DNA from: Actinomycetota bacterium
Lineage (GTDB): Bacteria; Actinomycetota; Acidimicrobiia; Acidimicrobiales; Ilumatobacteraceae
Assembly: GCA_009701715.1 (NCBI GenBank)
Contig: WLJO01000014.1
Coordinates: 1 to 53,219, forward strand
Direction of reading: 5' to 3'
DNA length: 53,219 nucleotides
This document shows, piece by piece, positions 1 to 53,219 of the stretch; the first letter of the stretch is position 1, and every line of letters starts with the position of its first letter. A program made the position numbers and the translations under genes. The notes beneath the pieces are model-generated. The model did not search any database, was not told the origin of the DNA, and worked only from the letters and a program-made list of their open reading frames with translations.

Positions 1-2
1 AG

Positions 3-56
3 GCTGTACCCGCCAAGAAGGCTGTACCCGCCAAGAAGGCTGTACCCGCCAAGAAG
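3..56 (+). repeat. 18-bp tandem repeat, three perfect copies
   Basis: The unit gctgtacccgccaagaag repeats perfectly at 3-20, 21-38 and 39-56. A diverged fourth copy follows at 57-74. The array runs off the left edge, so the copy number is unknown. It is in frame and encodes the AVPAKK repeats of the DksA-like protein, so copy-number changes would lengthen or shorten the basic tail without a frameshift. Confidence 0.95.
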
Positions 57-668
57 GCTGCACCCGCTGCGAAGGTTGTTGCAAAGCCGACCCCCGCCGT
101 CAAGGTGCCCGCGAAGCAGGTTGCGCCCCCCGAAGCGTCGACACCGACTGTAAAGATCGCGGAGCGGGTCGTGAGCCCTCCGACGCCGAAACTGCCGCCG
201 CTGAGGCGCATCGTCAAGAAGGTGGTCGCTCCCGTTTACCTCGGCCCCAAGGCGATCATCCCCAAGCCCGGCGTCACTGTGACCCCTTCGAAGGACTTTG
301 ACGCGAAGTTCCTCGAGACCCAGCGCGCCGTGCTGGTTGAGGAGCGTGTGCAATTGACGGGTCAGGCGAATCGTCTCGAGGACGAGGCCAATTCGCTGAT
401 CGAAGACGTCGAGATGGGCGACGTCCAGTTCGACGATGAGAGCGGCGAGGGTGACACCATGGTGGTGGAGCGTGAGCGTGATCTTGCCCTCTCGGCGCAG
501 GCCCGCCAGATCGTCAGCGAGATCGACGATGCGATCATTCGCGTCGCCAACGGCACGTATGGCTACTCGACCCTGTCGGGGAGCCCGATCCCGAAGGAAC
601 GTCTGCGGGCGATCCCGTGGGCAACACTGCGCGTGGACGAGAAGGCCGGGGGTATCGGGCGCCGCTGA
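3..668 (+). CDS. DksA/TraR-like protein with a Lys/Ala/Pro-rich N-terminal tail; 5' end outside the window
   Basis: The frame is open from the left edge to the stop at 666-668, so the real start lies upstream. The visible part has 221 residues. The first ~60 are Lys/Ala/Pro/Val-rich with AVPAKK hexapeptide repeats, a basic tail resembling histone-H1-like or HU-tail sequences that could bind nucleic acid. A coiled-coil-like acidic helix follows (nt ~300-530), then the DksA C-terminal block (nt ~531-650) containing PIPKERLRAIPWA. The zinc finger is degenerate: the C-x2-C-x17-C-x2-C spacing is kept exactly, but the four positions read Ser (567-569), Ser (576-578), Arg (630-632) and Glu (639-641), so zinc binding is lost. 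DksA-family proteins bind RNA polymerase through the secondary channel; whether this one does is unknown. It lies 27 nt upstream of lspA, probably co-transcribed. Confidence 0.8.
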   Translation, partial: AVPAKKAVPAKKAVPAKKAAPAAKVVAKPTPAVKVPAKQVAPPEASTPTVKIAERVVSPPTPKLPPLRRIVKKVVAPVYLGPKAIIPKPGVTVTPSKDFDAKFLETQRAVLVEERVQLTGQANRLEDEANSLIEDVEMGDVQFDDESGEGDTMVVERERDLALSAQARQIVSEIDDAIIRVANGTYGYSTLSGSPIPKERLRAIPWATLRVDEKAGGIGRR

Positions 669-695
669 GCGCGCCACGGTACCCACCTCCCCTCG

Positions 696-1250
696 ATGAT
701 CGAACAATCCCCTCCCGACCCCACAGAGGGTCTTTCCAGCACGTCGGAGCAGCCTCCTCGCAACGCGTCACGGTGGCACCGAAGGGTGCAGACGCTGAGC
801 CTGATCGTCGCAGCCGTGACGCTCGCCCTTGATGAGATCACCAAGTCCTGGGCGGTCGCCCGGCTCTCGGGCGGGCGCGTTGTTCACGTCCTCGGATCGC
901 TGCAGTTCAGTCTGTCGTACAACAGCGGCATGGCGTTCGGTCGCGGTCAGGGTCTCGGCCCAGTGATCGGTGTGGTTGCGCTTGTCGTGATCGTCTATCT
1001 GCTCATCGGTCTGCGTACCGAGGGCAGCAGGCTGAGCACCATCGCGGTGGGTCTAGTGATGGGCGGCGCCGCGGGCAACGTGTGCGACCGACTCTTCCGT
1101 GGCTCCGGTTGGTTCCGCGGGAGCGTGGTGGACTTCATTGATCTGCGGTGGTGGCCGGTCTTCAACGTTGCTGACATCGGCGTCACCGTTGGTGGTTTGC
1201 TGCTCGTGGTCGGCTCGCTCTTCCTGCGCTCAGATCGGCCTGCACGATGA
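696..1250 (+). CDS. lspA: Lipoprotein signal peptidase (signal peptidase II)
   Basis: LspA is the membrane aspartyl protease that removes the signal peptide of prolipoproteins after the lipobox cysteine is diacylated. The protein has 184 residues with four predicted membrane helices. Both catalytic aspartates are present: D131 in GNVCDR and D160 in FNVADIGVT. The conserved N-terminal DEITKSWA and the NSGMAF element are also visible. An N-terminal extension of ~30 polar residues precedes helix 1. Start is ATG at 696. The stop overlaps the next gene's ATG (ATGA), indicating translational coupling; the lspA-rluD pair is a common bacterial arrangement. Likely substrates in this window are the lipoproteins at 31619, 32546 and 40012. 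Confidence 0.95.
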   Translation: MIEQSPPDPTEGLSSTSEQPPRNASRWHRRVQTLSLIVAAVTLALDEITKSWAVARLSGGRVVHVLGSLQFSLSYNSGMAFGRGQGLGPVIGVVALVVIVYLLIGLRTEGSRLSTIAVGLVMGGAAGNVCDRLFRGSGWFRGSVVDFIDLRWWPVFNVADIGVTVGGLLLVVGSLFLRSDRPAR

Positions 1251-2173
1251 TCACCGAGGAGATTCCCCCGGCGCTCGCGGGTCAACGACTTGACCGCGTG
1301 GTGAGCCTGCTCGCGGACGTGACGCGCTCGGAGGCAGCAGCGCTCGTTGCCGACGGCTTCGTGCTGGTTGACGGCGAGCCGAGCCATGTGGGCAAGGTCC
1401 GTCTGGCGGCGGGTCAGCGCATCGCCATCGACGAGACTGGCGTTCCCGGCCCGGTTCGCCCCGTCGCAGACGCAACGGTGCCCTGCAACGTGGTGTTCGA
1501 GGACGACCACGTCGTTGTGGTGGACAAACCGGTTGGCCAGGTGGTGCACCCCGGCGCCGGGAACCCGACCGGGACGCTCGTGAACGGCCTGCTCGCCCGG
1601 TACCCCGAACTCGACGGTGTCGGCGAGGATGGGCGGCCCGGGATCGTGCACCGCCTCGACATCGGTACCACGGGCCTGCTGGTTGTTGCGCGAACGCAAC
1701 AGGCGTATGAGTCGTTGGTGGAGGCCCTTTCACAACGGACGGTGACGCGTGAGTACCTCGCTCTGGTCTGGGGACATCCCGAGGCGAACCAGGGCGTGAT
1801 TGATGCCCCGTTGGGCCGTGACCCCCGGGATCCCCTGAAGATGGCGATCGTGGCCAGCGGCCGGCCCGCGCGCACGCGGTTCGAAGTGCTGGAACGGTTT
1901 GGCCGCCCGAAGGTGGCACTGGTCCGTTGTCGGCTCGAGACCGGCCGCACCCACCAGATCCGGGTTCACCTGGAGGGTGCCGGTCACCCGGTGGTTGGCG
2001 ACGCCACGTACGGAGGTTCGCGCAGCCAGATCCGTCTCGAACGGCCGTTTCTCCACGCAGCCCGTCTCGGCTTCGTGCACCCTGCCACCGGTGAGGCGCT
2101 CGAGTTCGAGTCGCTGCTGCCTGCGGACCTACAGACAATCCTGGACGGCCTGCACTCAGGCGAGATCGGCTGA
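1247..2173 (+). CDS. rluD: RluA/RluD-family pseudouridine synthase
   Basis: This family converts uridine to pseudouridine in rRNA; RluD acts on helix 69 of 23S rRNA. The 308-residue protein has an N-terminal S4 RNA-binding domain (about residues 10-60, LAGQRLDRVVSLL onwards) and the catalytic domain with HRLDIGTTGLLVVAR, where D138 is the nucleophile. The usual Ser of HRLDxxTSG is Thr here. RTHQIRVHL, the other family signature, is present near residue 230. The start overlaps the lspA stop by 4 nt. The exact target uridine cannot be told from sequence alone; RluD is the best guess from the lspA neighbourhood and the S4 domain. Confidence 0.9.
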   Translation: MITEEIPPALAGQRLDRVVSLLADVTRSEAAALVADGFVLVDGEPSHVGKVRLAAGQRIAIDETGVPGPVRPVADATVPCNVVFEDDHVVVVDKPVGQVVHPGAGNPTGTLVNGLLARYPELDGVGEDGRPGIVHRLDIGTTGLLVVARTQQAYESLVEALSQRTVTREYLALVWGHPEANQGVIDAPLGRDPRDPLKMAIVASGRPARTRFEVLERFGRPKVALVRCRLETGRTHQIRVHLEGAGHPVVGDATYGGSRSQIRLERPFLHAARLGFVHPATGEALEFESLLPADLQTILDGLHSGEIG

Positions 2174-2197
2174 GCGAGGCCCCCGCTAGGTCTGGGC

Positions 2198-2665
2198 TCA
2201 GTGCGTGTGACCGTGCTCCAGCGACGGCCATACGGCCTCGCCACGGGCAGACGCAGCGATAGCCGCAAGCGTGTAACTCTCGAGGTGACGCCGCATGTGC
2301 TCGCCGGCCTCTTGCCAGACAGCCAGAAGCACGCACTGGCCCTCGTGGTCGCACGCACCGTCTTGGTGAGGCTGTCCGAAGTCGCCCAGCGTGATGGGTC
2401 CATCGACGGCCGAGACGATTTCCGAGAGTCGGATCTGGTCCGGAGGCCGGCTGAGGACGTACCCACCACCCACACCACGCTTGGACCGAACGAGGCCGGC
2501 ACCCTTGAGGGCGAGGAGGATCTGCTCGAGGTACGGCTGGGGCAGTCCAGTGCGTTCCGCGATGTCTCGGACCGACGTTGGCCCAGTGGTGTCGGTGTGC
2601 AGTGTCAGCGAGAGCAGGGCCCTACACGCATAGTCACCCCTCGTCGAGACCCGCACGCCCAGCAT
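2198..2665 (-). CDS. Rrf2-family transcriptional regulator
   Basis: Rrf2 proteins are winged-helix dimeric repressors, often sensing Fe-S status, NO or redox (IscR, NsrR, RirA). The start is placed at the ATG reading MLGVRVSTRGDYACRALL, which matches the usual beginning of the family; an upstream in-frame codon at 2743 would add 26 unsupported residues. The recognition region (GLPQPYLEQILLALKGAGLV, then RGVGGGYVLSRP) is intact. Near the C-terminal third there are two cysteines in C-x5-C spacing followed by LLAVW, matching the second and third cluster ligands of IscR; the first ligand position is not Cys. A 15-bp palindrome lies 14 nt upstream of the start. It is divergent from the phosphodiesterase-family gene and convergent with rluD. 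Confidence 0.88.
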   Translation of the reverse strand: MLGVRVSTRGDYACRALLSLTLHTDTTGPTSVRDIAERTGLPQPYLEQILLALKGAGLVRSKRGVGGGYVLSRPPDQIRLSEIVSAVDGPITLGDFGQPHQDGACDHEGQCVLLAVWQEAGEHMRRHLESYTLAAIAASARGEAVWPSLEHGHTH

Positions 2666-2678
2666 CGTAGAGGGTGAT

Positions 2679-2693
2679 GCACCGTCACGGTGC
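2679..2693. promoter_or_regulatory. Perfect 15-bp palindrome, candidate Rrf2 operator
   Basis: GCACCGT-C-ACGGTGC is a perfect 7-bp inverted repeat around one central base. It lies in the divergent region between the Rrf2 start (2665) and the phosphodiesterase start (2755), where a dimeric autoregulator would be expected to bind. Operator function is inferred from position and symmetry only. Confidence 0.45.
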
Positions 2694-2754
2694 GCCAATG
2701 GTCCGGGCGCGTGCGGTTGTTTCGGGTTCCCCGCAGTGGTCAACTAGGGACGCT

Positions 2755-3864
2755 GTGGATACAAACCCGATCCTTCCCGACTACTCCGGCGCCAATGTGG
2801 GCGCGATTGTGCCGGGGCTCCTGGGCGGTACAGCCGGGAGGACCTCGCTCCCCGCGTGGTTCCCGCAGTGCGTGACCGGGGCGAATCAGGTGGTCCTCTT
2901 CGTCGTCGATGGTCTCGGTTGGGATCAACTCCAGCGGTGGGCGGAAATCGCACCGACGATCGCTGCCATGGAGGGTGGCCCGATTACCACCGTGGCACCG
3001 AGCACCACGGCGACAGCGCTCACGTCGATCGCAACGGGACTGACGCCTGCCGAGCACGGGATCCTCGGCTACCGCGTCGACCTCGGTGGGGAGGTGGTGA
3101 ACATGCTGCGTTGGTCCTCATCGAAGGGTGATGCGCGGCACCGTGTGCCGCCCCGCGATCTCCAGCCCCAACGGGCATTTCTCGGCACATCAGTACCGGT
3201 GGTGAGCAAGGCAGACCTGCAGAACTCGGCGTTTACCGAGGCGCATCTCTACGGGGTTCGCCATCACGGTTGGCGCGTGCCTTCCAATCTTGCCGTCGAG
3301 GTACAGGGTCTCCTCGAACGGGGCGAGCGGTTCGTGTACGCGTACTACGACGGTCTCGACAAGGTTGCGCACGAGTTCGGGTTCGGCCCCTTCTACGACG
3401 CTGAACTCCGGACGATCGATCGCATGGTGGGTGATCTGCTGGACCTGTTGCCGAGTGGCGCCGTCCTCTGCGTGACGGCAGACCACGGCCAGGTCCATGT
3501 CGGAGATCGCGTGCTCGCACCGTGTGCAAGTGCCCTCGCGCTGACCCGTCACCAGAGCGGTGAGGGTCGGTTCCGCTGGCTCCACGCCCGCCCGGGGTCG
3601 GCTGCAGCGCTGGTGGAGGCCTGCGCCGCCCATCAGGACGTTGCGTGGGTGGCTCCCCGCGAGCGGGTGTTGGACGAGGGGTGGTTCGGCCCGTACATGT
3701 CGACAGCGGTCTCCAAGCGCCTCGGCGACGTGGCGCTCGTGGCGAGGGAGGATGTCTCGTTCGAGGACCCTGCCGACAGCGGCCCGTTCGTACTCGTCTG
3801 CCGGCACGGTTCACTCACGCCGGCCGAGATGTACGTACCCTTTGTCGCTGGATCGCGTCGATGA
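2755..3864 (+). CDS. Type I phosphodiesterase / nucleotide pyrophosphatase-family protein (alkaline phosphatase fold)
   Basis: This is a metal-dependent phosphoester hydrolase of the alkaline-phosphatase superfamily. With the GTG at 2755 the protein has 369 residues. Metal and nucleophile elements are visible: VVDGLGWDQL (D52), the APSTTATALTS nucleophile region (S83-T87), DGLDKVAHEFG, and TADHGQ (D243, H244). The start was chosen because AGGGA sits 4 nt upstream and the sequence then reads VDTNPILPDY; ATG codons at 2674 and 2698 are alternatives but would extend over the divergent control region. There is no signal peptide, so it is probably cytoplasmic. Bpa follows 16 nt downstream. The substrate cannot be told; actinobacterial homologues are usually annotated only by family. 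Confidence 0.82.
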   Translation: MDTNPILPDYSGANVGAIVPGLLGGTAGRTSLPAWFPQCVTGANQVVLFVVDGLGWDQLQRWAEIAPTIAAMEGGPITTVAPSTTATALTSIATGLTPAEHGILGYRVDLGGEVVNMLRWSSSKGDARHRVPPRDLQPQRAFLGTSVPVVSKADLQNSAFTEAHLYGVRHHGWRVPSNLAVEVQGLLERGERFVYAYYDGLDKVAHEFGFGPFYDAELRTIDRMVGDLLDLLPSGAVLCVTADHGQVHVGDRVLAPCASALALTRHQSGEGRFRWLHARPGSAAALVEACAAHQDVAWVAPRERVLDEGWFGPYMSTAVSKRLGDVALVAREDVSFEDPADSGPFVLVCRHGSLTPAEMYVPFVAGSRR

Positions 3865-3880
3865 GAGTGGAGGTTCGAGC

Positions 3881-4432
3881 ATGACTCTTGGGTCTGATGA
3901 GGAACTGGACGGCCTCGTGGAGGTCGATCAACCCGATGTCGTCCTGCTGGCGGGGCCGACGAACGTCGGGCCGGACGGCACGATCACCGAGACGGTGAGC
4001 GAGCCGGCAAAGGTGATGCGGGTTGGCTCGATGATCAAGCAGTTGTTGGACGAGGTGAAGGCCGCCCCCTTGGACGACCGCAGCCGCGAGCGCCTCGCCC
4101 ACGTGTACCAGCGTTCGATCGAGGAACTCGTCACGTCGATGTCGGCGGACCTCGCGGCCGAGCTCCGGGCGATGGCCCCGCCGTTTGAGCCCGGAGTCGT
4201 GCCGAGCGACGCAGAGCTCCGGATTGTCCAGGCCCAGTTGGTCGGCTGGCTGGAGGGGCTCTTCCACGGGATCCAGGCCACGCTGTTCGCCCAGCAGATG
4301 GTTGCGCGTCAGCAGCTCGAGCAGATGCGCGGCCAGCTTGGGCCGGGCGGGGTCCGCAGACTGGGACCGAATGGGGCGATGCCGCCGGGCATCGAACCGG
4401 GCCAGACCGAACGCCCCGGCACCTACCTCTGA
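3881..4432 (+). CDS. bpa: Bacterial proteasome activator (DUF2587)
   Basis: Bpa forms a dodecameric ring that docks on the 20S proteasome and opens it for ATP-independent degradation of unfolded proteins. The 183-residue protein carries the family hallmark helices, with QAQLVGWLEGLFHGIQ and TLFAQQMVARQQLEQMR at about residues 117-150. It ends in PGTYL, matching the HbYX-like C-terminus (penultimate Tyr) that inserts into proteasome pockets; mycobacterial Bpa ends GQYL. The flexible Gly/Pro-rich linker before the tail is typical. Start is ATG 3881 with GTGGAGG 7 nt upstream; a longer frame reaching back into the previous gene has no support. Its presence implies that prcA/prcB exist elsewhere in the genome. 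Confidence 0.92.
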   Translation: MTLGSDEELDGLVEVDQPDVVLLAGPTNVGPDGTITETVSEPAKVMRVGSMIKQLLDEVKAAPLDDRSRERLAHVYQRSIEELVTSMSADLAAELRAMAPPFEPGVVPSDAELRIVQAQLVGWLEGLFHGIQATLFAQQMVARQQLEQMRGQLGPGGVRRLGPNGAMPPGIEPGQTERPGTYL

Positions 4433-4473
4433 GGCGATCTCCCTCGGTAGAAAGCCTCCTAGCCGGGACGGGG

Positions 4474-4495
4474 CAGGGCTCGGATCCGGGGCCTG
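4474..4495. repeat. Imperfect 22-bp palindrome downstream of bpa
   Basis: The sequence starts CAGGGCTCGG, ends CCGGGGCCTG and is centred on CGGATCCG. It pairs at ten of eleven positions if one T-G wobble is allowed. It lies 42 nt after the bpa stop in the 148-nt gap before dnaE. It could be a terminator stem, but there is no T-tract. No clear sigma-70-type promoter was found in the rest of the gap. Confidence 0.35.
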
Positions 4496-4580
4496 ACGGC
4501 CTCCTGCTAGCCTGACGAATCACATTGCTGTAAGTCGTGGGCCGCGTACGCGTGCCCGCCCGATCGTCAAGGAGCCCGCC

Positions 4581-7500
4581 GTGGGGGAGTCATTCACCCA
4601 CCTCCACGTCCACACCGAGTACTCGATGCTCGACGGTGCGGCACGGCTCGATGCCCTCGTGGCCAAGGCGGTCTCTGACGGTCAGCCCGCGGTCGGTATT
4701 ACCGACCACGGCAACATGTACGGGATCCTCGACTTCTACAAGGAGTGCCACAAGCAGGGGATCAAGCCGGTTCTCGGCATCGAGGCATACCTCGCCCACG
4801 ATCACCGGAGCGAACGCCCGCCTCGCAGGGGCAAGGTTGACGACTCGGGGGGCGACACCGAGGGCGGCAAGAAGTTGTACTACCACCTCACGCTGCTCGC
4901 CGAGAGCAATGAGGGCTACCGCAACCTCATCCAGTTGTCGAGCCTTGCGTTCCTTGAGGGCTACTACTACAAGCCGCGGATGGACTGGGAGCTGCTGGAG
5001 AAGTACTCCTCGGGCTTGATCGCCACCACTGGCTGCCTCGGTGGACACGTGCTGCAGAGCCTCCTCAACGGGGACGAGAAGGGCGCGCTCGAGAAGGCAG
5101 CCCGCCTGCAGGACATCTTCGGGCGGGACAACCTTTTCGTCGAGTTGCAGGACCACGGCCTCGCTGCCCAGCACGAGACCAATCCGAAGCTCATCGAGAT
5201 CGCCCGACGTATCGGGGCCCCGATCATCGCGACGAACGACTCGCACTACACCCACCGCTCGGACCACGAGGCCCACGACGCGCTGCTCTGCGTACAGACC
5301 GGTGCGCTCATGAGCGACCCAAAGCGCTTCAAGTTCGAGGGGAACGAGCACTACCTCAAGACTTCCGCCGAGATGAGGAGCCTCTTCCGGCACTATCCCG
5401 AGGCGTGCGACAACACGCTGTGGGTAGCAGAGCGCGCGGACGTCAAGATCGAGTTCGGCACGGCCCAGCTCCCGCTCTTCCCGATTCCCGAGGGCTACAA
5501 GGACGACACGGACTACCTCAACTTCCTCGCGTGGGAGGGTGCCCGCAAGCGTTGGGGCGACAACCTCGCACCATCGGTGGTAGAGCGTCTCGCGTACGAG
5601 CTCAAGGTCATCGCGGACATGGGGTTCTCGTCGTACTTCCTGATCGTGTGGGACCTCATCAAGCATGCCCGCGATTCCGGGATCCGTGTCGGTCCCGGTC
5701 GGGGCTCGGCGGCGGGCTGTGCGGTTGCGTACAGCCTCCGGATCACGGACCTCGACCCCATCAAGTACGACTTGATCTTCGAGCGGTTCCTCAATCCCAG
5801 CCGTGTGTCCATGCCCGATATCGACATGGACTTCGACTCCCGGTACCGGGACGAGATGATCCGCTACGCAGCGGAGCGTTACGGCCGCGACCACGTGGCT
5901 CAGATCGTCACCTTTTCCACCATCAAGGCACGTGCCGCGGCGCGAGACGCGGCTCGCGTGCTCGGCTACCCGTACAGCGTCGGCGACAAGATCGCCAAGG
6001 CGATGCCCCCGCTCGTCATGGGCCGTGACACCCCGCTGTACGCATGTCTGGAACTGCACCCCAAGTTCGAGGACGGGTACAAGGCGGCCGTCGAACTGCG
6101 CGCCATGTACGAGGTGGACCCTGACGTCAAGCGTGTCGTCGACGTGGCACGCGGGCTTGAGGGACTCCGTCGTCAGGACGGGATTCACGCCGCGGCGGTG
6201 GTGATTACACGGGGCCCGCTCACCGAGTACCTGCCGATCCAGCGCAAGCCTGATCCGGGTGGCAAGCCCGAGAACTCCCCGATCGTCACGCAGTACGAGA
6301 TGCACGGCGTGGAGGAACTCGGTCTCCTCAAGATGGACTTCCTCGGGCTGAGGAACCTCGACGTCATCACCGACACCGTGAAGATGATCCAGCAGAGGCA
6401 CGACCCGGACTTCGAGGTGGACGGGCTCTCACTCGAGGATGCCCGTACGTACGAGCTGCTCGGTCGGGGTGACACGATCGGTGTGTTCCAGCTGGAGTCG
6501 ACCCCGATGCGGGCACTCATCCGGGCGATGGCGCCGAACTCCTTCGACGACGTGTCTGCGCTGATCGCGCTGTACCGCCCTGGTCCGATGGGCGTCAACA
6601 TGCACTACGACTACGCGGACCGCAAGAACCGGCGCAAGCCCGTCGAGTACTTCCACCCGGATGCCGAGGCGGTGCTCGGCGACACGTATGGCCTGATGAT
6701 CTATCAGGAGAGCGTGATGCGTGTGAGCCAGAAGTTCGCTGGCTACTCGATGGCGGAGGCCGACAACCTGCGCAAGGCCTGCGGCAAGAAGATCCGCGAG
6801 CTGATGGAACAAGAGCGCGGCAAGTTCGAGGAGGGTTGCGAGACCACCGGCTACGGCAGGGCGCTCGGCAAGGAACTTTTCGACGTCATCGAGAAGTTCG
6901 CCGACTACGCGTTCAACAAGAGCCACAGCTACGGATACGGCCTCATTACGTACCAGACGGCCTACCTGAAGGCGAACTATCCCGTTGAGTACCTGTCGTG
7001 CCTGCTCACCTCGGTAAAGTCCAATCTCGATAAGGCGGGCATCTACCTCGCGGACGCCCGGGCCTCCGACATCCGGGTGCTCGTCCCCGACGTCAATCGG
7101 TCCGAGACGGACTTCGCCCCGGACCGGGTGGAGCAATCGGCGATCCTGTTCGGGCTGTCGGCAGTGCGAAACGTGGGCGAGGGACTCGTGCAACAGTTGC
7201 TCGACGAGCGTGCAGTGAACGGGCCGTACGAGTCGTTCTACGACTTCGTTGAACGGGTTCCCGAGCAGGTCCTCAACAAGCGTCTGGTGGAGTCCCTCAT
7301 CAAGGGTGGAGGCTTCGACTCGCTCGGCCACCCCCGCAAGGGTCTGCTGGCAGTGTTCGAGCAGGTGATCGACACCACGGTCACGAAACGTCGGGAGCGC
7401 GACCAGGGTGTCATGTCGCTGTTCGACGACCTCGGCGACGGTGCGCCGCCGGTCATGGACCAGCGGATCGCCATTCCCGATGTGGAGTTCGACAAGTCGC

Positions 7501-8108
7501 TACGCCTGAAGTTTGAGAAAGAGATGCTTGGTCTCTACGTCTCGGACCACCCTCTCTTCGGCGTTGAGGGCGTCCTGCGACGTCGCAGCGATTGCTCCAT
7601 CGGCGATCTCGCCGAGCGCGAGGACGGCGGGTTCGTGACTGTCGGTGGGCTGATCACCGGGCTCTCGCGCAAGTACACCAAGAAGGGCGACCCGATGGCA
7701 GTCTTCGTGCTCGAGGACCTGCAGGACTCGGTGGAGGTCACGGTGTTCCCCCGGATGATGCTCGAGCACGGTCACAAACTCGCCGACGACGCCGTGGTCA
7801 TCATCCGCGCTCGGCTCGACCGCAGGGACGACACGCCGAAACTGATGGCTCAGGAGGTGTCGGTGGTGGACGTGGCGGAATTGGCGGCCAACCCCCCCCT
7901 CCGCCTTCACATCCCCGCATCTGCGCTCAACGAGCCGCGCCTCGACCGGCTCAAGGCGATCCTCAGCGAGTTCCCGGGGGAGTCACCCGTGTTCCTTGAC
8001 CTAGGGGAGGGCAGGGTGCTGCGCCTCAATGATCAGTTCAACGTCAACCGGGACAAGGCAATTGGCGAGATCCGGGTCGCCTTTGGACATGACGCAATTG
8101 CCTCCTGA
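4581..8108 (+). CDS. dnaE: DNA polymerase III subunit alpha
   Basis: This is the catalytic subunit of the replicative polymerase. At 1175 residues it has the normal length of actinobacterial DnaE1. The N-terminal PHP domain begins THLHVHTEYS (H7, H9, H11) and keeps metal-binding residues, so it may carry proofreading activity as in mycobacteria. The palm has GPGRGSAAG (~370), PDIDMDF (catalytic D413 and D415) and KMDFLGLRNL (third catalytic Asp, D586). SHSYGYGLITYQTAYLK lies near 775-795. A helix-hairpin-helix region and an OB-fold domain (~990-1080) follow. Start is GTG 4581, with AAGGAG at 4569-4574, 6 nt upstream. The next gene begins after a 137-nt gap. Confidence 0.98.
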   Translation: MGESFTHLHVHTEYSMLDGAARLDALVAKAVSDGQPAVGITDHGNMYGILDFYKECHKQGIKPVLGIEAYLAHDHRSERPPRRGKVDDSGGDTEGGKKLYYHLTLLAESNEGYRNLIQLSSLAFLEGYYYKPRMDWELLEKYSSGLIATTGCLGGHVLQSLLNGDEKGALEKAARLQDIFGRDNLFVELQDHGLAAQHETNPKLIEIARRIGAPIIATNDSHYTHRSDHEAHDALLCVQTGALMSDPKRFKFEGNEHYLKTSAEMRSLFRHYPEACDNTLWVAERADVKIEFGTAQLPLFPIPEGYKDDTDYLNFLAWEGARKRWGDNLAPSVVERLAYELKVIADMGFSSYFLIVWDLIKHARDSGIRVGPGRGSAAGCAVAYSLRITDLDPIKYDLIFERFLNPSRVSMPDIDMDFDSRYRDEMIRYAAERYGRDHVAQIVTFSTIKARAAARDAARVLGYPYSVGDKIAKAMPPLVMGRDTPLYACLELHPKFEDGYKAAVELRAMYEVDPDVKRVVDVARGLEGLRRQDGIHAAAVVITRGPLTEYLPIQRKPDPGGKPENSPIVTQYEMHGVEELGLLKMDFLGLRNLDVITDTVKMIQQRHDPDFEVDGLSLEDARTYELLGRGDTIGVFQLESTPMRALIRAMAPNSFDDVSALIALYRPGPMGVNMHYDYADRKNRRKPVEYFHPDAEAVLGDTYGLMIYQESVMRVSQKFAGYSMAEADNLRKACGKKIRELMEQERGKFEEGCETTGYGRALGKELFDVIEKFADYAFNKSHSYGYGLITYQTAYLKANYPVEYLSCLLTSVKSNLDKAGIYLADARASDIRVLVPDVNRSETDFAPDRVEQSAILFGLSAVRNVGEGLVQQLLDERAVNGPYESFYDFVERVPEQVLNKRLVESLIKGGGFDSLGHPRKGLLAVFEQVIDTTVTKRRERDQGVMSLFDDLGDGAPPVMDQRIAIPDVEFDKSLRLKFEKEMLGLYVSDHPLFGVEGVLRRRSDCSIGDLAEREDGGFVTVGGLITGLSRKYTKKGDPMAVFVLEDLQDSVEVTVFPRMMLEHGHKLADDAVVIIRARLDRRDDTPKLMAQEVSVVDVAELAANPPLRLHIPASALNEPRLDRLKAILSEFPGESPVFLDLGEGRVLRLNDQFNVNRDKAIGEIRVAFGHDAIAS

Positions 8109-8245
8109 CCCGCTCTTGGACGTGAATTCGCACCCCTCAAGTGCAGCTATCTTGGGGAATGGGCCCGATTGGTGGCAGAATGGTCAAGTCTCGTACGGCT
8201 GGCCGGGCGCTCCGGCATGCACCTCGAGGGGGGTCTGAGAGAACT

Positions 8246-8902
8246 ATGGGTGTCGAAGTCGAGACGCGAGATTGCATCGCCGTGACGGACCCCGATCTCG
8301 ACGAGATGGCTGCCATGGGCACCGCGTTCGATGTCGCCCGGTTCACCAAGGCCAAAGAGGATTGGGTGCTCTGCACCCGTGCACGGTTGGACGGCAAGCT
8401 GAACGGGGTGATGTTCGCCACGCTCGAGCGCATCGGTGGAACCCCGTGTGTGCTCATCGGTCTGCTCAGTGTGAAGCGCACCGCCAAGCGTGACGCCGTC
8501 CTCAAGGGACTGACGGCCGAGGCGTACCATCGTGCGCTGATGGCCTTCCCCGACGAGGACGTCGTGGTGGGTACGCGCATGATCTCCGCGGACGCGTGGG
8601 AATCCTTCAAGTCGCTGAGCGACATCATCCCCCGGCCCGGCCACCGTGCTGTTGGCGAGGAGCGCGCCTGGGGCCGCCGGCTCGCCAAGCGCTTCGGCGT
8701 CGACCCGATGTACGACGAGCAGTCCTTCGTCGTGAAGTCCGCCGGTCAGACGGGTTTCTTGGACCACGTGTCGCTCAAGCCGGAGAAGATCACCGAGGAA
8801 GTGACGCTGCTGTTCAGCGGTGTCAAGGCCGACAGGGGCGGTGCCTTGATCGTCCACGGATGGACGATGGCGGAGAACCTCGTGAAGCTCGGGAAGCGCT
8901 GA
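8246..8902 (+). CDS. Conserved hypothetical protein, possibly acetyltransferase-like
   Basis: I do not recognise this 218-residue protein. It is soluble with no signal peptide. Alternating beta-strand and helix segments in residues 20-130, including an EDVVVGTRMIS strand, are loosely reminiscent of a GNAT fold, but no acetyl-CoA pyrophosphate-binding motif (R/QxxGxG/A) is clear. The start is placed at ATG 8246 (MGVEVETRD); an in-frame ATG at 8141 would add 35 residues that look like translated intergenic sequence, and GAGGGGGG lies upstream of 8246. The preceding 137-nt gap probably holds its promoter, but no convincing -35/-10 pair was found. A nitroreductase follows 23 nt downstream. Confidence 0.6.
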   Translation: MGVEVETRDCIAVTDPDLDEMAAMGTAFDVARFTKAKEDWVLCTRARLDGKLNGVMFATLERIGGTPCVLIGLLSVKRTAKRDAVLKGLTAEAYHRALMAFPDEDVVVGTRMISADAWESFKSLSDIIPRPGHRAVGEERAWGRRLAKRFGVDPMYDEQSFVVKSAGQTGFLDHVSLKPEKITEEVTLLFSGVKADRGGALIVHGWTMAENLVKLGKR

Positions 8903-8925
8903 ACCCCTCCGACAGTTTTGAGTCG

Positions 8926-9516
8926 GTGGTCCGCTCGAGGCGGATGACCCGAAGTTTCGACGCCACCCGGCCGGTGCCTGCTGACGTGATCGAGCATCTG
9001 GTGGCCTTGGCTGCACGTGCACCCAGTGCGGGAAAGACCCAAGGCTGGCACGTCGTCGTCCTTGAGGGGGGGCAGACCGCCGGGTTCTGGGATATCACGC
9101 TGCCGCAGGAACGCAGACAGGGCTTTGTGTGGCCCGGGCTGCTGGCAGCACCCGTGATCCTGCTGCCCCTCGCCGATCCGCAGGCGTACCTCGACCGATA
9201 CAGCGAGACAGACAAGGTCGCAACCGGTTGGGGCGACGATGTGGGCGCGTGGTCCGCCCCGTACTGGACGATCGATACGTCGATGGCGATCATGACGCTC
9301 CTGCTCGGGGCCCAGGACCATGGGCTCGGGACACTGTTCTTCGCGGTGAGCCGGAACGAACCGGTGCTGCGTGAGCGCCTCGGGATACCGGCCCGTCTCG
9401 ATCTGCTCGGGGCGATAGCGCTCGGTTATGCGCAGCAGGATGTCGTTCGGCCCGGCCGTTCGGCACCACGTCGTCGCCGCAGTGCGGAAGAGATCATCCA
9501 CCGAGGGCGTTGGTAA
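8926..9516 (+). CDS. Nitroreductase-family FMN oxidoreductase
   Basis: Nitroreductase-fold enzymes are FMN-dependent homodimers that reduce nitro groups, quinones or other acceptors with NAD(P)H. The 196-residue protein has the N-terminal FMN-binding signature RRMTRSFD and RAPSAGKTQGW. A central helix (SMAIMTLLLGAQDHGLGTLF) and the C-terminal AIALGYAQQD segment also fit. Start is uncertain: GTG 8926 fits family length, ATG 8944 is possible, and ATG 8860 would overlap the previous gene by 43 nt. Similar small nitroreductases occur in F420-using actinobacteria; the substrate is unknown. Confidence 0.8.
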   Translation: MVRSRRMTRSFDATRPVPADVIEHLVALAARAPSAGKTQGWHVVVLEGGQTAGFWDITLPQERRQGFVWPGLLAAPVILLPLADPQAYLDRYSETDKVATGWGDDVGAWSAPYWTIDTSMAIMTLLLGAQDHGLGTLFFAVSRNEPVLRERLGIPARLDLLGAIALGYAQQDVVRPGRSAPRRRRSAEEIIHRGRW

Positions 9517-9519
9517 CAC

Positions 9520-10200
9520 GTGGTGAACCACGTCGATCAACCCGCCCAGCCACGCAGGCCGTATTTTGCGGCGTTGGCCCTGTCGTCGGTGCTGGTGGTG
9601 GCGGTCGTGGGTCTGACGGTTGCCGTGCGCGGTGTGGTTCAGTCCCGCAGCGAGGCCGGAGAGGGGATCAATGATCCGACCCTGTCGAACACGGACCGAC
9701 GGATGATTGGGGCACGCGGCGACGTGGAGTATCTCTGGGAGGTCGGCGCAGCGGCCGAACTCGGTGCATATCTGGAGGGACAGTTGCCGGGCACCCCCAC
9801 CCGATTCCTCGAGATGAACATCTATACCGACTACGCATTCGCCACGTCGCAGGACCCGGCGGACCCCTCGGTTGCGGTGCATGCCGAGTGGAGGCGGGAC
9901 GAGTTCACGACAGCGCGCGTGCCGCTCGACAGTTCTGCATCGCAGTTGCCGACGTTCGCTGCGTCTGACGTGCCGTGGTCGACGTTGCCCGGTCTGATGG
10001 AGGAGGCAGTGAAGCGCCTCAATGTCACCGATGCAGACGTTCGCTACCTGCAGATCGATGCAGGCCTGTACGGGACGGACGGCTTCACGATGCGCTTCTA
10101 CGTGAGCAGCGCACAGAGCCTCGGCGGCTACGTGATTGCCAACGCCAAGGGCGTGATCACCCGGGTTGTGGCCGAGACGATGCGCCTCGGGTCTACCTGA
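9520..10200 (+). CDS. Membrane-anchored hypothetical protein
   Basis: No family is recognised. The 226-residue protein has a short basic N-terminus and one membrane helix (about residues 15-38, FAALALSSVLVVAVVGLTVA). An extracytoplasmic domain of ~185 residues follows. No lipobox or cell-wall sorting signal is seen. The C-terminal part (FTMRFYVSSAQSLGGYVIANAKG) looks like a beta-rich domain. GTG codons at 9520 and 9523 are both possible starts, 4-7 nt after the nitroreductase stop, which suggests co-transcription. Its 3' end overlaps the convergent Nudix gene by 8 nt (10193-10200). Confidence 0.65.
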   Translation: MVNHVDQPAQPRRPYFAALALSSVLVVAVVGLTVAVRGVVQSRSEAGEGINDPTLSNTDRRMIGARGDVEYLWEVGAAAELGAYLEGQLPGTPTRFLEMNIYTDYAFATSQDPADPSVAVHAEWRRDEFTTARVPLDSSASQLPTFAASDVPWSTLPGLMEEAVKRLNVTDADVRYLQIDAGLYGTDGFTMRFYVSSAQSLGGYVIANAKGVITRVVAETMRLGST

Positions 10201-10603
10201 CGCGCCTTGCGAGCAGGTCCGTGAGGAGCGTTCGATCGGTGCGGAACGTGAGCGTCTCCAGTGCGGCGCCCGGTGAGAGCCACAGCCGTTCCGCCACCTC
10301 CTTGCCGTCCGGCTCCTCGTTGCGTTCCGCAACGAATTCCATCTCCCAGAACAGCACGAACTTGTCCCGGTCGCCGACGTGGTAGATCAGCAGCCCGGCG
10401 AACCCACCGAGTTCGACGTCCACTCCGAGCTCCTCGGCAACCTCGCGCACGGCACACGCGCGGAATCCCTCGCCGGGCTCCACCTTGCCCTTGGGCAGCG
10501 AGATGTCCCCGCCGTAGCGGAGCCTTCGCACCACGCCGAGGCGCCGTTCGCCGTCAACAGTTCGCCACACAATCCCGCCCGCAGCGAGGATGTCGCTCGG
10601 CAT
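10193..10603 (-). CDS. Nudix hydrolase
   Basis: Nudix enzymes hydrolyse nucleoside diphosphates linked to another moiety. The 136-residue protein contains a complete Nudix box, G-x5-E-x7-REV-x-EE-x-GV, at about residues 39-61 (GKVEPGE...REVAEELGV), so the catalytic glutamates are intact. The N-terminal AAGGIVWR and LPKGKVEPGE resemble MutT/Ap4A-hydrolase-type members. Its ATG shares one base with the stop of the upstream YyaL-like gene (TGATG), so the two are translationally coupled. A longer minus-strand frame upstream is antisense-derived and not part of the gene. Confidence 0.9.
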   Translation of the reverse strand: MPSDILAAGGIVWRTVDGERRLGVVRRLRYGGDISLPKGKVEPGEGFRACAVREVAEELGVDVELGGFAGLLIYHVGDRDKFVLFWEMEFVAERNEEPDGKEVAERLWLSPGAALETLTFRTDRTLLTDLLARRVR

Positions 10604-12591
10604 CAGCGGGCCACCAGTTGGGTGCGGAGTTGCTCCACCGAATCCGATGGCGTCAAGCAGGCGTACTTGCGGCACACGTAGGCGAAACCCTCCACCCGGT
10701 GTTGCCACAGCGGCGAGTCGAACTGCTCCCCCCACGCGAGCACGCCGTAGGGCAGGAACTCGCGCTGTACCGCGGACACGAGGTCCGGGCGGTTCCCCAC
10801 GACGGCAACCTCCCCGAGACCGTGGTGGTGCATGGCGACAGCGACGAGGAGGTTTGCGAACGCGGTTGGGGCGTTGTGGACCACCCGACCGAGCAGTTGC
10901 AGGATCCGGTCGGCCTGGTGCTCGTAGCGCGATTCGCCCGTGAGTGCGGCGAGTCGGTAGAGCGCAACCGCTGCCGTCGAGTTGGCAGAGGGCGTTGCAT
11001 TGTCGAAGACGTCTTTCTGGCGGACGACGAGCGCATCGACGTCGTCGGCAGTGGTGAAGACCCCGCCGCGTTCGGCATCCCAGAAACGGTCGAGCAGTTG
11101 GTCCGCGCACTGCCGGGCATGTTCGGTCCATCGGGCCTGCCCCGATGCCTCGCCGAGGCGGGTGAAGGCATCGACCAAGTGCGCATAGTCGGCAGCGAGC
11201 GCGTGGTGTCTGGCGCCGCCGTCGGCCTGCCACGACCGCATCCACTTGCCATCGGCCTGACGGAGCGCACCGACGAGGAACTCGCCGTTCCTCACGGCCG
11301 CAGCGAGCCAGTCCGGTCGCTGCAGGGCAGACGATGCCTCGGCGAGCGACGCGAGGAACATCGCGTTCCACTCCGCAAGGACCTTGTCGTCGAGCCCTGG
11401 TCTCGGCCTCCGGCCGCGTGCCTCGAGCAGCAGCAACCGAGCCTCGTTCATCTCGGGCGTCCGTGCAAGGTGACCGCGTGCGTGCATGCGGTTGAGGATG
11501 TTGGAGCCCTCGAAGTTTCCTTCCTCGGTAACCCCGAACCACGCGAGTGCGGCGGCCGAGAGATGCTTGGGCAGGGCGGCGCGGATCTGGGCGACGCTCC
11601 ACAGGTAGAACCAGCCCTCGTGACTGTGTCCGTGGTCGTCGAGGCTGTCGGCGTCCTCGGCCGAGCAGAAGCCACCCTGTTCGTGCGAGAGGTCACGCAG
11701 CACGTACTCAATGATCTCCTCGGCGACCTGGCGCCAGCGGTCGTGCCCGAACACCTGCCAGGCGTGGACGTACAGCCTCAGCAGCAGGGCCTGGTCGTAG
11801 AGCATCTTTTCGAAATGCGGTACGAGCCACTTCTCGTCCACCGAGTACCGGGCGAACCCGGCACCGAGATGGTCGTACACACCACCGCTCGCCATTGCGT
11901 CGAGCGAGGTGGTGATCACCTGCTCGATCCCTGCGTCCCTCGTCTCCACGTAGGCGCGGATCAACAGGTCGAGGTTCATCGTTGCGGGGAACTTCGGGGC
12001 GACACCAAAGCCTCCCCATTCGGGGTCGAACGTCTCCGCGAGCTGCTGCATGGCGTGGGTGACCACATCGGCACCGGGAAGCTTCGAGTCCGGCTCGATC
12101 CGGCTCGTGCGGCGAATGGCGTCACCGAGCGCAGCGATGTTGGTATCGATGTCGGTGCGCTTGTTGTGCCAGGCGTCGTCAACTGCCTCCATCAGCTTGA
12201 GGAAACCGGACTTGGGAAAATACGTACCGCCGTAGAAGGGAGACCCGTCGGGAGCGAGAAAGACCGTCATCGGCCATCCGCCGCGCTGGGTGAGCGCCTG
12301 CACGGCGTCCATGTACACGGCGTCGACGTCGGGGCGCTCCTCGCGGTCCACCTTGACGTTCACGAAGAGACGGTTCATCACACCGGCAACCTCGACGTCC
12401 TCGAAGCACTCGTGTGCCATCACGTGACACCAGTGGCAACTGGAGTACCCGACCGAGAGCAGCACCGGAACGTTCCGGGCCCTCGCCTCGTCGAACGCCT
12501 CGGTGCCCCACGGGTACCAGTCGACCGGGTTGTCCCGGTGCTGTCGCAGGTAGGGGCTGGTCTCGTTCGCGAGGCGGTTCACGCCGTTCAC
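10603..12591 (-). CDS. YyaL/DUF255-type thioredoxin-domain protein
   Basis: This family (bacterial YyaL, human SPATA20) fuses a thioredoxin-like N-terminal domain to an (alpha/alpha)6-barrel resembling N-acylglucosamine 2-epimerase; its biochemical role is poorly defined. Visible markers are NRLANETSPYLRQH at the N-terminus, the SSCHWCHVM active-site-like CxxC motif, and GGWPMTVFLAPDG. The C-terminal ~450 residues carry barrel motifs such as KMLYDQALLLRLY and KVLAEWNAMFLASL. Start was set at GTG 12591, because family members begin just before NRLANETSPYL; GTG 12636, which nearly abuts the menE stop, is an alternative. It lies between menE and the Nudix gene in one tight minus-strand operon. 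Confidence 0.88.
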   Translation of the reverse strand: MNGVNRLANETSPYLRQHRDNPVDWYPWGTEAFDEARARNVPVLLSVGYSSCHWCHVMAHECFEDVEVAGVMNRLFVNVKVDREERPDVDAVYMDAVQALTQRGGWPMTVFLAPDGSPFYGGTYFPKSGFLKLMEAVDDAWHNKRTDIDTNIAALGDAIRRTSRIEPDSKLPGADVVTHAMQQLAETFDPEWGGFGVAPKFPATMNLDLLIRAYVETRDAGIEQVITTSLDAMASGGVYDHLGAGFARYSVDEKWLVPHFEKMLYDQALLLRLYVHAWQVFGHDRWRQVAEEIIEYVLRDLSHEQGGFCSAEDADSLDDHGHSHEGWFYLWSVAQIRAALPKHLSAAALAWFGVTEEGNFEGSNILNRMHARGHLARTPEMNEARLLLLEARGRRPRPGLDDKVLAEWNAMFLASLAEASSALQRPDWLAAAVRNGEFLVGALRQADGKWMRSWQADGGARHHALAADYAHLVDAFTRLGEASGQARWTEHARQCADQLLDRFWDAERGGVFTTADDVDALVVRQKDVFDNATPSANSTAAVALYRLAALTGESRYEHQADRILQLLGRVVHNAPTAFANLLVAVAMHHHGLGEVAVVGNRPDLVSAVQREFLPYGVLAWGEQFDSPLWQHRVEGFAYVCRKYACLTPSDSVEQLRTQLVAR

Positions 12592-12636
12592 GGTACCGAG
12601 CAACCCCCGGGAGTGCCGGTGCGTCGTGTCATGCAC

Positions 12637-13764
12637 TCAGGCCGGGGGTGTGTCCCGGACGAGCTCGTTCCGGCGGATCTTGCCGACGGCAGTCTTCGGG
12701 ATGGCATCCACCACTACCAGTTGACGGGGGGCGCAGTAGGCCGGGAGCGATTCCTTGACGAGGGCGCGGAGTTCGTCGAGTGTCGGGGCGTGGGTACCGC
12801 TGTGGGTTGCTACGTAGGCAACCACGCGCTGCCCCCATTCGTCATCTGCCACCCCCGCCACGGCGGCATCGGCCACCGACGGATGCGCGAGCAGCAGGCG
12901 CTCGACAGTCTCGGGCCACACCTTCTCGCCGCCGGTGTTGATCAGTTCGCCCCGTCTGCCGTGGACGGCGAGGCGGCGCGTCCCATCCCGTTCCACCCAC
13001 TCGCCGAGGTCCCCGGTTGCGAGCCAACCGTCGGCGTCCTTCGGGTCACCCACGTTGCGGTAGGTCCGCAGGAGCATCGGTCCACGCAGGTGGATCTGGC
13101 CCTCATCGTCGATGCGGACGTCGACACCCTTGAGCGGTACGCCGCTGTACACGCAGCCGCTGCCGGTCTCGGTCATCCCGTACGTCGTATAGCAGTGCGA
13201 TGGCATGTCCTCGGGCGGCTTCGCTCCGCCGACGAGCAGGACCCGGAAGCGGTACGGATCGATCCGGGCGAACGCCGTCGGCACGAGGCTCGCGAGCGTT
13301 GCCCCGGACCCCATGGCGAGCGCTGCGTCGAACGCCGGCAGCACGGTGAGCCGTGTCCCGGTGTGAAGCGCCTTGGTGATCACCGAGAGGCCACCGACGT
13401 GCGCAACCGGGAGACATGCGAGCCAGTGATCGTCCTGCTCGATCCCGATTCGGTCGGTGGTCGCCTCGGCCGATGCACGAACGGCGTCGTGGGTGAGTAC
13501 CACGCCCTTGGGCTCGCCCGAGGTGCCGCTGGTGGCGATCACCACGGCATCGCCCGGCTCGACGGGGAGGGAATTCGCGACCGGGGTATCCGACGTTGCG
13601 GTGCGGATGACTGAGGGAGCCATCGCCTCGACGATGCGCAGCGCGGCTGCGCGTGGGAGGCGCTGGTCGAGGACGAATGCAGCGTCCCCGTCGTCCCAGG
13701 TCCGCCTGAGCGCATCGACGAACGCCGGGCCGCCAGGGAGGTCGAGCACGATGAGTTCGTTCAT
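12637..13764 (-). CDS. menE: o-Succinylbenzoate-CoA ligase (AMP-forming)
   Basis: MenE activates o-succinylbenzoate to its CoA thioester in menaquinone synthesis. The 375-residue protein is a compact ANL-superfamily enzyme. It has the P-loop-like TSGTSGEPKGV (~85-95), YGMTETGSG, the hinge-region GWLATGDLG, and the C-terminal catalytic lysine in PKTAVGKIRRNEL. Start is ATG at 13764 (MNELIVLDL); an in-frame codon 15 nt upstream is less likely. It is divergent from menA, with a 45-nt shared control region, and menH and menD are nearby. The short N-terminal domain fits MenE better than a fatty-acyl-CoA ligase. Confidence 0.85.
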   Translation of the reverse strand: MNELIVLDLPGGPAFVDALRRTWDDGDAAFVLDQRLPRAAALRIVEAMAPSVIRTATSDTPVANSLPVEPGDAVVIATSGTSGEPKGVVLTHDAVRASAEATTDRIGIEQDDHWLACLPVAHVGGLSVITKALHTGTRLTVLPAFDAALAMGSGATLASLVPTAFARIDPYRFRVLLVGGAKPPEDMPSHCYTTYGMTETGSGCVYSGVPLKGVDVRIDDEGQIHLRGPMLLRTYRNVGDPKDADGWLATGDLGEWVERDGTRRLAVHGRRGELINTGGEKVWPETVERLLLAHPSVADAAVAGVADDEWGQRVVAYVATHSGTHAPTLDELRALVKESLPAYCAPRQLVVVDAIPKTAVGKIRRNELVRDTPPA

Positions 13765-13809
13765 GGCGATACCAGTCAAGCCTCTCCCGGCCGCGTAGCG
13801 TCAATTCCC

Positions 13810-14670
13810 GTGAACCCGTGGATTCTCGGCGCCCGCCCCCGCACGCTCCCTGCTGCCGTGGTTCCCGTGGCCATCGGAGCGGCAGCCGCTGTCGGGGTCG
13901 GCGGTGCCGATTGGTGGCGGACTGCTCTCGCCCTGGTCGTGTCGCTCGCTCTGCAGATCGGCGTCAATTACGCGAACGACTACAGCGACGGGGTGCGCGG
14001 TACCGACGATGTCCGTGTGGGCCCCGCACGACTGGTGGGCGGTGGGATCAAGCCGGCCGCAGCGGTGAAGCGGGCTGCGTTCGCAGCGTTCGGGTTTGCT
14101 GTCCTCGCGGGCGCTGTACTCGTGGTGTTCGTCGGCTGGGAACTGATCCCGGTCGGGGTGGCGGCGGTTGCCGCCGGTTGGTTCTACACGGGCGGCCCCA
14201 AGCCGTACGGATACCTCGGCCTCGGGGAGATCTTCGTGTTCGTCTTCTTCGGCCTCGTCGCGACGGTTGGCACGACGTACGTGCTGGTCGAGCAGGTGAC
14301 ATGGATAAGCGTGGTCGCCGGTTGCGGTGCGGGTTCGCTCGCTTGTGCGCTGCTCGCCGTGAACAACCTCCGGGACATCCCCACGGATCGGGTCAGCGGC
14401 AAGAAGACCCTCGCCGTGCGCCTCGGCGACGCGTGGACGCGCGTGTTCTACATCTCGCTCGTTGGCGGGGCCTTCGCATCGGTGGTTGCGTGTGGGATCT
14501 CGCGCCCGTGGGCCCTCCTCGGGCTTGCGTCGATCCCGCTGTCGATCCCGCCGCTCAAGGTTGTGCGGCGCGGCGCCACGGGTCGCGAACTGATCGAGGC
14601 GCTCGGGGGAACGGGCAGGCTCCAGATGGTGTACGGCCTCGCGTTCGCTGTTGGGCTCGCGCTCGGCTGA
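13810..14670 (+). CDS. menA: 1,4-Dihydroxy-2-naphthoate polyprenyltransferase
   Basis: MenA prenylates 1,4-dihydroxy-2-naphthoate at the membrane to give demethylmenaquinone. The 286-residue protein is a UbiA-superfamily enzyme with about eight hydrophobic helices. Both Asp-rich motifs are present: NYANDYSDGVRGTDD (about residues 54-68), which binds the Mg-diphosphate, and NNLRDIPTDRVSGKKTLAVRLG (~188-210). Start is GTG 13810. Its 3' end is separated by 3 nt from the convergent menH. The gene set points to menaquinone as the respiratory quinone. Confidence 0.94.
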   Translation: MNPWILGARPRTLPAAVVPVAIGAAAAVGVGGADWWRTALALVVSLALQIGVNYANDYSDGVRGTDDVRVGPARLVGGGIKPAAAVKRAAFAAFGFAVLAGAVLVVFVGWELIPVGVAAVAAGWFYTGGPKPYGYLGLGEIFVFVFFGLVATVGTTYVLVEQVTWISVVAGCGAGSLACALLAVNNLRDIPTDRVSGKKTLAVRLGDAWTRVFYISLVGGAFASVVACGISRPWALLGLASIPLSIPPLKVVRRGATGRELIEALGGTGRLQMVYGLAFAVGLALG

Positions 14671-14673
14671 CGC

Positions 14674-15405
14674 TCAAGCAGTCTGGTGTAGCCAGCCGCT
14701 GAGGGCGGCGATGAAGGCCTGCGGCTTCTCGAGGTGTGCGGCGTGTCCGGCACCGTCGAGCAACACGGTGGTCGCCAGGGCTCCCGCGAGCGGCGCCATC
14801 TCGAGCGCCAGGTCAGCGAACTTCGTATCGAGCGCGCCGGCCATCAGCAGCACGGGCATCCGTAGTTCTGCCAGACGGGTCCACAGGTTGTCCTGCGAAC
14901 CGGTCCCGCAGGTGCGCAGGCTGCCAGCGAGTCCCTCTGCGGAGTTCCGCTGACGGTCTTCCCGCAGCAACGCCTCTGCCGGGAGGTGTTCGAACAGTGG
15001 GTTCGACAACCACCGCGTCAGGAAGGCGTCGACCCCGTCGCGCTCGATCGACTGTGCGAGCGCCTCATCGCTGTGCCTGCGTGCCTCGCGCTCCTGTGTG
15101 TCGCGGATGCCGGGGGTTGCCCCGAGCAGGACCAGACGTTCGACGAGATCGGGGCGGGCGAGTGCTGCATGGAGCGCGATCCGCCCTCCCATCGAATATC
15201 CGACGTAGGTGGCCCGTCCGCAGCGGGCGGTGATCGAGTCGGCAGCGTGCCAGAGATCGGACGCGGGTTCGGAGGAGTCCCCGTGGCCGGGCGCATCCGG
15301 GGCGAGCACCTCGAAGTCCCCGGCGAGGTCCGCCGCGATGGCATTCCAAGAGTTACCAGTCTGCGTGAACCCGTGGAGGAGCACGAGCCGCGGACGACTG
15401 GTCAC
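14674..15405 (-). CDS. menH: Alpha/beta hydrolase, probable MenH (SHCHC synthase)
   Basis: MenH eliminates pyruvate from SEPHCHC to form SHCHC in menaquinone synthesis. The 243-residue alpha/beta-hydrolase has LVLLHGFTQTGNSW (oxyanion region), GYSMGGRIALH (nucleophile Ser), LLGATPGI, and a C-terminal GAGHAAHLEKP carrying the catalytic His. The GYSMGGR nucleophile elbow and the LLGATPG strand are typical of MenH. Placement between menA and menD supports the assignment, but general hydrolases share the motifs. GTG start at 15405 directly abuts the stop of the DsbA-like gene (TGAGTG), indicating coupling. Confidence 0.78.
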   Translation of the reverse strand: MTSRPRLVLLHGFTQTGNSWNAIAADLAGDFEVLAPDAPGHGDSSEPASDLWHAADSITARCGRATYVGYSMGGRIALHAALARPDLVERLVLLGATPGIRDTQEREARRHSDEALAQSIERDGVDAFLTRWLSNPLFEHLPAEALLREDRQRNSAEGLAGSLRTCGTGSQDNLWTRLAELRMPVLLMAGALDTKFADLALEMAPLAGALATTVLLDGAGHAAHLEKPQAFIAALSGWLHQTA

Positions 15406-16110
15406 TCAGGTCCCGCAGGCATCGTCGGTGCAGGTCTCGCCACTCTCGTCGGCGAGGTCGGTCGACTCGGCAACCAGTTGTTCTACGCGACGGAGCACGT
15501 TCATGAAGGTGTCTGCGTCCTGGGCCCCGGGCACGGTCCAGCGTCCCTCGAACACGAACGTGGGGACGGCGGTGATACCGAGGTCCGTTGCCTGTTCGAG
15601 GTCTGCCTGGACCTCTGCGAGGCCGAGTTCGCCCTCGAGGACTCCGGCAATCGCCGCTGGGCTCAGCCCCGCCTCGCCGGCGATCCGGGCGAGGGTGTCC
15701 GGATCACCAACGTTGTCGCCGTCTACGAAGTACGCCTGCAGCAGGCGCTCCTTGAGGTCGACCTGCACGGTCTCACCGCCCTCGTGCTCGGCAGCCCAGA
15801 GCAGACGGTGGGAGAGCAGCGTATTGGCCCTCTGGGCGCGCTCGAGGTGGAACTCGAGGCCACTGTCGGCGGCAACCCTGGTGACGTGCTGCATGATCTC
15901 GTCGGCCTTCTCGAACCCCCCGAACTTCTTGGCGTAGGCCTCGCGCACGGGCGTGGACGAACCGGGCGGCGCCGTGGGGTCCAGTTGATACGGACGGAAA
16001 ACGATCTCGATCCCGTCACGGTGCTCGTAACCTTCAAGGGCCTGCTCGAAGCGACGCTTGCCGATGTAGCACCACGGACAGATCACATCGGACCAGATCT
16101 CCACTCGCAT
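15406..16110 (-). CDS. DsbA-family (FrnE-like) thiol oxidoreductase
   Basis: FrnE-type proteins are cytoplasmic DsbA-fold thiol oxidoreductases or isomerases. The 234-residue protein begins MRVEIWSDVICPWCYIG, with the CPWC redox motif at residues 11-14. The cis-proline loop is seen as ITAVPTFVFEG. No signal peptide is present. The C-terminus has two more cysteines (ETCTDDACGT). Start is ATG 16110; the longer frame upstream overlaps menD and is not supported. It is the first gene of a minus-strand pair with menH, divergent from menD by 27 nt. A role in menaquinone metabolism is not implied by the family. Confidence 0.88.
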   Translation of the reverse strand: MRVEIWSDVICPWCYIGKRRFEQALEGYEHRDGIEIVFRPYQLDPTAPPGSSTPVREAYAKKFGGFEKADEIMQHVTRVAADSGLEFHLERAQRANTLLSHRLLWAAEHEGGETVQVDLKERLLQAYFVDGDNVGDPDTLARIAGEAGLSPAAIAGVLEGELGLAEVQADLEQATDLGITAVPTFVFEGRWTVPGAQDADTFMNVLRRVEQLVAESTDLADESGETCTDDACGT

Positions 16111-16137
16111 ACCTGACACGATACGACGCAACGCAAC

Positions 16138-17829
16138 ATGCCTGTGAACCCCGCCGCCACCTTCTGCGCAACCCTCGTCGACGAATGGGTGGTTGCCGGC
16201 GTTTCGGCCGCCATGGTGGCGCCCGGATCCCGCTCCACCCCTATGGCGCTCGCACTTGCCAACCATCCCGGTATCCAGGTGGAGATCTTCCACGACGAGC
16301 GCTCGGCGTCATTCGCCGCTCTCGGTCATGGACTGGCGACGGGAAGGCCGGCGGTAGTTCTCTGCTCGTCGGGCACAGCCGGCACGCACTTCCACGCCGC
16401 CGTCGTCGAGGCGGACCTCTCGAGCGTGCCGATGATCGTCCTCACCGCGGACCGCCCGCCCGAACTGCTCGACGTGGGTGCCGCCCAGACCATCGACCAG
16501 ACCCACCTGTTCGGCCGCTCGGTGCGGTGGTTCCACGCCCCGGGCGTGCCGGATGACGACACCGCCCGGACGTGGCGATCGCTGGCGCGACGTACCTATC
16601 GGTCGAGTGTCGACACCCGACCAGGCCCGGTACACCTGAATCTCGCGTTCCGTGAGCCACTCGTTGGGGATCCGGGCCCATTGCCCCCGGGCGAGCCTCA
16701 GGCACTCGTCACCTCGGCGCCGTCGTTCGCTCCTGGTGCGCTGGATGCACTCGTACCGCTGCTGGACCGTCAGCGCGGTGTGATCGTGGTGGGTCGCACA
16801 GCCGGTGGTGCAGAGAGCGACTCGGACGCGGTGGAGGCGCTGAGCAGCGCAACGGGTTGGCCCGTGCTTGCCGATCCCCGCTCGGGCTGCAGGCATCTGC
16901 ACGCCGCGGTACGTACGGCGGACTCCCTCCTGCGCCACGACGGGTTCGCCCGCGATCATGCCCCCGAGGTGGTGCTTCACATCGGCGAGCCGTGGGCATC
17001 CCGCGTTGTCAACGAGTGGCTCACCTCGTCGGGGGCCTTCCACGTTCACCTGTCCGCGATCCCCAGACCTGTCGATCCGGGCCACGTGATGAGTCAATGG
17101 GTAACCGCCCCGGTCGGGCCCGTCTGCCGCTGGCTAGCGGACCGTCTGCGGGGTGCTTCGGGCACGACCTGGGCGGCTCGGTGGCGGCGCAACGAGATGT
17201 TCGCCCGTGAGGCGATTGATGCATCGATCCTCGGGATGGGGGTGCTCACCGAACCCGCCGTTGCCCAGACGGTGTGCAGGTCGATCGGTGAAGGCGCTGT
17301 ACCGATCAATCTGGTGCTCTCGTCGTCCATGCCGATCCGTGACGTGGAGTGGTACGCGCCGATCGACCGCCTCGCGAAGGTTTATGCCAACCGCGGGGCC
17401 AACGGCATCGACGGTGTGCTCGCCTCCGCGATCGGCGTGGCGCTCGCGGCCGGGCCAACGGTGCTGCTGATCGGCGACGTTGCGTTTCTCCACGACGCCA
17501 GTTCGCTCACGGCTCTGAGAAACCGGGACGTTGACCTCCGCATCGTTGTCGTGGACAACGACGGCGGTGGGATTTTCTCGTTCCTCTCACAGGCAGCGAT
17601 CGTTGGGGCCGAGCTCTTCGAGCAACTGTTCGGCACCCCACACGGGACCGACCTGCTCGCCCTGTGCTCTGCACACGGCATCGCCGCGAGCGCGGTCAAC
17701 GACGTCGACGGCCTGTTGCTGGCCCTTGGCCGACCGGGAACCTCGGTCACACTTGTTCGGTCCGAGCGGGCGTCAAATGTTGCCGCTCATCAGCGCATCA
17801 ATCGAGCGGTCCACGACGCACTCGACTGA
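16138..17829 (+). CDS. menD: 2-Succinyl-5-enolpyruvyl-6-hydroxy-3-cyclohexene-1-carboxylate synthase
   Basis: MenD is the thiamine-diphosphate enzyme that joins isochorismate and 2-oxoglutarate in the committed step of menaquinone synthesis. The 563-residue protein has the N-terminal APGSRSTP and FHDERSASFAALG, where E54 is the ThDP-activating glutamate. SSGTAGTHFHAAVVEA is the family-specific segment. The C-terminal ThDP/Mg motif runs from GDVAFLHD to DNDGGGIFSFL. ATG 16138 is the start. The isochorismate synthase (menF) that would supply it is not in the window. Confidence 0.95.
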   Translation: MPVNPAATFCATLVDEWVVAGVSAAMVAPGSRSTPMALALANHPGIQVEIFHDERSASFAALGHGLATGRPAVVLCSSGTAGTHFHAAVVEADLSSVPMIVLTADRPPELLDVGAAQTIDQTHLFGRSVRWFHAPGVPDDDTARTWRSLARRTYRSSVDTRPGPVHLNLAFREPLVGDPGPLPPGEPQALVTSAPSFAPGALDALVPLLDRQRGVIVVGRTAGGAESDSDAVEALSSATGWPVLADPRSGCRHLHAAVRTADSLLRHDGFARDHAPEVVLHIGEPWASRVVNEWLTSSGAFHVHLSAIPRPVDPGHVMSQWVTAPVGPVCRWLADRLRGASGTTWAARWRRNEMFAREAIDASILGMGVLTEPAVAQTVCRSIGEGAVPINLVLSSSMPIRDVEWYAPIDRLAKVYANRGANGIDGVLASAIGVALAAGPTVLLIGDVAFLHDASSLTALRNRDVDLRIVVVDNDGGGIFSFLSQAAIVGAELFEQLFGTPHGTDLLALCSAHGIAASAVNDVDGLLLALGRPGTSVTLVRSERASNVAAHQRINRAVHDALD

Positions 17830-17832
17830 CGG

Positions 17833-18660
17833 CTATCTGGAGGCGCTCCCGCCGACCTCGTCCCGGAACTGCACGGCAAGCCGGGGTGTCGCGAGATTGT
17901 CGGGCGTGTGGATGAAGACGTACGGGCTCAGCCCCTCGGCAAGCCATCGCCTGCAGACGTCTGCCCACGGCGCCCAGAAGGCCGGGTGTGCGCTCGGGTC
18001 AGTTTGGCCGATGAACCGGACGATCGGTGAGCGCCCGGTCGCAACAGGGCGCACCGGCAGGTTCGGCTTGCTGCGGATCTCGTCGCGCTCCTGCGGCGTC
18101 AGTGACGGCCCCGCATGCACGCACCGCGCATCCATGATGACCCGGTTGATCGCGAGCCTGCGGAGCATCTCGTCGAGCGGTTGTTCGTAGCGCCCACCGA
18201 CGAAGAAGTCGCGATGGCGAACCTCGAGAGCCCACTCCCGATCGCTCGGCAGGCCGGCGAGGAAGTCATGCAACACCCCGAGGTCTTCCGGGCCGAACGA
18301 TGCGGGAAGCTGCACGAAGGTTGGACCGAGCCGGTCGGCGAGGGGCTCGAACCGCTCGATGAACTCGGCAACCTCCCGGCCCGCGTCCCGGAGCCGAAGC
18401 TCGTGCGTGATGCGCTTGGGCATCTTCAGCACGAAACGGAAGTTCTCTGGTACCTGCTCGGCCCACCGGGCGACGGAGCGGGCCTCGGGGAGCGCGTAGA
18501 ACGTCGTGTTGCCCTCCACGGTGTCGAAGGAGCGTGCGTACTCACCGAGGAGCCGGTTCTGCGGGGTGCCCCGCGGGTACAGCGTGCCGATCCACGGCTT
18601 GAACGCCCACATCGGGCAACCGACCCGGAGCGTCGGTGCAGCATGTTCGGCCGTCTGCAT
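17833..18660 (-). CDS. DUF72 domain-containing protein
   Basis: DUF72 proteins have a TIM-barrel fold and unknown function. The 275-residue protein has the typical opening GCPMWAFKPWIGTLYP, then FDTVEGNTTFYALP, FRFVLKMPKRITHEL, FVQLPASFGPED and the WALEVRH strand. Start is ATG 18660, giving a normal length. It is convergent with menD (3-nt gap) and divergent from the ProA-like gene. No partner for it can be inferred from the context. Confidence 0.9.
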   Translation of the reverse strand: MQTAEHAAPTLRVGCPMWAFKPWIGTLYPRGTPQNRLLGEYARSFDTVEGNTTFYALPEARSVARWAEQVPENFRFVLKMPKRITHELRLRDAGREVAEFIERFEPLADRLGPTFVQLPASFGPEDLGVLHDFLAGLPSDREWALEVRHRDFFVGGRYEQPLDEMLRRLAINRVIMDARCVHAGPSLTPQERDEIRSKPNLPVRPVATGRSPIVRFIGQTDPSAHPAFWAPWADVCRRWLAEGLSPYVFIHTPDNLATPRLAVQFRDEVGGSASR

Positions 18661-18697
18661 CCCCCGATGATGCCTCTTGGCGCCCCGGAACGGCAGA

Positions 18698-20209
18698 ATG
18701 CCCAGCGTGAGTGATCGCTTGGAACGTCTCGAACCCGGCCAACCGGTGCTGTTCGCCGGGAACCGTGTTGCCACCGTTGGACCGGATTTGGCGGCGGCAT
18801 TCGTGCCCGGCGACCGAGTGGTCGTGGTGCAGACCTCCGGGGATCTGCTGCACATACCTGCGGCGGAATACGAACGGGTCGAGGCGGCTGTCCTGCGGGC
18901 TCACGATGCGTTCGCCGGACTCGGGGGAGTGCCGGATGCGGCCATCAGTGCGTTCTTCGAGGAGTTCGCCCGTCGTCTCGAGGACGATGTGTCGTTCGCC
19001 CCGATCCTGCGGGCCAACGAGGCCGACGTGGAGGCTGCACGAGCGAAGGGGCGGTCCACGACCCGTCTCGTGCTGTCGCCGAAGATGCGAGCCGACATGG
19101 TTGGGGGGTTGCGGACGTGGCGCGACTTCCCGGTGAGTCGCGACGCTCTGGTCGACGCTGTTCAGCACGACGGTTGGACCGCCGAGGTCCGTCGGGCTCC
19201 ACTCGGTGTAATCGGCTTCGTCTTCGAGGGTCGTCCGAACGTCTTCGCCGACGCCACCGGCGTGATCCGTACCGGCAACACCGTGGTGTTCCGGATCGGG
19301 AGCGATGCGTTGGGTACCGCGCGGTCGATCGTCGAGCACGCGCTCGCGCCGGCCCTCGTCCATGCGGGCCTCCCGCCCGGGTCGGCCGTCCTCGTTGACT
19401 CCCCCTCCCGCGCGAGCGGGTGGGCATTGTTCGACCAGCGCCGGCTCGCCCTTGCTGTGGCTCGTGGGTCTGGAACCGCTGTGGATCAGCTGGGGGCGGT
19501 AGCCCGTCAGGCAGGCGTGCCGGTCAGCCTGCACGGCACGGGCGGTGCGTGGATCGTTGCCGGCGAGCGCGCCGACGGGGACGACCTGTTCCAGGCGGTG
19601 TACCACTCGCTGGACCGCAAGGTGTGCAACACGGTCAACGTCATCTGCGTGCCCAGATCAAGGGCCGCGGAGCTAGTGCCGCAGGTGCTCCTCGCAACGA
19701 CTTCGGCAGGAGAGCGCCGCAACACCGTCACCAAGCTGCACATCACCGACAGCGCAGCACCCTTTGTCGACGCGCAGTTGTTCCACTCACAGGTGGAGGT
19801 GCGCCGCGCCGAGGGCGCAGTGCTGGAGCCGCACGCCGAGCCCATCGCGATCGAGGCACTGGGGATCGAATGGGAGTGGGAGGACACCCCCGAGGTCTCG
19901 CTGTGCGTCGTGGACACGGTTGCCGACGCGGTACGCCTCTTCAACACCTACAGCCCGCGCCTCGTTGCGTCGATGATCTCGAAGGACGTCACAGAGCAAG
20001 AACAATTCTGGTCCACCATCAACTCACCGTTCGTCGGCAACGGCTTCACCCGTTGGGTTGACGGTCAGTTCGCGCTGGACAAGCCTGAACTCGGGCTGTC
20101 GAACTGGGAGAACGGCCGATTGTTTGCTCGAAGTGGTGTGCTTGGGGGCGACTCGGCGTTCACGCTGCGGATCCGGGCCGTGCAGGACAGCCCGCACATC
20201 CACCGCTGA
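18698..20209 (+). CDS. ProA-like aldehyde dehydrogenase (glutamate-5-semialdehyde dehydrogenase family), long form
   Basis: ProA reduces glutamyl-5-phosphate to the semialdehyde in proline synthesis. This 503-residue protein shows ProA-type motifs: APLGVIGFVFEGRPNV for cofactor binding, then KVCNTVNVICVP with the catalytic cysteine at C310, RRNTVTKLH, and SPFVGNGFTRWVDGQFAL near the end. It is about 80-90 residues longer than standard ProA (~420) because of an N-terminal segment with strands such as GDRVVVVQTSGDLLHIP. Residue divergence, the extra domain and the absence of proB nearby make a different aldehyde substrate possible. Start is ATG 18698 or GTG 18707. Confidence 0.7.
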   Translation: MPSVSDRLERLEPGQPVLFAGNRVATVGPDLAAAFVPGDRVVVVQTSGDLLHIPAAEYERVEAAVLRAHDAFAGLGGVPDAAISAFFEEFARRLEDDVSFAPILRANEADVEAARAKGRSTTRLVLSPKMRADMVGGLRTWRDFPVSRDALVDAVQHDGWTAEVRRAPLGVIGFVFEGRPNVFADATGVIRTGNTVVFRIGSDALGTARSIVEHALAPALVHAGLPPGSAVLVDSPSRASGWALFDQRRLALAVARGSGTAVDQLGAVARQAGVPVSLHGTGGAWIVAGERADGDDLFQAVYHSLDRKVCNTVNVICVPRSRAAELVPQVLLATTSAGERRNTVTKLHITDSAAPFVDAQLFHSQVEVRRAEGAVLEPHAEPIAIEALGIEWEWEDTPEVSLCVVDTVADAVRLFNTYSPRLVASMISKDVTEQEQFWSTINSPFVGNGFTRWVDGQFALDKPELGLSNWENGRLFARSGVLGGDSAFTLRIRAVQDSPHIHR

Positions 20210-20941
20210 TTACTCCACGAGATCCGACGCCGGCAGGTCCATGTGGGCAATGCCGGGAAGGTAGCGGTCGAGGTCGCCCTGCCACGGGTAGGCACGCAAC
20301 TGTGCGAGGGAGCGGCGCGAGCCAAGCAGTCGCGTGAGTTCCCACGTGCCGCTCGGGTGGTCCCCCAGATCGAGTGTCAGGCCGACATCGCCCGTGCCGC
20401 AGAGCCACTCCTCGCCGTCCGCGAGGAACCGTGCGGCGCCGAGACTGTGGGCAACCAGGTCCCGGTCGAGGATCTGGCGCGCCTCGATGAGCATGCAGGC
20501 GTGCACGCCGCGGGAGGTGCGGTCCCCCTCGATCCCGAGTGCACCGCAGATGTCGTGCTCGTGGGCAACCACGTCGAGGACGAGGCCGGAGAAACCCCGG
20601 GGGTGCTTGGCGATGAGGGTCTCGAAACGGGGTGAGTACTCGTCCCATTCGTCGAGGAGGGACCCGAGGCTGCGGTCTGCACGCTCGGCAACCTGACGGT
20701 CCACCCATGCCTGCGTGTCCGCTCCTGGATTGTTCCGCTCCACGAGGTCACGGCAGATCCCGGCGAGGTGCGAGCAGATGTTCGTCAGCGTCCAGTCGGG
20801 GCAGGCGGGGATCGTCACGCTGGCAATCGACTGAGCCGTTGTCGGGTTGGAGACGGCCGCCTCCACGATGGACCGAATCCGCTGGCGCGACTCCCCGTAC
20901 TCGTTGGCGTATTCCTCGGGCGTGAGATCGACAGTGCTCAT
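20210..20941 (-). CDS. Mycothiol-dependent maleylpyruvate isomerase-family protein
   Basis: Members carry a DinB-like four-helix bundle with a metal site and often use mycothiol, the actinobacterial thiol. The 243-residue protein has ACPDWTLTNICSHLAGI (metal-binding His) and DVVAHEHDICGALG (Glu and His ligands), then a C-terminal SCP2-like half containing the DLGDHPSGTWELTRLLGSR region. Such genes are usually named maleylpyruvate isomerase family, although few act on maleylpyruvate. It is convergent with the ProA-like gene without a gap. panC ends on the same strand's 5' side, 12 nt away. Confidence 0.85.
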   Translation of the reverse strand: MSTVDLTPEEYANEYGESRQRIRSIVEAAVSNPTTAQSIASVTIPACPDWTLTNICSHLAGICRDLVERNNPGADTQAWVDRQVAERADRSLGSLLDEWDEYSPRFETLIAKHPRGFSGLVLDVVAHEHDICGALGIEGDRTSRGVHACMLIEARQILDRDLVAHSLGAARFLADGEEWLCGTGDVGLTLDLGDHPSGTWELTRLLGSRRSLAQLRAYPWQGDLDRYLPGIAHMDLPASDLVE

Positions 20942-20953
20942 GTCGACACTTTG

Positions 20954-21829
20954 CTACATCCCGGTGCTGGCTGTCGTGTCGGTAGCGGGATGCAGGAGCA
21001 TGTTGTCGATGATGCGGACGTCGGAGAACCACACGGCAGCAGCGATCACTGCCTCCCGGTCGATGACCGGGATCGGCTCGAGCGTGGCGGCGTCGAACAC
21101 CCGCACGTACTCCACGCGGCCGAGCGGCTCGCCAGCAAGGACACGGAGTGCGGTGCGCTCGAGTGCCTGCGCATTGGTCTCGCCGGTGGCCAGGGCCTCC
21201 ACCGCGGAGCGAAGTGCATCGGGGACGGCCACCGAGGCCCGGCGGTCCTCGAGGCTGAGCCTGCGGTTTCGGCTCGACAGCGCGAGGCCGTCGGGTTCGC
21301 GAACGGTCGGCACACTGATGATGTCGATGCCCATGTCCAGATCGATCGCCATGCGCCGGATCACGGCGAGCTGCTGGAAGTCCTTCTGGCCGAACAGCGC
21401 GACGTCTGGTCGCACTGCGCCGAATAGCTTTGCGACAACCGTGGTCACGCCGCGGAAGTGGCCCGGACGCATGGCCCCCTCCATCGGGACGGCGAGCGAG
21501 CCCGGGTCCACGTGGGTCTCGAAGCCGACTGGGTACATAGCGGCTGCGGTCGGCGCGTAGACCGCATCGACCTGAACTCTGTCGCAGAGCGCGAGGTCTT
21601 CGTCCATCGGTCGCGGGTAGGTGTCGAAGTCCTCGCGGCTGTTGAACTGCAACGGGTTCACGAAGATCGAGGCGACCACAACGTCGGCGTACGAGCGAGC
21701 AGTCTGCATGAGGTGCAGGTGTCCCTCGTGCAATGCACCCATGGTGGGCACGAAGGCGATGCGCCGGCCCGACGCGTGTTGCGAGCGAGCCCATTGCTGC
21801 ATGGCCGCGGGTGTAGCGAGCGTGATCAT
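20954..21829 (-). CDS. panC: Pantoate-beta-alanine ligase
   Basis: PanC condenses pantoate and beta-alanine with ATP to form pantothenate, the precursor of CoA. The 291-residue protein has FVPTMGALHEGHLHLM (HIGH-like nucleotidyltransferase motif), FVNPLQF, GHFRGVTTVVAKLF, LFGQKDFQQLAVI and LSSRNRRLS (KMSKS-like), all in order. Start is ATG 21829 (MITLATPAAM); the longer frame upstream would overlap panB. It is 19 nt downstream of panB on the same strand, so the two form a panBC operon. panD is not in the window. Confidence 0.96.
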   Translation of the reverse strand: MITLATPAAMQQWARSQHASGRRIAFVPTMGALHEGHLHLMQTARSYADVVVASIFVNPLQFNSREDFDTYPRPMDEDLALCDRVQVDAVYAPTAAAMYPVGFETHVDPGSLAVPMEGAMRPGHFRGVTTVVAKLFGAVRPDVALFGQKDFQQLAVIRRMAIDLDMGIDIISVPTVREPDGLALSSRNRRLSLEDRRASVAVPDALRSAVEALATGETNAQALERTALRVLAGEPLGRVEYVRVFDAATLEPIPVIDREAVIAAAVWFSDVRIIDNMLLHPATDTTASTGM

Positions 21830-21848
21830 CGCGGGGCTTCGCGCAAGG

Positions 21849-22676
21849 TCAGTGGAAGGAGTGCGTGTCGTCGGGCCAGACGCCCGACTGCACATCGGCG
21901 ACGTATGCCGAGGTGGCGTCGAGCACCTGTTGACGGAGGTCTGCGTAGGCCTTGGCGAACTTGTAGCGGTGTGCACTCAGCCCGAGGACGTCGTGGAGCA
22001 CCAGCACCTGACCGTCGCAATCGGGACCTGCACCGATGCCGATGGTGGGGATTGACACCTTTGCGGTGATCTCCTTCGCGAGGTCCCGAGGTACACCCTC
22101 GATCACGAGGGCGAACGCACCGGCCCGCTCGACGGCGACGGCGTCATCCAGCAGGCGCTCGCGACCGCCGGCCTCGTAACCAGCGCTGCGTCCCTGCACC
22201 TTGTGCCCACCCATGCGGTGGACACTCTGCGGGGTGAGACCGATGTGGCCGACAACGGGGATATCGACTCGCGAGATCGCCTCGATGGTGTCGGCCATGT
22301 GCGTGCCGCCCTCGAGCTTGACGCACTCTGCGCCTCGCTTCATGAGCACGATCGAGCTCTCGACAGCCTGTTGGGGGCTGACCTGGTACGAGCCGAATGG
22401 GAGATCACCGACGACGAGGGCCGAGGGGCGTGTGCGGGCAACGATCTCCACGTGGTACGCCATGTCGGCGAGCCCTACCGGAAGGGTGTTCTCGACGCCC
22501 TGTACCACCATTCCTACCGAGTCGCCGACGAGGATCATGTCCACACCGGCCTCATCGACGAGTCGTGCGAACGTTGCGTCATAGGCCGTGATCATGGAGA
22601 TCTTCTCGCCGGTCTGCTTTCGGCGCATGATCGCTGGAACGGTGATCTTGGGTCGGTTCGTGGGGAGTGTGCTCAT
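21849..22676 (-). CDS. panB: 3-Methyl-2-oxobutanoate hydroxymethyltransferase
   Basis: PanB transfers a hydroxymethyl group from 5,10-methylene-THF to 2-oxoisovalerate, giving ketopantoate. The 275-residue TIM-barrel protein shows MITAYDATFARLVDEAGVDMILVGDSVGMVVQG (metal site in the VGDSVG segment), GDLPFGSYQ, CVKLEGG, HIGLTPQSVHRMGG and IGIGAGPDCDGQVLVLHD, all standard. Start is ATG 22676. An inverted repeat sits just upstream (22688-22711), with a candidate promoter behind it. It leads the panBC pair. Confidence 0.96.
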   Translation of the reverse strand: MSTLPTNRPKITVPAIMRRKQTGEKISMITAYDATFARLVDEAGVDMILVGDSVGMVVQGVENTLPVGLADMAYHVEIVARTRPSALVVGDLPFGSYQVSPQQAVESSIVLMKRGAECVKLEGGTHMADTIEAISRVDIPVVGHIGLTPQSVHRMGGHKVQGRSAGYEAGGRERLLDDAVAVERAGAFALVIEGVPRDLAKEITAKVSIPTIGIGAGPDCDGQVLVLHDVLGLSAHRYKFAKAYADLRQQVLDATSAYVADVQSGVWPDDTHSFH

Positions 22677-22687
22677 AGTTCACCCAG

Positions 22688-22711
22688 CACTGCCTCTGGA
22701 CTCAGGCAGTG
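22688..22711. promoter_or_regulatory. Inverted repeat immediately upstream of panB
   Basis: CACTGCCT (22688-22695) and AGGCAGTG (22704-22711) form a perfect 8-bp inverted repeat with an 8-nt loop. On the minus strand it ends 11 nt before the panB ATG, in the expected 5' leader. It could be a repressor site, an RNA hairpin limiting translation, or the terminator of the peptidase gene upstream (no T-tract follows). Confidence 0.5.
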
Positions 22712-22724
22712 TCCTCCCCCAAAC

Positions 22725-22753
22725 CATATGGCGCCGGGGTGCGGTTTGTACAA
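22725..22753 (-). promoter_or_regulatory. Candidate promoter for panB
   Basis: On the minus strand TTGTAC (22753-22748) and CATATG (22730-22725) are separated by 17 nt. The first matches a -35 box at four of six positions, and the second is a weak -10. The site lies in the 88-nt gap between the peptidase stop and panB, upstream of the inverted repeat. This is a pattern match only. Confidence 0.25.
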
Positions 22754-22764
22754 GGAGAAAACTT

Positions 22765-23895
22765 CTATGGGGTGATGAACGCCGTGGGACAGATGTCTCG
22801 GTACGAGGGGAATGCCCCGGCTCCCCGGGCAGCCAGCAGCGCGTCGAGGCACGCCGCAGCAAAAACGTCGGCACCGCCGACGAGCAATCGGTTGAGGAAC
22901 TCGGCGCGGCTCCCCGGCCCCGCAAGCGTCCTGCCGGTCTGGCGCCCCGGTGCAGGCGCGACCGCCCGCGAGCCCGTCGAGAGCGCAAAGACGGTGTCGC
23001 CGTCGACCATGAGGTGGCTCGGGTTGGCGACCCGTGCGAGCCCGTCGTGGGCAACCTGGGCAAGCTTGGTGCACTCGGCCTTGGTGAGGTCCGCGTTGGT
23101 CGCAACCACCCCGATTGTCGTGTTGAGCGCGGACGACGTCTCTGGCGCCCCGGAAGCCTCACCGGCGGTGCCGATACCGAACCCGGCGAGCCGCACGGCG
23201 AGTACCTCGCGCAGGCGTCTGCGGTCCTCCCGGTCCGGACGGCGGAGCCCGAACTCGCCGGCCTTGCCGTGCACCAGCCAGGGGAGGCCCGATTCGGGGT
23301 TCAACAGCGACCCGGCAGCGTTGACCACTGCGAGCGCCGCGACGTAGACCGGCTGAACAGAAGGATCGTCGGAGGCTGGCGGCAGCTCGATCAACCGCAA
23401 CGCATTGCCGAGTCCGCCTTTGAGGCCACACGTCACAGCCCCGGTGCCGGCGCCCACGTTGCCCGACCGAACGGGTCGACGCGAAGCCGTTGCGGTTGCC
23501 TGGTACCCGAACTCGGCGGTGGGGTGGTTGGCGAACGTTCCGCCTCGGCCGAGGTCGAAGATGATGGCCGAGGGCACGATCGGTACGACCTCGTGCGGTG
23601 CGACCCCGATCTGGAGCCCCACGCCGAGCTCCGCGCAGCGGCGCATCACCCCGTCAGCTGCTGCCAGCCCGAAGGCACTACCTCCGCTCAGGCAGATTGC
23701 ATGGACCTGTTGAACAAGGTTCTCGGGACGCAGGAGTTCGGTCTCACGGGTTCCGGGACCCCCGCCGCGGATATCGACGCCGGCCGTGACGCCCCGGGGT
23801 GCGAACACGACCGTGGTTCCCGTGAGCCATCCGCGACCGACCCGTTGGTGATGCCCGACCCGGATTCCCTCGAGTGCGGTGAGCGAAGCGTTCAT
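22765..23895 (-). CDS. P1-family (S58/DmpA-NylC-like) peptidase
   Basis: These are N-terminal-nucleophile hydrolases that self-cleave into two chains; members include the aminopeptidase DmpA and the nylon-oligomer hydrolase NylC. The 376-residue protein has VGHHQRVGRGWLTGTTVV, AICLSGGSAFGLAAADGV, GNVGAGTGAVTCGLKGG and VAALAVVNAAGS, in family order. The likely self-cleavage point is Asn258-Thr259 in ALNTTIGVVATNADL, by analogy to the Asn-Thr site of NylC; this is inference. The protein has no signal peptide. It lies 15 nt downstream of the carboxylesterase, with which it is probably co-transcribed. Confidence 0.85.
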   Translation of the reverse strand: MNASLTALEGIRVGHHQRVGRGWLTGTTVVFAPRGVTAGVDIRGGGPGTRETELLRPENLVQQVHAICLSGGSAFGLAAADGVMRRCAELGVGLQIGVAPHEVVPIVPSAIIFDLGRGGTFANHPTAEFGYQATATASRRPVRSGNVGAGTGAVTCGLKGGLGNALRLIELPPASDDPSVQPVYVAALAVVNAAGSLLNPESGLPWLVHGKAGEFGLRRPDREDRRRLREVLAVRLAGFGIGTAGEASGAPETSSALNTTIGVVATNADLTKAECTKLAQVAHDGLARVANPSHLMVDGDTVFALSTGSRAVAPAPGRQTGRTLAGPGSRAEFLNRLLVGGADVFAAACLDALLAARGAGAFPSYRDICPTAFITP

Positions 23896-23910
23896 CCGGT
23901 GCGGGCGCGC

Positions 23911-25320
23911 TCAGGCGGCCGGTGACCAGAGGAGTCGCAGGTCGGGCTCCGGATCGTCGATGGTGTGAGGGTCGGAGTCGATGCGCATCGTGGTCCGCCG
24001 GTTGAGGTCGTAGCGATCCCAGCCCGGGTTGCCATCGCGTGCGAACGAGGTGACGGCAGTCGAGAAGCAATCGGCGACGCGAGCGCGTTCCTCGCCGTTC
24101 CCGGTGAATGCCTCGACGCCGCTCCGCCCGAGGTTGTGGAACACGAAGGGGATGTCGAGTGCGTGGCAGGAGCCGAGCAAGCCGCCGAACTGGGGTGTCT
24201 CCCACGTGAACCAGTGCATCCACGTGGCATGTCCGTTCCGCGATCGCTGCTCGGCAAGTCTGCGTGCCGGGGCACGGAAGGCCTCATCGGTGAGGATGGC
24301 GGAGGCAATCGCGCCTGGGGTGGATCCGGGACGCCCTTGCCGGTATGCGGCGATGGCCTCGCCGGCACGGTCCCCGAAGCGCTCGGTTGCGTAGCGGAGC
24401 AGGCCCGCGTCGTCCATGTTCTGGTACGCCGGATCTGGGACTGTGAAGAGCAACATTTCGTCGCGGGTCGTACCGATGAGGAGCGGAACGGGATTGAGCG
24501 CGGCTGCCTCTGCAATGGGAAGCGGCATGGCCGGCTCCCCGGGTGTGGGGGAGAAGGCCGTGAATGCCCCGGCTCGGCCGAGCACCTGGTTCTGTGCGGA
24601 CAGCACCGCCTCAGTTGGTAGTGCGTGCAGATCCTCCGCCGACACGCCCGCGGCCGCGAGCAGGTGAATACCGACCTCGTGCGCGCGTTCGCGGGTGCGG
24701 AACTGGTTCATCGAGGGACTGAGCGCAATGGCCCGGTGGAACAACCCCGCCCCGAGGGGCGTCGCCATGAGGGCGAGCACGCTCGCACCGCCCGCGGACT
24801 CACCAAAGATCGTGACGTTGTCCGGATCGCCTCCGAAGCGTGAGATGTTGCGATGCACCCAGCGCAGGGCCTCGACCTGATCGAGGATGCCGAGGTTGCC
24901 GGAATCGGCGAACCCGGGGCTCCCGTGGTCCGAGAGGTGCAGGAAGCCAAAAGCGCCGAGTCGGTAATTGATCGTGACGACGACCGTGTCATGGCGCCGG
25001 GCGAGCGAGACACCGTGATACCAAGGCGTTGCCCCGGTCCCGTTCGTGAAGGCCCCGCCGTGGACCCACACCATCACCGGCCGGCGGGCACCGTCCCGGG
25101 CAGGCGTGAAGACATTGAGGAAGAAACAGTCTTCGTCGGAGGGAAGGCTGCTCTGACCGAGCATCTGCTCCATCATCCCGATGAGCTGTGGGCACTGCGC
25201 TCCGTAGGTGCCGACGTCGAGTGCATCGAGGTCACTGTCGAACGCCCGGGGGGCCCCGAAGCGATCCGCGGTGGCGAACCTGATTCCCTTGTGGACCTTG
25301 ATCTCGTCGGCGTGCAACAT
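23911..25320 (-). CDS. Type-B carboxylesterase
   Basis: This is a cholinesterase-like alpha/beta hydrolase that cleaves carboxyl esters. The 469-residue protein has the oxyanion-hole segment VMVWVHGGAFTNGTG (~82-96), EDCFFLNVFTP, TINYRLGAFGFL, and the nucleophile elbow FGESAGGAS with S175. A C-terminal HALDIPFVFHNLG carries the likely catalytic His. No signal peptide is present, so it is probably cytoplasmic. Family members usually start a little earlier, with an extra GxVxG strand, but ATG 25320 is the best start here. The substrate is unknown. The enoyl-CoA hydratase gene upstream ends 30 nt away on the same strand. Confidence 0.88.
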   Translation of the reverse strand: MLHADEIKVHKGIRFATADRFGAPRAFDSDLDALDVGTYGAQCPQLIGMMEQMLGQSSLPSDEDCFFLNVFTPARDGARRPVMVWVHGGAFTNGTGATPWYHGVSLARRHDTVVVTINYRLGAFGFLHLSDHGSPGFADSGNLGILDQVEALRWVHRNISRFGGDPDNVTIFGESAGGASVLALMATPLGAGLFHRAIALSPSMNQFRTRERAHEVGIHLLAAAGVSAEDLHALPTEAVLSAQNQVLGRAGAFTAFSPTPGEPAMPLPIAEAAALNPVPLLIGTTRDEMLLFTVPDPAYQNMDDAGLLRYATERFGDRAGEAIAAYRQGRPGSTPGAIASAILTDEAFRAPARRLAEQRSRNGHATWMHWFTWETPQFGGLLGSCHALDIPFVFHNLGRSGVEAFTGNGEERARVADCFSTAVTSFARDGNPGWDRYDLNRRTTMRIDSDPHTIDDPEPDLRLLWSPAA

Positions 25321-25350
25321 CTGGTGCCTCCCGGCTCTCTCGAGGTGACC

Positions 25351-26136
25351 TTATCGACCGGTGAAATTCGCCGGGCGTCGCTCGAGGAAGGAGGCAACTC
25401 CCTCGTGGTGGTCCTCGCTGGCGAAGCAGGTGGTCATCGCCTCCGTATGGCGAATCATGTGGGCCGACACGTCGCCGGCAAAGGCCTCGTACACGAGCGA
25501 CTTTGCGAGCCGTGTGGACAGTGGGGAGGAGCCGAGCGCAATCGCGCGTGCGAGGTCCTGTGCCCGGGGGACGAGTTCGTCGCTCGGGATCACGTCGAGC
25601 ACGTAACCGAGCGACTTCGCCTCGTCAGCGCCGAGGAAACGTCCGGTGTAGATCAACTCCATGGCACGCTGCGGGCCGAGCAGCCTCGGCAGCAACCAGG
25701 TCCCCGCCCCGGTGTCCGGCACGAGCCCCCGGTGCACGAAGTTCCAGGCGAACCGGGCGGTCGGGGAGCAGAGGCGAAGATCGCACTGTGACGTGAACTC
25801 CGCGCCCATGCCCACGGCCGGGCCATCCACCGCGCAGATGGTGGGCTGGGGGATGTCGATCAGGGGCCACCAACGACGGCGCTCGGCGGCGCTGCCGCGC
25901 AGACCTCGTTCGTCCTCGGGCGTGTCGTTGAGGTCCGACAGGTCGGTGCCCGAGCAGAACGATCCGGGCACCCCGGTCACCAGGACCACCCGCACCTCGG
26001 GGTCGGCGCCCGCGGCACTTACTGTGGCGATGAAGTCGTTCAGGACCCCGTAAGTCATCGCGTTCTTCCGCTCGGGCCGGTCGATCGTGATGGTTGCGAC
26101 GTGGTCGGAAACAGAAAGCCTGATGTGTTGTCCCAT
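25351..26136 (-). CDS. Enoyl-CoA hydratase/isomerase (crotonase) family, PaaG-like
   Basis: Crotonases act on acyl-CoA thioesters through an oxyanion hole. The 261-residue protein has GSFCSGTDLSDL and DGPAVGMGAEFTSQCDLRL. Of the two hydratase glutamates, the first (GAEF) is kept but the second position is Phe (WNFVHRG). Instead there is Asp in GLVPDTGAGTWLLPRLLG, as in PaaG-type isomerases, so an isomerase role is more likely than classical hydration. Start is ATG 26136; a codon 6 nt upstream is also possible. The exact substrate is unknown. Confidence 0.85.
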   Translation of the reverse strand: MGQHIRLSVSDHVATITIDRPERKNAMTYGVLNDFIATVSAAGADPEVRVVLVTGVPGSFCSGTDLSDLNDTPEDERGLRGSAAERRRWWPLIDIPQPTICAVDGPAVGMGAEFTSQCDLRLCSPTARFAWNFVHRGLVPDTGAGTWLLPRLLGPQRAMELIYTGRFLGADEAKSLGYVLDVIPSDELVPRAQDLARAIALGSSPLSTRLAKSLVYEAFAGDVSAHMIRHTEAMTTCFASEDHHEGVASFLERRPANFTGR

Positions 26137-26182
26137 GGGCACACGCTACGCGCCCGGGAGGTCGGCGTCCTAGGCTCCTTCC

Positions 26183-26854
26183 GTGCTCACGAGGGACCTC
26201 CCCGAACCGTCTGCGTGGGGGCGTGTCCGCGGCGTACTGAAGCGGGCCTCCGGCGAGGCGGTCCGCTGGGGGTGGGACGGCATTGTTGAACTCGGCGCAA
26301 TCGGTCCTGCTACACGGGTCGGGCGGCGCTTCGGCGCCTTCGGTGCCGGGAGTGTGATCTGCTTCCCCGTGAACGCCATCTTCAACGAGCAGTTCATCGA
26401 GATCGGCGCGGGCACGATGATCGGGCCGCAGGTAACCCTGTCGGCCGGCATGGTGCCGGGTCAGCAGTGCGTCACCAATCCGGTGGTCCGGATCGGCGAC
26501 CGGTGTCTGATCGGCAGGGGCAGCGGCATCGTTGGACACCTCGCGATCGACATCGGCAACGACGTCTGGACCGGTCACCACGTGTACATCACGGACCAGA
26601 ACCACGGGTTCGAGGACATCTCCCTGCCGATCTCCCGGCAGTCCATGCCGGAGCGGCCGGTGACCATCGGCGACGGCTCGTGGCTCGGCCACGGAACGGT
26701 GGTGCTCCCGGGTTCCACGATCGGCAGGCACGTGGTCGTCGGGGCAAACAGTGTCGTGAACGGGGATCTGCCGGACTACTCGGTGGCGGTGGGATCACCT
26801 GCGAGGGTGATCAGGCGCTACGTCGAGGGCGAGGGATGGGTAAGTACCCGCTGA
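26183..26854 (+). CDS. Hexapeptide-repeat acyltransferase (LbH fold)
   Basis: The left-handed beta-helix fold transfers acetyl or acyl groups to sugars, antibiotics or cell-envelope precursors. The 223-residue protein has many imperfect [LIV]-G-x4 hexapeptides from about residue 70 to 200, for example IGAGTMIGPQVTLS, IGDRCLIGRGSGIVG and IGDGSWLGHGTVVLPGSTIG. An HHVYITDQNHGFED segment resembles the catalytic-His loop of maltose/galactoside acetyltransferases. The C-terminal SVAVGSPARVIRRY is the standard tail of this group. Start is GTG 26183. It is divergent from the crotonase. The acceptor cannot be told. Confidence 0.88.
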   Translation: MLTRDLPEPSAWGRVRGVLKRASGEAVRWGWDGIVELGAIGPATRVGRRFGAFGAGSVICFPVNAIFNEQFIEIGAGTMIGPQVTLSAGMVPGQQCVTNPVVRIGDRCLIGRGSGIVGHLAIDIGNDVWTGHHVYITDQNHGFEDISLPISRQSMPERPVTIGDGSWLGHGTVVLPGSTIGRHVVVGANSVVNGDLPDYSVAVGSPARVIRRYVEGEGWVSTR

Positions 26855-26869
26855 TGTCACGCGCAGTGC

Positions 26870-27424
26870 TCAGGTGGTCAGCAGGTCCGTGCTGCAACTG
26901 AGGATGCGGTTCTCGGTGGCGAAGGTGTTGATCCGTTCGTTCACGGGGATACCGGTGTCCGTGACGGCAACGCCGAACTTCGCAATCGTGCCTGCACGCA
27001 ACTGCTCGATCCATTCCTTCAGGTCCTTCTCCCAGATGCGGTAGTCCGTCATCCACTGGGGGATCAGGACCTGTGCCTTCTCCGAGGCCCGGGGGAGGTG
27101 CTCGACATCGTCCAGCATCGAATGGATGATCGCGTAGCTGCGGTCGAGGACTGCCACGAACGCGGGGAGATCCTTGGCCTTGTTCTCCTCGGTGATCTTC
27201 GTCCGAAACACCAGCGGGGTGAGCTGGTCGGAGGCGAGAGCACACCGTGTCTCAGCTGCGTCGGACCATGCCTTGTCCCGAACCGGGTTCACGCCGTCGC
27301 GCGGGGCGAAGCCGAACGCGTAGACCCACATGGCCGCGATCGCGAGCACGATCACCCCGAGGAGCGCGGTGAGCCATCTTCGTCGCGTCCGGCGAGGAGC
27401 GGCGTCCTGCACGGCGGCGCTCAC
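26870..27424 (-). CDS. Single-pass membrane protein of unknown function
   Basis: I do not recognise the family. The 184-residue protein has a basic N-terminus (RRTRRRW) and one membrane helix (about residues 17-37). A helical extracytoplasmic domain follows, with one cysteine near the start (TRCALASDQL) and one near the end (ILSCSTDL) that could form a disulfide. The start is GTG 27424, which overlaps the stop of the DoxX gene by 4 nt, indicating translational coupling; a longer frame reaching 27550 overlaps DoxX and is unlikely. The tight link to DoxX suggests a joint membrane function. Confidence 0.7.
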   Translation of the reverse strand: MSAAVQDAAPRRTRRRWLTALLGVIVLAIAAMWVYAFGFAPRDGVNPVRDKAWSDAAETRCALASDQLTPLVFRTKITEENKAKDLPAFVAVLDRSYAIIHSMLDDVEHLPRASEKAQVLIPQWMTDYRIWEKDLKEWIEQLRAGTIAKFGVAVTDTGIPVNERINTFATENRILSCSTDLLTT

Positions 27425-27927
27425 GTGCTGGCCTTCGGGCGGTAGAACACGAGTAACTGGGCCAGCGCGCCGCCGATCCCGACGGCACCAGTGACGATGG
27501 CGCCGACCCAGCCGTGGAACCCGATGTCGAGGGCATGGTCGAGCGACCACTCGCCAGCGCCGATGGTGCCGATCGCAAAGGCCGCGACGGCGATTGATGC
27601 GCAGTACTCCCAGCCGCCGCCATCTTTGAAGATGAAGAAGCCAACCTTCCAGTGGCTGGAGACGATTGCGACGATCATCACCGCGATCACTGCCGCTGCT
27701 GCGAGGGGTGTGAGCAGCCCTGCAGCGAGGAGCACGCCTGCACCCACCTCGGTGGTCGCGGCCAGGAGGGCCTGCAGTGAGGGCGCCCTGAAACCGATCG
27801 AGGCGAACCAGCGTGCGGTTCCCGTGATGCGGCCGCCGCCGAAGAACTTGTTGTACCCGTGGTAGGCGAGGAAGAGCCCGAGGACGAGGCGCAGGACGAG
27901 CAGCGCAAGGTTCGACTGGTCAGACAT
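27421..27927 (-). CDS. DoxX-family membrane protein
   Basis: DoxX proteins are four-helix membrane proteins linked to redox homeostasis; in mycobacteria a DoxX homologue works with SodA and a thiol oxidoreductase (SseA). The 168-residue protein has the typical LRLVLGLFLAYHGYNKFFGGG opening helix. EVGAGVLLAAGLLTPLAAAAV and a VGFFIFKDGGGWEY loop follow. Four hydrophobic segments are visible. Start is ATG 27927. It is followed by the coupled single-pass protein. Confidence 0.88.
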   Translation of the reverse strand: MSDQSNLALLVLRLVLGLFLAYHGYNKFFGGGRITGTARWFASIGFRAPSLQALLAATTEVGAGVLLAAGLLTPLAAAAVIAVMIVAIVSSHWKVGFFIFKDGGGWEYCASIAVAAFAIGTIGAGEWSLDHALDIGFHGWVGAIVTGAVGIGGALAQLLVFYRPKAST

Positions 27928-28052
27928 TGACGTCAGGTTAGGACCCCGTACGTCGGAGTTCGCGGCACGTGGGTCAATGCCAGCCGCGGGTGCACGGCCG
28001 GCGTGTACTGCGGTCGGGGCCGGTGCGGGGCACTGGGTGCGCTGCTAGAAAG

Positions 28053-29807
28053 ATGACGATGGCCCCGAATCCCCCTGTCGAGCGGCAGCGCTCGACACTC
28101 GTCAGGGGATTCCTGCTGGCCCGCACCCTCGTCCGGATGCACCCACGTGACTTCGCCATCGCGGTGTTCGGTGCGTTCATCTTCGGCTCGTGCACGGTCG
28201 CCTCATCGAAGGCGATCGAGTGGGTGGTGGATCACGTGATCCTGCCTCGGTTCCGGGACGGGCGGGTTGCCGTCGGCGCTGTCGTGACCGGATGCATGCT
28301 CGTCATCTGTATCGGTCTGGTGCGCGCGGTCGGCGTGGTGCTGCGGAGGACGTTCGCGGGCATCGTGAAGTGGAGGGTTGCGCAGGATCTCACGATGTCC
28401 GTCGTCGAGCGTCTCGTCTCTCAGCCGCTGCGGTGGCACCAACGGCACCAGTCCGGCGACCTCATCGCGAGGGCCGGTGTCGACGTAGACATGGCCACCG
28501 AGATCCTCTCGCCGTTGCCGTTCGCTGCGGGGACGGTGCTCATGGTGGTCATGTCGAGCGTCTGGCTGCTCCTCACCGACATTCCATTGGGGATCGTTGC
28601 CGTCATCCTGTTCCCCCTCCTGACGTCGATGAACGTGATCTACCAACGGAAGGTGTCCCCCCACTACCGGGCGGCCCAGGCGCAGCTCGGAATGCTCTCT
28701 GCCGCCGTGCACGAGAGCTTCGAGGGCGTGATGGTGGTAAAGGCCTTCGGGGCAGAGGCGCGAGAGGCTGATCGTCTGGCTGTGATTGCAGCACGACTGC
28801 GCGAGGCCCGGATGCGGACGGTCTCGCTGCGCGCGACGTTCGAGGCTGCGCTCGACGCGATCCCGGCCCTCGGCAATATCGGGCTGCTCATCATCGGGAC
28901 GGCACGCGTCCAGTCGGGCTCCCTGACCGTCGGGGCGCTCACCAGCTTCCTGTATATGTTCACGTTGCTCGTCTTCCCGCTGCGTCTCATCGGATGGGCT
29001 CTCTCGCAACTCCCCTCGTCACTGGCCGGGTGGGATCGTGTCCGCGAGATCCTCGATGAGCCGATCGGCGCCGACCCAACGGAAGCATTGCTCGCACCCG
29101 CACCCGGCATCGGGGTTGACCTGCGGGGTGTCTCGTTCTCGTACGACGAGAACACCCCCGTCGTGAGGGATCTCACGACGAGCATCCCGGTCGGCAGCAC
29201 GGTTGCCGTGGTGGGTGCCACCGGTTCCGGCAAGACTACGTTGCTCGAGCTCGTGGCCGGCCTCCTCGCGCCCGACCGGGGAACGATCGCGGTGGCGGGT
29301 CGCTCCCCGTCCATGGTGTTCCAGGAGGCATTCCTGCTCTCCGGCTCGATCGCCGACAACGTTGGCCTCGGGGGACAGTTCGACGGGGCGGAGATCGACG
29401 AGGCGCTCCGTCTTGCAGACGCGACCGAGTTCGTCTCGACCCTGCCGACGGGGGCCGGGACGATCGTCGGCGAGCGCGGTGTCAGTCTGTCTGGGGGTCA
29501 GCGGCAGCGTGTTGCACTGGCCCGTGCGCTCGTGCGCCGCCCAGAGGTGCTGCTGCTCGACGATACGACGTCGGCGCTCGATCCCTCCACCGAGTCCCGC
29601 ATCCTCGCCAACCTGAGGACCGCGCTGTCGTCGAGCACCACGTTGCTCGTCGCATCACGTCCGTCGACCATCGCACTTGCCGACGCCGTGCTCTTCGTCG
29701 TCGACGGCACGATCCGGGCACATGGCACCCACGCGTCTCTCCTCGAGAGCGATGCTGACTACCGGGAACTGGTCGAGGCGTACGAGCACGACCGGGATGC
29801 ACCATGA
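28053..29807 (+). CDS. ABC exporter half-transporter with degenerate ATPase site
   Basis: This 584-residue protein has six membrane helices (about residues 25-310) fused to a nucleotide-binding domain. Walker A is GATGSGKTT (K394) and the signature LSGGQRQRVALARAL is consensus. Walker B ends in LLLLDD (D503-D504), so the catalytic Glu is Asp, and the H-loop His is Ser535 in ASRPST. The segment between Walker A and the Q-loop is about 15-20 residues shorter than usual. These are the marks of the degenerate subunit in heterodimeric exporters such as TM287/288. Start is ATG 28053 (28059 also possible). Its stop overlaps the start of the partner by 4 nt. Confidence 0.9.
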   Translation: MTMAPNPPVERQRSTLVRGFLLARTLVRMHPRDFAIAVFGAFIFGSCTVASSKAIEWVVDHVILPRFRDGRVAVGAVVTGCMLVICIGLVRAVGVVLRRTFAGIVKWRVAQDLTMSVVERLVSQPLRWHQRHQSGDLIARAGVDVDMATEILSPLPFAAGTVLMVVMSSVWLLLTDIPLGIVAVILFPLLTSMNVIYQRKVSPHYRAAQAQLGMLSAAVHESFEGVMVVKAFGAEAREADRLAVIAARLREARMRTVSLRATFEAALDAIPALGNIGLLIIGTARVQSGSLTVGALTSFLYMFTLLVFPLRLIGWALSQLPSSLAGWDRVREILDEPIGADPTEALLAPAPGIGVDLRGVSFSYDENTPVVRDLTTSIPVGSTVAVVGATGSGKTTLLELVAGLLAPDRGTIAVAGRSPSMVFQEAFLLSGSIADNVGLGGQFDGAEIDEALRLADATEFVSTLPTGAGTIVGERGVSLSGGQRQRVALARALVRRPEVLLLDDTTSALDPSTESRILANLRTALSSSTTLLVASRPSTIALADAVLFVVDGTIRAHGTHASLLESDADYRELVEAYEHDRDAP

Positions 29808-31597
29808 GCTTCGACCACGGCGAACTCGGTGCGGCGGCAACGATCGGTCGCGGTGTGCGCGCCGTGCCCGAACTGCGGCAGGGACTCGGACTCACAGTGT
29901 TCCTCGCCGTGATCGGTGCCGCCGGGCGCGTGACAGTGCCGATAGCGATCCAGCAGGCCGTCGACCACGGTCTCCGCCCGGGCAATGTTGACCTCGGGCG
30001 CGTGGTCCTGCTCGGCATCATCGCCTCCACGGCGGTGCTTCTCGCCACGACTGCCCAGCGGTTCGCCGTAGCCCGGCTCGGGAAGCGGAGCGAGTACGCG
30101 CTGTACGGACTGCGCGTGAGGCTATTCGGCCACATCCATCGCCTGAGCATGGAAGACCACGCCGAGGAGCGGCGCGGCGCCTTGGTTGCCCGTGTGACGT
30201 CCGACATTGAGACCCTCACACAGTTCTTCGCCTGGGGAGGGCTCGCTTGGCTCCTCGACGGCACGCTCATGGTGCTCGTCTCCGGGGTGATGCTGGCGTA
30301 CAACTGGGTTCTGGCGTGTGTCGCGTTCGTCGTCGCAGCGCCGCTCTTCCTCGTTCTCCGGTTCGTCCAGCGTCGGCTGGTCTTGGCCTACCACGCATCC
30401 CGGGAGATGAACGGGAGCACGATGGGTCAGGTCTCCGAGGTGGTGACCGGGGCGCACGTGGTGCGCAGCTATCGCGTGGAGCGGCGCATCATCGACGACA
30501 CCCACCGTGTGGCAGCGCGCAGGACTGCAGCGCAGGTGCATACGAGCAGGCTCGCAGCATTCCTCTTCCCATCCGGCGAGCTCTTTTCGGTGCTGACCGT
30601 TGCGGCGGTGGTCTCAATCGGGGTGGCACTCGGTCCGGATTCGGGTCTCAGCGCCGGGGCACTGGTTGGATTCCTGTTCCTCACCTATCGCTTCCTCGAA
30701 CCCATCGCGGAGTTCACCGAGATCATGGACCAGACCCAGAGCGCGGTTGCCGGGCTGCGGCGGATTCTCGGAGTCCTCGACATGCCGGTCGGGCCGGCGG
30801 AGGCATCCACACCCCAGCTGCTCCCGCCGGGAGCGCTCGGCGTGGACATCGAACGGGTGACATTCATGTACCGCGCGCGCCCCGGAGTCGACGAGGAAGA
30901 CGTTCCCGCGCTCATCGACGTCAGTCTCTCGATCCCACCGGCCCAACGAGTCGCCGTGGTGGGGGCAACGGGTTCGGGCAAGAGCACGATGGCGAGGCTG
31001 CTGTCCCGCCTCGTCGACCCCACTGCTGGGGCGGTGCGCGTCGGCGGGGTCGACCTCCGCAATGTCGCAAATGCTGATCTGCGCGGCAGAGCCATGCTGG
31101 TGCCGCAGGAGCCCTTCTTGTTCGACGGCACGATCGAGACCAACCTGGCGTTTGCCCGGCCGGGGCTCTCCCGCCGCGAGATCTCCAATGCCTTCGTCCG
31201 CCTCCAGCTCGACGACTGGTTGTTCTCGCTCCAGGCCGGACTCGACACCGAAGTCGGCGAGCGCGGCGAACGACTGTCTGCCGGGGAGCGGCAGTTGATC
31301 GCGCTCGTGCGGGCGTACTTGGCGTCGCCGGACCTCCTGCTGCTCGACGAGGCGACGTCCGCGGTCGATCCGCTCACCGAGGTCCGTATCGGTCGAGCAC
31401 TCGAGAAGCTCTCGGCGGGTCGAACCACCATTGCTATTGCGCACCGGCTCTCCACAGCCGCACGGGCGGATCGTGTGCTGGTGATGGATCACGGGCTCCT
31501 CGTGGAGGATGGGTCCCACGAGGAGCTGCTGGCCCGGGGTGGCGTGTACGCCGGGCTGTATGCCCACTGGCTGGACGCGACCGGATCAGCGGGCTGA
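29804..31597 (+). CDS. ABC exporter half-transporter, catalytic partner
   Basis: The 597-residue protein has an N-terminal six-helix membrane domain and a C-terminal nucleotide-binding domain. Walker A (GATGSGKST, K393), Walker B (LLLLDEATSAVD, catalytic E516) and H-loop (AHRLST, H547) are all intact. Its signature is LSAGE (491-495) instead of LSGGQ. So the pair has one full site (these Walker motifs with LSGGQ from the first subunit) and one degenerate site (the first subunit's motifs with LSAGE). The ATG start overlaps the first gene's stop by 4 nt. The exported substrate is unknown; lipids, peptides or drugs are all possible. Confidence 0.93.
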   Translation: MSFDHGELGAAATIGRGVRAVPELRQGLGLTVFLAVIGAAGRVTVPIAIQQAVDHGLRPGNVDLGRVVLLGIIASTAVLLATTAQRFAVARLGKRSEYALYGLRVRLFGHIHRLSMEDHAEERRGALVARVTSDIETLTQFFAWGGLAWLLDGTLMVLVSGVMLAYNWVLACVAFVVAAPLFLVLRFVQRRLVLAYHASREMNGSTMGQVSEVVTGAHVVRSYRVERRIIDDTHRVAARRTAAQVHTSRLAAFLFPSGELFSVLTVAAVVSIGVALGPDSGLSAGALVGFLFLTYRFLEPIAEFTEIMDQTQSAVAGLRRILGVLDMPVGPAEASTPQLLPPGALGVDIERVTFMYRARPGVDEEDVPALIDVSLSIPPAQRVAVVGATGSGKSTMARLLSRLVDPTAGAVRVGGVDLRNVANADLRGRAMLVPQEPFLFDGTIETNLAFARPGLSRREISNAFVRLQLDDWLFSLQAGLDTEVGERGERLSAGERQLIALVRAYLASPDLLLLDEATSAVDPLTEVRIGRALEKLSAGRTTIAIAHRLSTAARADRVLVMDHGLLVEDGSHEELLARGGVYAGLYAHWLDATGSAG

Positions 31598-31618
31598 GGC
31601 GCCGTACCATCGACCCCG

Positions 31619-32467
31619 ATGCGCAACCGTCTTCTCACCCGGTCAGTGCTGCTGCTCGTCGTCCTGATCGGGACGGCGGCGTGCGTGGACGTCGGTGATC
31701 CGGCCGCAGACACCATCGCGATCGTGGATACCGAGGTGCCGACCACGATGCTCGACGTTGGCTTCCTCGACGTCGTCGGGCTGTCGTACTGCGAGGTGAT
31801 CGCGGAGGTTGCCCCGGACGTTCGCGTGTGGGCCGACCCCGGGTCCGATTTCGGTGATCCGTCGAGCACGCGGAACGCCTACGTCGGTGCACTCCGGTCG
31901 TTCGATGCAATTGCGCAGGTCGCCCCCGAGACCGTCCGTGTGCAGTCCGAGCTCCTGCGGAGGACCCTGGACGACGTCGTGCGCTCCGCGCTCGAGACCG
32001 GGTGGGACGTCACCGAGATCAGGTCATCGGCGGGTGGGCGAGTCGATGCAGATGAGGTAGCTACCGCCCTCGGTGACCTCCGGCGCGACGCGCTGGAGCA
32101 GTGCGGGATCAATCTCGTCGAGCCGGAGGAGCCGACGGCGGGCCCGCTGGACGAGACCCCGCAGGAGCGCATCCGCAGGGTGCTGCTCGACCTGTTCCCT
32201 GATCTCGACGACCGCAAGCTCGACTGTCTGGAGCCCAGACTCCCGCTCGACTTTGACCCCGCCTCGGAGTTCCTCGATCCGAAAACGGTGACAGATGCGT
32301 TTGCGGGCTGCCGGATTGACCTCGCCGATCCCGGTGCGCCGACGTCGGCACCGCCTCGCCCGTTCGTCGGTCCCCGACCGACGACACCTGTGGTCGCGAC
32401 CGTTCCCACCTTCACGGTCCCTGAGGTGGAGCCGCCGTCTGCATCGGGCGGGGTGGAGGAGTCCTGA
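31619..32467 (+). CDS. Lipoprotein with two cysteine-paired domains and Pro-rich tail
   Basis: A signal peptide of ~20 residues ends in the lipobox LIGTAAC, so this 282-residue protein should be lipid-anchored outside the membrane. No known family is recognised. The first domain, about residues 60-165, starts at YC, contains VAPETV and GWDVTEI, and ends QCGI. The next lipoprotein has the same pattern. A second short domain runs from LDCLEP to AGCRID (~195-240). The last ~40 residues are Pro/Thr-rich and probably unstructured. Start is ATG 31619, 21 nt after the ABC exporter stop, suggesting the same operon. Confidence 0.72.
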   Translation: MRNRLLTRSVLLLVVLIGTAACVDVGDPAADTIAIVDTEVPTTMLDVGFLDVVGLSYCEVIAEVAPDVRVWADPGSDFGDPSSTRNAYVGALRSFDAIAQVAPETVRVQSELLRRTLDDVVRSALETGWDVTEIRSSAGGRVDADEVATALGDLRRDALEQCGINLVEPEEPTAGPLDETPQERIRRVLLDLFPDLDDRKLDCLEPRLPLDFDPASEFLDPKTVTDAFAGCRIDLADPGAPTSAPPRPFVGPRPTTPVVATVPTFTVPEVEPPSASGGVEES

Positions 32468-32545
32468 ACCCCCGAGGCCCGGGGGCAGTGGCGACGCCTG
32501 AAGGTAGGTTTGTGAGGCCAGTACGGCAAGTGTTCGGGAGGGCTC

Positions 32546-33010
32546 GTGGGCAAGAAGCTAGTGCTGGTCGGCTCGCTGGCCGCGGCCGCAACACTGTTGT
32601 TCGGATGCAGCAGCTCGAGTCTCACGACCGCGGAGTCCAGCTCGAGGTTCTGTCTCGCGGCCACCGGTTACAACAGCGCTAGCGGGGCACTGGACAACCT
32701 TCCGGCCAAGCCGACCCCCGATCAGTTGAGAACGGCGCTTGAGGAATCCCTCGGTGAACTGAAGTCGCTGACCAAGGTGGCACCGCCGGCGATCAAGCCC
32801 GATCTGCAGAACGTTGTGAAGTCCCTGAAGGCCCTGCTCAGCATTGCAGCGCGTTACGGCTACGACTTCGCGAAGATCGACCCCAAGGACCCCGAGTTCT
32901 TGACGTTCGTTGCCGACACCACGACGAAGCGGTCGGGGGATGCGGTTTCGGCCTACCTTCTGTCCACCTGTGGGGTCGGGAACAACATCGGGACCACGGT
33001 GCCCGCATGA
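32546..33010 (+). CDS. Small lipoprotein, helical domain with Cys pair
   Basis: The 154-residue protein has a lipobox (ATLLFGC) after a short signal peptide. The ~120-residue helical domain begins FC, contains LTKVAPPAIKP and YGYDFAKI, and ends STCGVG. The same landmarks (Cys, VAP, G-aromatic-D, C-G-[IV]) occur at similar spacing in the lipoprotein at 31619, so the two look paralogous; the cysteines may form a disulfide. Start is GTG 32546 with GGAGGG upstream. Its stop overlaps the start of the phosphatase gene by 4 nt. Function is unknown. Confidence 0.72.
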   Translation: MGKKLVLVGSLAAAATLLFGCSSSSLTTAESSSRFCLAATGYNSASGALDNLPAKPTPDQLRTALEESLGELKSLTKVAPPAIKPDLQNVVKSLKALLSIAARYGYDFAKIDPKDPEFLTFVADTTTKRSGDAVSAYLLSTCGVGNNIGTTVPA

Positions 33011-33684
33011 GGATCGTCCTGGTCCGCCACGGTGAGCCGGAATGGGTCCGAGCCGGGTTGAGCATCGACAACCCACCGCTGACCGAGCGGGGGGAGCGCC
33101 AGGCGGTCTGTGCCGCCGGACGCCTGAAGGACGAGCGGTTCGACGAGGTACACGTCTCGCCTCTCATCCGTTCGCGTCAGACAGCATTCCCGTTGTTCAG
33201 CGGCCTCGGTCGGCCCGAACGGGTGAGCCCCTGGCTGGAGGAGATTCGCAACCCGGTCTGGCATGGCTCCCCGAGCGAGAAGGCAGAACTTGCGTTTCAG
33301 GAGGAGCGGGCAAGGCCCTCACACCTCCGTTGGGAGGGTCTCGAGGGCGGCGAAGCCGTTCGGGATTTCGTTGCCCGCATCCGTGAGGCATGCGGGCTTT
33401 TTCTGGCGGAGCGTGGCGTGGAACGGCTCGCGGGCGACCTGCCGCTCTGGCACATCGAGAACCCGGATCAACACATCGGCCTCGTTGCGCACGCCGGGAC
33501 GAACAGTTGCATCCTCAGCCACCTCCTCGGTCTCGAACCGGTCCCGTGGGAGTGGGACCGTTTCGTCATCGCGCACGCGTCGATCACCACCATCGAGAGC
33601 TACGCAATGGGCGACGGTCACACCTTCGGTCTCACCAAGCTCTCCGACGTCGAGCACCTCGTGTCCGAGGACCGCACGTACTGA
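33007..33684 (+). CDS. Histidine phosphatase superfamily protein (first copy)
   Basis: The family uses a phospho-histidine intermediate and acts on sugar phosphates, nucleotides or other phosphoesters. The 225-residue protein has LVRHGEPEW (catalytic H8) and VSPLIRSRQTA, and the second catalytic His is in LVAHAGTNSC. Both halves of the active site are intact. ATG 33007 overlaps the preceding lipoprotein stop by 4 nt. A hairpin follows 7 nt after its stop. The substrate cannot be told from sequence; two further family members lie at 39312 and 48585. Confidence 0.88.
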   Translation: MRIVLVRHGEPEWVRAGLSIDNPPLTERGERQAVCAAGRLKDERFDEVHVSPLIRSRQTAFPLFSGLGRPERVSPWLEEIRNPVWHGSPSEKAELAFQEERARPSHLRWEGLEGGEAVRDFVARIREACGLFLAERGVERLAGDLPLWHIENPDQHIGLVAHAGTNSCILSHLLGLEPVPWEWDRFVIAHASITTIESYAMGDGHTFGLTKLSDVEHLVSEDRTY

Positions 33685-33691
33685 GTGCCTG

Positions 33692-33719
33692 TAGGGGCAC
33701 CGCTGAGCGGATGCCCCTA
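33692..33719 (+). terminator. Hairpin after the phosphatase gene
   Basis: TAGGGGCA (33692-33699) pairs perfectly with TGCCCCTA (33712-33719), and the inner CCG/CGG around CTGAG extends the stem. It starts 7 nt after the stop at 33684 and lies before the methyltransferase start at 33731. No T-tract follows, so it is a possible intrinsic terminator of the GC-rich type or a regulatory hairpin. Confidence 0.55.
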
Positions 33720-33730
33720 GTGTTCGGTTC

Positions 33731-34807
33731 ATGTCTGCTCCCATCGACCCGGATCGCCTCAAGCTCTACTCGTTCCAGCTGTTCACCAAGCTCGACGGCG
33801 CGATCACCGCAGGAATGGTGCACATCGGCGACCGTCTCGGGCTGTACCGCGAAATGGTCGTCGCGGGTGCCCCGATGACGAGCGGTGACCTTGCGACGGC
33901 GACGGGGCTGAACGAGCGTTGGGTGCGCGAATGGCTACATAACCAGGCGGCCGCGAAGCTGCTCGAATACCACGGCGACGCGCTGTTCTCGATCTCCCCC
34001 GAGGCCGCAGCCGTGCTGGTCGATCCCACTCACCCCGCGTACGGCATGGGGATGTTCCAGCGCCTCCCCCAGACGATGGAGCATCTCGAGAAGCTTCCCG
34101 GCAGCTTCGAGAGTGGTCTGGGGTACGACTACGACAGCCACGGTGCGGTCGGCGCGGCGGGTATCGAGAAATCGTTTGAGCCCTGGTACCGCAACTTCCT
34201 GGTGCCCGTTGGCCTTCCGGCACTCGAGGGTGTTGTCACCAGGCTCGACGCCGGGGCGAAGGTGGCCGATGTTGGGTGCGGGGCGGGTGTGGCGGTCTGT
34301 CTCATGGCGAAGGTGTTCCCGAACAGTGAGTTCCACGGGTACGACATCTCGGTGCACGCACTCGACCGCGCCCATGCCCGCAAGGCAGAACTCGGGCTGG
34401 GCAATGCGCACTTCCACAACGTCCGCGAGGCACAGTTGCCGACCGACCAGTCCCTCGACCTTGTGACGACCTTCGACTGCATTCACGACATGACCCACCC
34501 GCAGGAGGTCATGAACGCAATCCGGTCGTCGATCAAGCCCGACGGCACGTGGCTCCTCGTCGACATCAAGGCTCGCGATACCTTCGAGGAGAACTGTCTG
34601 AAGAACCCGATGGCATCGCTGATGTACGGCATCAGCATCATGTCGTGCATGGCATCTGCGCTCTCCGAACCGGATGGCGCCGGTCTCGGCACGCTCGGTC
34701 TGCCCGAATCCAAGGCTCGCGAGATGTCGGAGATGGCAGGTTTCACCCGCTTCCGCAAGCTCGACATCGAGCACTCACTCAACTCGTTCTACGAGATACG
34801 CCCCTAG
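33731..34807 (+). CDS. Class I SAM-dependent methyltransferase with N-terminal winged helix
   Basis: The 358-residue protein has an N-terminal winged-helix dimerisation region (about residues 10-85, with MTSGDLATATGLNERWVREWL). A Rossmann methyltransferase domain follows: motif I is VADVGCGAGVAV (~177-188), then FHGYDIS and TTFDCIHDMTHP. The layout resembles small-molecule O-methyltransferases and the rhodomycin/hydroxyneurosporene type. Start is ATG 33731. The preceding hairpin separates it from the phosphatase gene. A quinone-oxidoreductase-like gene is convergent downstream. Substrate unknown. Confidence 0.85.
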   Translation: MSAPIDPDRLKLYSFQLFTKLDGAITAGMVHIGDRLGLYREMVVAGAPMTSGDLATATGLNERWVREWLHNQAAAKLLEYHGDALFSISPEAAAVLVDPTHPAYGMGMFQRLPQTMEHLEKLPGSFESGLGYDYDSHGAVGAAGIEKSFEPWYRNFLVPVGLPALEGVVTRLDAGAKVADVGCGAGVAVCLMAKVFPNSEFHGYDISVHALDRAHARKAELGLGNAHFHNVREAQLPTDQSLDLVTTFDCIHDMTHPQEVMNAIRSSIKPDGTWLLVDIKARDTFEENCLKNPMASLMYGISIMSCMASALSEPDGAGLGTLGLPESKAREMSEMAGFTRFRKLDIEHSLNSFYEIRP

Positions 34808-34819
34808 GGGAACATGTTC
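34801..34819. repeat. Two adjacent perfect 10-bp palindromes at the methyltransferase 3' end
   Basis: CCCCTAGGGG (34801-34810) and GAACATGTTC (34810-34819) share one base. The first contains the stop codon of the methyltransferase gene. The CCCCTAG core also occurs in the hairpin before the gene (33714-33720). The short gap to the convergent oxidoreductase gene (34808-34847) holds nothing else recognisable. Confidence 0.5.
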
Positions 34820-34847
34820 GGGTCCGCATCCGCGCCAGCGGTGCGCG

Positions 34848-35822
34848 CTACGGCGTGATGACGAGCTTTCCCCAGCTGTTCCGTGTTCCGAGGTCCTCAA
34901 AGGCCTGTGCGGCCTCCTCGAGGGGGACATGCCTCATGACGAGCGGGTCAATCTTGCCCTCGTCGTACCAGCGGCACAGCAGTTCCATGTTGCGCACGGC
35001 GAGCATCGGGTCACGTGCCACAGCGGCGCCGTAGTGCACGCCGACCACCGAGTAGTTCTTCAGCAGGATGTGGTTCGTAGGGGCATCAGCGATCCGCCCC
35101 GACGTGAAGCCGATCGGGAGGATGCGCCCGTCCCAACCGATGACCTTGCGGCTCCGGTCGAAGGTGTCGCCGCCGACGGGGTCGTAGATGACGTCGACGC
35201 CGCGACCATCCGTGAGTTCTTTCACCCGCTCGACGAAGTCTTCGGACAGGTAGTCGATCGCCGCAGCGGCGCCGAGGCGTTCGCAGACTGCCTTCTTCTC
35301 CGGGCCTCCGGCGGTAGCGAACACCGTGGCACCCATGGCGTTCGCCATCTGGATTGCCGCGCTGCCCACCCCGCCCGCCCCAGCGTGTACCAAGACCGTT
35401 TCCCCGGGGCGCAGACAGGCGCGGTCCTTGAGGGCAAACAGCCCCGTGCCATAGTTGGTCGGGATACTCACCGCTTTGTCGAACGGGAGGGAGTCGGCGA
35501 TCCTCAACGGGCCGTCGGCAGGGGCGACGGTCTTGTCGGCGAGGCCGTTGCGGCCCATCCACACGACACGGTCGCCCACCTGCCACTGGGTCACGCCGGC
35601 ACCGACTTCGGAGATGACCCCGCCGATCTCGGCCCCCGGCGTGTAAGGCAGCGGGGGCTTGGCCTGGTACGAACCCTTGATCTGCAGGAGGTCCGGATAG
35701 TTAAGGCCGACCGCTCGGACGTCGATGACCACCTGACCAGCTTTCGCCTCCGGCGCATCCACCTCCACAAGTTCCATGACTTGCTTGGGCTCGCCCCATC
35801 CGTTCAACTGCCAACGACGCAT
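34848..35822 (-). CDS. Zinc-free quinone oxidoreductase-like MDR-family enzyme
   Basis: This is a medium-chain dehydrogenase/reductase of the NADPH:quinone oxidoreductase type. The 324-residue protein has VGLNYPDLLQIKGSY, TPGAEIGGVISEVG, the nucleotide-binding AGAGGVGSAAIQMA (AxxGxxG type) and YDPVGGDTFDRS. No structural zinc cysteine cluster is visible. Start is ATG 35822. A TetR gene lies upstream on the same strand, with a 35-nt gap, and could regulate it. The natural substrate is unknown; the name follows the family. Confidence 0.88.
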   Translation of the reverse strand: MRRWQLNGWGEPKQVMELVEVDAPEAKAGQVVIDVRAVGLNYPDLLQIKGSYQAKPPLPYTPGAEIGGVISEVGAGVTQWQVGDRVVWMGRNGLADKTVAPADGPLRIADSLPFDKAVSIPTNYGTGLFALKDRACLRPGETVLVHAGAGGVGSAAIQMANAMGATVFATAGGPEKKAVCERLGAAAAIDYLSEDFVERVKELTDGRGVDVIYDPVGGDTFDRSRKVIGWDGRILPIGFTSGRIADAPTNHILLKNYSVVGVHYGAAVARDPMLAVRNMELLCRWYDEGKIDPLVMRHVPLEEAAQAFEDLGTRNSWGKLVITP

Positions 35823-35857
35823 GCCCCGGACCGTAGTGGGTGCCCTGAGGTGAGTAC

Positions 35858-36487
35858 CTACTTTCGGCGCGCTTTCGAAGCCTTGGAAACGAACGCGTCG
35901 GCGGGCAGCCCGAGTTCGGCGATAGCGGCCGTGCGAAGGTGGGTCCGGTGTCCGGCCCTCGAGATGATCCCCGAGTGGGCTGCCATCTGGATAGCCAGTC
36001 CGTCGGCAAGCGCAGACAGCCGCCACGCAGCACCGGTCGGGTCGTCGCAGCGGAATTCCATGCTCACAACACCCTCCCGGATGATCGCCTCGAGCTGACC
36101 CTTCGACTGGATGTCGAGCTCCTGGCTGATCTTCTGCATGGCCTCGTTGCGGAGCGCCTCGCCCCACGAGTCGATCCAGAGCATCCATGCATAGTCGTCC
36201 TGCTCTGGTGCCCAGAGCTGGAAGATCCGGTCGAGCTTGGCCAGCGCAGTGGGGACCTCGCCGACTCGGGCCGCCACCCGGTCGATGTCCTGGCGGGCTG
36301 CAAACTTGAAGGCCTCGGCGAGCAGTAGTTCCTTGTTCTCGAAGTGGTAGTGGATGAGACCGGTTGACACGCCCAACTTGTGGGCAACATCGGAAATCCG
36401 GGTGGCGGCGAACCCACGCTCAATCACCACCTCGCAGGTGGTCTCGAGAATTTCTGCGCGTCGTTCGTCGACGGTCTGACGTCTCAC
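35858..36487 (-). CDS. TetR-family transcriptional regulator
   Basis: The 209-residue protein has an N-terminal helix-turn-helix domain with RRAEILETTCEVVIERGFAATRISDVA and the recognition segment GVSTGLIHYHFENKELLL, as in the family. The C-terminal ligand domain, containing LWIDSWGEALRNEAM, resembles the BetI/TetR_C group. GTG 36487 was chosen; the frame stays open to 36643, but that would cross the control region. It is divergent from an SDR gene, and an imperfect 25-bp palindrome lies between them. Likely targets are itself, the SDR gene and perhaps the oxidoreductase downstream. Confidence 0.9.
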   Translation of the reverse strand: MRRQTVDERRAEILETTCEVVIERGFAATRISDVAHKLGVSTGLIHYHFENKELLLAEAFKFAARQDIDRVAARVGEVPTALAKLDRIFQLWAPEQDDYAWMLWIDSWGEALRNEAMQKISQELDIQSKGQLEAIIREGVVSMEFRCDDPTGAAWRLSALADGLAIQMAAHSGIISRAGHRTHLRTAAIAELGLPADAFVSKASKARRK

Positions 36488-36521
36488 TGTCGGGGACCAT
36501 ACAAGGCGCAGCGGTCCCGGA

Positions 36522-36546
36522 CCTACATTCACCGACGGAATGCAGG
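36522..36546. promoter_or_regulatory. Imperfect palindrome, candidate TetR operator
   Basis: CCTACATTC (36522-36530) and GAATGCAGG (36538-36546) match at 8 of 9 positions as an inverted repeat around a 7-nt centre. It is 35 nt upstream of the TetR start and 81 nt upstream of the SDR start, inside the 140-nt divergent region. Binding is inferred. Confidence 0.45.
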
Positions 36547-36627
36547 GCTCCCCGGCGTTCGGCCAGAATGGTCGGGTAGCCGTTTGGGACCTATAGCGGT
36601 GCCCACCGACGAAGCGGAAGGTGTGAC

Positions 36628-37419
36628 ATGGCCAGACTGACAAAGTTGTCCCGGTCGATCGGGGGGAAGGTGGCGATCGTTACGGGCGCTGCCTCTGGAA
36701 TGGGCCGCGCAACAGCGCACCTCTTCGCTGACGAGGGTGCCCGGGTTGCCGTTGTCGACATCGGTCAGGGCCGTGTGGACGCTGTGGTGGCCGAGATTCA
36801 CGCGGTTCACGGCACCCACGCCGCCACAGGCTGGGTGTGTGACGTGTCGGATCACGGTGCGATCCACCGCCTGGTCGACGAGGTGGCGGCGGCGTTCGGG
36901 GCGATCGACATCCTCGTGAACAACGCAGGGGTTGCCCTCCCGAACTCGGTGTTCCAAGACGAGGACTCCTTCGAGGAGAACTGGGACAGAACGGTTGCGG
37001 TGAACCTCACCGCCCACTCCCGCCTCGTCCGCGCCTGTCTCCCGCACCTCATGCGCAGCGGTGCCGGACGCGTCGTCAATATCGCGTCCACCGAGGCCAT
37101 CGTCACCGGTCCGGGCCTCATGGCATATGCAGCGACAAAGGCGGGGGTCGTCGGGCTCACGAAGAGCCTCGCTGTGGAGCTCGGCAAGCACGGCGTCAAC
37201 GTGAACTGCATTTATCCGGGCCCGATCAACACGGGATTGACCTCGGGTATCGAGGACAAAGACAAGGAGACCTATGCCCGCCGCCGGGTACCGCTACGCC
37301 GCTACGGGGACCCAGAAGAGGTTGCACAGATGACACTCAACCTCTGCCTGCCGGCTTCCAGTTTCGTCACCGGTGCAGCCATCGCGGTCGACGGTGGCAT
37401 GAGTATCCGACACACCTGA
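36628..37419 (+). CDS. SDR-family oxidoreductase
   Basis: This is a classical short-chain dehydrogenase/reductase using NAD(P). The 263-residue protein has the cofactor motif TGAASGMG (T19-G26) and D43 in AVVDIGQG, where the acidic residue favours NAD(H). NNAG follows at about 94-97, and the catalytic Ser-Tyr-Lys set is in IASTEAIV, Y167 and K171 (YAATK). The C-terminal [14 protein letters not shown] is standard. Start is ATG 36628 with GGAAGGTG upstream. It is divergent from TetR. ctaA starts 21 nt downstream. Confidence 0.92.
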
Positions 37420-37440
37420 GCCCGTACGCTGTTGGCGGTC

Positions 37441-38391
37441 ATGAGAGTCCCCCGCCTCCGTCCGAAGACCTATCGCGCCATCACGTTCGCGTCTCTCGTG
37501 TCGCTCGCCGCCATCGTCGTGACTGGCGCACTCGTTCGCCTCACCGACTCCGGACTCGGCTGCTCGGACTGGCCGCGGTGCAACGACGACAAGATCATCG
37601 ACGTATCGAGCACCCATGCTGCGGTGGAGCAGATCAATCGATTGTTCACCGGGGTGGTATCGCTAGCGGTCATCCTTGCCGTCGCTGGCTCGCTGATCCG
37701 CTCGCCTCGACGCAAGGATCTCACCTGGCTGTCGCTGTCGCTCGTGATCGGTGTCATCGGCCAGGCGGTCGTGGGCGGGATCGTGGTGCTCACCCATCTC
37801 AATCCGATCGCCGTCCAGCAGCACTTCCTCCTCTCGATGGTGATCCTGGCTGCCGCCGTCGTCCTCCACCGCCGGGCGACGCTGCTCGACGGTGAGCGTT
37901 GGGTCCGAGCCGTCGAACCGGGGACGATGCGTCTCGTCTGGCTCGTCGCTGCGCTCACGGCACTAGCGATCGTGACCGGTACCGTCACCACCGGCACCGG
38001 ACCGCACAGCGGCATACACAAGGGCGAGTACGTACGGCGCTTTGGCTTTGAGATTTCCTCGGTGGCGCGCGTCCACAGTTCAGCCGTCATCCTCACCGTT
38101 CTCTCCGCGCTGTGGCTCGTCTGGAGGGTGCGCGGAAGGCCAGACCGCCTACGACTCGAGAACGCGATCTCTACCGTGCTCGTGGTTGCCCTCACCCAGG
38201 GCGCCGTCGGGTACCTCCAGTATTTCAACGGCGTGCCGGTGGTGCTCGTGGCCCTCCACGTCGGTTTCGCGACGACTCTCTGGCTCAGCGTCGTGTACCT
38301 GCTGGTCGCCACCCGGAACGTTGTGGCGGGGGAGCAGCCCCTGCCGTCAGACGAAGCGAGCGAGCTCTCGGCAGACGTCGTAGAACTCTGA
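37441..38391 (+). CDS. ctaA: Heme A synthase (CtaA/COX15)
   Basis: CtaA oxidises the methyl group of heme O to make heme A for aa3-type cytochrome oxidase. The 316-residue protein has about eight membrane helices. It carries the extracytoplasmic loop cysteines C41 and C47 (GCSDWPRC) and E63. Heme-ligand histidines lie in VQQHFLLSM, ARVHSSAV and ALHVGFATT. The first ligand position is Asn66 (EQIN) where Bacillus CtaA has His60 (ExxH). Start is ATG 37441. The last 45 nt overlap the convergent nitronate-monooxygenase-like gene. Confidence 0.9.
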   Translation: MRVPRLRPKTYRAITFASLVSLAAIVVTGALVRLTDSGLGCSDWPRCNDDKIIDVSSTHAAVEQINRLFTGVVSLAVILAVAGSLIRSPRRKDLTWLSLSLVIGVIGQAVVGGIVVLTHLNPIAVQQHFLLSMVILAAAVVLHRRATLLDGERWVRAVEPGTMRLVWLVAALTALAIVTGTVTTGTGPHSGIHKGEYVRRFGFEISSVARVHSSAVILTVLSALWLVWRVRGRPDRLRLENAISTVLVVALTQGAVGYLQYFNGVPVVLVALHVGFATTLWLSVVYLLVATRNVVAGEQPLPSDEASELSADVVEL

Positions 38392-39294
38392 CACCGTCTC
38401 TTCGATGATCTGGCGGACGGGCAGCACGGACTCGATCCTGCCCGCCACCTGCCCGGTGAGCGCAAGGGCGGCTTCCATGTCCCCACCGAAGTAGAGATCC
38501 ATCGCGTTCGCCATCTCGGACAGCGAGACATTGTCTTGGCGCTCCAACCGTTCGCTGCGAGCAGTGCGCAGCGTGCGCAGACCGGGGCTCGAGAATCTGT
38601 TAAGGAACACCGTGTCGGTCTCGGCGGCGTTGACGATCGCGTTCTTCCAGTTCCCGTGAACCGGTGACTCCGCGGCCGAGACCATGCGGGTGCCCATCTG
38701 GACGGCGTCCGCACCGAGGGCGAGCGCTGCGGCCATGCTCCGGCCGTCGGTGATGCCTCCCGCTGCGACGATCGGCACGTTCACCTTCGATGCCACGAGG
38801 GGCACGAGGACCATCGTCGCGACGTCTCGCGGGCTCTTGAAGCCGCCGCCCTCGCCGCCCTCGACGACAAGCCCGTGCACACCCGCAGCGAGCGCCTTGA
38901 GCGCGGACTTCAGGGTGGGTACCACGTGGAACACGGTGAGGCCGGCCTGCATGAGCGGAACGGCGTACTTGTTTGGATCACCCGCGGACGTCGTGACGAA
39001 CCGGACGCCCTGGTCAACCACGAAGTCGGCGATGGAGGGATCCCTCACGAACAGTCCGGCGATGTTGACGCCGAAGGGTTTGTCGGTGAGATCCCGCATC
39101 TTGCGGATCTCCTCGCGGACCTGATCGAGTTCACCGGACGAGGTCTCGATAATGCCGAGGCCGCCTGCATTGGACACCGCAGAAGCAAGTTGCGACCGGG
39201 CAATCCAACCCATGGGGGCCTGGATGATCGGGTAGTCGATTCCGAGCATCTCGGTGATGCGGGTCTTGACGGGTGCGGGTCGGCTCTCGGTCAT
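38347..39294 (-). CDS. Nitronate monooxygenase-like FMN TIM-barrel protein
   Basis: The 315-residue protein belongs to the 2-nitropropane dioxygenase/FabK superfamily. It has YPIIQAPMGWIA, PFGVNIAGLF, VPLVASKVNVPIVAAGGITDGRSMAAALALGADAV with the phosphate-binding loop, and QMGTRMVS. The usual active-site GGH is here GGEGGGFKSP, so the catalytic His of nitronate monooxygenases is Phe. The true reaction may therefore differ. Its C-terminal coding end overlaps the convergent ctaA by 45 nt. Start is ATG 39294. A histidine phosphatase gene lies upstream, 17 nt away on the same strand. Confidence 0.82.
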   Translation of the reverse strand: MTESRPAPVKTRITEMLGIDYPIIQAPMGWIARSQLASAVSNAGGLGIIETSSGELDQVREEIRKMRDLTDKPFGVNIAGLFVRDPSIADFVVDQGVRFVTTSAGDPNKYAVPLMQAGLTVFHVVPTLKSALKALAAGVHGLVVEGGEGGGFKSPRDVATMVLVPLVASKVNVPIVAAGGITDGRSMAAALALGADAVQMGTRMVSAAESPVHGNWKNAIVNAAETDTVFLNRFSSPGLRTLRTARSERLERQDNVSLSEMANAMDLYFGGDMEAALALTGQVAGRIESVLPVRQIIEETVSEFYDVCRELARFV

Positions 39295-39311
39295 TCGAGG
39301 AACCTAACCGA

Positions 39312-39980
39312 TCACGCTCGCAGGACGGGATCGAAGAGGTGGTGGGTGTCGTTCACGGTGACGACGTGCGTGCCGTCCGGTCCGATTCGGACCTTGCTGA
39401 CGCTCGTGTTCTCGCAGGTCATCCAGAGCGAGAAGGGCATGTCGAGCGCGTGCGCGAGGAAGGTTCCGATGACGCCCCCGTGGACGACGACGGCAATGGT
39501 TTCACCACGATGGCGCGCCGCGAGGTCGTTGATGACGTTGCTCACCCGGTCCCGGAACACCCGGTCGCCCTCGGCGCCGGGAATGCCGTCCCACGTGCGC
39601 CGTTTGGTCCACTCCATCCACTCGGGATCGCGCTCGGCGACACGGCGGCGGAACTCGCCGAGGGCCCAGTCCCCGAGGCGGACCTCCTCGAGATCCTCGA
39701 ACTCGGCGGTCGTTAGGCCACGGCGCGACGCGAGCGGCGCAGCGGTCTGGCGGGCCCGCTTGAGGTGCGAGGAGTACACGGCGTGGATCTTCTTGTCACG
39801 GAGGCGCTCGTCGAGCAAAAGTGCCTGCTGCTCGCCCTCGGTGTGCAGCGGGGGATCGCTTGCGCCGGCATCGCCGGGCACCACGTCGGCGGACCGACCG
39901 TGGCGGATGAGAAGCACCTCGCACGCAGCGGAGTGGTCGATCAGTTCAGTGGGTTGGGGGACGGGCTTTCCGGAGGTCAC
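39312..39980 (-). CDS. Histidine phosphatase superfamily protein (second copy)
   Basis: The 222-residue protein has LLIRHGRSADV near residue 22 with the phospho-accepting His. YSSHLKRARQTA follows, and the second catalytic His is in AVVVHGGVIGTFL. It ends in VVTVNDTHHL, a tail also seen, diverged, in the third copy. Both catalytic halves are present, so it should be active. Start is GTG 39980. It probably shares a transcript with the NMO-like gene that follows. Substrate unknown. Confidence 0.88.
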   Translation of the reverse strand: MTSGKPVPQPTELIDHSAACEVLLIRHGRSADVVPGDAGASDPPLHTEGEQQALLLDERLRDKKIHAVYSSHLKRARQTAAPLASRRGLTTAEFEDLEEVRLGDWALGEFRRRVAERDPEWMEWTKRRTWDGIPGAEGDRVFRDRVSNVINDLAARHRGETIAVVVHGGVIGTFLAHALDMPFSLWMTCENTSVSKVRIGPDGTHVVTVNDTHHLFDPVLRA

Positions 39981-40011
39981 GGCTGGGACGGTAGCCGAGC
40001 GGCGAACCCGG

Positions 40012-41298
40012 TCACCTGCCGGCGTCGAAGAGCTCGCCGATCGTGTTGTTCGTCGTGCCGTCGGTGCCGAAGACCTGCTTACGGCGGGGTCCGATACCCG
40101 AGACGACGAATGCCCGCAGGGCCCGTGACGCCTCGCTGAACGAGACCAGCACGATTGCGTCGGGGTCCGCCGCCGTCACCCGCCGGGCAATGGGGAAGAA
40201 GTTGGTGGTGGCGCCGTCGTAGAGATCGGTCGTGAGCAGGGTCACACCGAGGGTCTCGAAGGACTTGGCAAGTTGCTCAGCGAGTCCGTTCCCGTAGGCA
40301 TCGTCGAGCGCCACGATGGAGACGGTGCGATTGCCGCGCTCGGCGATCACGTGGGCGAGTGTGTCGGCCTGGATGAGATCCGAGGGAAGGTTCCGGAAGT
40401 ACAGGCCTCCGTCTGGATAGTTGGTGAGCACCGGGGCGGTGTTCAGCGGCGAAAAGATCGGGATACCCGCAGTAACGATCTCGTCGATCACCTGGAGCGT
40501 GACGGCCGAGGAGTTCGACGCGATGACCACATCGACCCCGTCCGCCAGCAGGGCGCGTGCTCCGCGTACGCCGGTGTCGTCCGAAGCGTCCCCTGCGTCA
40601 GCGGTTCGGTACTCGAGTGATCGGCCGAGCACACCGCCGGCGGCCTCGATGTCGGCGAGGGCTAGTTCCCAACCGGCGCTCACCGCGGGGAGATAGATCT
40701 TGGCCCGGCCTGTCTTCGGTTGGAGCGCCCCGATTCGAAGGACCCCGTCGCCCTGGAGGTTCGCGGTTATCGGCTGGGAAGTCACCGCCATCGTGTCGGG
40801 TCGGGAACCCTTCCGGAAGGTGCGCTTCGTCGGGTCGATCCGATCGTTCGTGCCGAAGGTCTCGACCTGATAGTTGCCGGTGTCGGGTTCGCCCGCCTCG
40901 TTGAGTGGACGCCTGCCGGTTGCGCCCACGTACGACGGATCGCCACCCTTACGGATCACGGCAAGGCACGCAGAGAACGATTCGCACTCCGTGCCGTCCC
41001 TCGTCACACCGGTGATCTCCTTCGCGAGCGCCGTCCCATCGGTGCCTGCCACCTCGGCGGCGAGGGCGACGATCACCACCGAGTCGTAGGTCTCTGCGGC
41101 AAAATCGGTGTCCACGAGGCCAGCCCTGCCTGCCTCCGTTCCGGAGAGACGTGCGAGGAATGCCTCGTTCACCACCTCGGTGCCGGTTGTGCCGATCATG
41201 CCTTCGAGCGCTCCGGCATACGTCGGACGGGACCCGCAGGACGTCGCTGCGAGTAGCACGACGACCACGGCGGTCGGTAACAGTCGCTTGCTGCCCAT
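40012..41298 (-). CDS. LivJ-type substrate-binding lipoprotein with apparently circularly permuted domain order
   Basis: The 428-residue protein has a signal peptide and lipobox (LAATSC, C21), so it should be lipid-anchored. Residues ~30-149 look like the C-terminal tail of branched-chain amino-acid-type binding proteins: GMIGTTG, ETYDSVVIVALAAEVAG, then the CESFSACLAVIRKG and YVGATG segment. A linker follows (150-185). The normal N-terminal start appears only at ~186 (VLRIGALQPKTG), then AAGGVLGRSLEY, the FSPLNTAP strand, DDAYGNGLAEQL, and finally VFGTDG with the chain ending at FDAGR. The chain end joins exactly onto residue ~30 of the same protein if put in standard order. No permease or ATPase gene adjoins it. 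Start is ATG 41298. Confidence 0.85.
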   Translation of the reverse strand: MGSKRLLPTAVVVVLLAATSCGSRPTYAGALEGMIGTTGTEVVNEAFLARLSGTEAGRAGLVDTDFAAETYDSVVIVALAAEVAGTDGTALAKEITGVTRDGTECESFSACLAVIRKGGDPSYVGATGRRPLNEAGEPDTGNYQVETFGTNDRIDPTKRTFRKGSRPDTMAVTSQPITANLQGDGVLRIGALQPKTGRAKIYLPAVSAGWELALADIEAAGGVLGRSLEYRTADAGDASDDTGVRGARALLADGVDVVIASNSSAVTLQVIDEIVTAGIPIFSPLNTAPVLTNYPDGGLYFRNLPSDLIQADTLAHVIAERGNRTVSIVALDDAYGNGLAEQLAKSFETLGVTLLTTDLYDGATTNFFPIARRVTAADPDAIVLVSFSEASRALRAFVVSGIGPRRKQVFGTDGTTNNTIGELFDAGR

Positions 41299-41405
41299 GG
41301 CGAACCTCGATCGTGTCGATTCCCGGTCGAGTGGGGTGCGACCCGGGCACGCGCAGGCTACCGGGGGGGCGACGCAGGGGTCGACGCCGTGTCTAGTCTC
41401 GTGAG

Positions 41406-42206
41406 ATGAGCGAAGTCCTCTATGACGTGGCCGATCACGTCGCCACAATCACCCTGAATGCCCCCGAGCGGATGAACACGATCTCGGGAGCGATGCTCGA
41501 CGACATCTCGGTGCGGCTCCTCCAGGCGGACCGAGACCGGGACGTACGCTGCATCATCCTCACCGGGACCGGACGTGCCTTCTGTGCGGGCCTTGACCTA
41601 GCGGCCCAGATGAGCGGCCCAACAGGGGGCCTCGGCAATCTCGGGAACCTCGACACGAACCCCGGCGAGTTCGACATTCGCGAGGCACCGCCGATCGTGT
41701 TGCACAACCTAGACACCCCGACGATCTGTGCGCTCAACGGGGGAGCGGCCGGCTATGGCCTCGACCTAGCTCTCGGCTGCGACATTCGGGTCGCAGCGAA
41801 GTCCGCGAAGATCAGCCCCGGGTTCGCCAAGCGCGGAATCCTTCCCGAGAGCGGTGGTACGTGGCTGATGCCCCGGATCGTCGGTTACTCCAAGGCTGCT
41901 GAGATCGCGTTCACCGGACGGACGCTGATGGCGGACGAGGCACTCGAGCTCGGACTGATCAACCACGTGGTCGAGCACGATCGGCTGCTGGAATTCTCGC
42001 GGGCCCTCGCATCGGAGATCGCCTCCAACGCGCCCCTTGCGGTCCGGGCGATCAAGCGGATGATGCGTGCGGCGGAGACCGAGACCTTCGAGCAGAACGT
42101 CCACCACGTGTTCCTGCAACTGCTCCCGCTGCTTCGCACCGACGACTTTCGTGAGGGTGTTGCTGCGTTCATGGAGAAGCGCAACCCGGACTTCCGGGGT
42201 CGGTGA
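41406..42206 (+). CDS. Enoyl-CoA hydratase/isomerase (crotonase) family, PaaG-like (second copy)
   Basis: The 266-residue crotonase has AFCAGLDLAAQM (oxyanion) and NGGAAGYGLDLALGCDIRV, where the first hydratase Glu is Asp. FAKRGILPESGGTWLMPRIVG follows, with an acidic residue at the PaaG-type catalytic position. This points to an isomerase-like or specialised hydratase role. It resembles the crotonase at 25351 in layout. Start is ATG 41406, divergent from the binding protein by 107 nt, a gap in which I saw no clear promoter. Its stop overlaps the next start by 4 nt. Confidence 0.88.
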   Translation: MSEVLYDVADHVATITLNAPERMNTISGAMLDDISVRLLQADRDRDVRCIILTGTGRAFCAGLDLAAQMSGPTGGLGNLGNLDTNPGEFDIREAPPIVLHNLDTPTICALNGGAAGYGLDLALGCDIRVAAKSAKISPGFAKRGILPESGGTWLMPRIVGYSKAAEIAFTGRTLMADEALELGLINHVVEHDRLLEFSRALASEIASNAPLAVRAIKRMMRAAETETFEQNVHHVFLQLLPLLRTDDFREGVAAFMEKRNPDFRGR

Positions 42207-42823
42207 CATTGTCGTCTTCCGACCCGTTCGTTGTCCTCGGGCTCTCGTTCGGTGCGCCGCTCGACGACATTCGAGCAGCGAGACGACGCCTTGCACGCGA
42301 CGCCCATCCTGACCGCGGGGGTTCCGAAGAGGCGATGAAAGCCCTCAACGCTGCGTTCGACTCCGCGATTGCTCACGCCACGGGAAGGCGGGTACTCGTC
42401 GATCCCGGGACGAGGGGCGCGGCGACTGGTTCGCGGCGGTCGACCGCACCTGCCGCACCTGCCGCACCGACGGCGCGGGCCGCCCAGCGGGAGCAGACAC
42501 GCAGTGCGGGGAGGTTCCGCGTCTCCCACGACCACCCCTCGTTCACGATCGACGCGCTCCCGGCGGAGGCGTACGAGGCGCTGCTCATCGTGTGCTCGTG
42601 GATCGGTGAGGTCCTCGTGGACGAACCGCCGTATGTCCTCGACGTTCATCTGTCCGATCCATCCGAGTGCTGGTGCCGGCTCGAACTCGTTCCCGACGCC
42701 GGTTCGAGCACCGTCAGCATCACGGTGGCCGCGGTGGACAGAGGGCCGTGTCCGGACGTCGAAGTGGTCCGCGACCTCTGGGTGTCGCACCTCAACCAGT
42801 TGGGCCGGTGGGACGGAGACTGA
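42203..42823 (+). CDS. J-domain protein with an unrecognised C-terminal domain
   Basis: The first ~60 residues are a DnaJ-type J-domain with the diagnostic HPD (H35-P36-D37 in DAHPDRGG). A J-domain stimulates the ATPase of a DnaK-type Hsp70. An Ala/Pro/Thr-rich linker (~70-95) follows, then a ~110-residue domain starting RFRVSHDHPSFTID that I do not recognise. There is no zinc-finger or client-binding domain of classical DnaJ. GTG 42203 overlaps the crotonase stop by 4 nt, so it is translationally coupled to it. The 206-residue protein is convergent with tsaC. Confidence 0.8.
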   Translation: MTLSSSDPFVVLGLSFGAPLDDIRAARRRLARDAHPDRGGSEEAMKALNAAFDSAIAHATGRRVLVDPGTRGAATGSRRSTAPAAPAAPTARAAQREQTRSAGRFRVSHDHPSFTIDALPAEAYEALLIVCSWIGEVLVDEPPYVLDVHLSDPSECWCRLELVPDAGSSTVSITVAAVDRGPCPDVEVVRDLWVSHLNQLGRWDGD

Positions 42824-42844
42824 ACTGAATCGCGCCGGCTCGTG

Positions 42845-43768
42845 TCAGGGCCTCGGGGCAGCGGCTTTCGTGAGGCGATCGCGGATCGCGTAGCCGAGGC
42901 CTTCCGGAGGGGGCAGCACCGCGACGAACTCGAGGGCACCGTCGAGGTCTGCTTTGCGCAGCGCGGTGTACAGCGTGCGCGCTGCCCCGGCGAGATCGCC
43001 CGTCGCGTCGAACCAGACAGCGCGCCCGCCCGCGGATCGCAACCGTTCGAGGTGCGAGTGGGCCTCCTGCCGTGACTCGAACAGCGTGACGGTGCAGCGG
43101 GGTGCGTAATGCGACGCGAGCATTCCCGCCGCCCGACCGGGCCCGCTCGCGCCTGCGACGTCGCCGAGGATGGCCTTCACCTGCTCGGGGGTGATCGCTC
43201 CGGGCCGGAGCAGTTGGGCGGGCTCGACGGTGCAGTCGACGATCGTTGATTCCACGCCCACCGGGCACTCCCCCCCATCGAGGATGAGGTCGACGTCGTC
43301 ACCGAGATCGGCGAGTACGTGGGCGGCCGTCGTCGGGCTCACCCTGCCAAAGCGATTCGCCGAGGGTGCCGCCACACCGCCGCCGAAAGCCTCGAGCATC
43401 CGGGTGGCCAATGGATGCGCCGGCACCCGTAGCCCCACCGTGGTCCGCCCGCCGGTGATCCACGGTCCTACCCGTGGGCCGGCGGGAACGAGGAGCGTGA
43501 TGGGGCCCGGCCAGCAGCTCGTCGCGAGCGCAGCAGCCGAGGTAGGAAACGGCTCGGCCCAACCGTCGAGGACCTGTTCCGCGGCCGCGAGATGGACGAT
43601 GAGCGGATGATCGGCCGGTCGGCCCTTCACGGCAAAGACCCGCCGGACGGCTTGCTCGTTCTCGGCGGCGGCCGCGAGGCCGTACACGGTCTCGGTCGGC
43701 ATCGCTACGAGCCCACCGGCAGCAAGGACCGCAGCAGCGCGCTGCGGGTCGGTGGTGGTCTCGGGCAT
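42845..43768 (-). CDS. tsaC: Threonylcarbamoyl-AMP synthase (TsaC/Sua5)
   Basis: This enzyme makes threonylcarbamoyl-AMP from Thr, bicarbonate and ATP for t6A modification of ANN-decoding tRNAs. The 307-residue protein is the long, Sua5 type: the YrdC domain has GLVAMPTETVYGLAA and VFAVKGRPADHPL, SANRFGRVSPTTA follows, and a C-terminal Sua5 domain begins near residue 225 (GMLASHYAPRC). Start is ATG 43768; the upstream frame overlaps the next gene. It lies 10 nt downstream of an alpha/beta hydrolase gene, probably co-transcribed. Confidence 0.94.
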   Translation of the reverse strand: MPETTTDPQRAAAVLAAGGLVAMPTETVYGLAAAAENEQAVRRVFAVKGRPADHPLIVHLAAAEQVLDGWAEPFPTSAAALATSCWPGPITLLVPAGPRVGPWITGGRTTVGLRVPAHPLATRMLEAFGGGVAAPSANRFGRVSPTTAAHVLADLGDDVDLILDGGECPVGVESTIVDCTVEPAQLLRPGAITPEQVKAILGDVAGASGPGRAAGMLASHYAPRCTVTLFESRQEAHSHLERLRSAGGRAVWFDATGDLAGAARTLYTALRKADLDGALEFVAVLPPPEGLGYAIRDRLTKAAAPRP

Positions 43769-43778
43769 CAGTGCAGGG

Positions 43779-45974
<2,196 letters not shown>

Positions 45975-45977
45975 TCG

Positions 45978-46634
45978 ATGGGACCGGTCACTGAAGTGTT
46001 CGTAATCGCCATCGACGGTCCCGCGGGTGCGGGAAAGTCCACTATCGGCAGGGCCCTCGCGACGCGCCTCGGGCTTGAGTACCTTGATACCGGTGCCATG
46101 TACCGGGCGGTCACTGTCGCCGCCATGCGGGAGGGGATCGCGCTCGACGCACCCGATGCGGTCGCTGGCCTCGCCCGTCGTGTTGTACTCGACGTCGGTG
46201 ACGGCGGCGTTGTTGTCGACGGGTTCGACGCAACCGCCGCCATCCGTACCACGGAGGTGAACGCCTGCGTGAGTGCGGTGGCGGCAAACCCGGATGTCCG
46301 CAGCGAGATGGTTGATCGGCAGAGGGCGTGGGCGCGCCAGCGAGGCGGTGGGGTGCTCGAGGGCCGGGACATCGGTTCGGTGGTGTTCCCGGATGCGGCG
46401 CTCAAGGTGTTCCTCACGGCATCGCCCCTCGAGCGCGCCCGGCGTCGCGCACTCGAATCGGGCGGCGACGTGGACGAGATCGCTGCAAGCATCGAGGCCC
46501 GGGACCGCATGGACCGCGAACGCACGGACGGGCCGCTCACCGAGGCGAGCGGCGCCGTGATCGTCGACACGACGGGGCGAGCGGTGGAGGATGTGCTCGA
46601 CGAGCTCACGGAACTGTTGGAGGGATGCCGATGA
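45978..46634 (+). CDS. cmk: Cytidylate kinase
   Basis: Cmk phosphorylates CMP and dCMP using ATP. The 218-residue protein has the P-loop GPAGAGKS (14-21), YLDTGAMYRAVT, the NMP-binding RGGGVLEGRDIGSVVFPDA region, and a lid segment ARDRMDRERTDGPL. Length and motif order are normal. Start is ATG 45978, 3 nt after the guaB1 stop. Its stop overlaps the ATG of the acyltransferase gene (ATGA), so the three genes guaB1-cmk-plsC form an operon. In many bacteria a Der GTPase gene follows cmk; here it does not. Confidence 0.95.
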   Translation: MGPVTEVFVIAIDGPAGAGKSTIGRALATRLGLEYLDTGAMYRAVTVAAMREGIALDAPDAVAGLARRVVLDVGDGGVVVDGFDATAAIRTTEVNACVSAVAANPDVRSEMVDRQRAWARQRGGGVLEGRDIGSVVFPDAALKVFLTASPLERARRRALESGGDVDEIAASIEARDRMDRERTDGPLTEASGAVIVDTTGRAVEDVLDELTELLEGCR

Positions 46635-47305
46635 CCACGTTCGACTCGAAGGCGCTCGGCAAGGGCAGGACGGGGTACGTCGTCTACCTCATCGTGAGGA
46701 ACCTGTTGGTGCTGTGGAGCAGGATCTATTTCCGCCTGTCCTGCAGCGGGCGTGAGCACGTTCCGAAGAAGGGCGCGTACGTGATGGCTGCTGTGCACCG
46801 CTCGAATCTCGACATCATTGTCATCGCCGCCACGACAACGCGTCGCCAGCGGTACATGGGTAAAGAGACCCTCTGGCGCAAGCAGCCGTTCAACTGGCTC
46901 CTCAGCGCGCTCGGCGGGTTCCCGGTTACCCGTGGAACGGTGGACCGCGTTGCCCTCCAGCGTTGCCTCGACGTGGTGAAAGGCGGCGAACCTCTCGTGC
47001 TGTACCCGGAGGGGACGAGGCTGAGCGGGCCGACCGTGGGCCCGCTGTTCGAGGGAGTGTCCTATGTTGCGTCCAAGTGCAGCGTGCCGATCATCCCGGT
47101 GGGTATCGCTGGTACCGAGCGCGCAATGGGCAAGGGATCCAAGGGCGTTCGTCCGTGCCGTGTGCATCTCGAGATCGGCCCGCCGATCATGCCGCCCGTT
47201 GCAGTGGACGGTGGCCGGGTGTCAAGGGCCGCGATGCATGCCCTGACCGAACAGCTTCGAGACGAGCTGCAGCGACTCTTCGACGTCGCCCAGTCGAAGG
47301 TCTGA
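46631..47305 (+). CDS. plsC: 1-Acyl-sn-glycerol-3-phosphate acyltransferase (PlsC family)
   Basis: PlsC-type enzymes acylate lysophosphatidate to phosphatidate at the membrane. The 224-residue protein has the HX4D catalytic motif HRSNLD (H56, D61). GGFPVTRG and the YPEGTR substrate-binding motif follow, then VPIIPVGIAG. One hydrophobic segment (about residues 15-35) could anchor it. Start is ATG 46631, overlapping cmk by 4 nt; ATG 46625 is an alternative. The cmk-plsC pairing is common in actinobacteria. It is convergent with the aminopeptidase gene. Confidence 0.92.
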   Translation: MTTFDSKALGKGRTGYVVYLIVRNLLVLWSRIYFRLSCSGREHVPKKGAYVMAAVHRSNLDIIVIAATTTRRQRYMGKETLWRKQPFNWLLSALGGFPVTRGTVDRVALQRCLDVVKGGEPLVLYPEGTRLSGPTVGPLFEGVSYVASKCSVPIIPVGIAGTERAMGKGSKGVRPCRVHLEIGPPIMPPVAVDGGRVSRAAMHALTEQLRDELQRLFDVAQSKV

Positions 47306-47316
47306 CACACACAGGT

Positions 47317-48582
47317 TCAGCCTGCGAAATACGCGCTCAGGGCCCGCGCGAGCCAGATCGGGTCCTGCGTGCCGCAGAGCTCGCGCGCCGAGTGCATCGA
47401 CAGTTGCGGCACGCCGACGTCGACGGTTGCGATGCCGAGCCGAGTCGCGGTGATTGGCCCGATAGTGGATCCGCAAGGCATGTTGTTGCGCGAGACGAAT
47501 GACTGCACCGGCACCCCGGCGCTGGCGCAACACTGCTCGAATAATACGGAAGTGCGTGCAGAGGTTGCGTAACGCTGGTTTGCGTTCACCTTGATGGCCG
47601 GTCCCTCGTTGACCATCGGTCGGTGGCCCGGCTCGTGTCGCTCGGGGTAGTTTGGGTGAACCGCGTGAGCGTTGTCGGCCGAGATGCAGGAACTGGCGGT
47701 GAGCGCGCGCAGGTAGTCGTCCCGGGTTGCTCCCCTCGCGAGGGAGAGCCGCTCGAGGACGTGCTCGAGGAGCGGGCTGGCCGCACCGGAAGTGCTCTCG
47801 GAACCGACCTCTTCGTGGTCGAACAGCGCGATCACCTGCGTGGCGCTACTCGGTCTGGCACCGCAGAGCGCAGTGGTTGCCGCCCAGCACGACACCAGGT
47901 TGTCGAGACGACCCGAGGCAAGGAGTGACGCGTCAGCGCCGATGACAGCGGCAGGGGTGAGGTCGAAGAGGCACAGGTCCCAACCGGCGATGTCGCCGGC
48001 TGCGAGGACACCGGTCTGCTGGGCGACGAACTCGATGAACTCCCCCGGGCGCGGTGCACCCGTGCCCCATACCGGACTGAGGTGTTGCTGCTTGTCGAGC
48101 ACGAGGCCCCGCTCGTTCACGTCGCGGTCGAGGTGGATGGCGAGCTGGGGTACGCGGGCAATCGGCTCGCGCAGGTCAACGAGGAACTCCCCGCCCGACC
48201 GGTCGACGACGCATCCGGCGATACCCAAATCGCGATCGAGCCACGAGTTGAGCAGTGCCCCGCCGTACACCTCGACCGCGAGCTGCTTCCAGCCCGAGCT
48301 ACCTGCATCGGGTCGAGGCTTGAGGCGCAGGCCGGGGGAGTCGGTGTGCGCACCGACGATACGGAAGGGGGCTCTGGGCCTGGGTGCGGTAGAGGCGGGC
48401 TGCATCCACGCAATCAGAGCGCCTGCACGGATCACGTATCCGCTCGCGGAGGTGGTCCAGTCATCGCCCTCGGCCACTCGGGTGAAGCCGGCCCGCTCGA
48501 GGCGGGTTACCGTGCTGGCAACTGCGTGGTGTGGCGACGGCGAGGCGTCGAGGTAGGCGATGAGGTCGTCGAGTTGGCTCAT
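47317..48582 (-). CDS. apeB: M18-family aminopeptidase
   Basis: M18 aminopeptidases are large zinc-dependent tetrahedral dodecamers cleaving N-terminal residues, often acidic ones. The 421-residue protein has metal ligands in VGAHTDSPGLRLKP, DHEEVGSEST and the C-terminal HSARELCG. A further HAVHPNYPERHEP segment is typical. Start is ATG 48582; GTG 48588 would overlap the phosphatase stop. It lies directly downstream of the truncated histidine phosphatase on the same strand, and the two are probably translated from one message. Confidence 0.93.
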   Translation of the reverse strand: MSQLDDLIAYLDASPSPHHAVASTVTRLERAGFTRVAEGDDWTTSASGYVIRAGALIAWMQPASTAPRPRAPFRIVGAHTDSPGLRLKPRPDAGSSGWKQLAVEVYGGALLNSWLDRDLGIAGCVVDRSGGEFLVDLREPIARVPQLAIHLDRDVNERGLVLDKQQHLSPVWGTGAPRPGEFIEFVAQQTGVLAAGDIAGWDLCLFDLTPAAVIGADASLLASGRLDNLVSCWAATTALCGARPSSATQVIALFDHEEVGSESTSGAASPLLEHVLERLSLARGATRDDYLRALTASSCISADNAHAVHPNYPERHEPGHRPMVNEGPAIKVNANQRYATSARTSVLFEQCCASAGVPVQSFVSRNNMPCGSTIGPITATRLGIATVDVGVPQLSMHSARELCGTQDPIWLARALSAYFAG

Positions 48583-48584
48583 GA

Positions 48585-49073
48585 TCACCCTTGGTAGATC
48601 CCGACCGGCAGTCCGGTACCGCGCAGATGGTACGTCTCGTTCAGGGTGAGCACGTTCCGCTCGCCGGAGCGGGCTGCAGTCACCCGGTGGATGGAGGTGT
48701 AGTTCGGGTAGAAGAAGTCCGTCCCCTCGGCGAGGTTAGGATGACCCCATTCGCCAGCGAGCATGGCCTGCCAGCGGGGGTCGTTGCTCGCCTTGAGTTC
48801 CTCGACAGCCACGTATTCGTTGGAGTCCCGGTCGTATTCGGCAACCCCATCGTCGGTGACGATGTCGAGTCCGTGCGATCTCGCGAGGTGTTCGGCCGTT
48901 TGGTGCGCCCGGAGGAGCGGGCTCGCATAGATCGCATGAATTTGCTCGGCGGCGAGATACTTTGCGAGGTGTTCGGCTTGGCGATGTCCATCGTCGGACA
49001 GTTCCGGGTCCGCCCGACCGTTGCTGATCTCCCTGCGGATCGGCAGGCCGTGACGGATGAGGAGCAGCTCCAT
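48585..49073 (-). CDS. Histidine phosphatase-like protein with an internal deletion (third copy)
   Basis: The first half is normal: MELLLIRHGLPIRREI with the accepting His (H8), DDGHRQAEHLAKYL and YASPLLRAHQTAEHLA. After LAEGTDFF the chain goes straight to YPNYTSIHRVTAARSGERNV and the LNETYHL tail. Family members normally have about 45-50 residues between these points, with the AVVxHGGV segment that carries the second catalytic His. The reading frame is kept, so the 162-residue product is likely made but catalytically crippled. Start is ATG 49073; ATG 49094 would overlap pyk divergently. It may be a decaying gene, a repurposed binding protein or an assembly error. Confidence 0.82.
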   Translation of the reverse strand: MELLLIRHGLPIRREISNGRADPELSDDGHRQAEHLAKYLAAEQIHAIYASPLLRAHQTAEHLARSHGLDIVTDDGVAEYDRDSNEYVAVEELKASNDPRWQAMLAGEWGHPNLAEGTDFFYPNYTSIHRVTAARSGERNVLTLNETYHLRGTGLPVGIYQG

Positions 49074-49092
49074 GTGAAATAGGTAAGCAGCC

Positions 49093-50532
49093 ATGACACG
49101 ACGAACCAAGATTGTTGCCACCGTTGGCCCGGCGAGTGAGAGCCCCGACGCCCTCGAGGCACTCATCCGGGCAGGGGTAGACGTATTTCGTCTCAACCTG
49201 AGCCACGGAACGCTCGAGGAGCACCTAGAGCGCGTGGTCGACATCCGGGCCGCAGCAGACCGGGTCGGACGGGCGGTCGGGGTGCTCGCTGACCTTCCCG
49301 GACCGAAGGTGCGGTGCGCTCCGTTCCCGGACGGGGGCGTGATGCTCGAGACCCTCGCCGTGGTTGAGCTCGCCGCAGGTTCGGCCGGTTCGGACCAACG
49401 TCGGATCGAGATCGAGTATCCGTCATTGCTCAGCGATATTCGGATGGACGATTACGTCATCCTCGGGGACGGGGCGATCACGCTTCGCGTGCTGCAGGTG
49501 GCTCCCGTTGTCCGAGCAGTTGTCGAGACCGGCGGTCGCGTCCAGGGCCGACCGGGGGCCCATCTGCATTCCGAGCGTCTGCGACTGGAGACCCCGACGG
49601 CGGAGGACCTCGTGCTAGCGCGGGCGATGGCAGCGGCAGATGTGGACTTCCTCGCTGTGTCATTCGTCAGGGCGGCCGCAGACCTCCGGCGGGTGCGCGA
49701 GGTGGTAGGCGACTGGCGTGGCGGCATCGTCGCCAAGATCGAGACTGCACCTGCCGTTGCGGCTCTGAACGAACTCGTTGAGGAGGCAGACGCCATCATG
49801 GTGGCCCGCGGCGACCTCGGTATCGAGTGCCCGATGGAGGACGTGCCCCACCTCCAGAAGCAGATCGTGCGTCGGTGTGTCGAGAGCGGGGTACCGGTGA
49901 TCACGGCGACTCAGATGCTCGAGAGCATGATCACAGCGCCCGCGCCCACGCGTGCGGAGGTCAGCGATGTGGCGAACGCGGTCTTCGACGGCACCGATGC
50001 GGTGATGCTGTCGGGCGAGACCGCGATCGGCGCAGACCCCATCCGAGTGGTGCGAACGATGGCCCGCATCACCGAGCGTGCCGAGCGGGAGAGCGCCTAC
50101 CGCCAGTGGGCGAACCGACTCGGCAGGGTCCAGCGGAGCCTGTCGTCGGTGGCGACGGACAACGACCGCATCACGTTTGCGATCACCCACGCGGCGCAGC
50201 AGGCCGCCGTGGACATCGGAGCCAGCGCGATCCTGTGCTGCACGCGCTCGGGCAACACGGCGCGTGCGATGGCCCGCTTCAGGCCCGAGGCGAGACTCAT
50301 CGGGCTCTCTCCCAACCTAGGTACGGTGCGGTCGATGACCCTGTCATGGGGAGTGGAGCCGCTCCAGGTGGATGTGTACCGCTCGATCGACGACCTCGTG
50401 TGGTTCGCCGTGGAGCGCTCGGTGGGCAGCGGTGCCGTCAAGCACGGTGAACTGGTGGTGGTTCTCGCGGGCGAGCCGCGTCGCGGCACCGGGGGCGCCA
50501 CCGACGTGCTCCGCGTCGTGCGCGTCACGTGA
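49093..50532 (+). CDS. pyk: Pyruvate kinase
   Basis: Pyruvate kinase makes pyruvate and ATP from phosphoenolpyruvate and ADP in glycolysis. The 479-residue protein has TKIVATVGPASES, FRLNLSHGT, LADLPGPKVR, the active-site signature IVAKIETAPAVAALNELV with the catalytic lysine, and MVARGDLGIE. TQMLESMITAPAPTRAEVSDVANAV carries the ADP/PEP-site threonine. The C-terminal allosteric domain is complete (ILCCTRSGNTARAMARFRP). Start is ATG 49093. Its stop overlaps the next gene's GTG by 4 nt. Confidence 0.97.
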   Translation: MTRRTKIVATVGPASESPDALEALIRAGVDVFRLNLSHGTLEEHLERVVDIRAAADRVGRAVGVLADLPGPKVRCAPFPDGGVMLETLAVVELAAGSAGSDQRRIEIEYPSLLSDIRMDDYVILGDGAITLRVLQVAPVVRAVVETGGRVQGRPGAHLHSERLRLETPTAEDLVLARAMAAADVDFLAVSFVRAAADLRRVREVVGDWRGGIVAKIETAPAVAALNELVEEADAIMVARGDLGIECPMEDVPHLQKQIVRRCVESGVPVITATQMLESMITAPAPTRAEVSDVANAVFDGTDAVMLSGETAIGADPIRVVRTMARITERAERESAYRQWANRLGRVQRSLSSVATDNDRITFAITHAAQQAAVDIGASAILCCTRSGNTARAMARFRPEARLIGLSPNLGTVRSMTLSWGVEPLQVDVYRSIDDLVWFAVERSVGSGAVKHGELVVVLAGEPRRGTGGATDVLRVVRVT

Positions 50533-51293
50533 CCAGTTCGATGTCCCTCGCCATTGAGGAGGACGGTCCGGAATTGGCCCTACTCGTTGTGCTCGTCCAC
50601 GGCTCGATGGACCGTATGGCCGGCTTCGCAAAGATCGCCAGGCGGCTTGCGACGGACTATAGGGTGCTCCGGTACGACCGCCGTGGGTACGGCGCCTCGG
50701 TGGCCCACCCGGGACCCTTCTCGGTATCCGATCATGCCGACGACCTCATCGAGGTGCTCGGCGACCGGCGGGCGGTTCTCGTAGGGCACAGCATGGGCGG
50801 CAACGTCGTCCTCGCCGTCGCAGACCGGCGCCCCGATCTCGTTCGGGGGGTTGCGGTGTACGAAACCCCCCTCACCTGGACCCCGGAGTGGCCGGCAAAC
50901 TCGACGAGTCGCACGATTGGCAACGATGGACGTGACCCTGGTGACGTGGCCGAGGCCTTCATGCAGGGGATGATTGGGCGGGAGCGCTGGGAGCGCCTGC
51001 CAGAGACCAGCCGACTTGCGCGTCGGGCCGAGGGTCGTGTGCTGCTCGGCGAGATGATCTCGGTGCGGGATGAGGCTCCGTGGGATGCGGCGCGCATCGG
51101 TGTTCCCGTGATGGTCGGACGCGGGAGCCTCGCCCGACCGCATCATCTCGACGGCATGATCCGCCTCGCAGCGATGATCGGCGGCGCTCAACTGGTAACG
51201 CTCGACGGCTGCCACCACATGGCGCACACCGCTGCATCGGATCAGTTCGTCGACGAACTGATCGTGCCGGTCATTCGGCGGGCTCTTCCGTGA
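50529..51293 (+). CDS. Alpha/beta hydrolase
   Basis: The 254-residue protein has LVHGSMDRMAGF (oxyanion), RYDRRGYGAS, the nucleophile elbow LVGHSMGGNVVLAVA, and LDGCHHMAHT with the catalytic His. The HGxxDRMxxF opening is shared with actinobacterial hydrolases of unknown substrate. GTG 50529 overlaps the pyk stop by 4 nt, so it is translationally coupled to pyk. Its 3' end overlaps the convergent small membrane gene by 23 nt (51271-51293). Confidence 0.85.
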   Translation: MTSSMSLAIEEDGPELALLVVLVHGSMDRMAGFAKIARRLATDYRVLRYDRRGYGASVAHPGPFSVSDHADDLIEVLGDRRAVLVGHSMGGNVVLAVADRRPDLVRGVAVYETPLTWTPEWPANSTSRTIGNDGRDPGDVAEAFMQGMIGRERWERLPETSRLARRAEGRVLLGEMISVRDEAPWDAARIGVPVMVGRGSLARPHHLDGMIRLAAMIGGAQLVTLDGCHHMAHTAASDQFVDELIVPVIRRALP

Positions 51294-51609
51294 CCGAACC
51301 ATCGTTGGTGTCGTCCGGGACCGAACTCGGCACGTCCACGGCGAACTGCCTGCCGAAAAACTTGCACGTGGTCGTTGTCCCGGCGCCCGATCGGTAGTCC
51401 GTCTGGATCCGGGAGGCACACTTGGAGATGTTCGAGCGCTGGCTCATCGTGACGACGATCAGCCCGCCGAGCAGGAGGATGACGAGCGCCTTGGCGATCG
51501 CCTTACGCACGAAAACGGCCACGAAGAGCGCCAGGAGTACCGACCCTGCCGAGATGGCCAGACCCAGATGCTTCGCCGCCTCGACGTTCAGTGCGAACAC
51601 CTTCGTCAC
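51271..51609 (-). CDS. Small membrane protein of unknown function
   Basis: The 112-residue protein begins VTKVFALNVEAAKH and has two hydrophobic helices (about residues 15-32 and 36-53) separated by a short basic turn. A likely external tail carries two cysteines (SKCASRI, TTTCKFF), then an acidic Asp/Glu-rich end. No family is recognised. GTG 51609 was chosen because the membrane domain starts soon after; the upstream frame is antisense to the next gene. It is divergent from the DUF3151 gene, 30 nt apart. Confidence 0.6.
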   Translation of the reverse strand: MTKVFALNVEAAKHLGLAISAGSVLLALFVAVFVRKAIAKALVILLLGGLIVVTMSQRSNISKCASRIQTDYRSGAGTTTTCKFFGRQFAVDVPSSVPDDTNDGSVTEEPAE

Positions 51610-51639
51610 GTTAGTGCTGCGCGGCCGTACTCTTGGGTC

Positions 51640-52080
51640 ATGAGCGATCAACCCGTGAACTTCTCCGTCTCCGGTCCTCCCGAGACGGTTCTTCCTGCAC
51701 CCGAACCAGATGCAGCGCTGGCGCTCGCGGATGCGTTGTCCCAGCCCACCGCCCTCCGTCGCGATGCGGTGGCGGCTGTAGTGGCCCGCTGGCCCCGCTA
51801 CCTCGACGCGTGGGCCAAGCTCGGCGACCTCGGTCGCGATGATGTCGAGCAGTACGCGTACTACCGGATCGGATACCACCGCGGCCTCGACACGCTGCGC
51901 GCCAACGGGTGGCGCGGCAGTGGGTTCGTGCGCTGGCGCAACGAGACGAATCGCGGGTTTCTGCGGGCTATTCGGGGCCTTGCGGATAGTGCATCCCTGA
52001 TCGGCGAGGTCGATGAGGCCGAGCGTTGCCGTCTGTTCATCCTCCAACTGGACCCGAACGGTGTCCCTCGAGCCGGTTGA
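51640..52080 (+). CDS. DUF3151 family protein
   Basis: DUF3151 is a small actinobacterial family of unknown function. The 146-residue protein has the family-typical YAYYRIGYHRGLDTLRANGWRG (TPR-like helices), then VRWRNETNRGFLRAIRGLA and IGEVDEAERCR. The N-terminal LALADALSQ region also fits. Start is ATG 51640. The mobA start lies within its last 20 nt, so expression is probably coupled. Recognition is from remembered family sequence features, not a search. Confidence 0.82.
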   Translation: MSDQPVNFSVSGPPETVLPAPEPDAALALADALSQPTALRRDAVAAVVARWPRYLDAWAKLGDLGRDDVEQYAYYRIGYHRGLDTLRANGWRGSGFVRWRNETNRGFLRAIRGLADSASLIGEVDEAERCRLFILQLDPNGVPRAG

Positions 52081-52681
52081 GCAGTCGCCGACGTCCTTCG
52101 CCGGTGCGGTGCTCGTCGGGGGCCGTAGCAGCCGGATGGGGAGCGACAAGGCGCTCGTGCCGGTGCACGGTGTACCCATGGCGCTGCGGGTGCTCGATTG
52201 TCTCCGCGCGGCAGGTGCCGCGCCCGTGTTCTCCGTTGGCGGTACCGACAGGGGACTCAAGGTGCCTCACCGTGAGGACGATCAACCCGATCAGGGTCCG
52301 TTGGGGGGATTGCTGTCTGCACTGGTCCACGCGCGGGGGATCGGGTCAGAGCGCCTCGTGGCAGTTGCCTGCGACCTTGCGTTTCTCGATCCTGAAACAG
52401 TTCTGCGCCTCGTCGTGTCGTTGGAGGGATTTGATGTGGCGTTCGCCCGGACGGAACGCCGACAGCCGCTCTGCGCGGCCTGGCGGGTCGGTCCTGCACA
52501 TCATTCGCTCGCCCTCGCCTTCGGGGGTGGGGAGCGCGCTGTTCACCGCGCCGTCGGGCAACTCCGCGTGATCGACGTCGACGTCGACGCCACCAGCGTG
52601 GTCAATATCAACACCCCGGCCGACGTGGCCACGGCAATGTTCCCGGATGCGGGCGGTGCCGGACCGGCCGGGGTCAACTAG
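52061..52681 (+). CDS. mobA: Molybdenum cofactor guanylyltransferase
   Basis: MobA adds GMP to molybdopterin to make the bis-MGD cofactor of molybdoenzymes. The 206-residue protein has the nucleotide-binding motif LVGGRSSRMGSDKA (residues ~19-31) with the catalytic lysine. QGPLGGLLSAL and the metal-site VACDLAFLDPET follow, then RRQPLCAAWR and VVNINTPADV. Start is GTG 52061, overlapping the DUF3151 end by 20 nt. No other cofactor-synthesis or molybdoenzyme gene is in the window. A rhodanese gene follows 12 nt downstream. Confidence 0.85.
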   Translation: MSLEPVEQSPTSFAGAVLVGGRSSRMGSDKALVPVHGVPMALRVLDCLRAAGAAPVFSVGGTDRGLKVPHREDDQPDQGPLGGLLSALVHARGIGSERLVAVACDLAFLDPETVLRLVVSLEGFDVAFARTERRQPLCAAWRVGPAHHSLALAFGGGERAVHRAVGQLRVIDVDVDATSVVNINTPADVATAMFPDAGGAGPAGVN

Positions 52682-52693
52682 CGTCAGCCGGGT

Positions 52694-53017
52694 ATGACAA
52701 TTCCCGAGATCACCGTGGAGCGGCTCGCGGAGCTGCTTGCCGCCGGCGGCGTAGCCCTCTTCGATGTGAGGCAGCCCTACGAGTTCGACGAGGCGCACGT
52801 GCCCGGCGCCACGCTGATCCCGCTCGGCGAGGTACCGGATCGCGTGGCCGACTTCCCGACCGATCGCGAGGTGCTCGTGATCTGCAAGTCGGGCGGTCGC
52901 AGCGCGCAGGCCGTCGAGTTCCTGCGCGAGCGGGACATCACCGCCGTCAACGTCGAAGGCGGAACGATGGCGTGGGTTAGCGCCGGCCACCCGGTGGAGA
53001 CCGGCGGGGTGTCGTGA
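52694..53017 (+). CDS. Rhodanese-like protein
   Basis: Single-domain rhodaneses move sulfane sulfur through a persulfide on an active-site cysteine. The 107-residue protein has FDVRQPYEFDEAHVPGA and the active-site loop LVICKSGGRSAQAV with C64. ATG 52694 is the start. The stop overlaps the next gene by 4 nt (GTGA). It lies between mobA and an RNase D-like gene. A link to sulfur supply for the molybdenum cofactor is possible but not shown. Confidence 0.92.
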   Translation: MTIPEITVERLAELLAAGGVALFDVRQPYEFDEAHVPGATLIPLGEVPDRVADFPTDREVLVICKSGGRSAQAVEFLRERDITAVNVEGGTMAWVSAGHPVETGGVS

Positions 53018-53219
53018 CCGCTGTGTGGATCGCCGATCAGGAGGCCTTCGAGGAACTGATCACTAGGGTCTCGCTCGAGGAGCGATACGCGCTCGACACC
53101 GAGTTCCACCGAGAGCGCACGTACTTCCCCCGGCTTGCCCTCATCCAGATCGCGTGGTCCGGGGGTGTTGCCCTCATTGACCCGATTGCTGTCGACATGT
53201 CAGCATTCGTCCCCCTGAT
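53014..53219 (+). CDS. Ribonuclease D / 3'-5' exonuclease (3' end outside the window)
   Basis: Only the first 68 residues are visible. YALDTEFHRERTYFPRLALIQIAW carries the ExoI motif of the DEDD family (D28 and E30), and ALIDPIAVD follows, as in RNase D, which trims tRNA 3' ends. GTG 53014 overlaps the rhodanese stop by 4 nt. The frame runs off the right edge, so the HRDC domain that would separate RNase D from other DEDD exonucleases cannot be seen. Confidence 0.85.
   Translation, partial: MTAVWIADQEAFEELITRVSLEERYALDTEFHRERTYFPRLALIQIAWSGGVALIDPIAVDMSAFVPL

Follow-up and report, generated by a model that had tools for sequence, protein, structure and literature searches.

A very likely circularly permuted Liv-type substrate-binding lipoprotein and its swapped-order relatives in Actinomycetota

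A naturally permuted type I substrate-binding protein (SBP) has previously been described in Treponema pallidum, namely TpMglB-2 (Tp0684), a lipoprotein of the glucose-binding MglB family classified as "Type Ic / Cluster Bc", for which ligand binding and a change of shape were reported (PMC4990184). In this protein the first three strands of the N-lobe have been moved to the end, and over its last 100 residues it shares just 13% identity with the corresponding part of E. coli MglB (PMC4990184); its distance from canonical relatives is too great to reveal how the permutation arose. No permuted SBP of the Liv type was found described in the titles and abstracts of the open-licence PMC literature that we searched. 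The protein studied here is, like TpMglB-2, in all probability a naturally permuted type I SBP, but it belongs to the Peripla_BP_6 family, carries the C-terminal third of that family at its front, and aligns clearly with canonical proteins over both of its blocks. It resembles the LivJ/LivK-type SBPs (PF13458) in being homologous to them over both blocks, in its lipoprotein-like signal and in having relatives with a livHMGF importer beside the gene, but differs from them in its swapped blocks, its new linker and the lack of an adjacent importer.

The gene occupies 40012..41298 on the reverse strand of the window, by which we mean the whole stretch of 53,219 nucleotides that was analyzed from a draft genome of the Ilumatobacteraceae, and is a single open frame that starts with an ATG at 41298 and codes for 428 amino acids followed by a stop. 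As read from the sequence, residues 1-21 (41236..41298) form a signal peptide ending in a lipobox-like Cys21, which is nearly invariant across 15 permuted proteins. This is followed, on the same strand, by the moved block B, the family's C-terminal third (residues 29-158, equivalent to positions 297-425 of the canonical model; 40825..41214), a linker from the old C-terminus to the old N-terminus (about residues 159-181; 40756..40824), and block A, the family's N-terminal two thirds (residues 182-428, equivalent to model positions ~50-294; 40015..40755). In our proposal the order signal peptide-A-B would have become signal peptide-B-linker-A, with the cut falling in the loop between the canonical "..YGTDGNxGNALGExFD" element and "(I/L)xGMKGTTP". 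In the group of closely related permuted proteins to which it belongs (group I), the linker leads from the canonical C-terminal strand over ~20 residues to the motif "(E/A)GDGxLxIG", which resembles the final part of the spacer of some canonical proteins.

The Pfam profile Peripla_BP_6 (PF13458) matches the window protein with 130.7 bits against a curated cut-off of 31.7, only over residues 187-417, corresponding to positions 2-230 of the 343 in the profile. A canonical-order profile derived from an alignment of 15 canonical-order relatives, in contrast, matched the native protein twice, with model positions 297-425 on residues 29-158 (101 bits) and 37-294 on residues 168-425 (232 bits). Both Peripla_BP_6-type segments (N-terminal two thirds, C-terminal third) are thus present, but not in the canonical order. 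When the protein was rearranged (residues 186-428 followed by 30-185) a single match resulted, spanning model positions 56-425 with 339 bits, whereas a sham cut still left two matches. The total score rose merely from 328.7 bits for the two native matches to 339.6 bits; the profile evidence for permutation hence lies in the order of the matches, the gain in total bits being small. BLASTP against canonical proteins gave the same picture, with residues 182-424 aligning to 208-450 of G053 and residues 22-162 to 447-586, and with the same swap at 41-44% identity for G041 and G053, both of which come from the window's own taxonomic order. Furthermore, permuted and canonical rows agree to at least 95% in 35 alignment columns, of which the window protein retains 34. 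We conclude that the gene very likely encodes a genuine circularly permuted Liv-type (Peripla_BP_6) SBP lipoprotein; ligand binding and the fold of the whole protein are inferred.

When the window's own genome and 60 relatives (61 genomes) were searched, two kinds of matches emerged: those collinear over the whole protein and those split such that residues ~165-425 came first and ~26-164 after. A permuted-order profile was built from 15 permuted proteins. Collinear permuted matches were found in 20 of 397 genomes in the scan of the order, a count that omits six genomes of the genus g61 whose collinear-looking matches resemble tandem fusions; two of these six were read and contain A-B-A-B fusions. 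In the scan of the family (221 genomes), 83 genomes had collinear permuted matches, 39 the canonical type only and 3 fragments only, and none clearly had both types at E<=1e-60. The second piece in G1095, the end of which coincides with the ends of permuted proteins, lies beside livHMGF at the end of a contig. Both kinds occur inside the genera g4, g6, g11 and g20. Among the matches listed in the scan of the class (395 genomes), collinear ones were confined to the window's order, and no relative turned up in the viral contigs scanned. Since scoring was limited, for each listed genome, to no more than 4 first-look candidates in the scans of order, class and phylum and to 7 in the family scan, and since some match lists are incomplete, weaker permuted paralogues may have been missed.

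The reading of group I covered 37 permuted genes from 33 genomes. Block B starts at model positions 293-299 in 36 of these; in the remaining one, which begins at a contig end, it starts at 364. For block A the end lies at 291-295 in 35 genes, and the two others have it at 246 (contig end) and 281 (a divergent paralogue). In 18 of the 37 the N-terminal piece shows detectable homology to the signal peptide and spacer of canonical proteins. Two permuted copies per genome were observed as adjacent tandem genes in G001 (L094, 10682-13318) and G209 (L090, 1-4000), and on two contigs (L185 and L186) in G1054.

An AlphaFold2 model of the whole window protein was weak (mean pLDDT 61.4, pTM 0.58, from 5 aligned rows only). 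Residues 183-428 of this model match the N-terminal two thirds of LivJ-type structures (4n0q_B, Z 16.1; 4gnr, Z 15.7), with Z values of 14-17 for such folds in 50 rows. Because the structural matches barely cover residues 1-182 and the model is weak, the fold of block B in its place is not shown. When block B alone was searched against the PDB, the matches were limited to ankyrin-repeat and designed proteins (best E 5e-6, with no single stretch that passed), none of them an SBP; in a profile search of the PDB the swap was seen in 4gnr, with a weak second block (i-Evalue 0.49). We predict that the protein would adopt the usual two-lobed Venus flytrap fold, its lipid anchor now leading into block B.

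An earlier note, made from the sequence alone, had claimed that the C-terminal third of a LivJ-type SBP had moved to the front, and this claim held by profile order, by the many related genomes and by transporter context. Its readings of a single open frame (428 amino acids), of a secretion signal and lipobox ahead of the moved part (by sequence appearance) and of an old C-terminus that joins residue 30 without loss (model position 294 followed by 297) likewise held. Among the checks it had proposed, the rearranged-order alignment gave one match against two in native order, the same order was found in related genomes (the 37 genes from 33 genomes), and structural comparison matched residues 183-428 to LivJ-type folds, with a weak model and residues 1-182 barely covered. 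Its linker of ~36 residues failed in size, the extra linker being about 20-25 residues, and its statement that no permuted member of the class was known held in part: the permuted type I SBP TpMglB-2 is published (PMC4990184) and is not of the Liv family.

We then examined gene neighborhoods. Tail-to-tail placement with livF of a livHMGF operon was observed in 25 of 35 permuted loci, that of G075 being incomplete, while 6 loci lack livHMGF and 4 are ended by contig ends (25/31 scoreable loci). Similarly, 11 of 13 canonical loci are tail-to-tail with livHMGF, one is co-directional and one is without it, and three of three further canonical loci of the family agree with the tail-to-tail placement. 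By Pfam, the four operon genes of the permuted locus L096 code for two ABC ATPases, one with a BCA_ABC_TP_C tail, and two BPD_transp_2 permeases. The permuted gene hence stands, by position, in for the canonical protein beside the same livHMGF in relatives; the swapped block order, its conservation and this position are shown. That the permuted protein would serve livHMGF as the canonical one does is an inference, for which there is no ligand or transport datum. In a tree of 37 concatenated operons, 24 permuted-linked and 13 canonical-linked (including the fused G340), five switches of SBP type are needed, of which at least three are forced. The transporter tree does not track SBP type, which has therefore changed, or been exchanged, with respect to the lineage of the transporter; SBP and operon are not inherited strictly together. 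The livH-like frame next to the permuted SBP in L096 (13188-14915) has 576 amino acids with the permease at 275-561 only, and therefore may have a long N-terminal extension, its start codon being unverified. Three group I paralogues that are divergent yet share the cut (L091, 2828-4369; L092, 469-1902; L093, 4091-5503) have no livHMGF alongside; orphaning has therefore happened outside the window's genus too.

Within the window's genus, where the importer operon was not found, the gene appears to be an orphan. The window locus keeps the shared flanks enoyl-CoA hydratase (41406..42206, forward strand; common to 4 of 14 neighborhoods compared), COX15/CtaA (37432..38391, forward strand; common to 7 of 14) and SDR, and the place of the relatives' livHMGF is occupied by a histidine phosphatase superfamily gene (39312..39980) and a nitronate monooxygenase-like gene (38347..39294), both on the reverse strand. 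A 206-amino-acid frame at 42203-42823 has relatives in 5 of the 14 neighborhoods and no Pfam match at E<=1e-5. No livHMGF-like operon adjoins the window gene, the only ATPase match being 25% identical and 10 kb away. The earlier note's claim that there are no transporter genes beside it thus held, while its suggestion that the protein acts alone is to be corrected: this looks like a derived state of the window's genus, because relatives keep the livHMGF operon beside the gene. The cognate LivM was not found at E<=1e-20 in G000, G001 and G002, the genomes of the genus, and is present in G020, G005 and G034 at 61-70% identity; the 12 BPD_transp_2 matches of G000 belong to other systems. G000 is 97% complete, and the absence of the importer from G001 and G002 is weak evidence because these genomes are only 81% and 85% complete. 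Compared with the G001a copy, the window gene has a dN of 0.26 and a dS of 1.34; dN to G001 is 0.05-0.10 for four neighbors, and dS, at ~1.3, is close to saturation. The dN/dS is about 0.19 to G001a and 0.28-0.33 to two more distant copies.

The scan of the phylum (396 genomes) uncovered further permuted groups outside the window's order. Group II (G998, G767) shares the cut loop of group I, has a different linker and lies at the livH end in divergent orientation. Residues 229-465 of G767 are 76% identical to 75-311 of the canonical G350, and residues 70-207 are 71% identical to 313-450; G767 is a complete permutation relative to G350 with one residue missing, and this is visible in the DNA too. 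Group III was recognized in the family of G864, where 70 of 101 genomes have collinear matches that stop near profile position 418. Of these 70, 13 also have a canonical-type match, and 11 further genomes have the canonical type only; six of the listed collinear matches (in G1283, G1289, G1288, G1268, G1244 and G1227) run through a stop codon. Among the 16 group III proteins that were read (15 genomes), the end of block A falls at model positions 268-273 and the start of block B at 268-277, placing the cut ~22 residues before that of group I. None of the 16 loci has livHMGF beside the group III gene, and three have weak (27-31%) ATPase matches. A small gene of unknown family (about 130-180 amino acids) lies near the group III SBP in 13 of the 16 loci (L178 and L231-L245), and what we take, from its sequence, to be a Leu/Val dehydrogenase-like gene lies within a few kb in 8 of the 16.

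In a 115-row tree each permuted group forms a clade with support of 99-100, and three changes between canonical and permuted order are needed, two of them forced by strong branches. An AU test rejected the joining of groups I and II as one clade (p 0.0012). In a 50-row tree, whose rows were hand-chosen from the 115, strong branches force three changes, and bootstrap trees need 3-3 (5-95% range). The first trees, with long-branch canonical rows, had no single permuted clade and needed four changes; an early tree without 6 rows needed one change, with a low support of 52, and two when three divergent permuted rows were removed as well. Half-trees gave three and two changes, and one permuted clade was not rejected (p 0.87 and 0.667). 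Strong support appeared only with wider canonical sampling (97 for group I with G864, 99 for group I without it), and group I received 99 in the 115-row tree and 100/98 in the 50-row tree. Nine rows (G000out, G006, G209can, G093b, G022, G209a, G264, G380b and G395b) were dropped before the later trees, and C_G048 additionally from the 115-row and 50-row trees. With the canonical order taken as ancestral, the three changes therefore translate into three origins of the permutation. The separateness of groups I and II is the firmest part of this; that of group III, which rests on the tree and the cut site, is likely, there being no AU test of I with III.

Several alternative explanations need to be weighed against these readings. 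As the window comes from a draft genome of 96 contigs, its swapped order could be viewed as a misassembly or annotation artefact that fused pieces of two SBP genes. Against this, the same order and cut are found in the 37 genes read across 33 genomes, 83 of the 221 family genomes have collinear matches, and group III proteins were read from single-contig genomes (e.g. G864, G1212, G1245 and G1299); because the same order recurs in separate assemblies it is no assembly error, and this explanation, which we reject, is all but excluded. Much the same can be said of the possibility that an unrelated N-terminal domain was fused to a truncated SBP missing its C-terminal third. In its favor, single-sequence searches of Pfam and the PDB detect the C-terminal two thirds only, and block B alone matches no SBP in the PDB; however, block B alone scores 104 bits on positions 299-426 of the canonical model, and block B of group II is 71% identical to a canonical C-terminus (G767 versus G350). 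A foreign domain is hence rejected on the match of block B to the canonical profile. A single ancestral permutation with later returns to canonical order could account for all three groups, and is favored by the shared cut loop of groups I and II and by the nearness of groups I and III in the trees. This is very unlikely in view of the rejection of a joint I+II clade, the three changes needed on both the 50-row and the 115-row trees and the different cut site of group III; moreover, regaining the exact canonical order would require more permutations.

With regard to the orphan in the window's genus, it might be a decaying leftover of importer loss, as suggested by the missing cognate LivM and by a gene that changes faster than its neighbors. 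This appears unlikely: the open frame is intact in the three genomes of the genus examined, dN/dS is low as given above for both G001a and the more distant copies, the gene has been duplicated in tandem in G001, and the protein retains 34 of the 35 family-wide conserved columns. Its faster evolution could nevertheless also reflect relaxed constraint. Another possibility is that the orphan functions as a sensor or receptor subunit instead of a transport subunit, for which one can adduce the lack of an adjoining importer and the lack of livHMGF in all 16 group III loci read; on the other hand, the ten window proteins scanned, which did not include all neighbors and one of which matched nothing, gave no match to a family of sensor histidine kinases, chemoreceptors or cyclases. 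The likely reading, in the absence of ligand or transport data, is that the window gene is a functional orphan and not a pseudogene. That it still binds its ligand and acts as a stand-alone lipoprotein feeding another Liv-type importer is an inference that we favor over sensing or decay, while conceding that it is more apt to be wrong than right.

As to how the permuted order arose, we propose that tandem canonical copies would have fused in frame to give signal peptide-A-B-A-B, and that this chain would then have lost its first A and its last B, leaving the permuted order with the signal peptide kept. Such fusions exist: single frames of 818 and 828 amino acids in L088 (2446-4899, reverse strand) and L089 (4966-7449, forward strand) each code for a pair of canonical Liv-type SBP domains, of which the second lacks a signal-peptide match, and they adjoin other single copies in tandem as well as livFGM; the order scan gave the same match pattern for four more genomes of that genus, which were not read. 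Like the window protein they are of the Liv family and contain B-A, here across the fusion joint, but they are still A-B-A-B, are of the stated lengths and fall in a different, distant clade of the tree. Their existence shows that an intermediate of the postulated kind is possible; they are not the direct ancestor of the window gene, and the route itself is inferred. Origin by tandem duplication and loss of the outer parts, as had been suggested before, thus remains an inference, made plausible by the existence of canonical in-frame tandem fusions and of tandem permuted copies.

A bolder reading, to which we give slightly less than even credence, is that permutation is recurrent and selected in this SBP subfamily, with at least three independent events in one phylum, each fixed in its lineage, because re-threading shifts the lipid-anchored end and would thereby alter the way in which the tethered protein approaches its importer or partner. 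The cut sites behind this reading lie in the same loop in two groups and about 22 residues before it in one.

These proteins also carry a warning that profile annotation can label permuted SBPs as truncated, as the Pfam match here suggests. The fused tandem copies provide a natural model of the intermediate. Permuted and canonical proteins are up to 74% identical overall (G767 versus G350), and given such close pairs, the same importer beside both and the occurrence of both within genera, the effect of permutation on folding, binding, anchoring and docking is directly testable.
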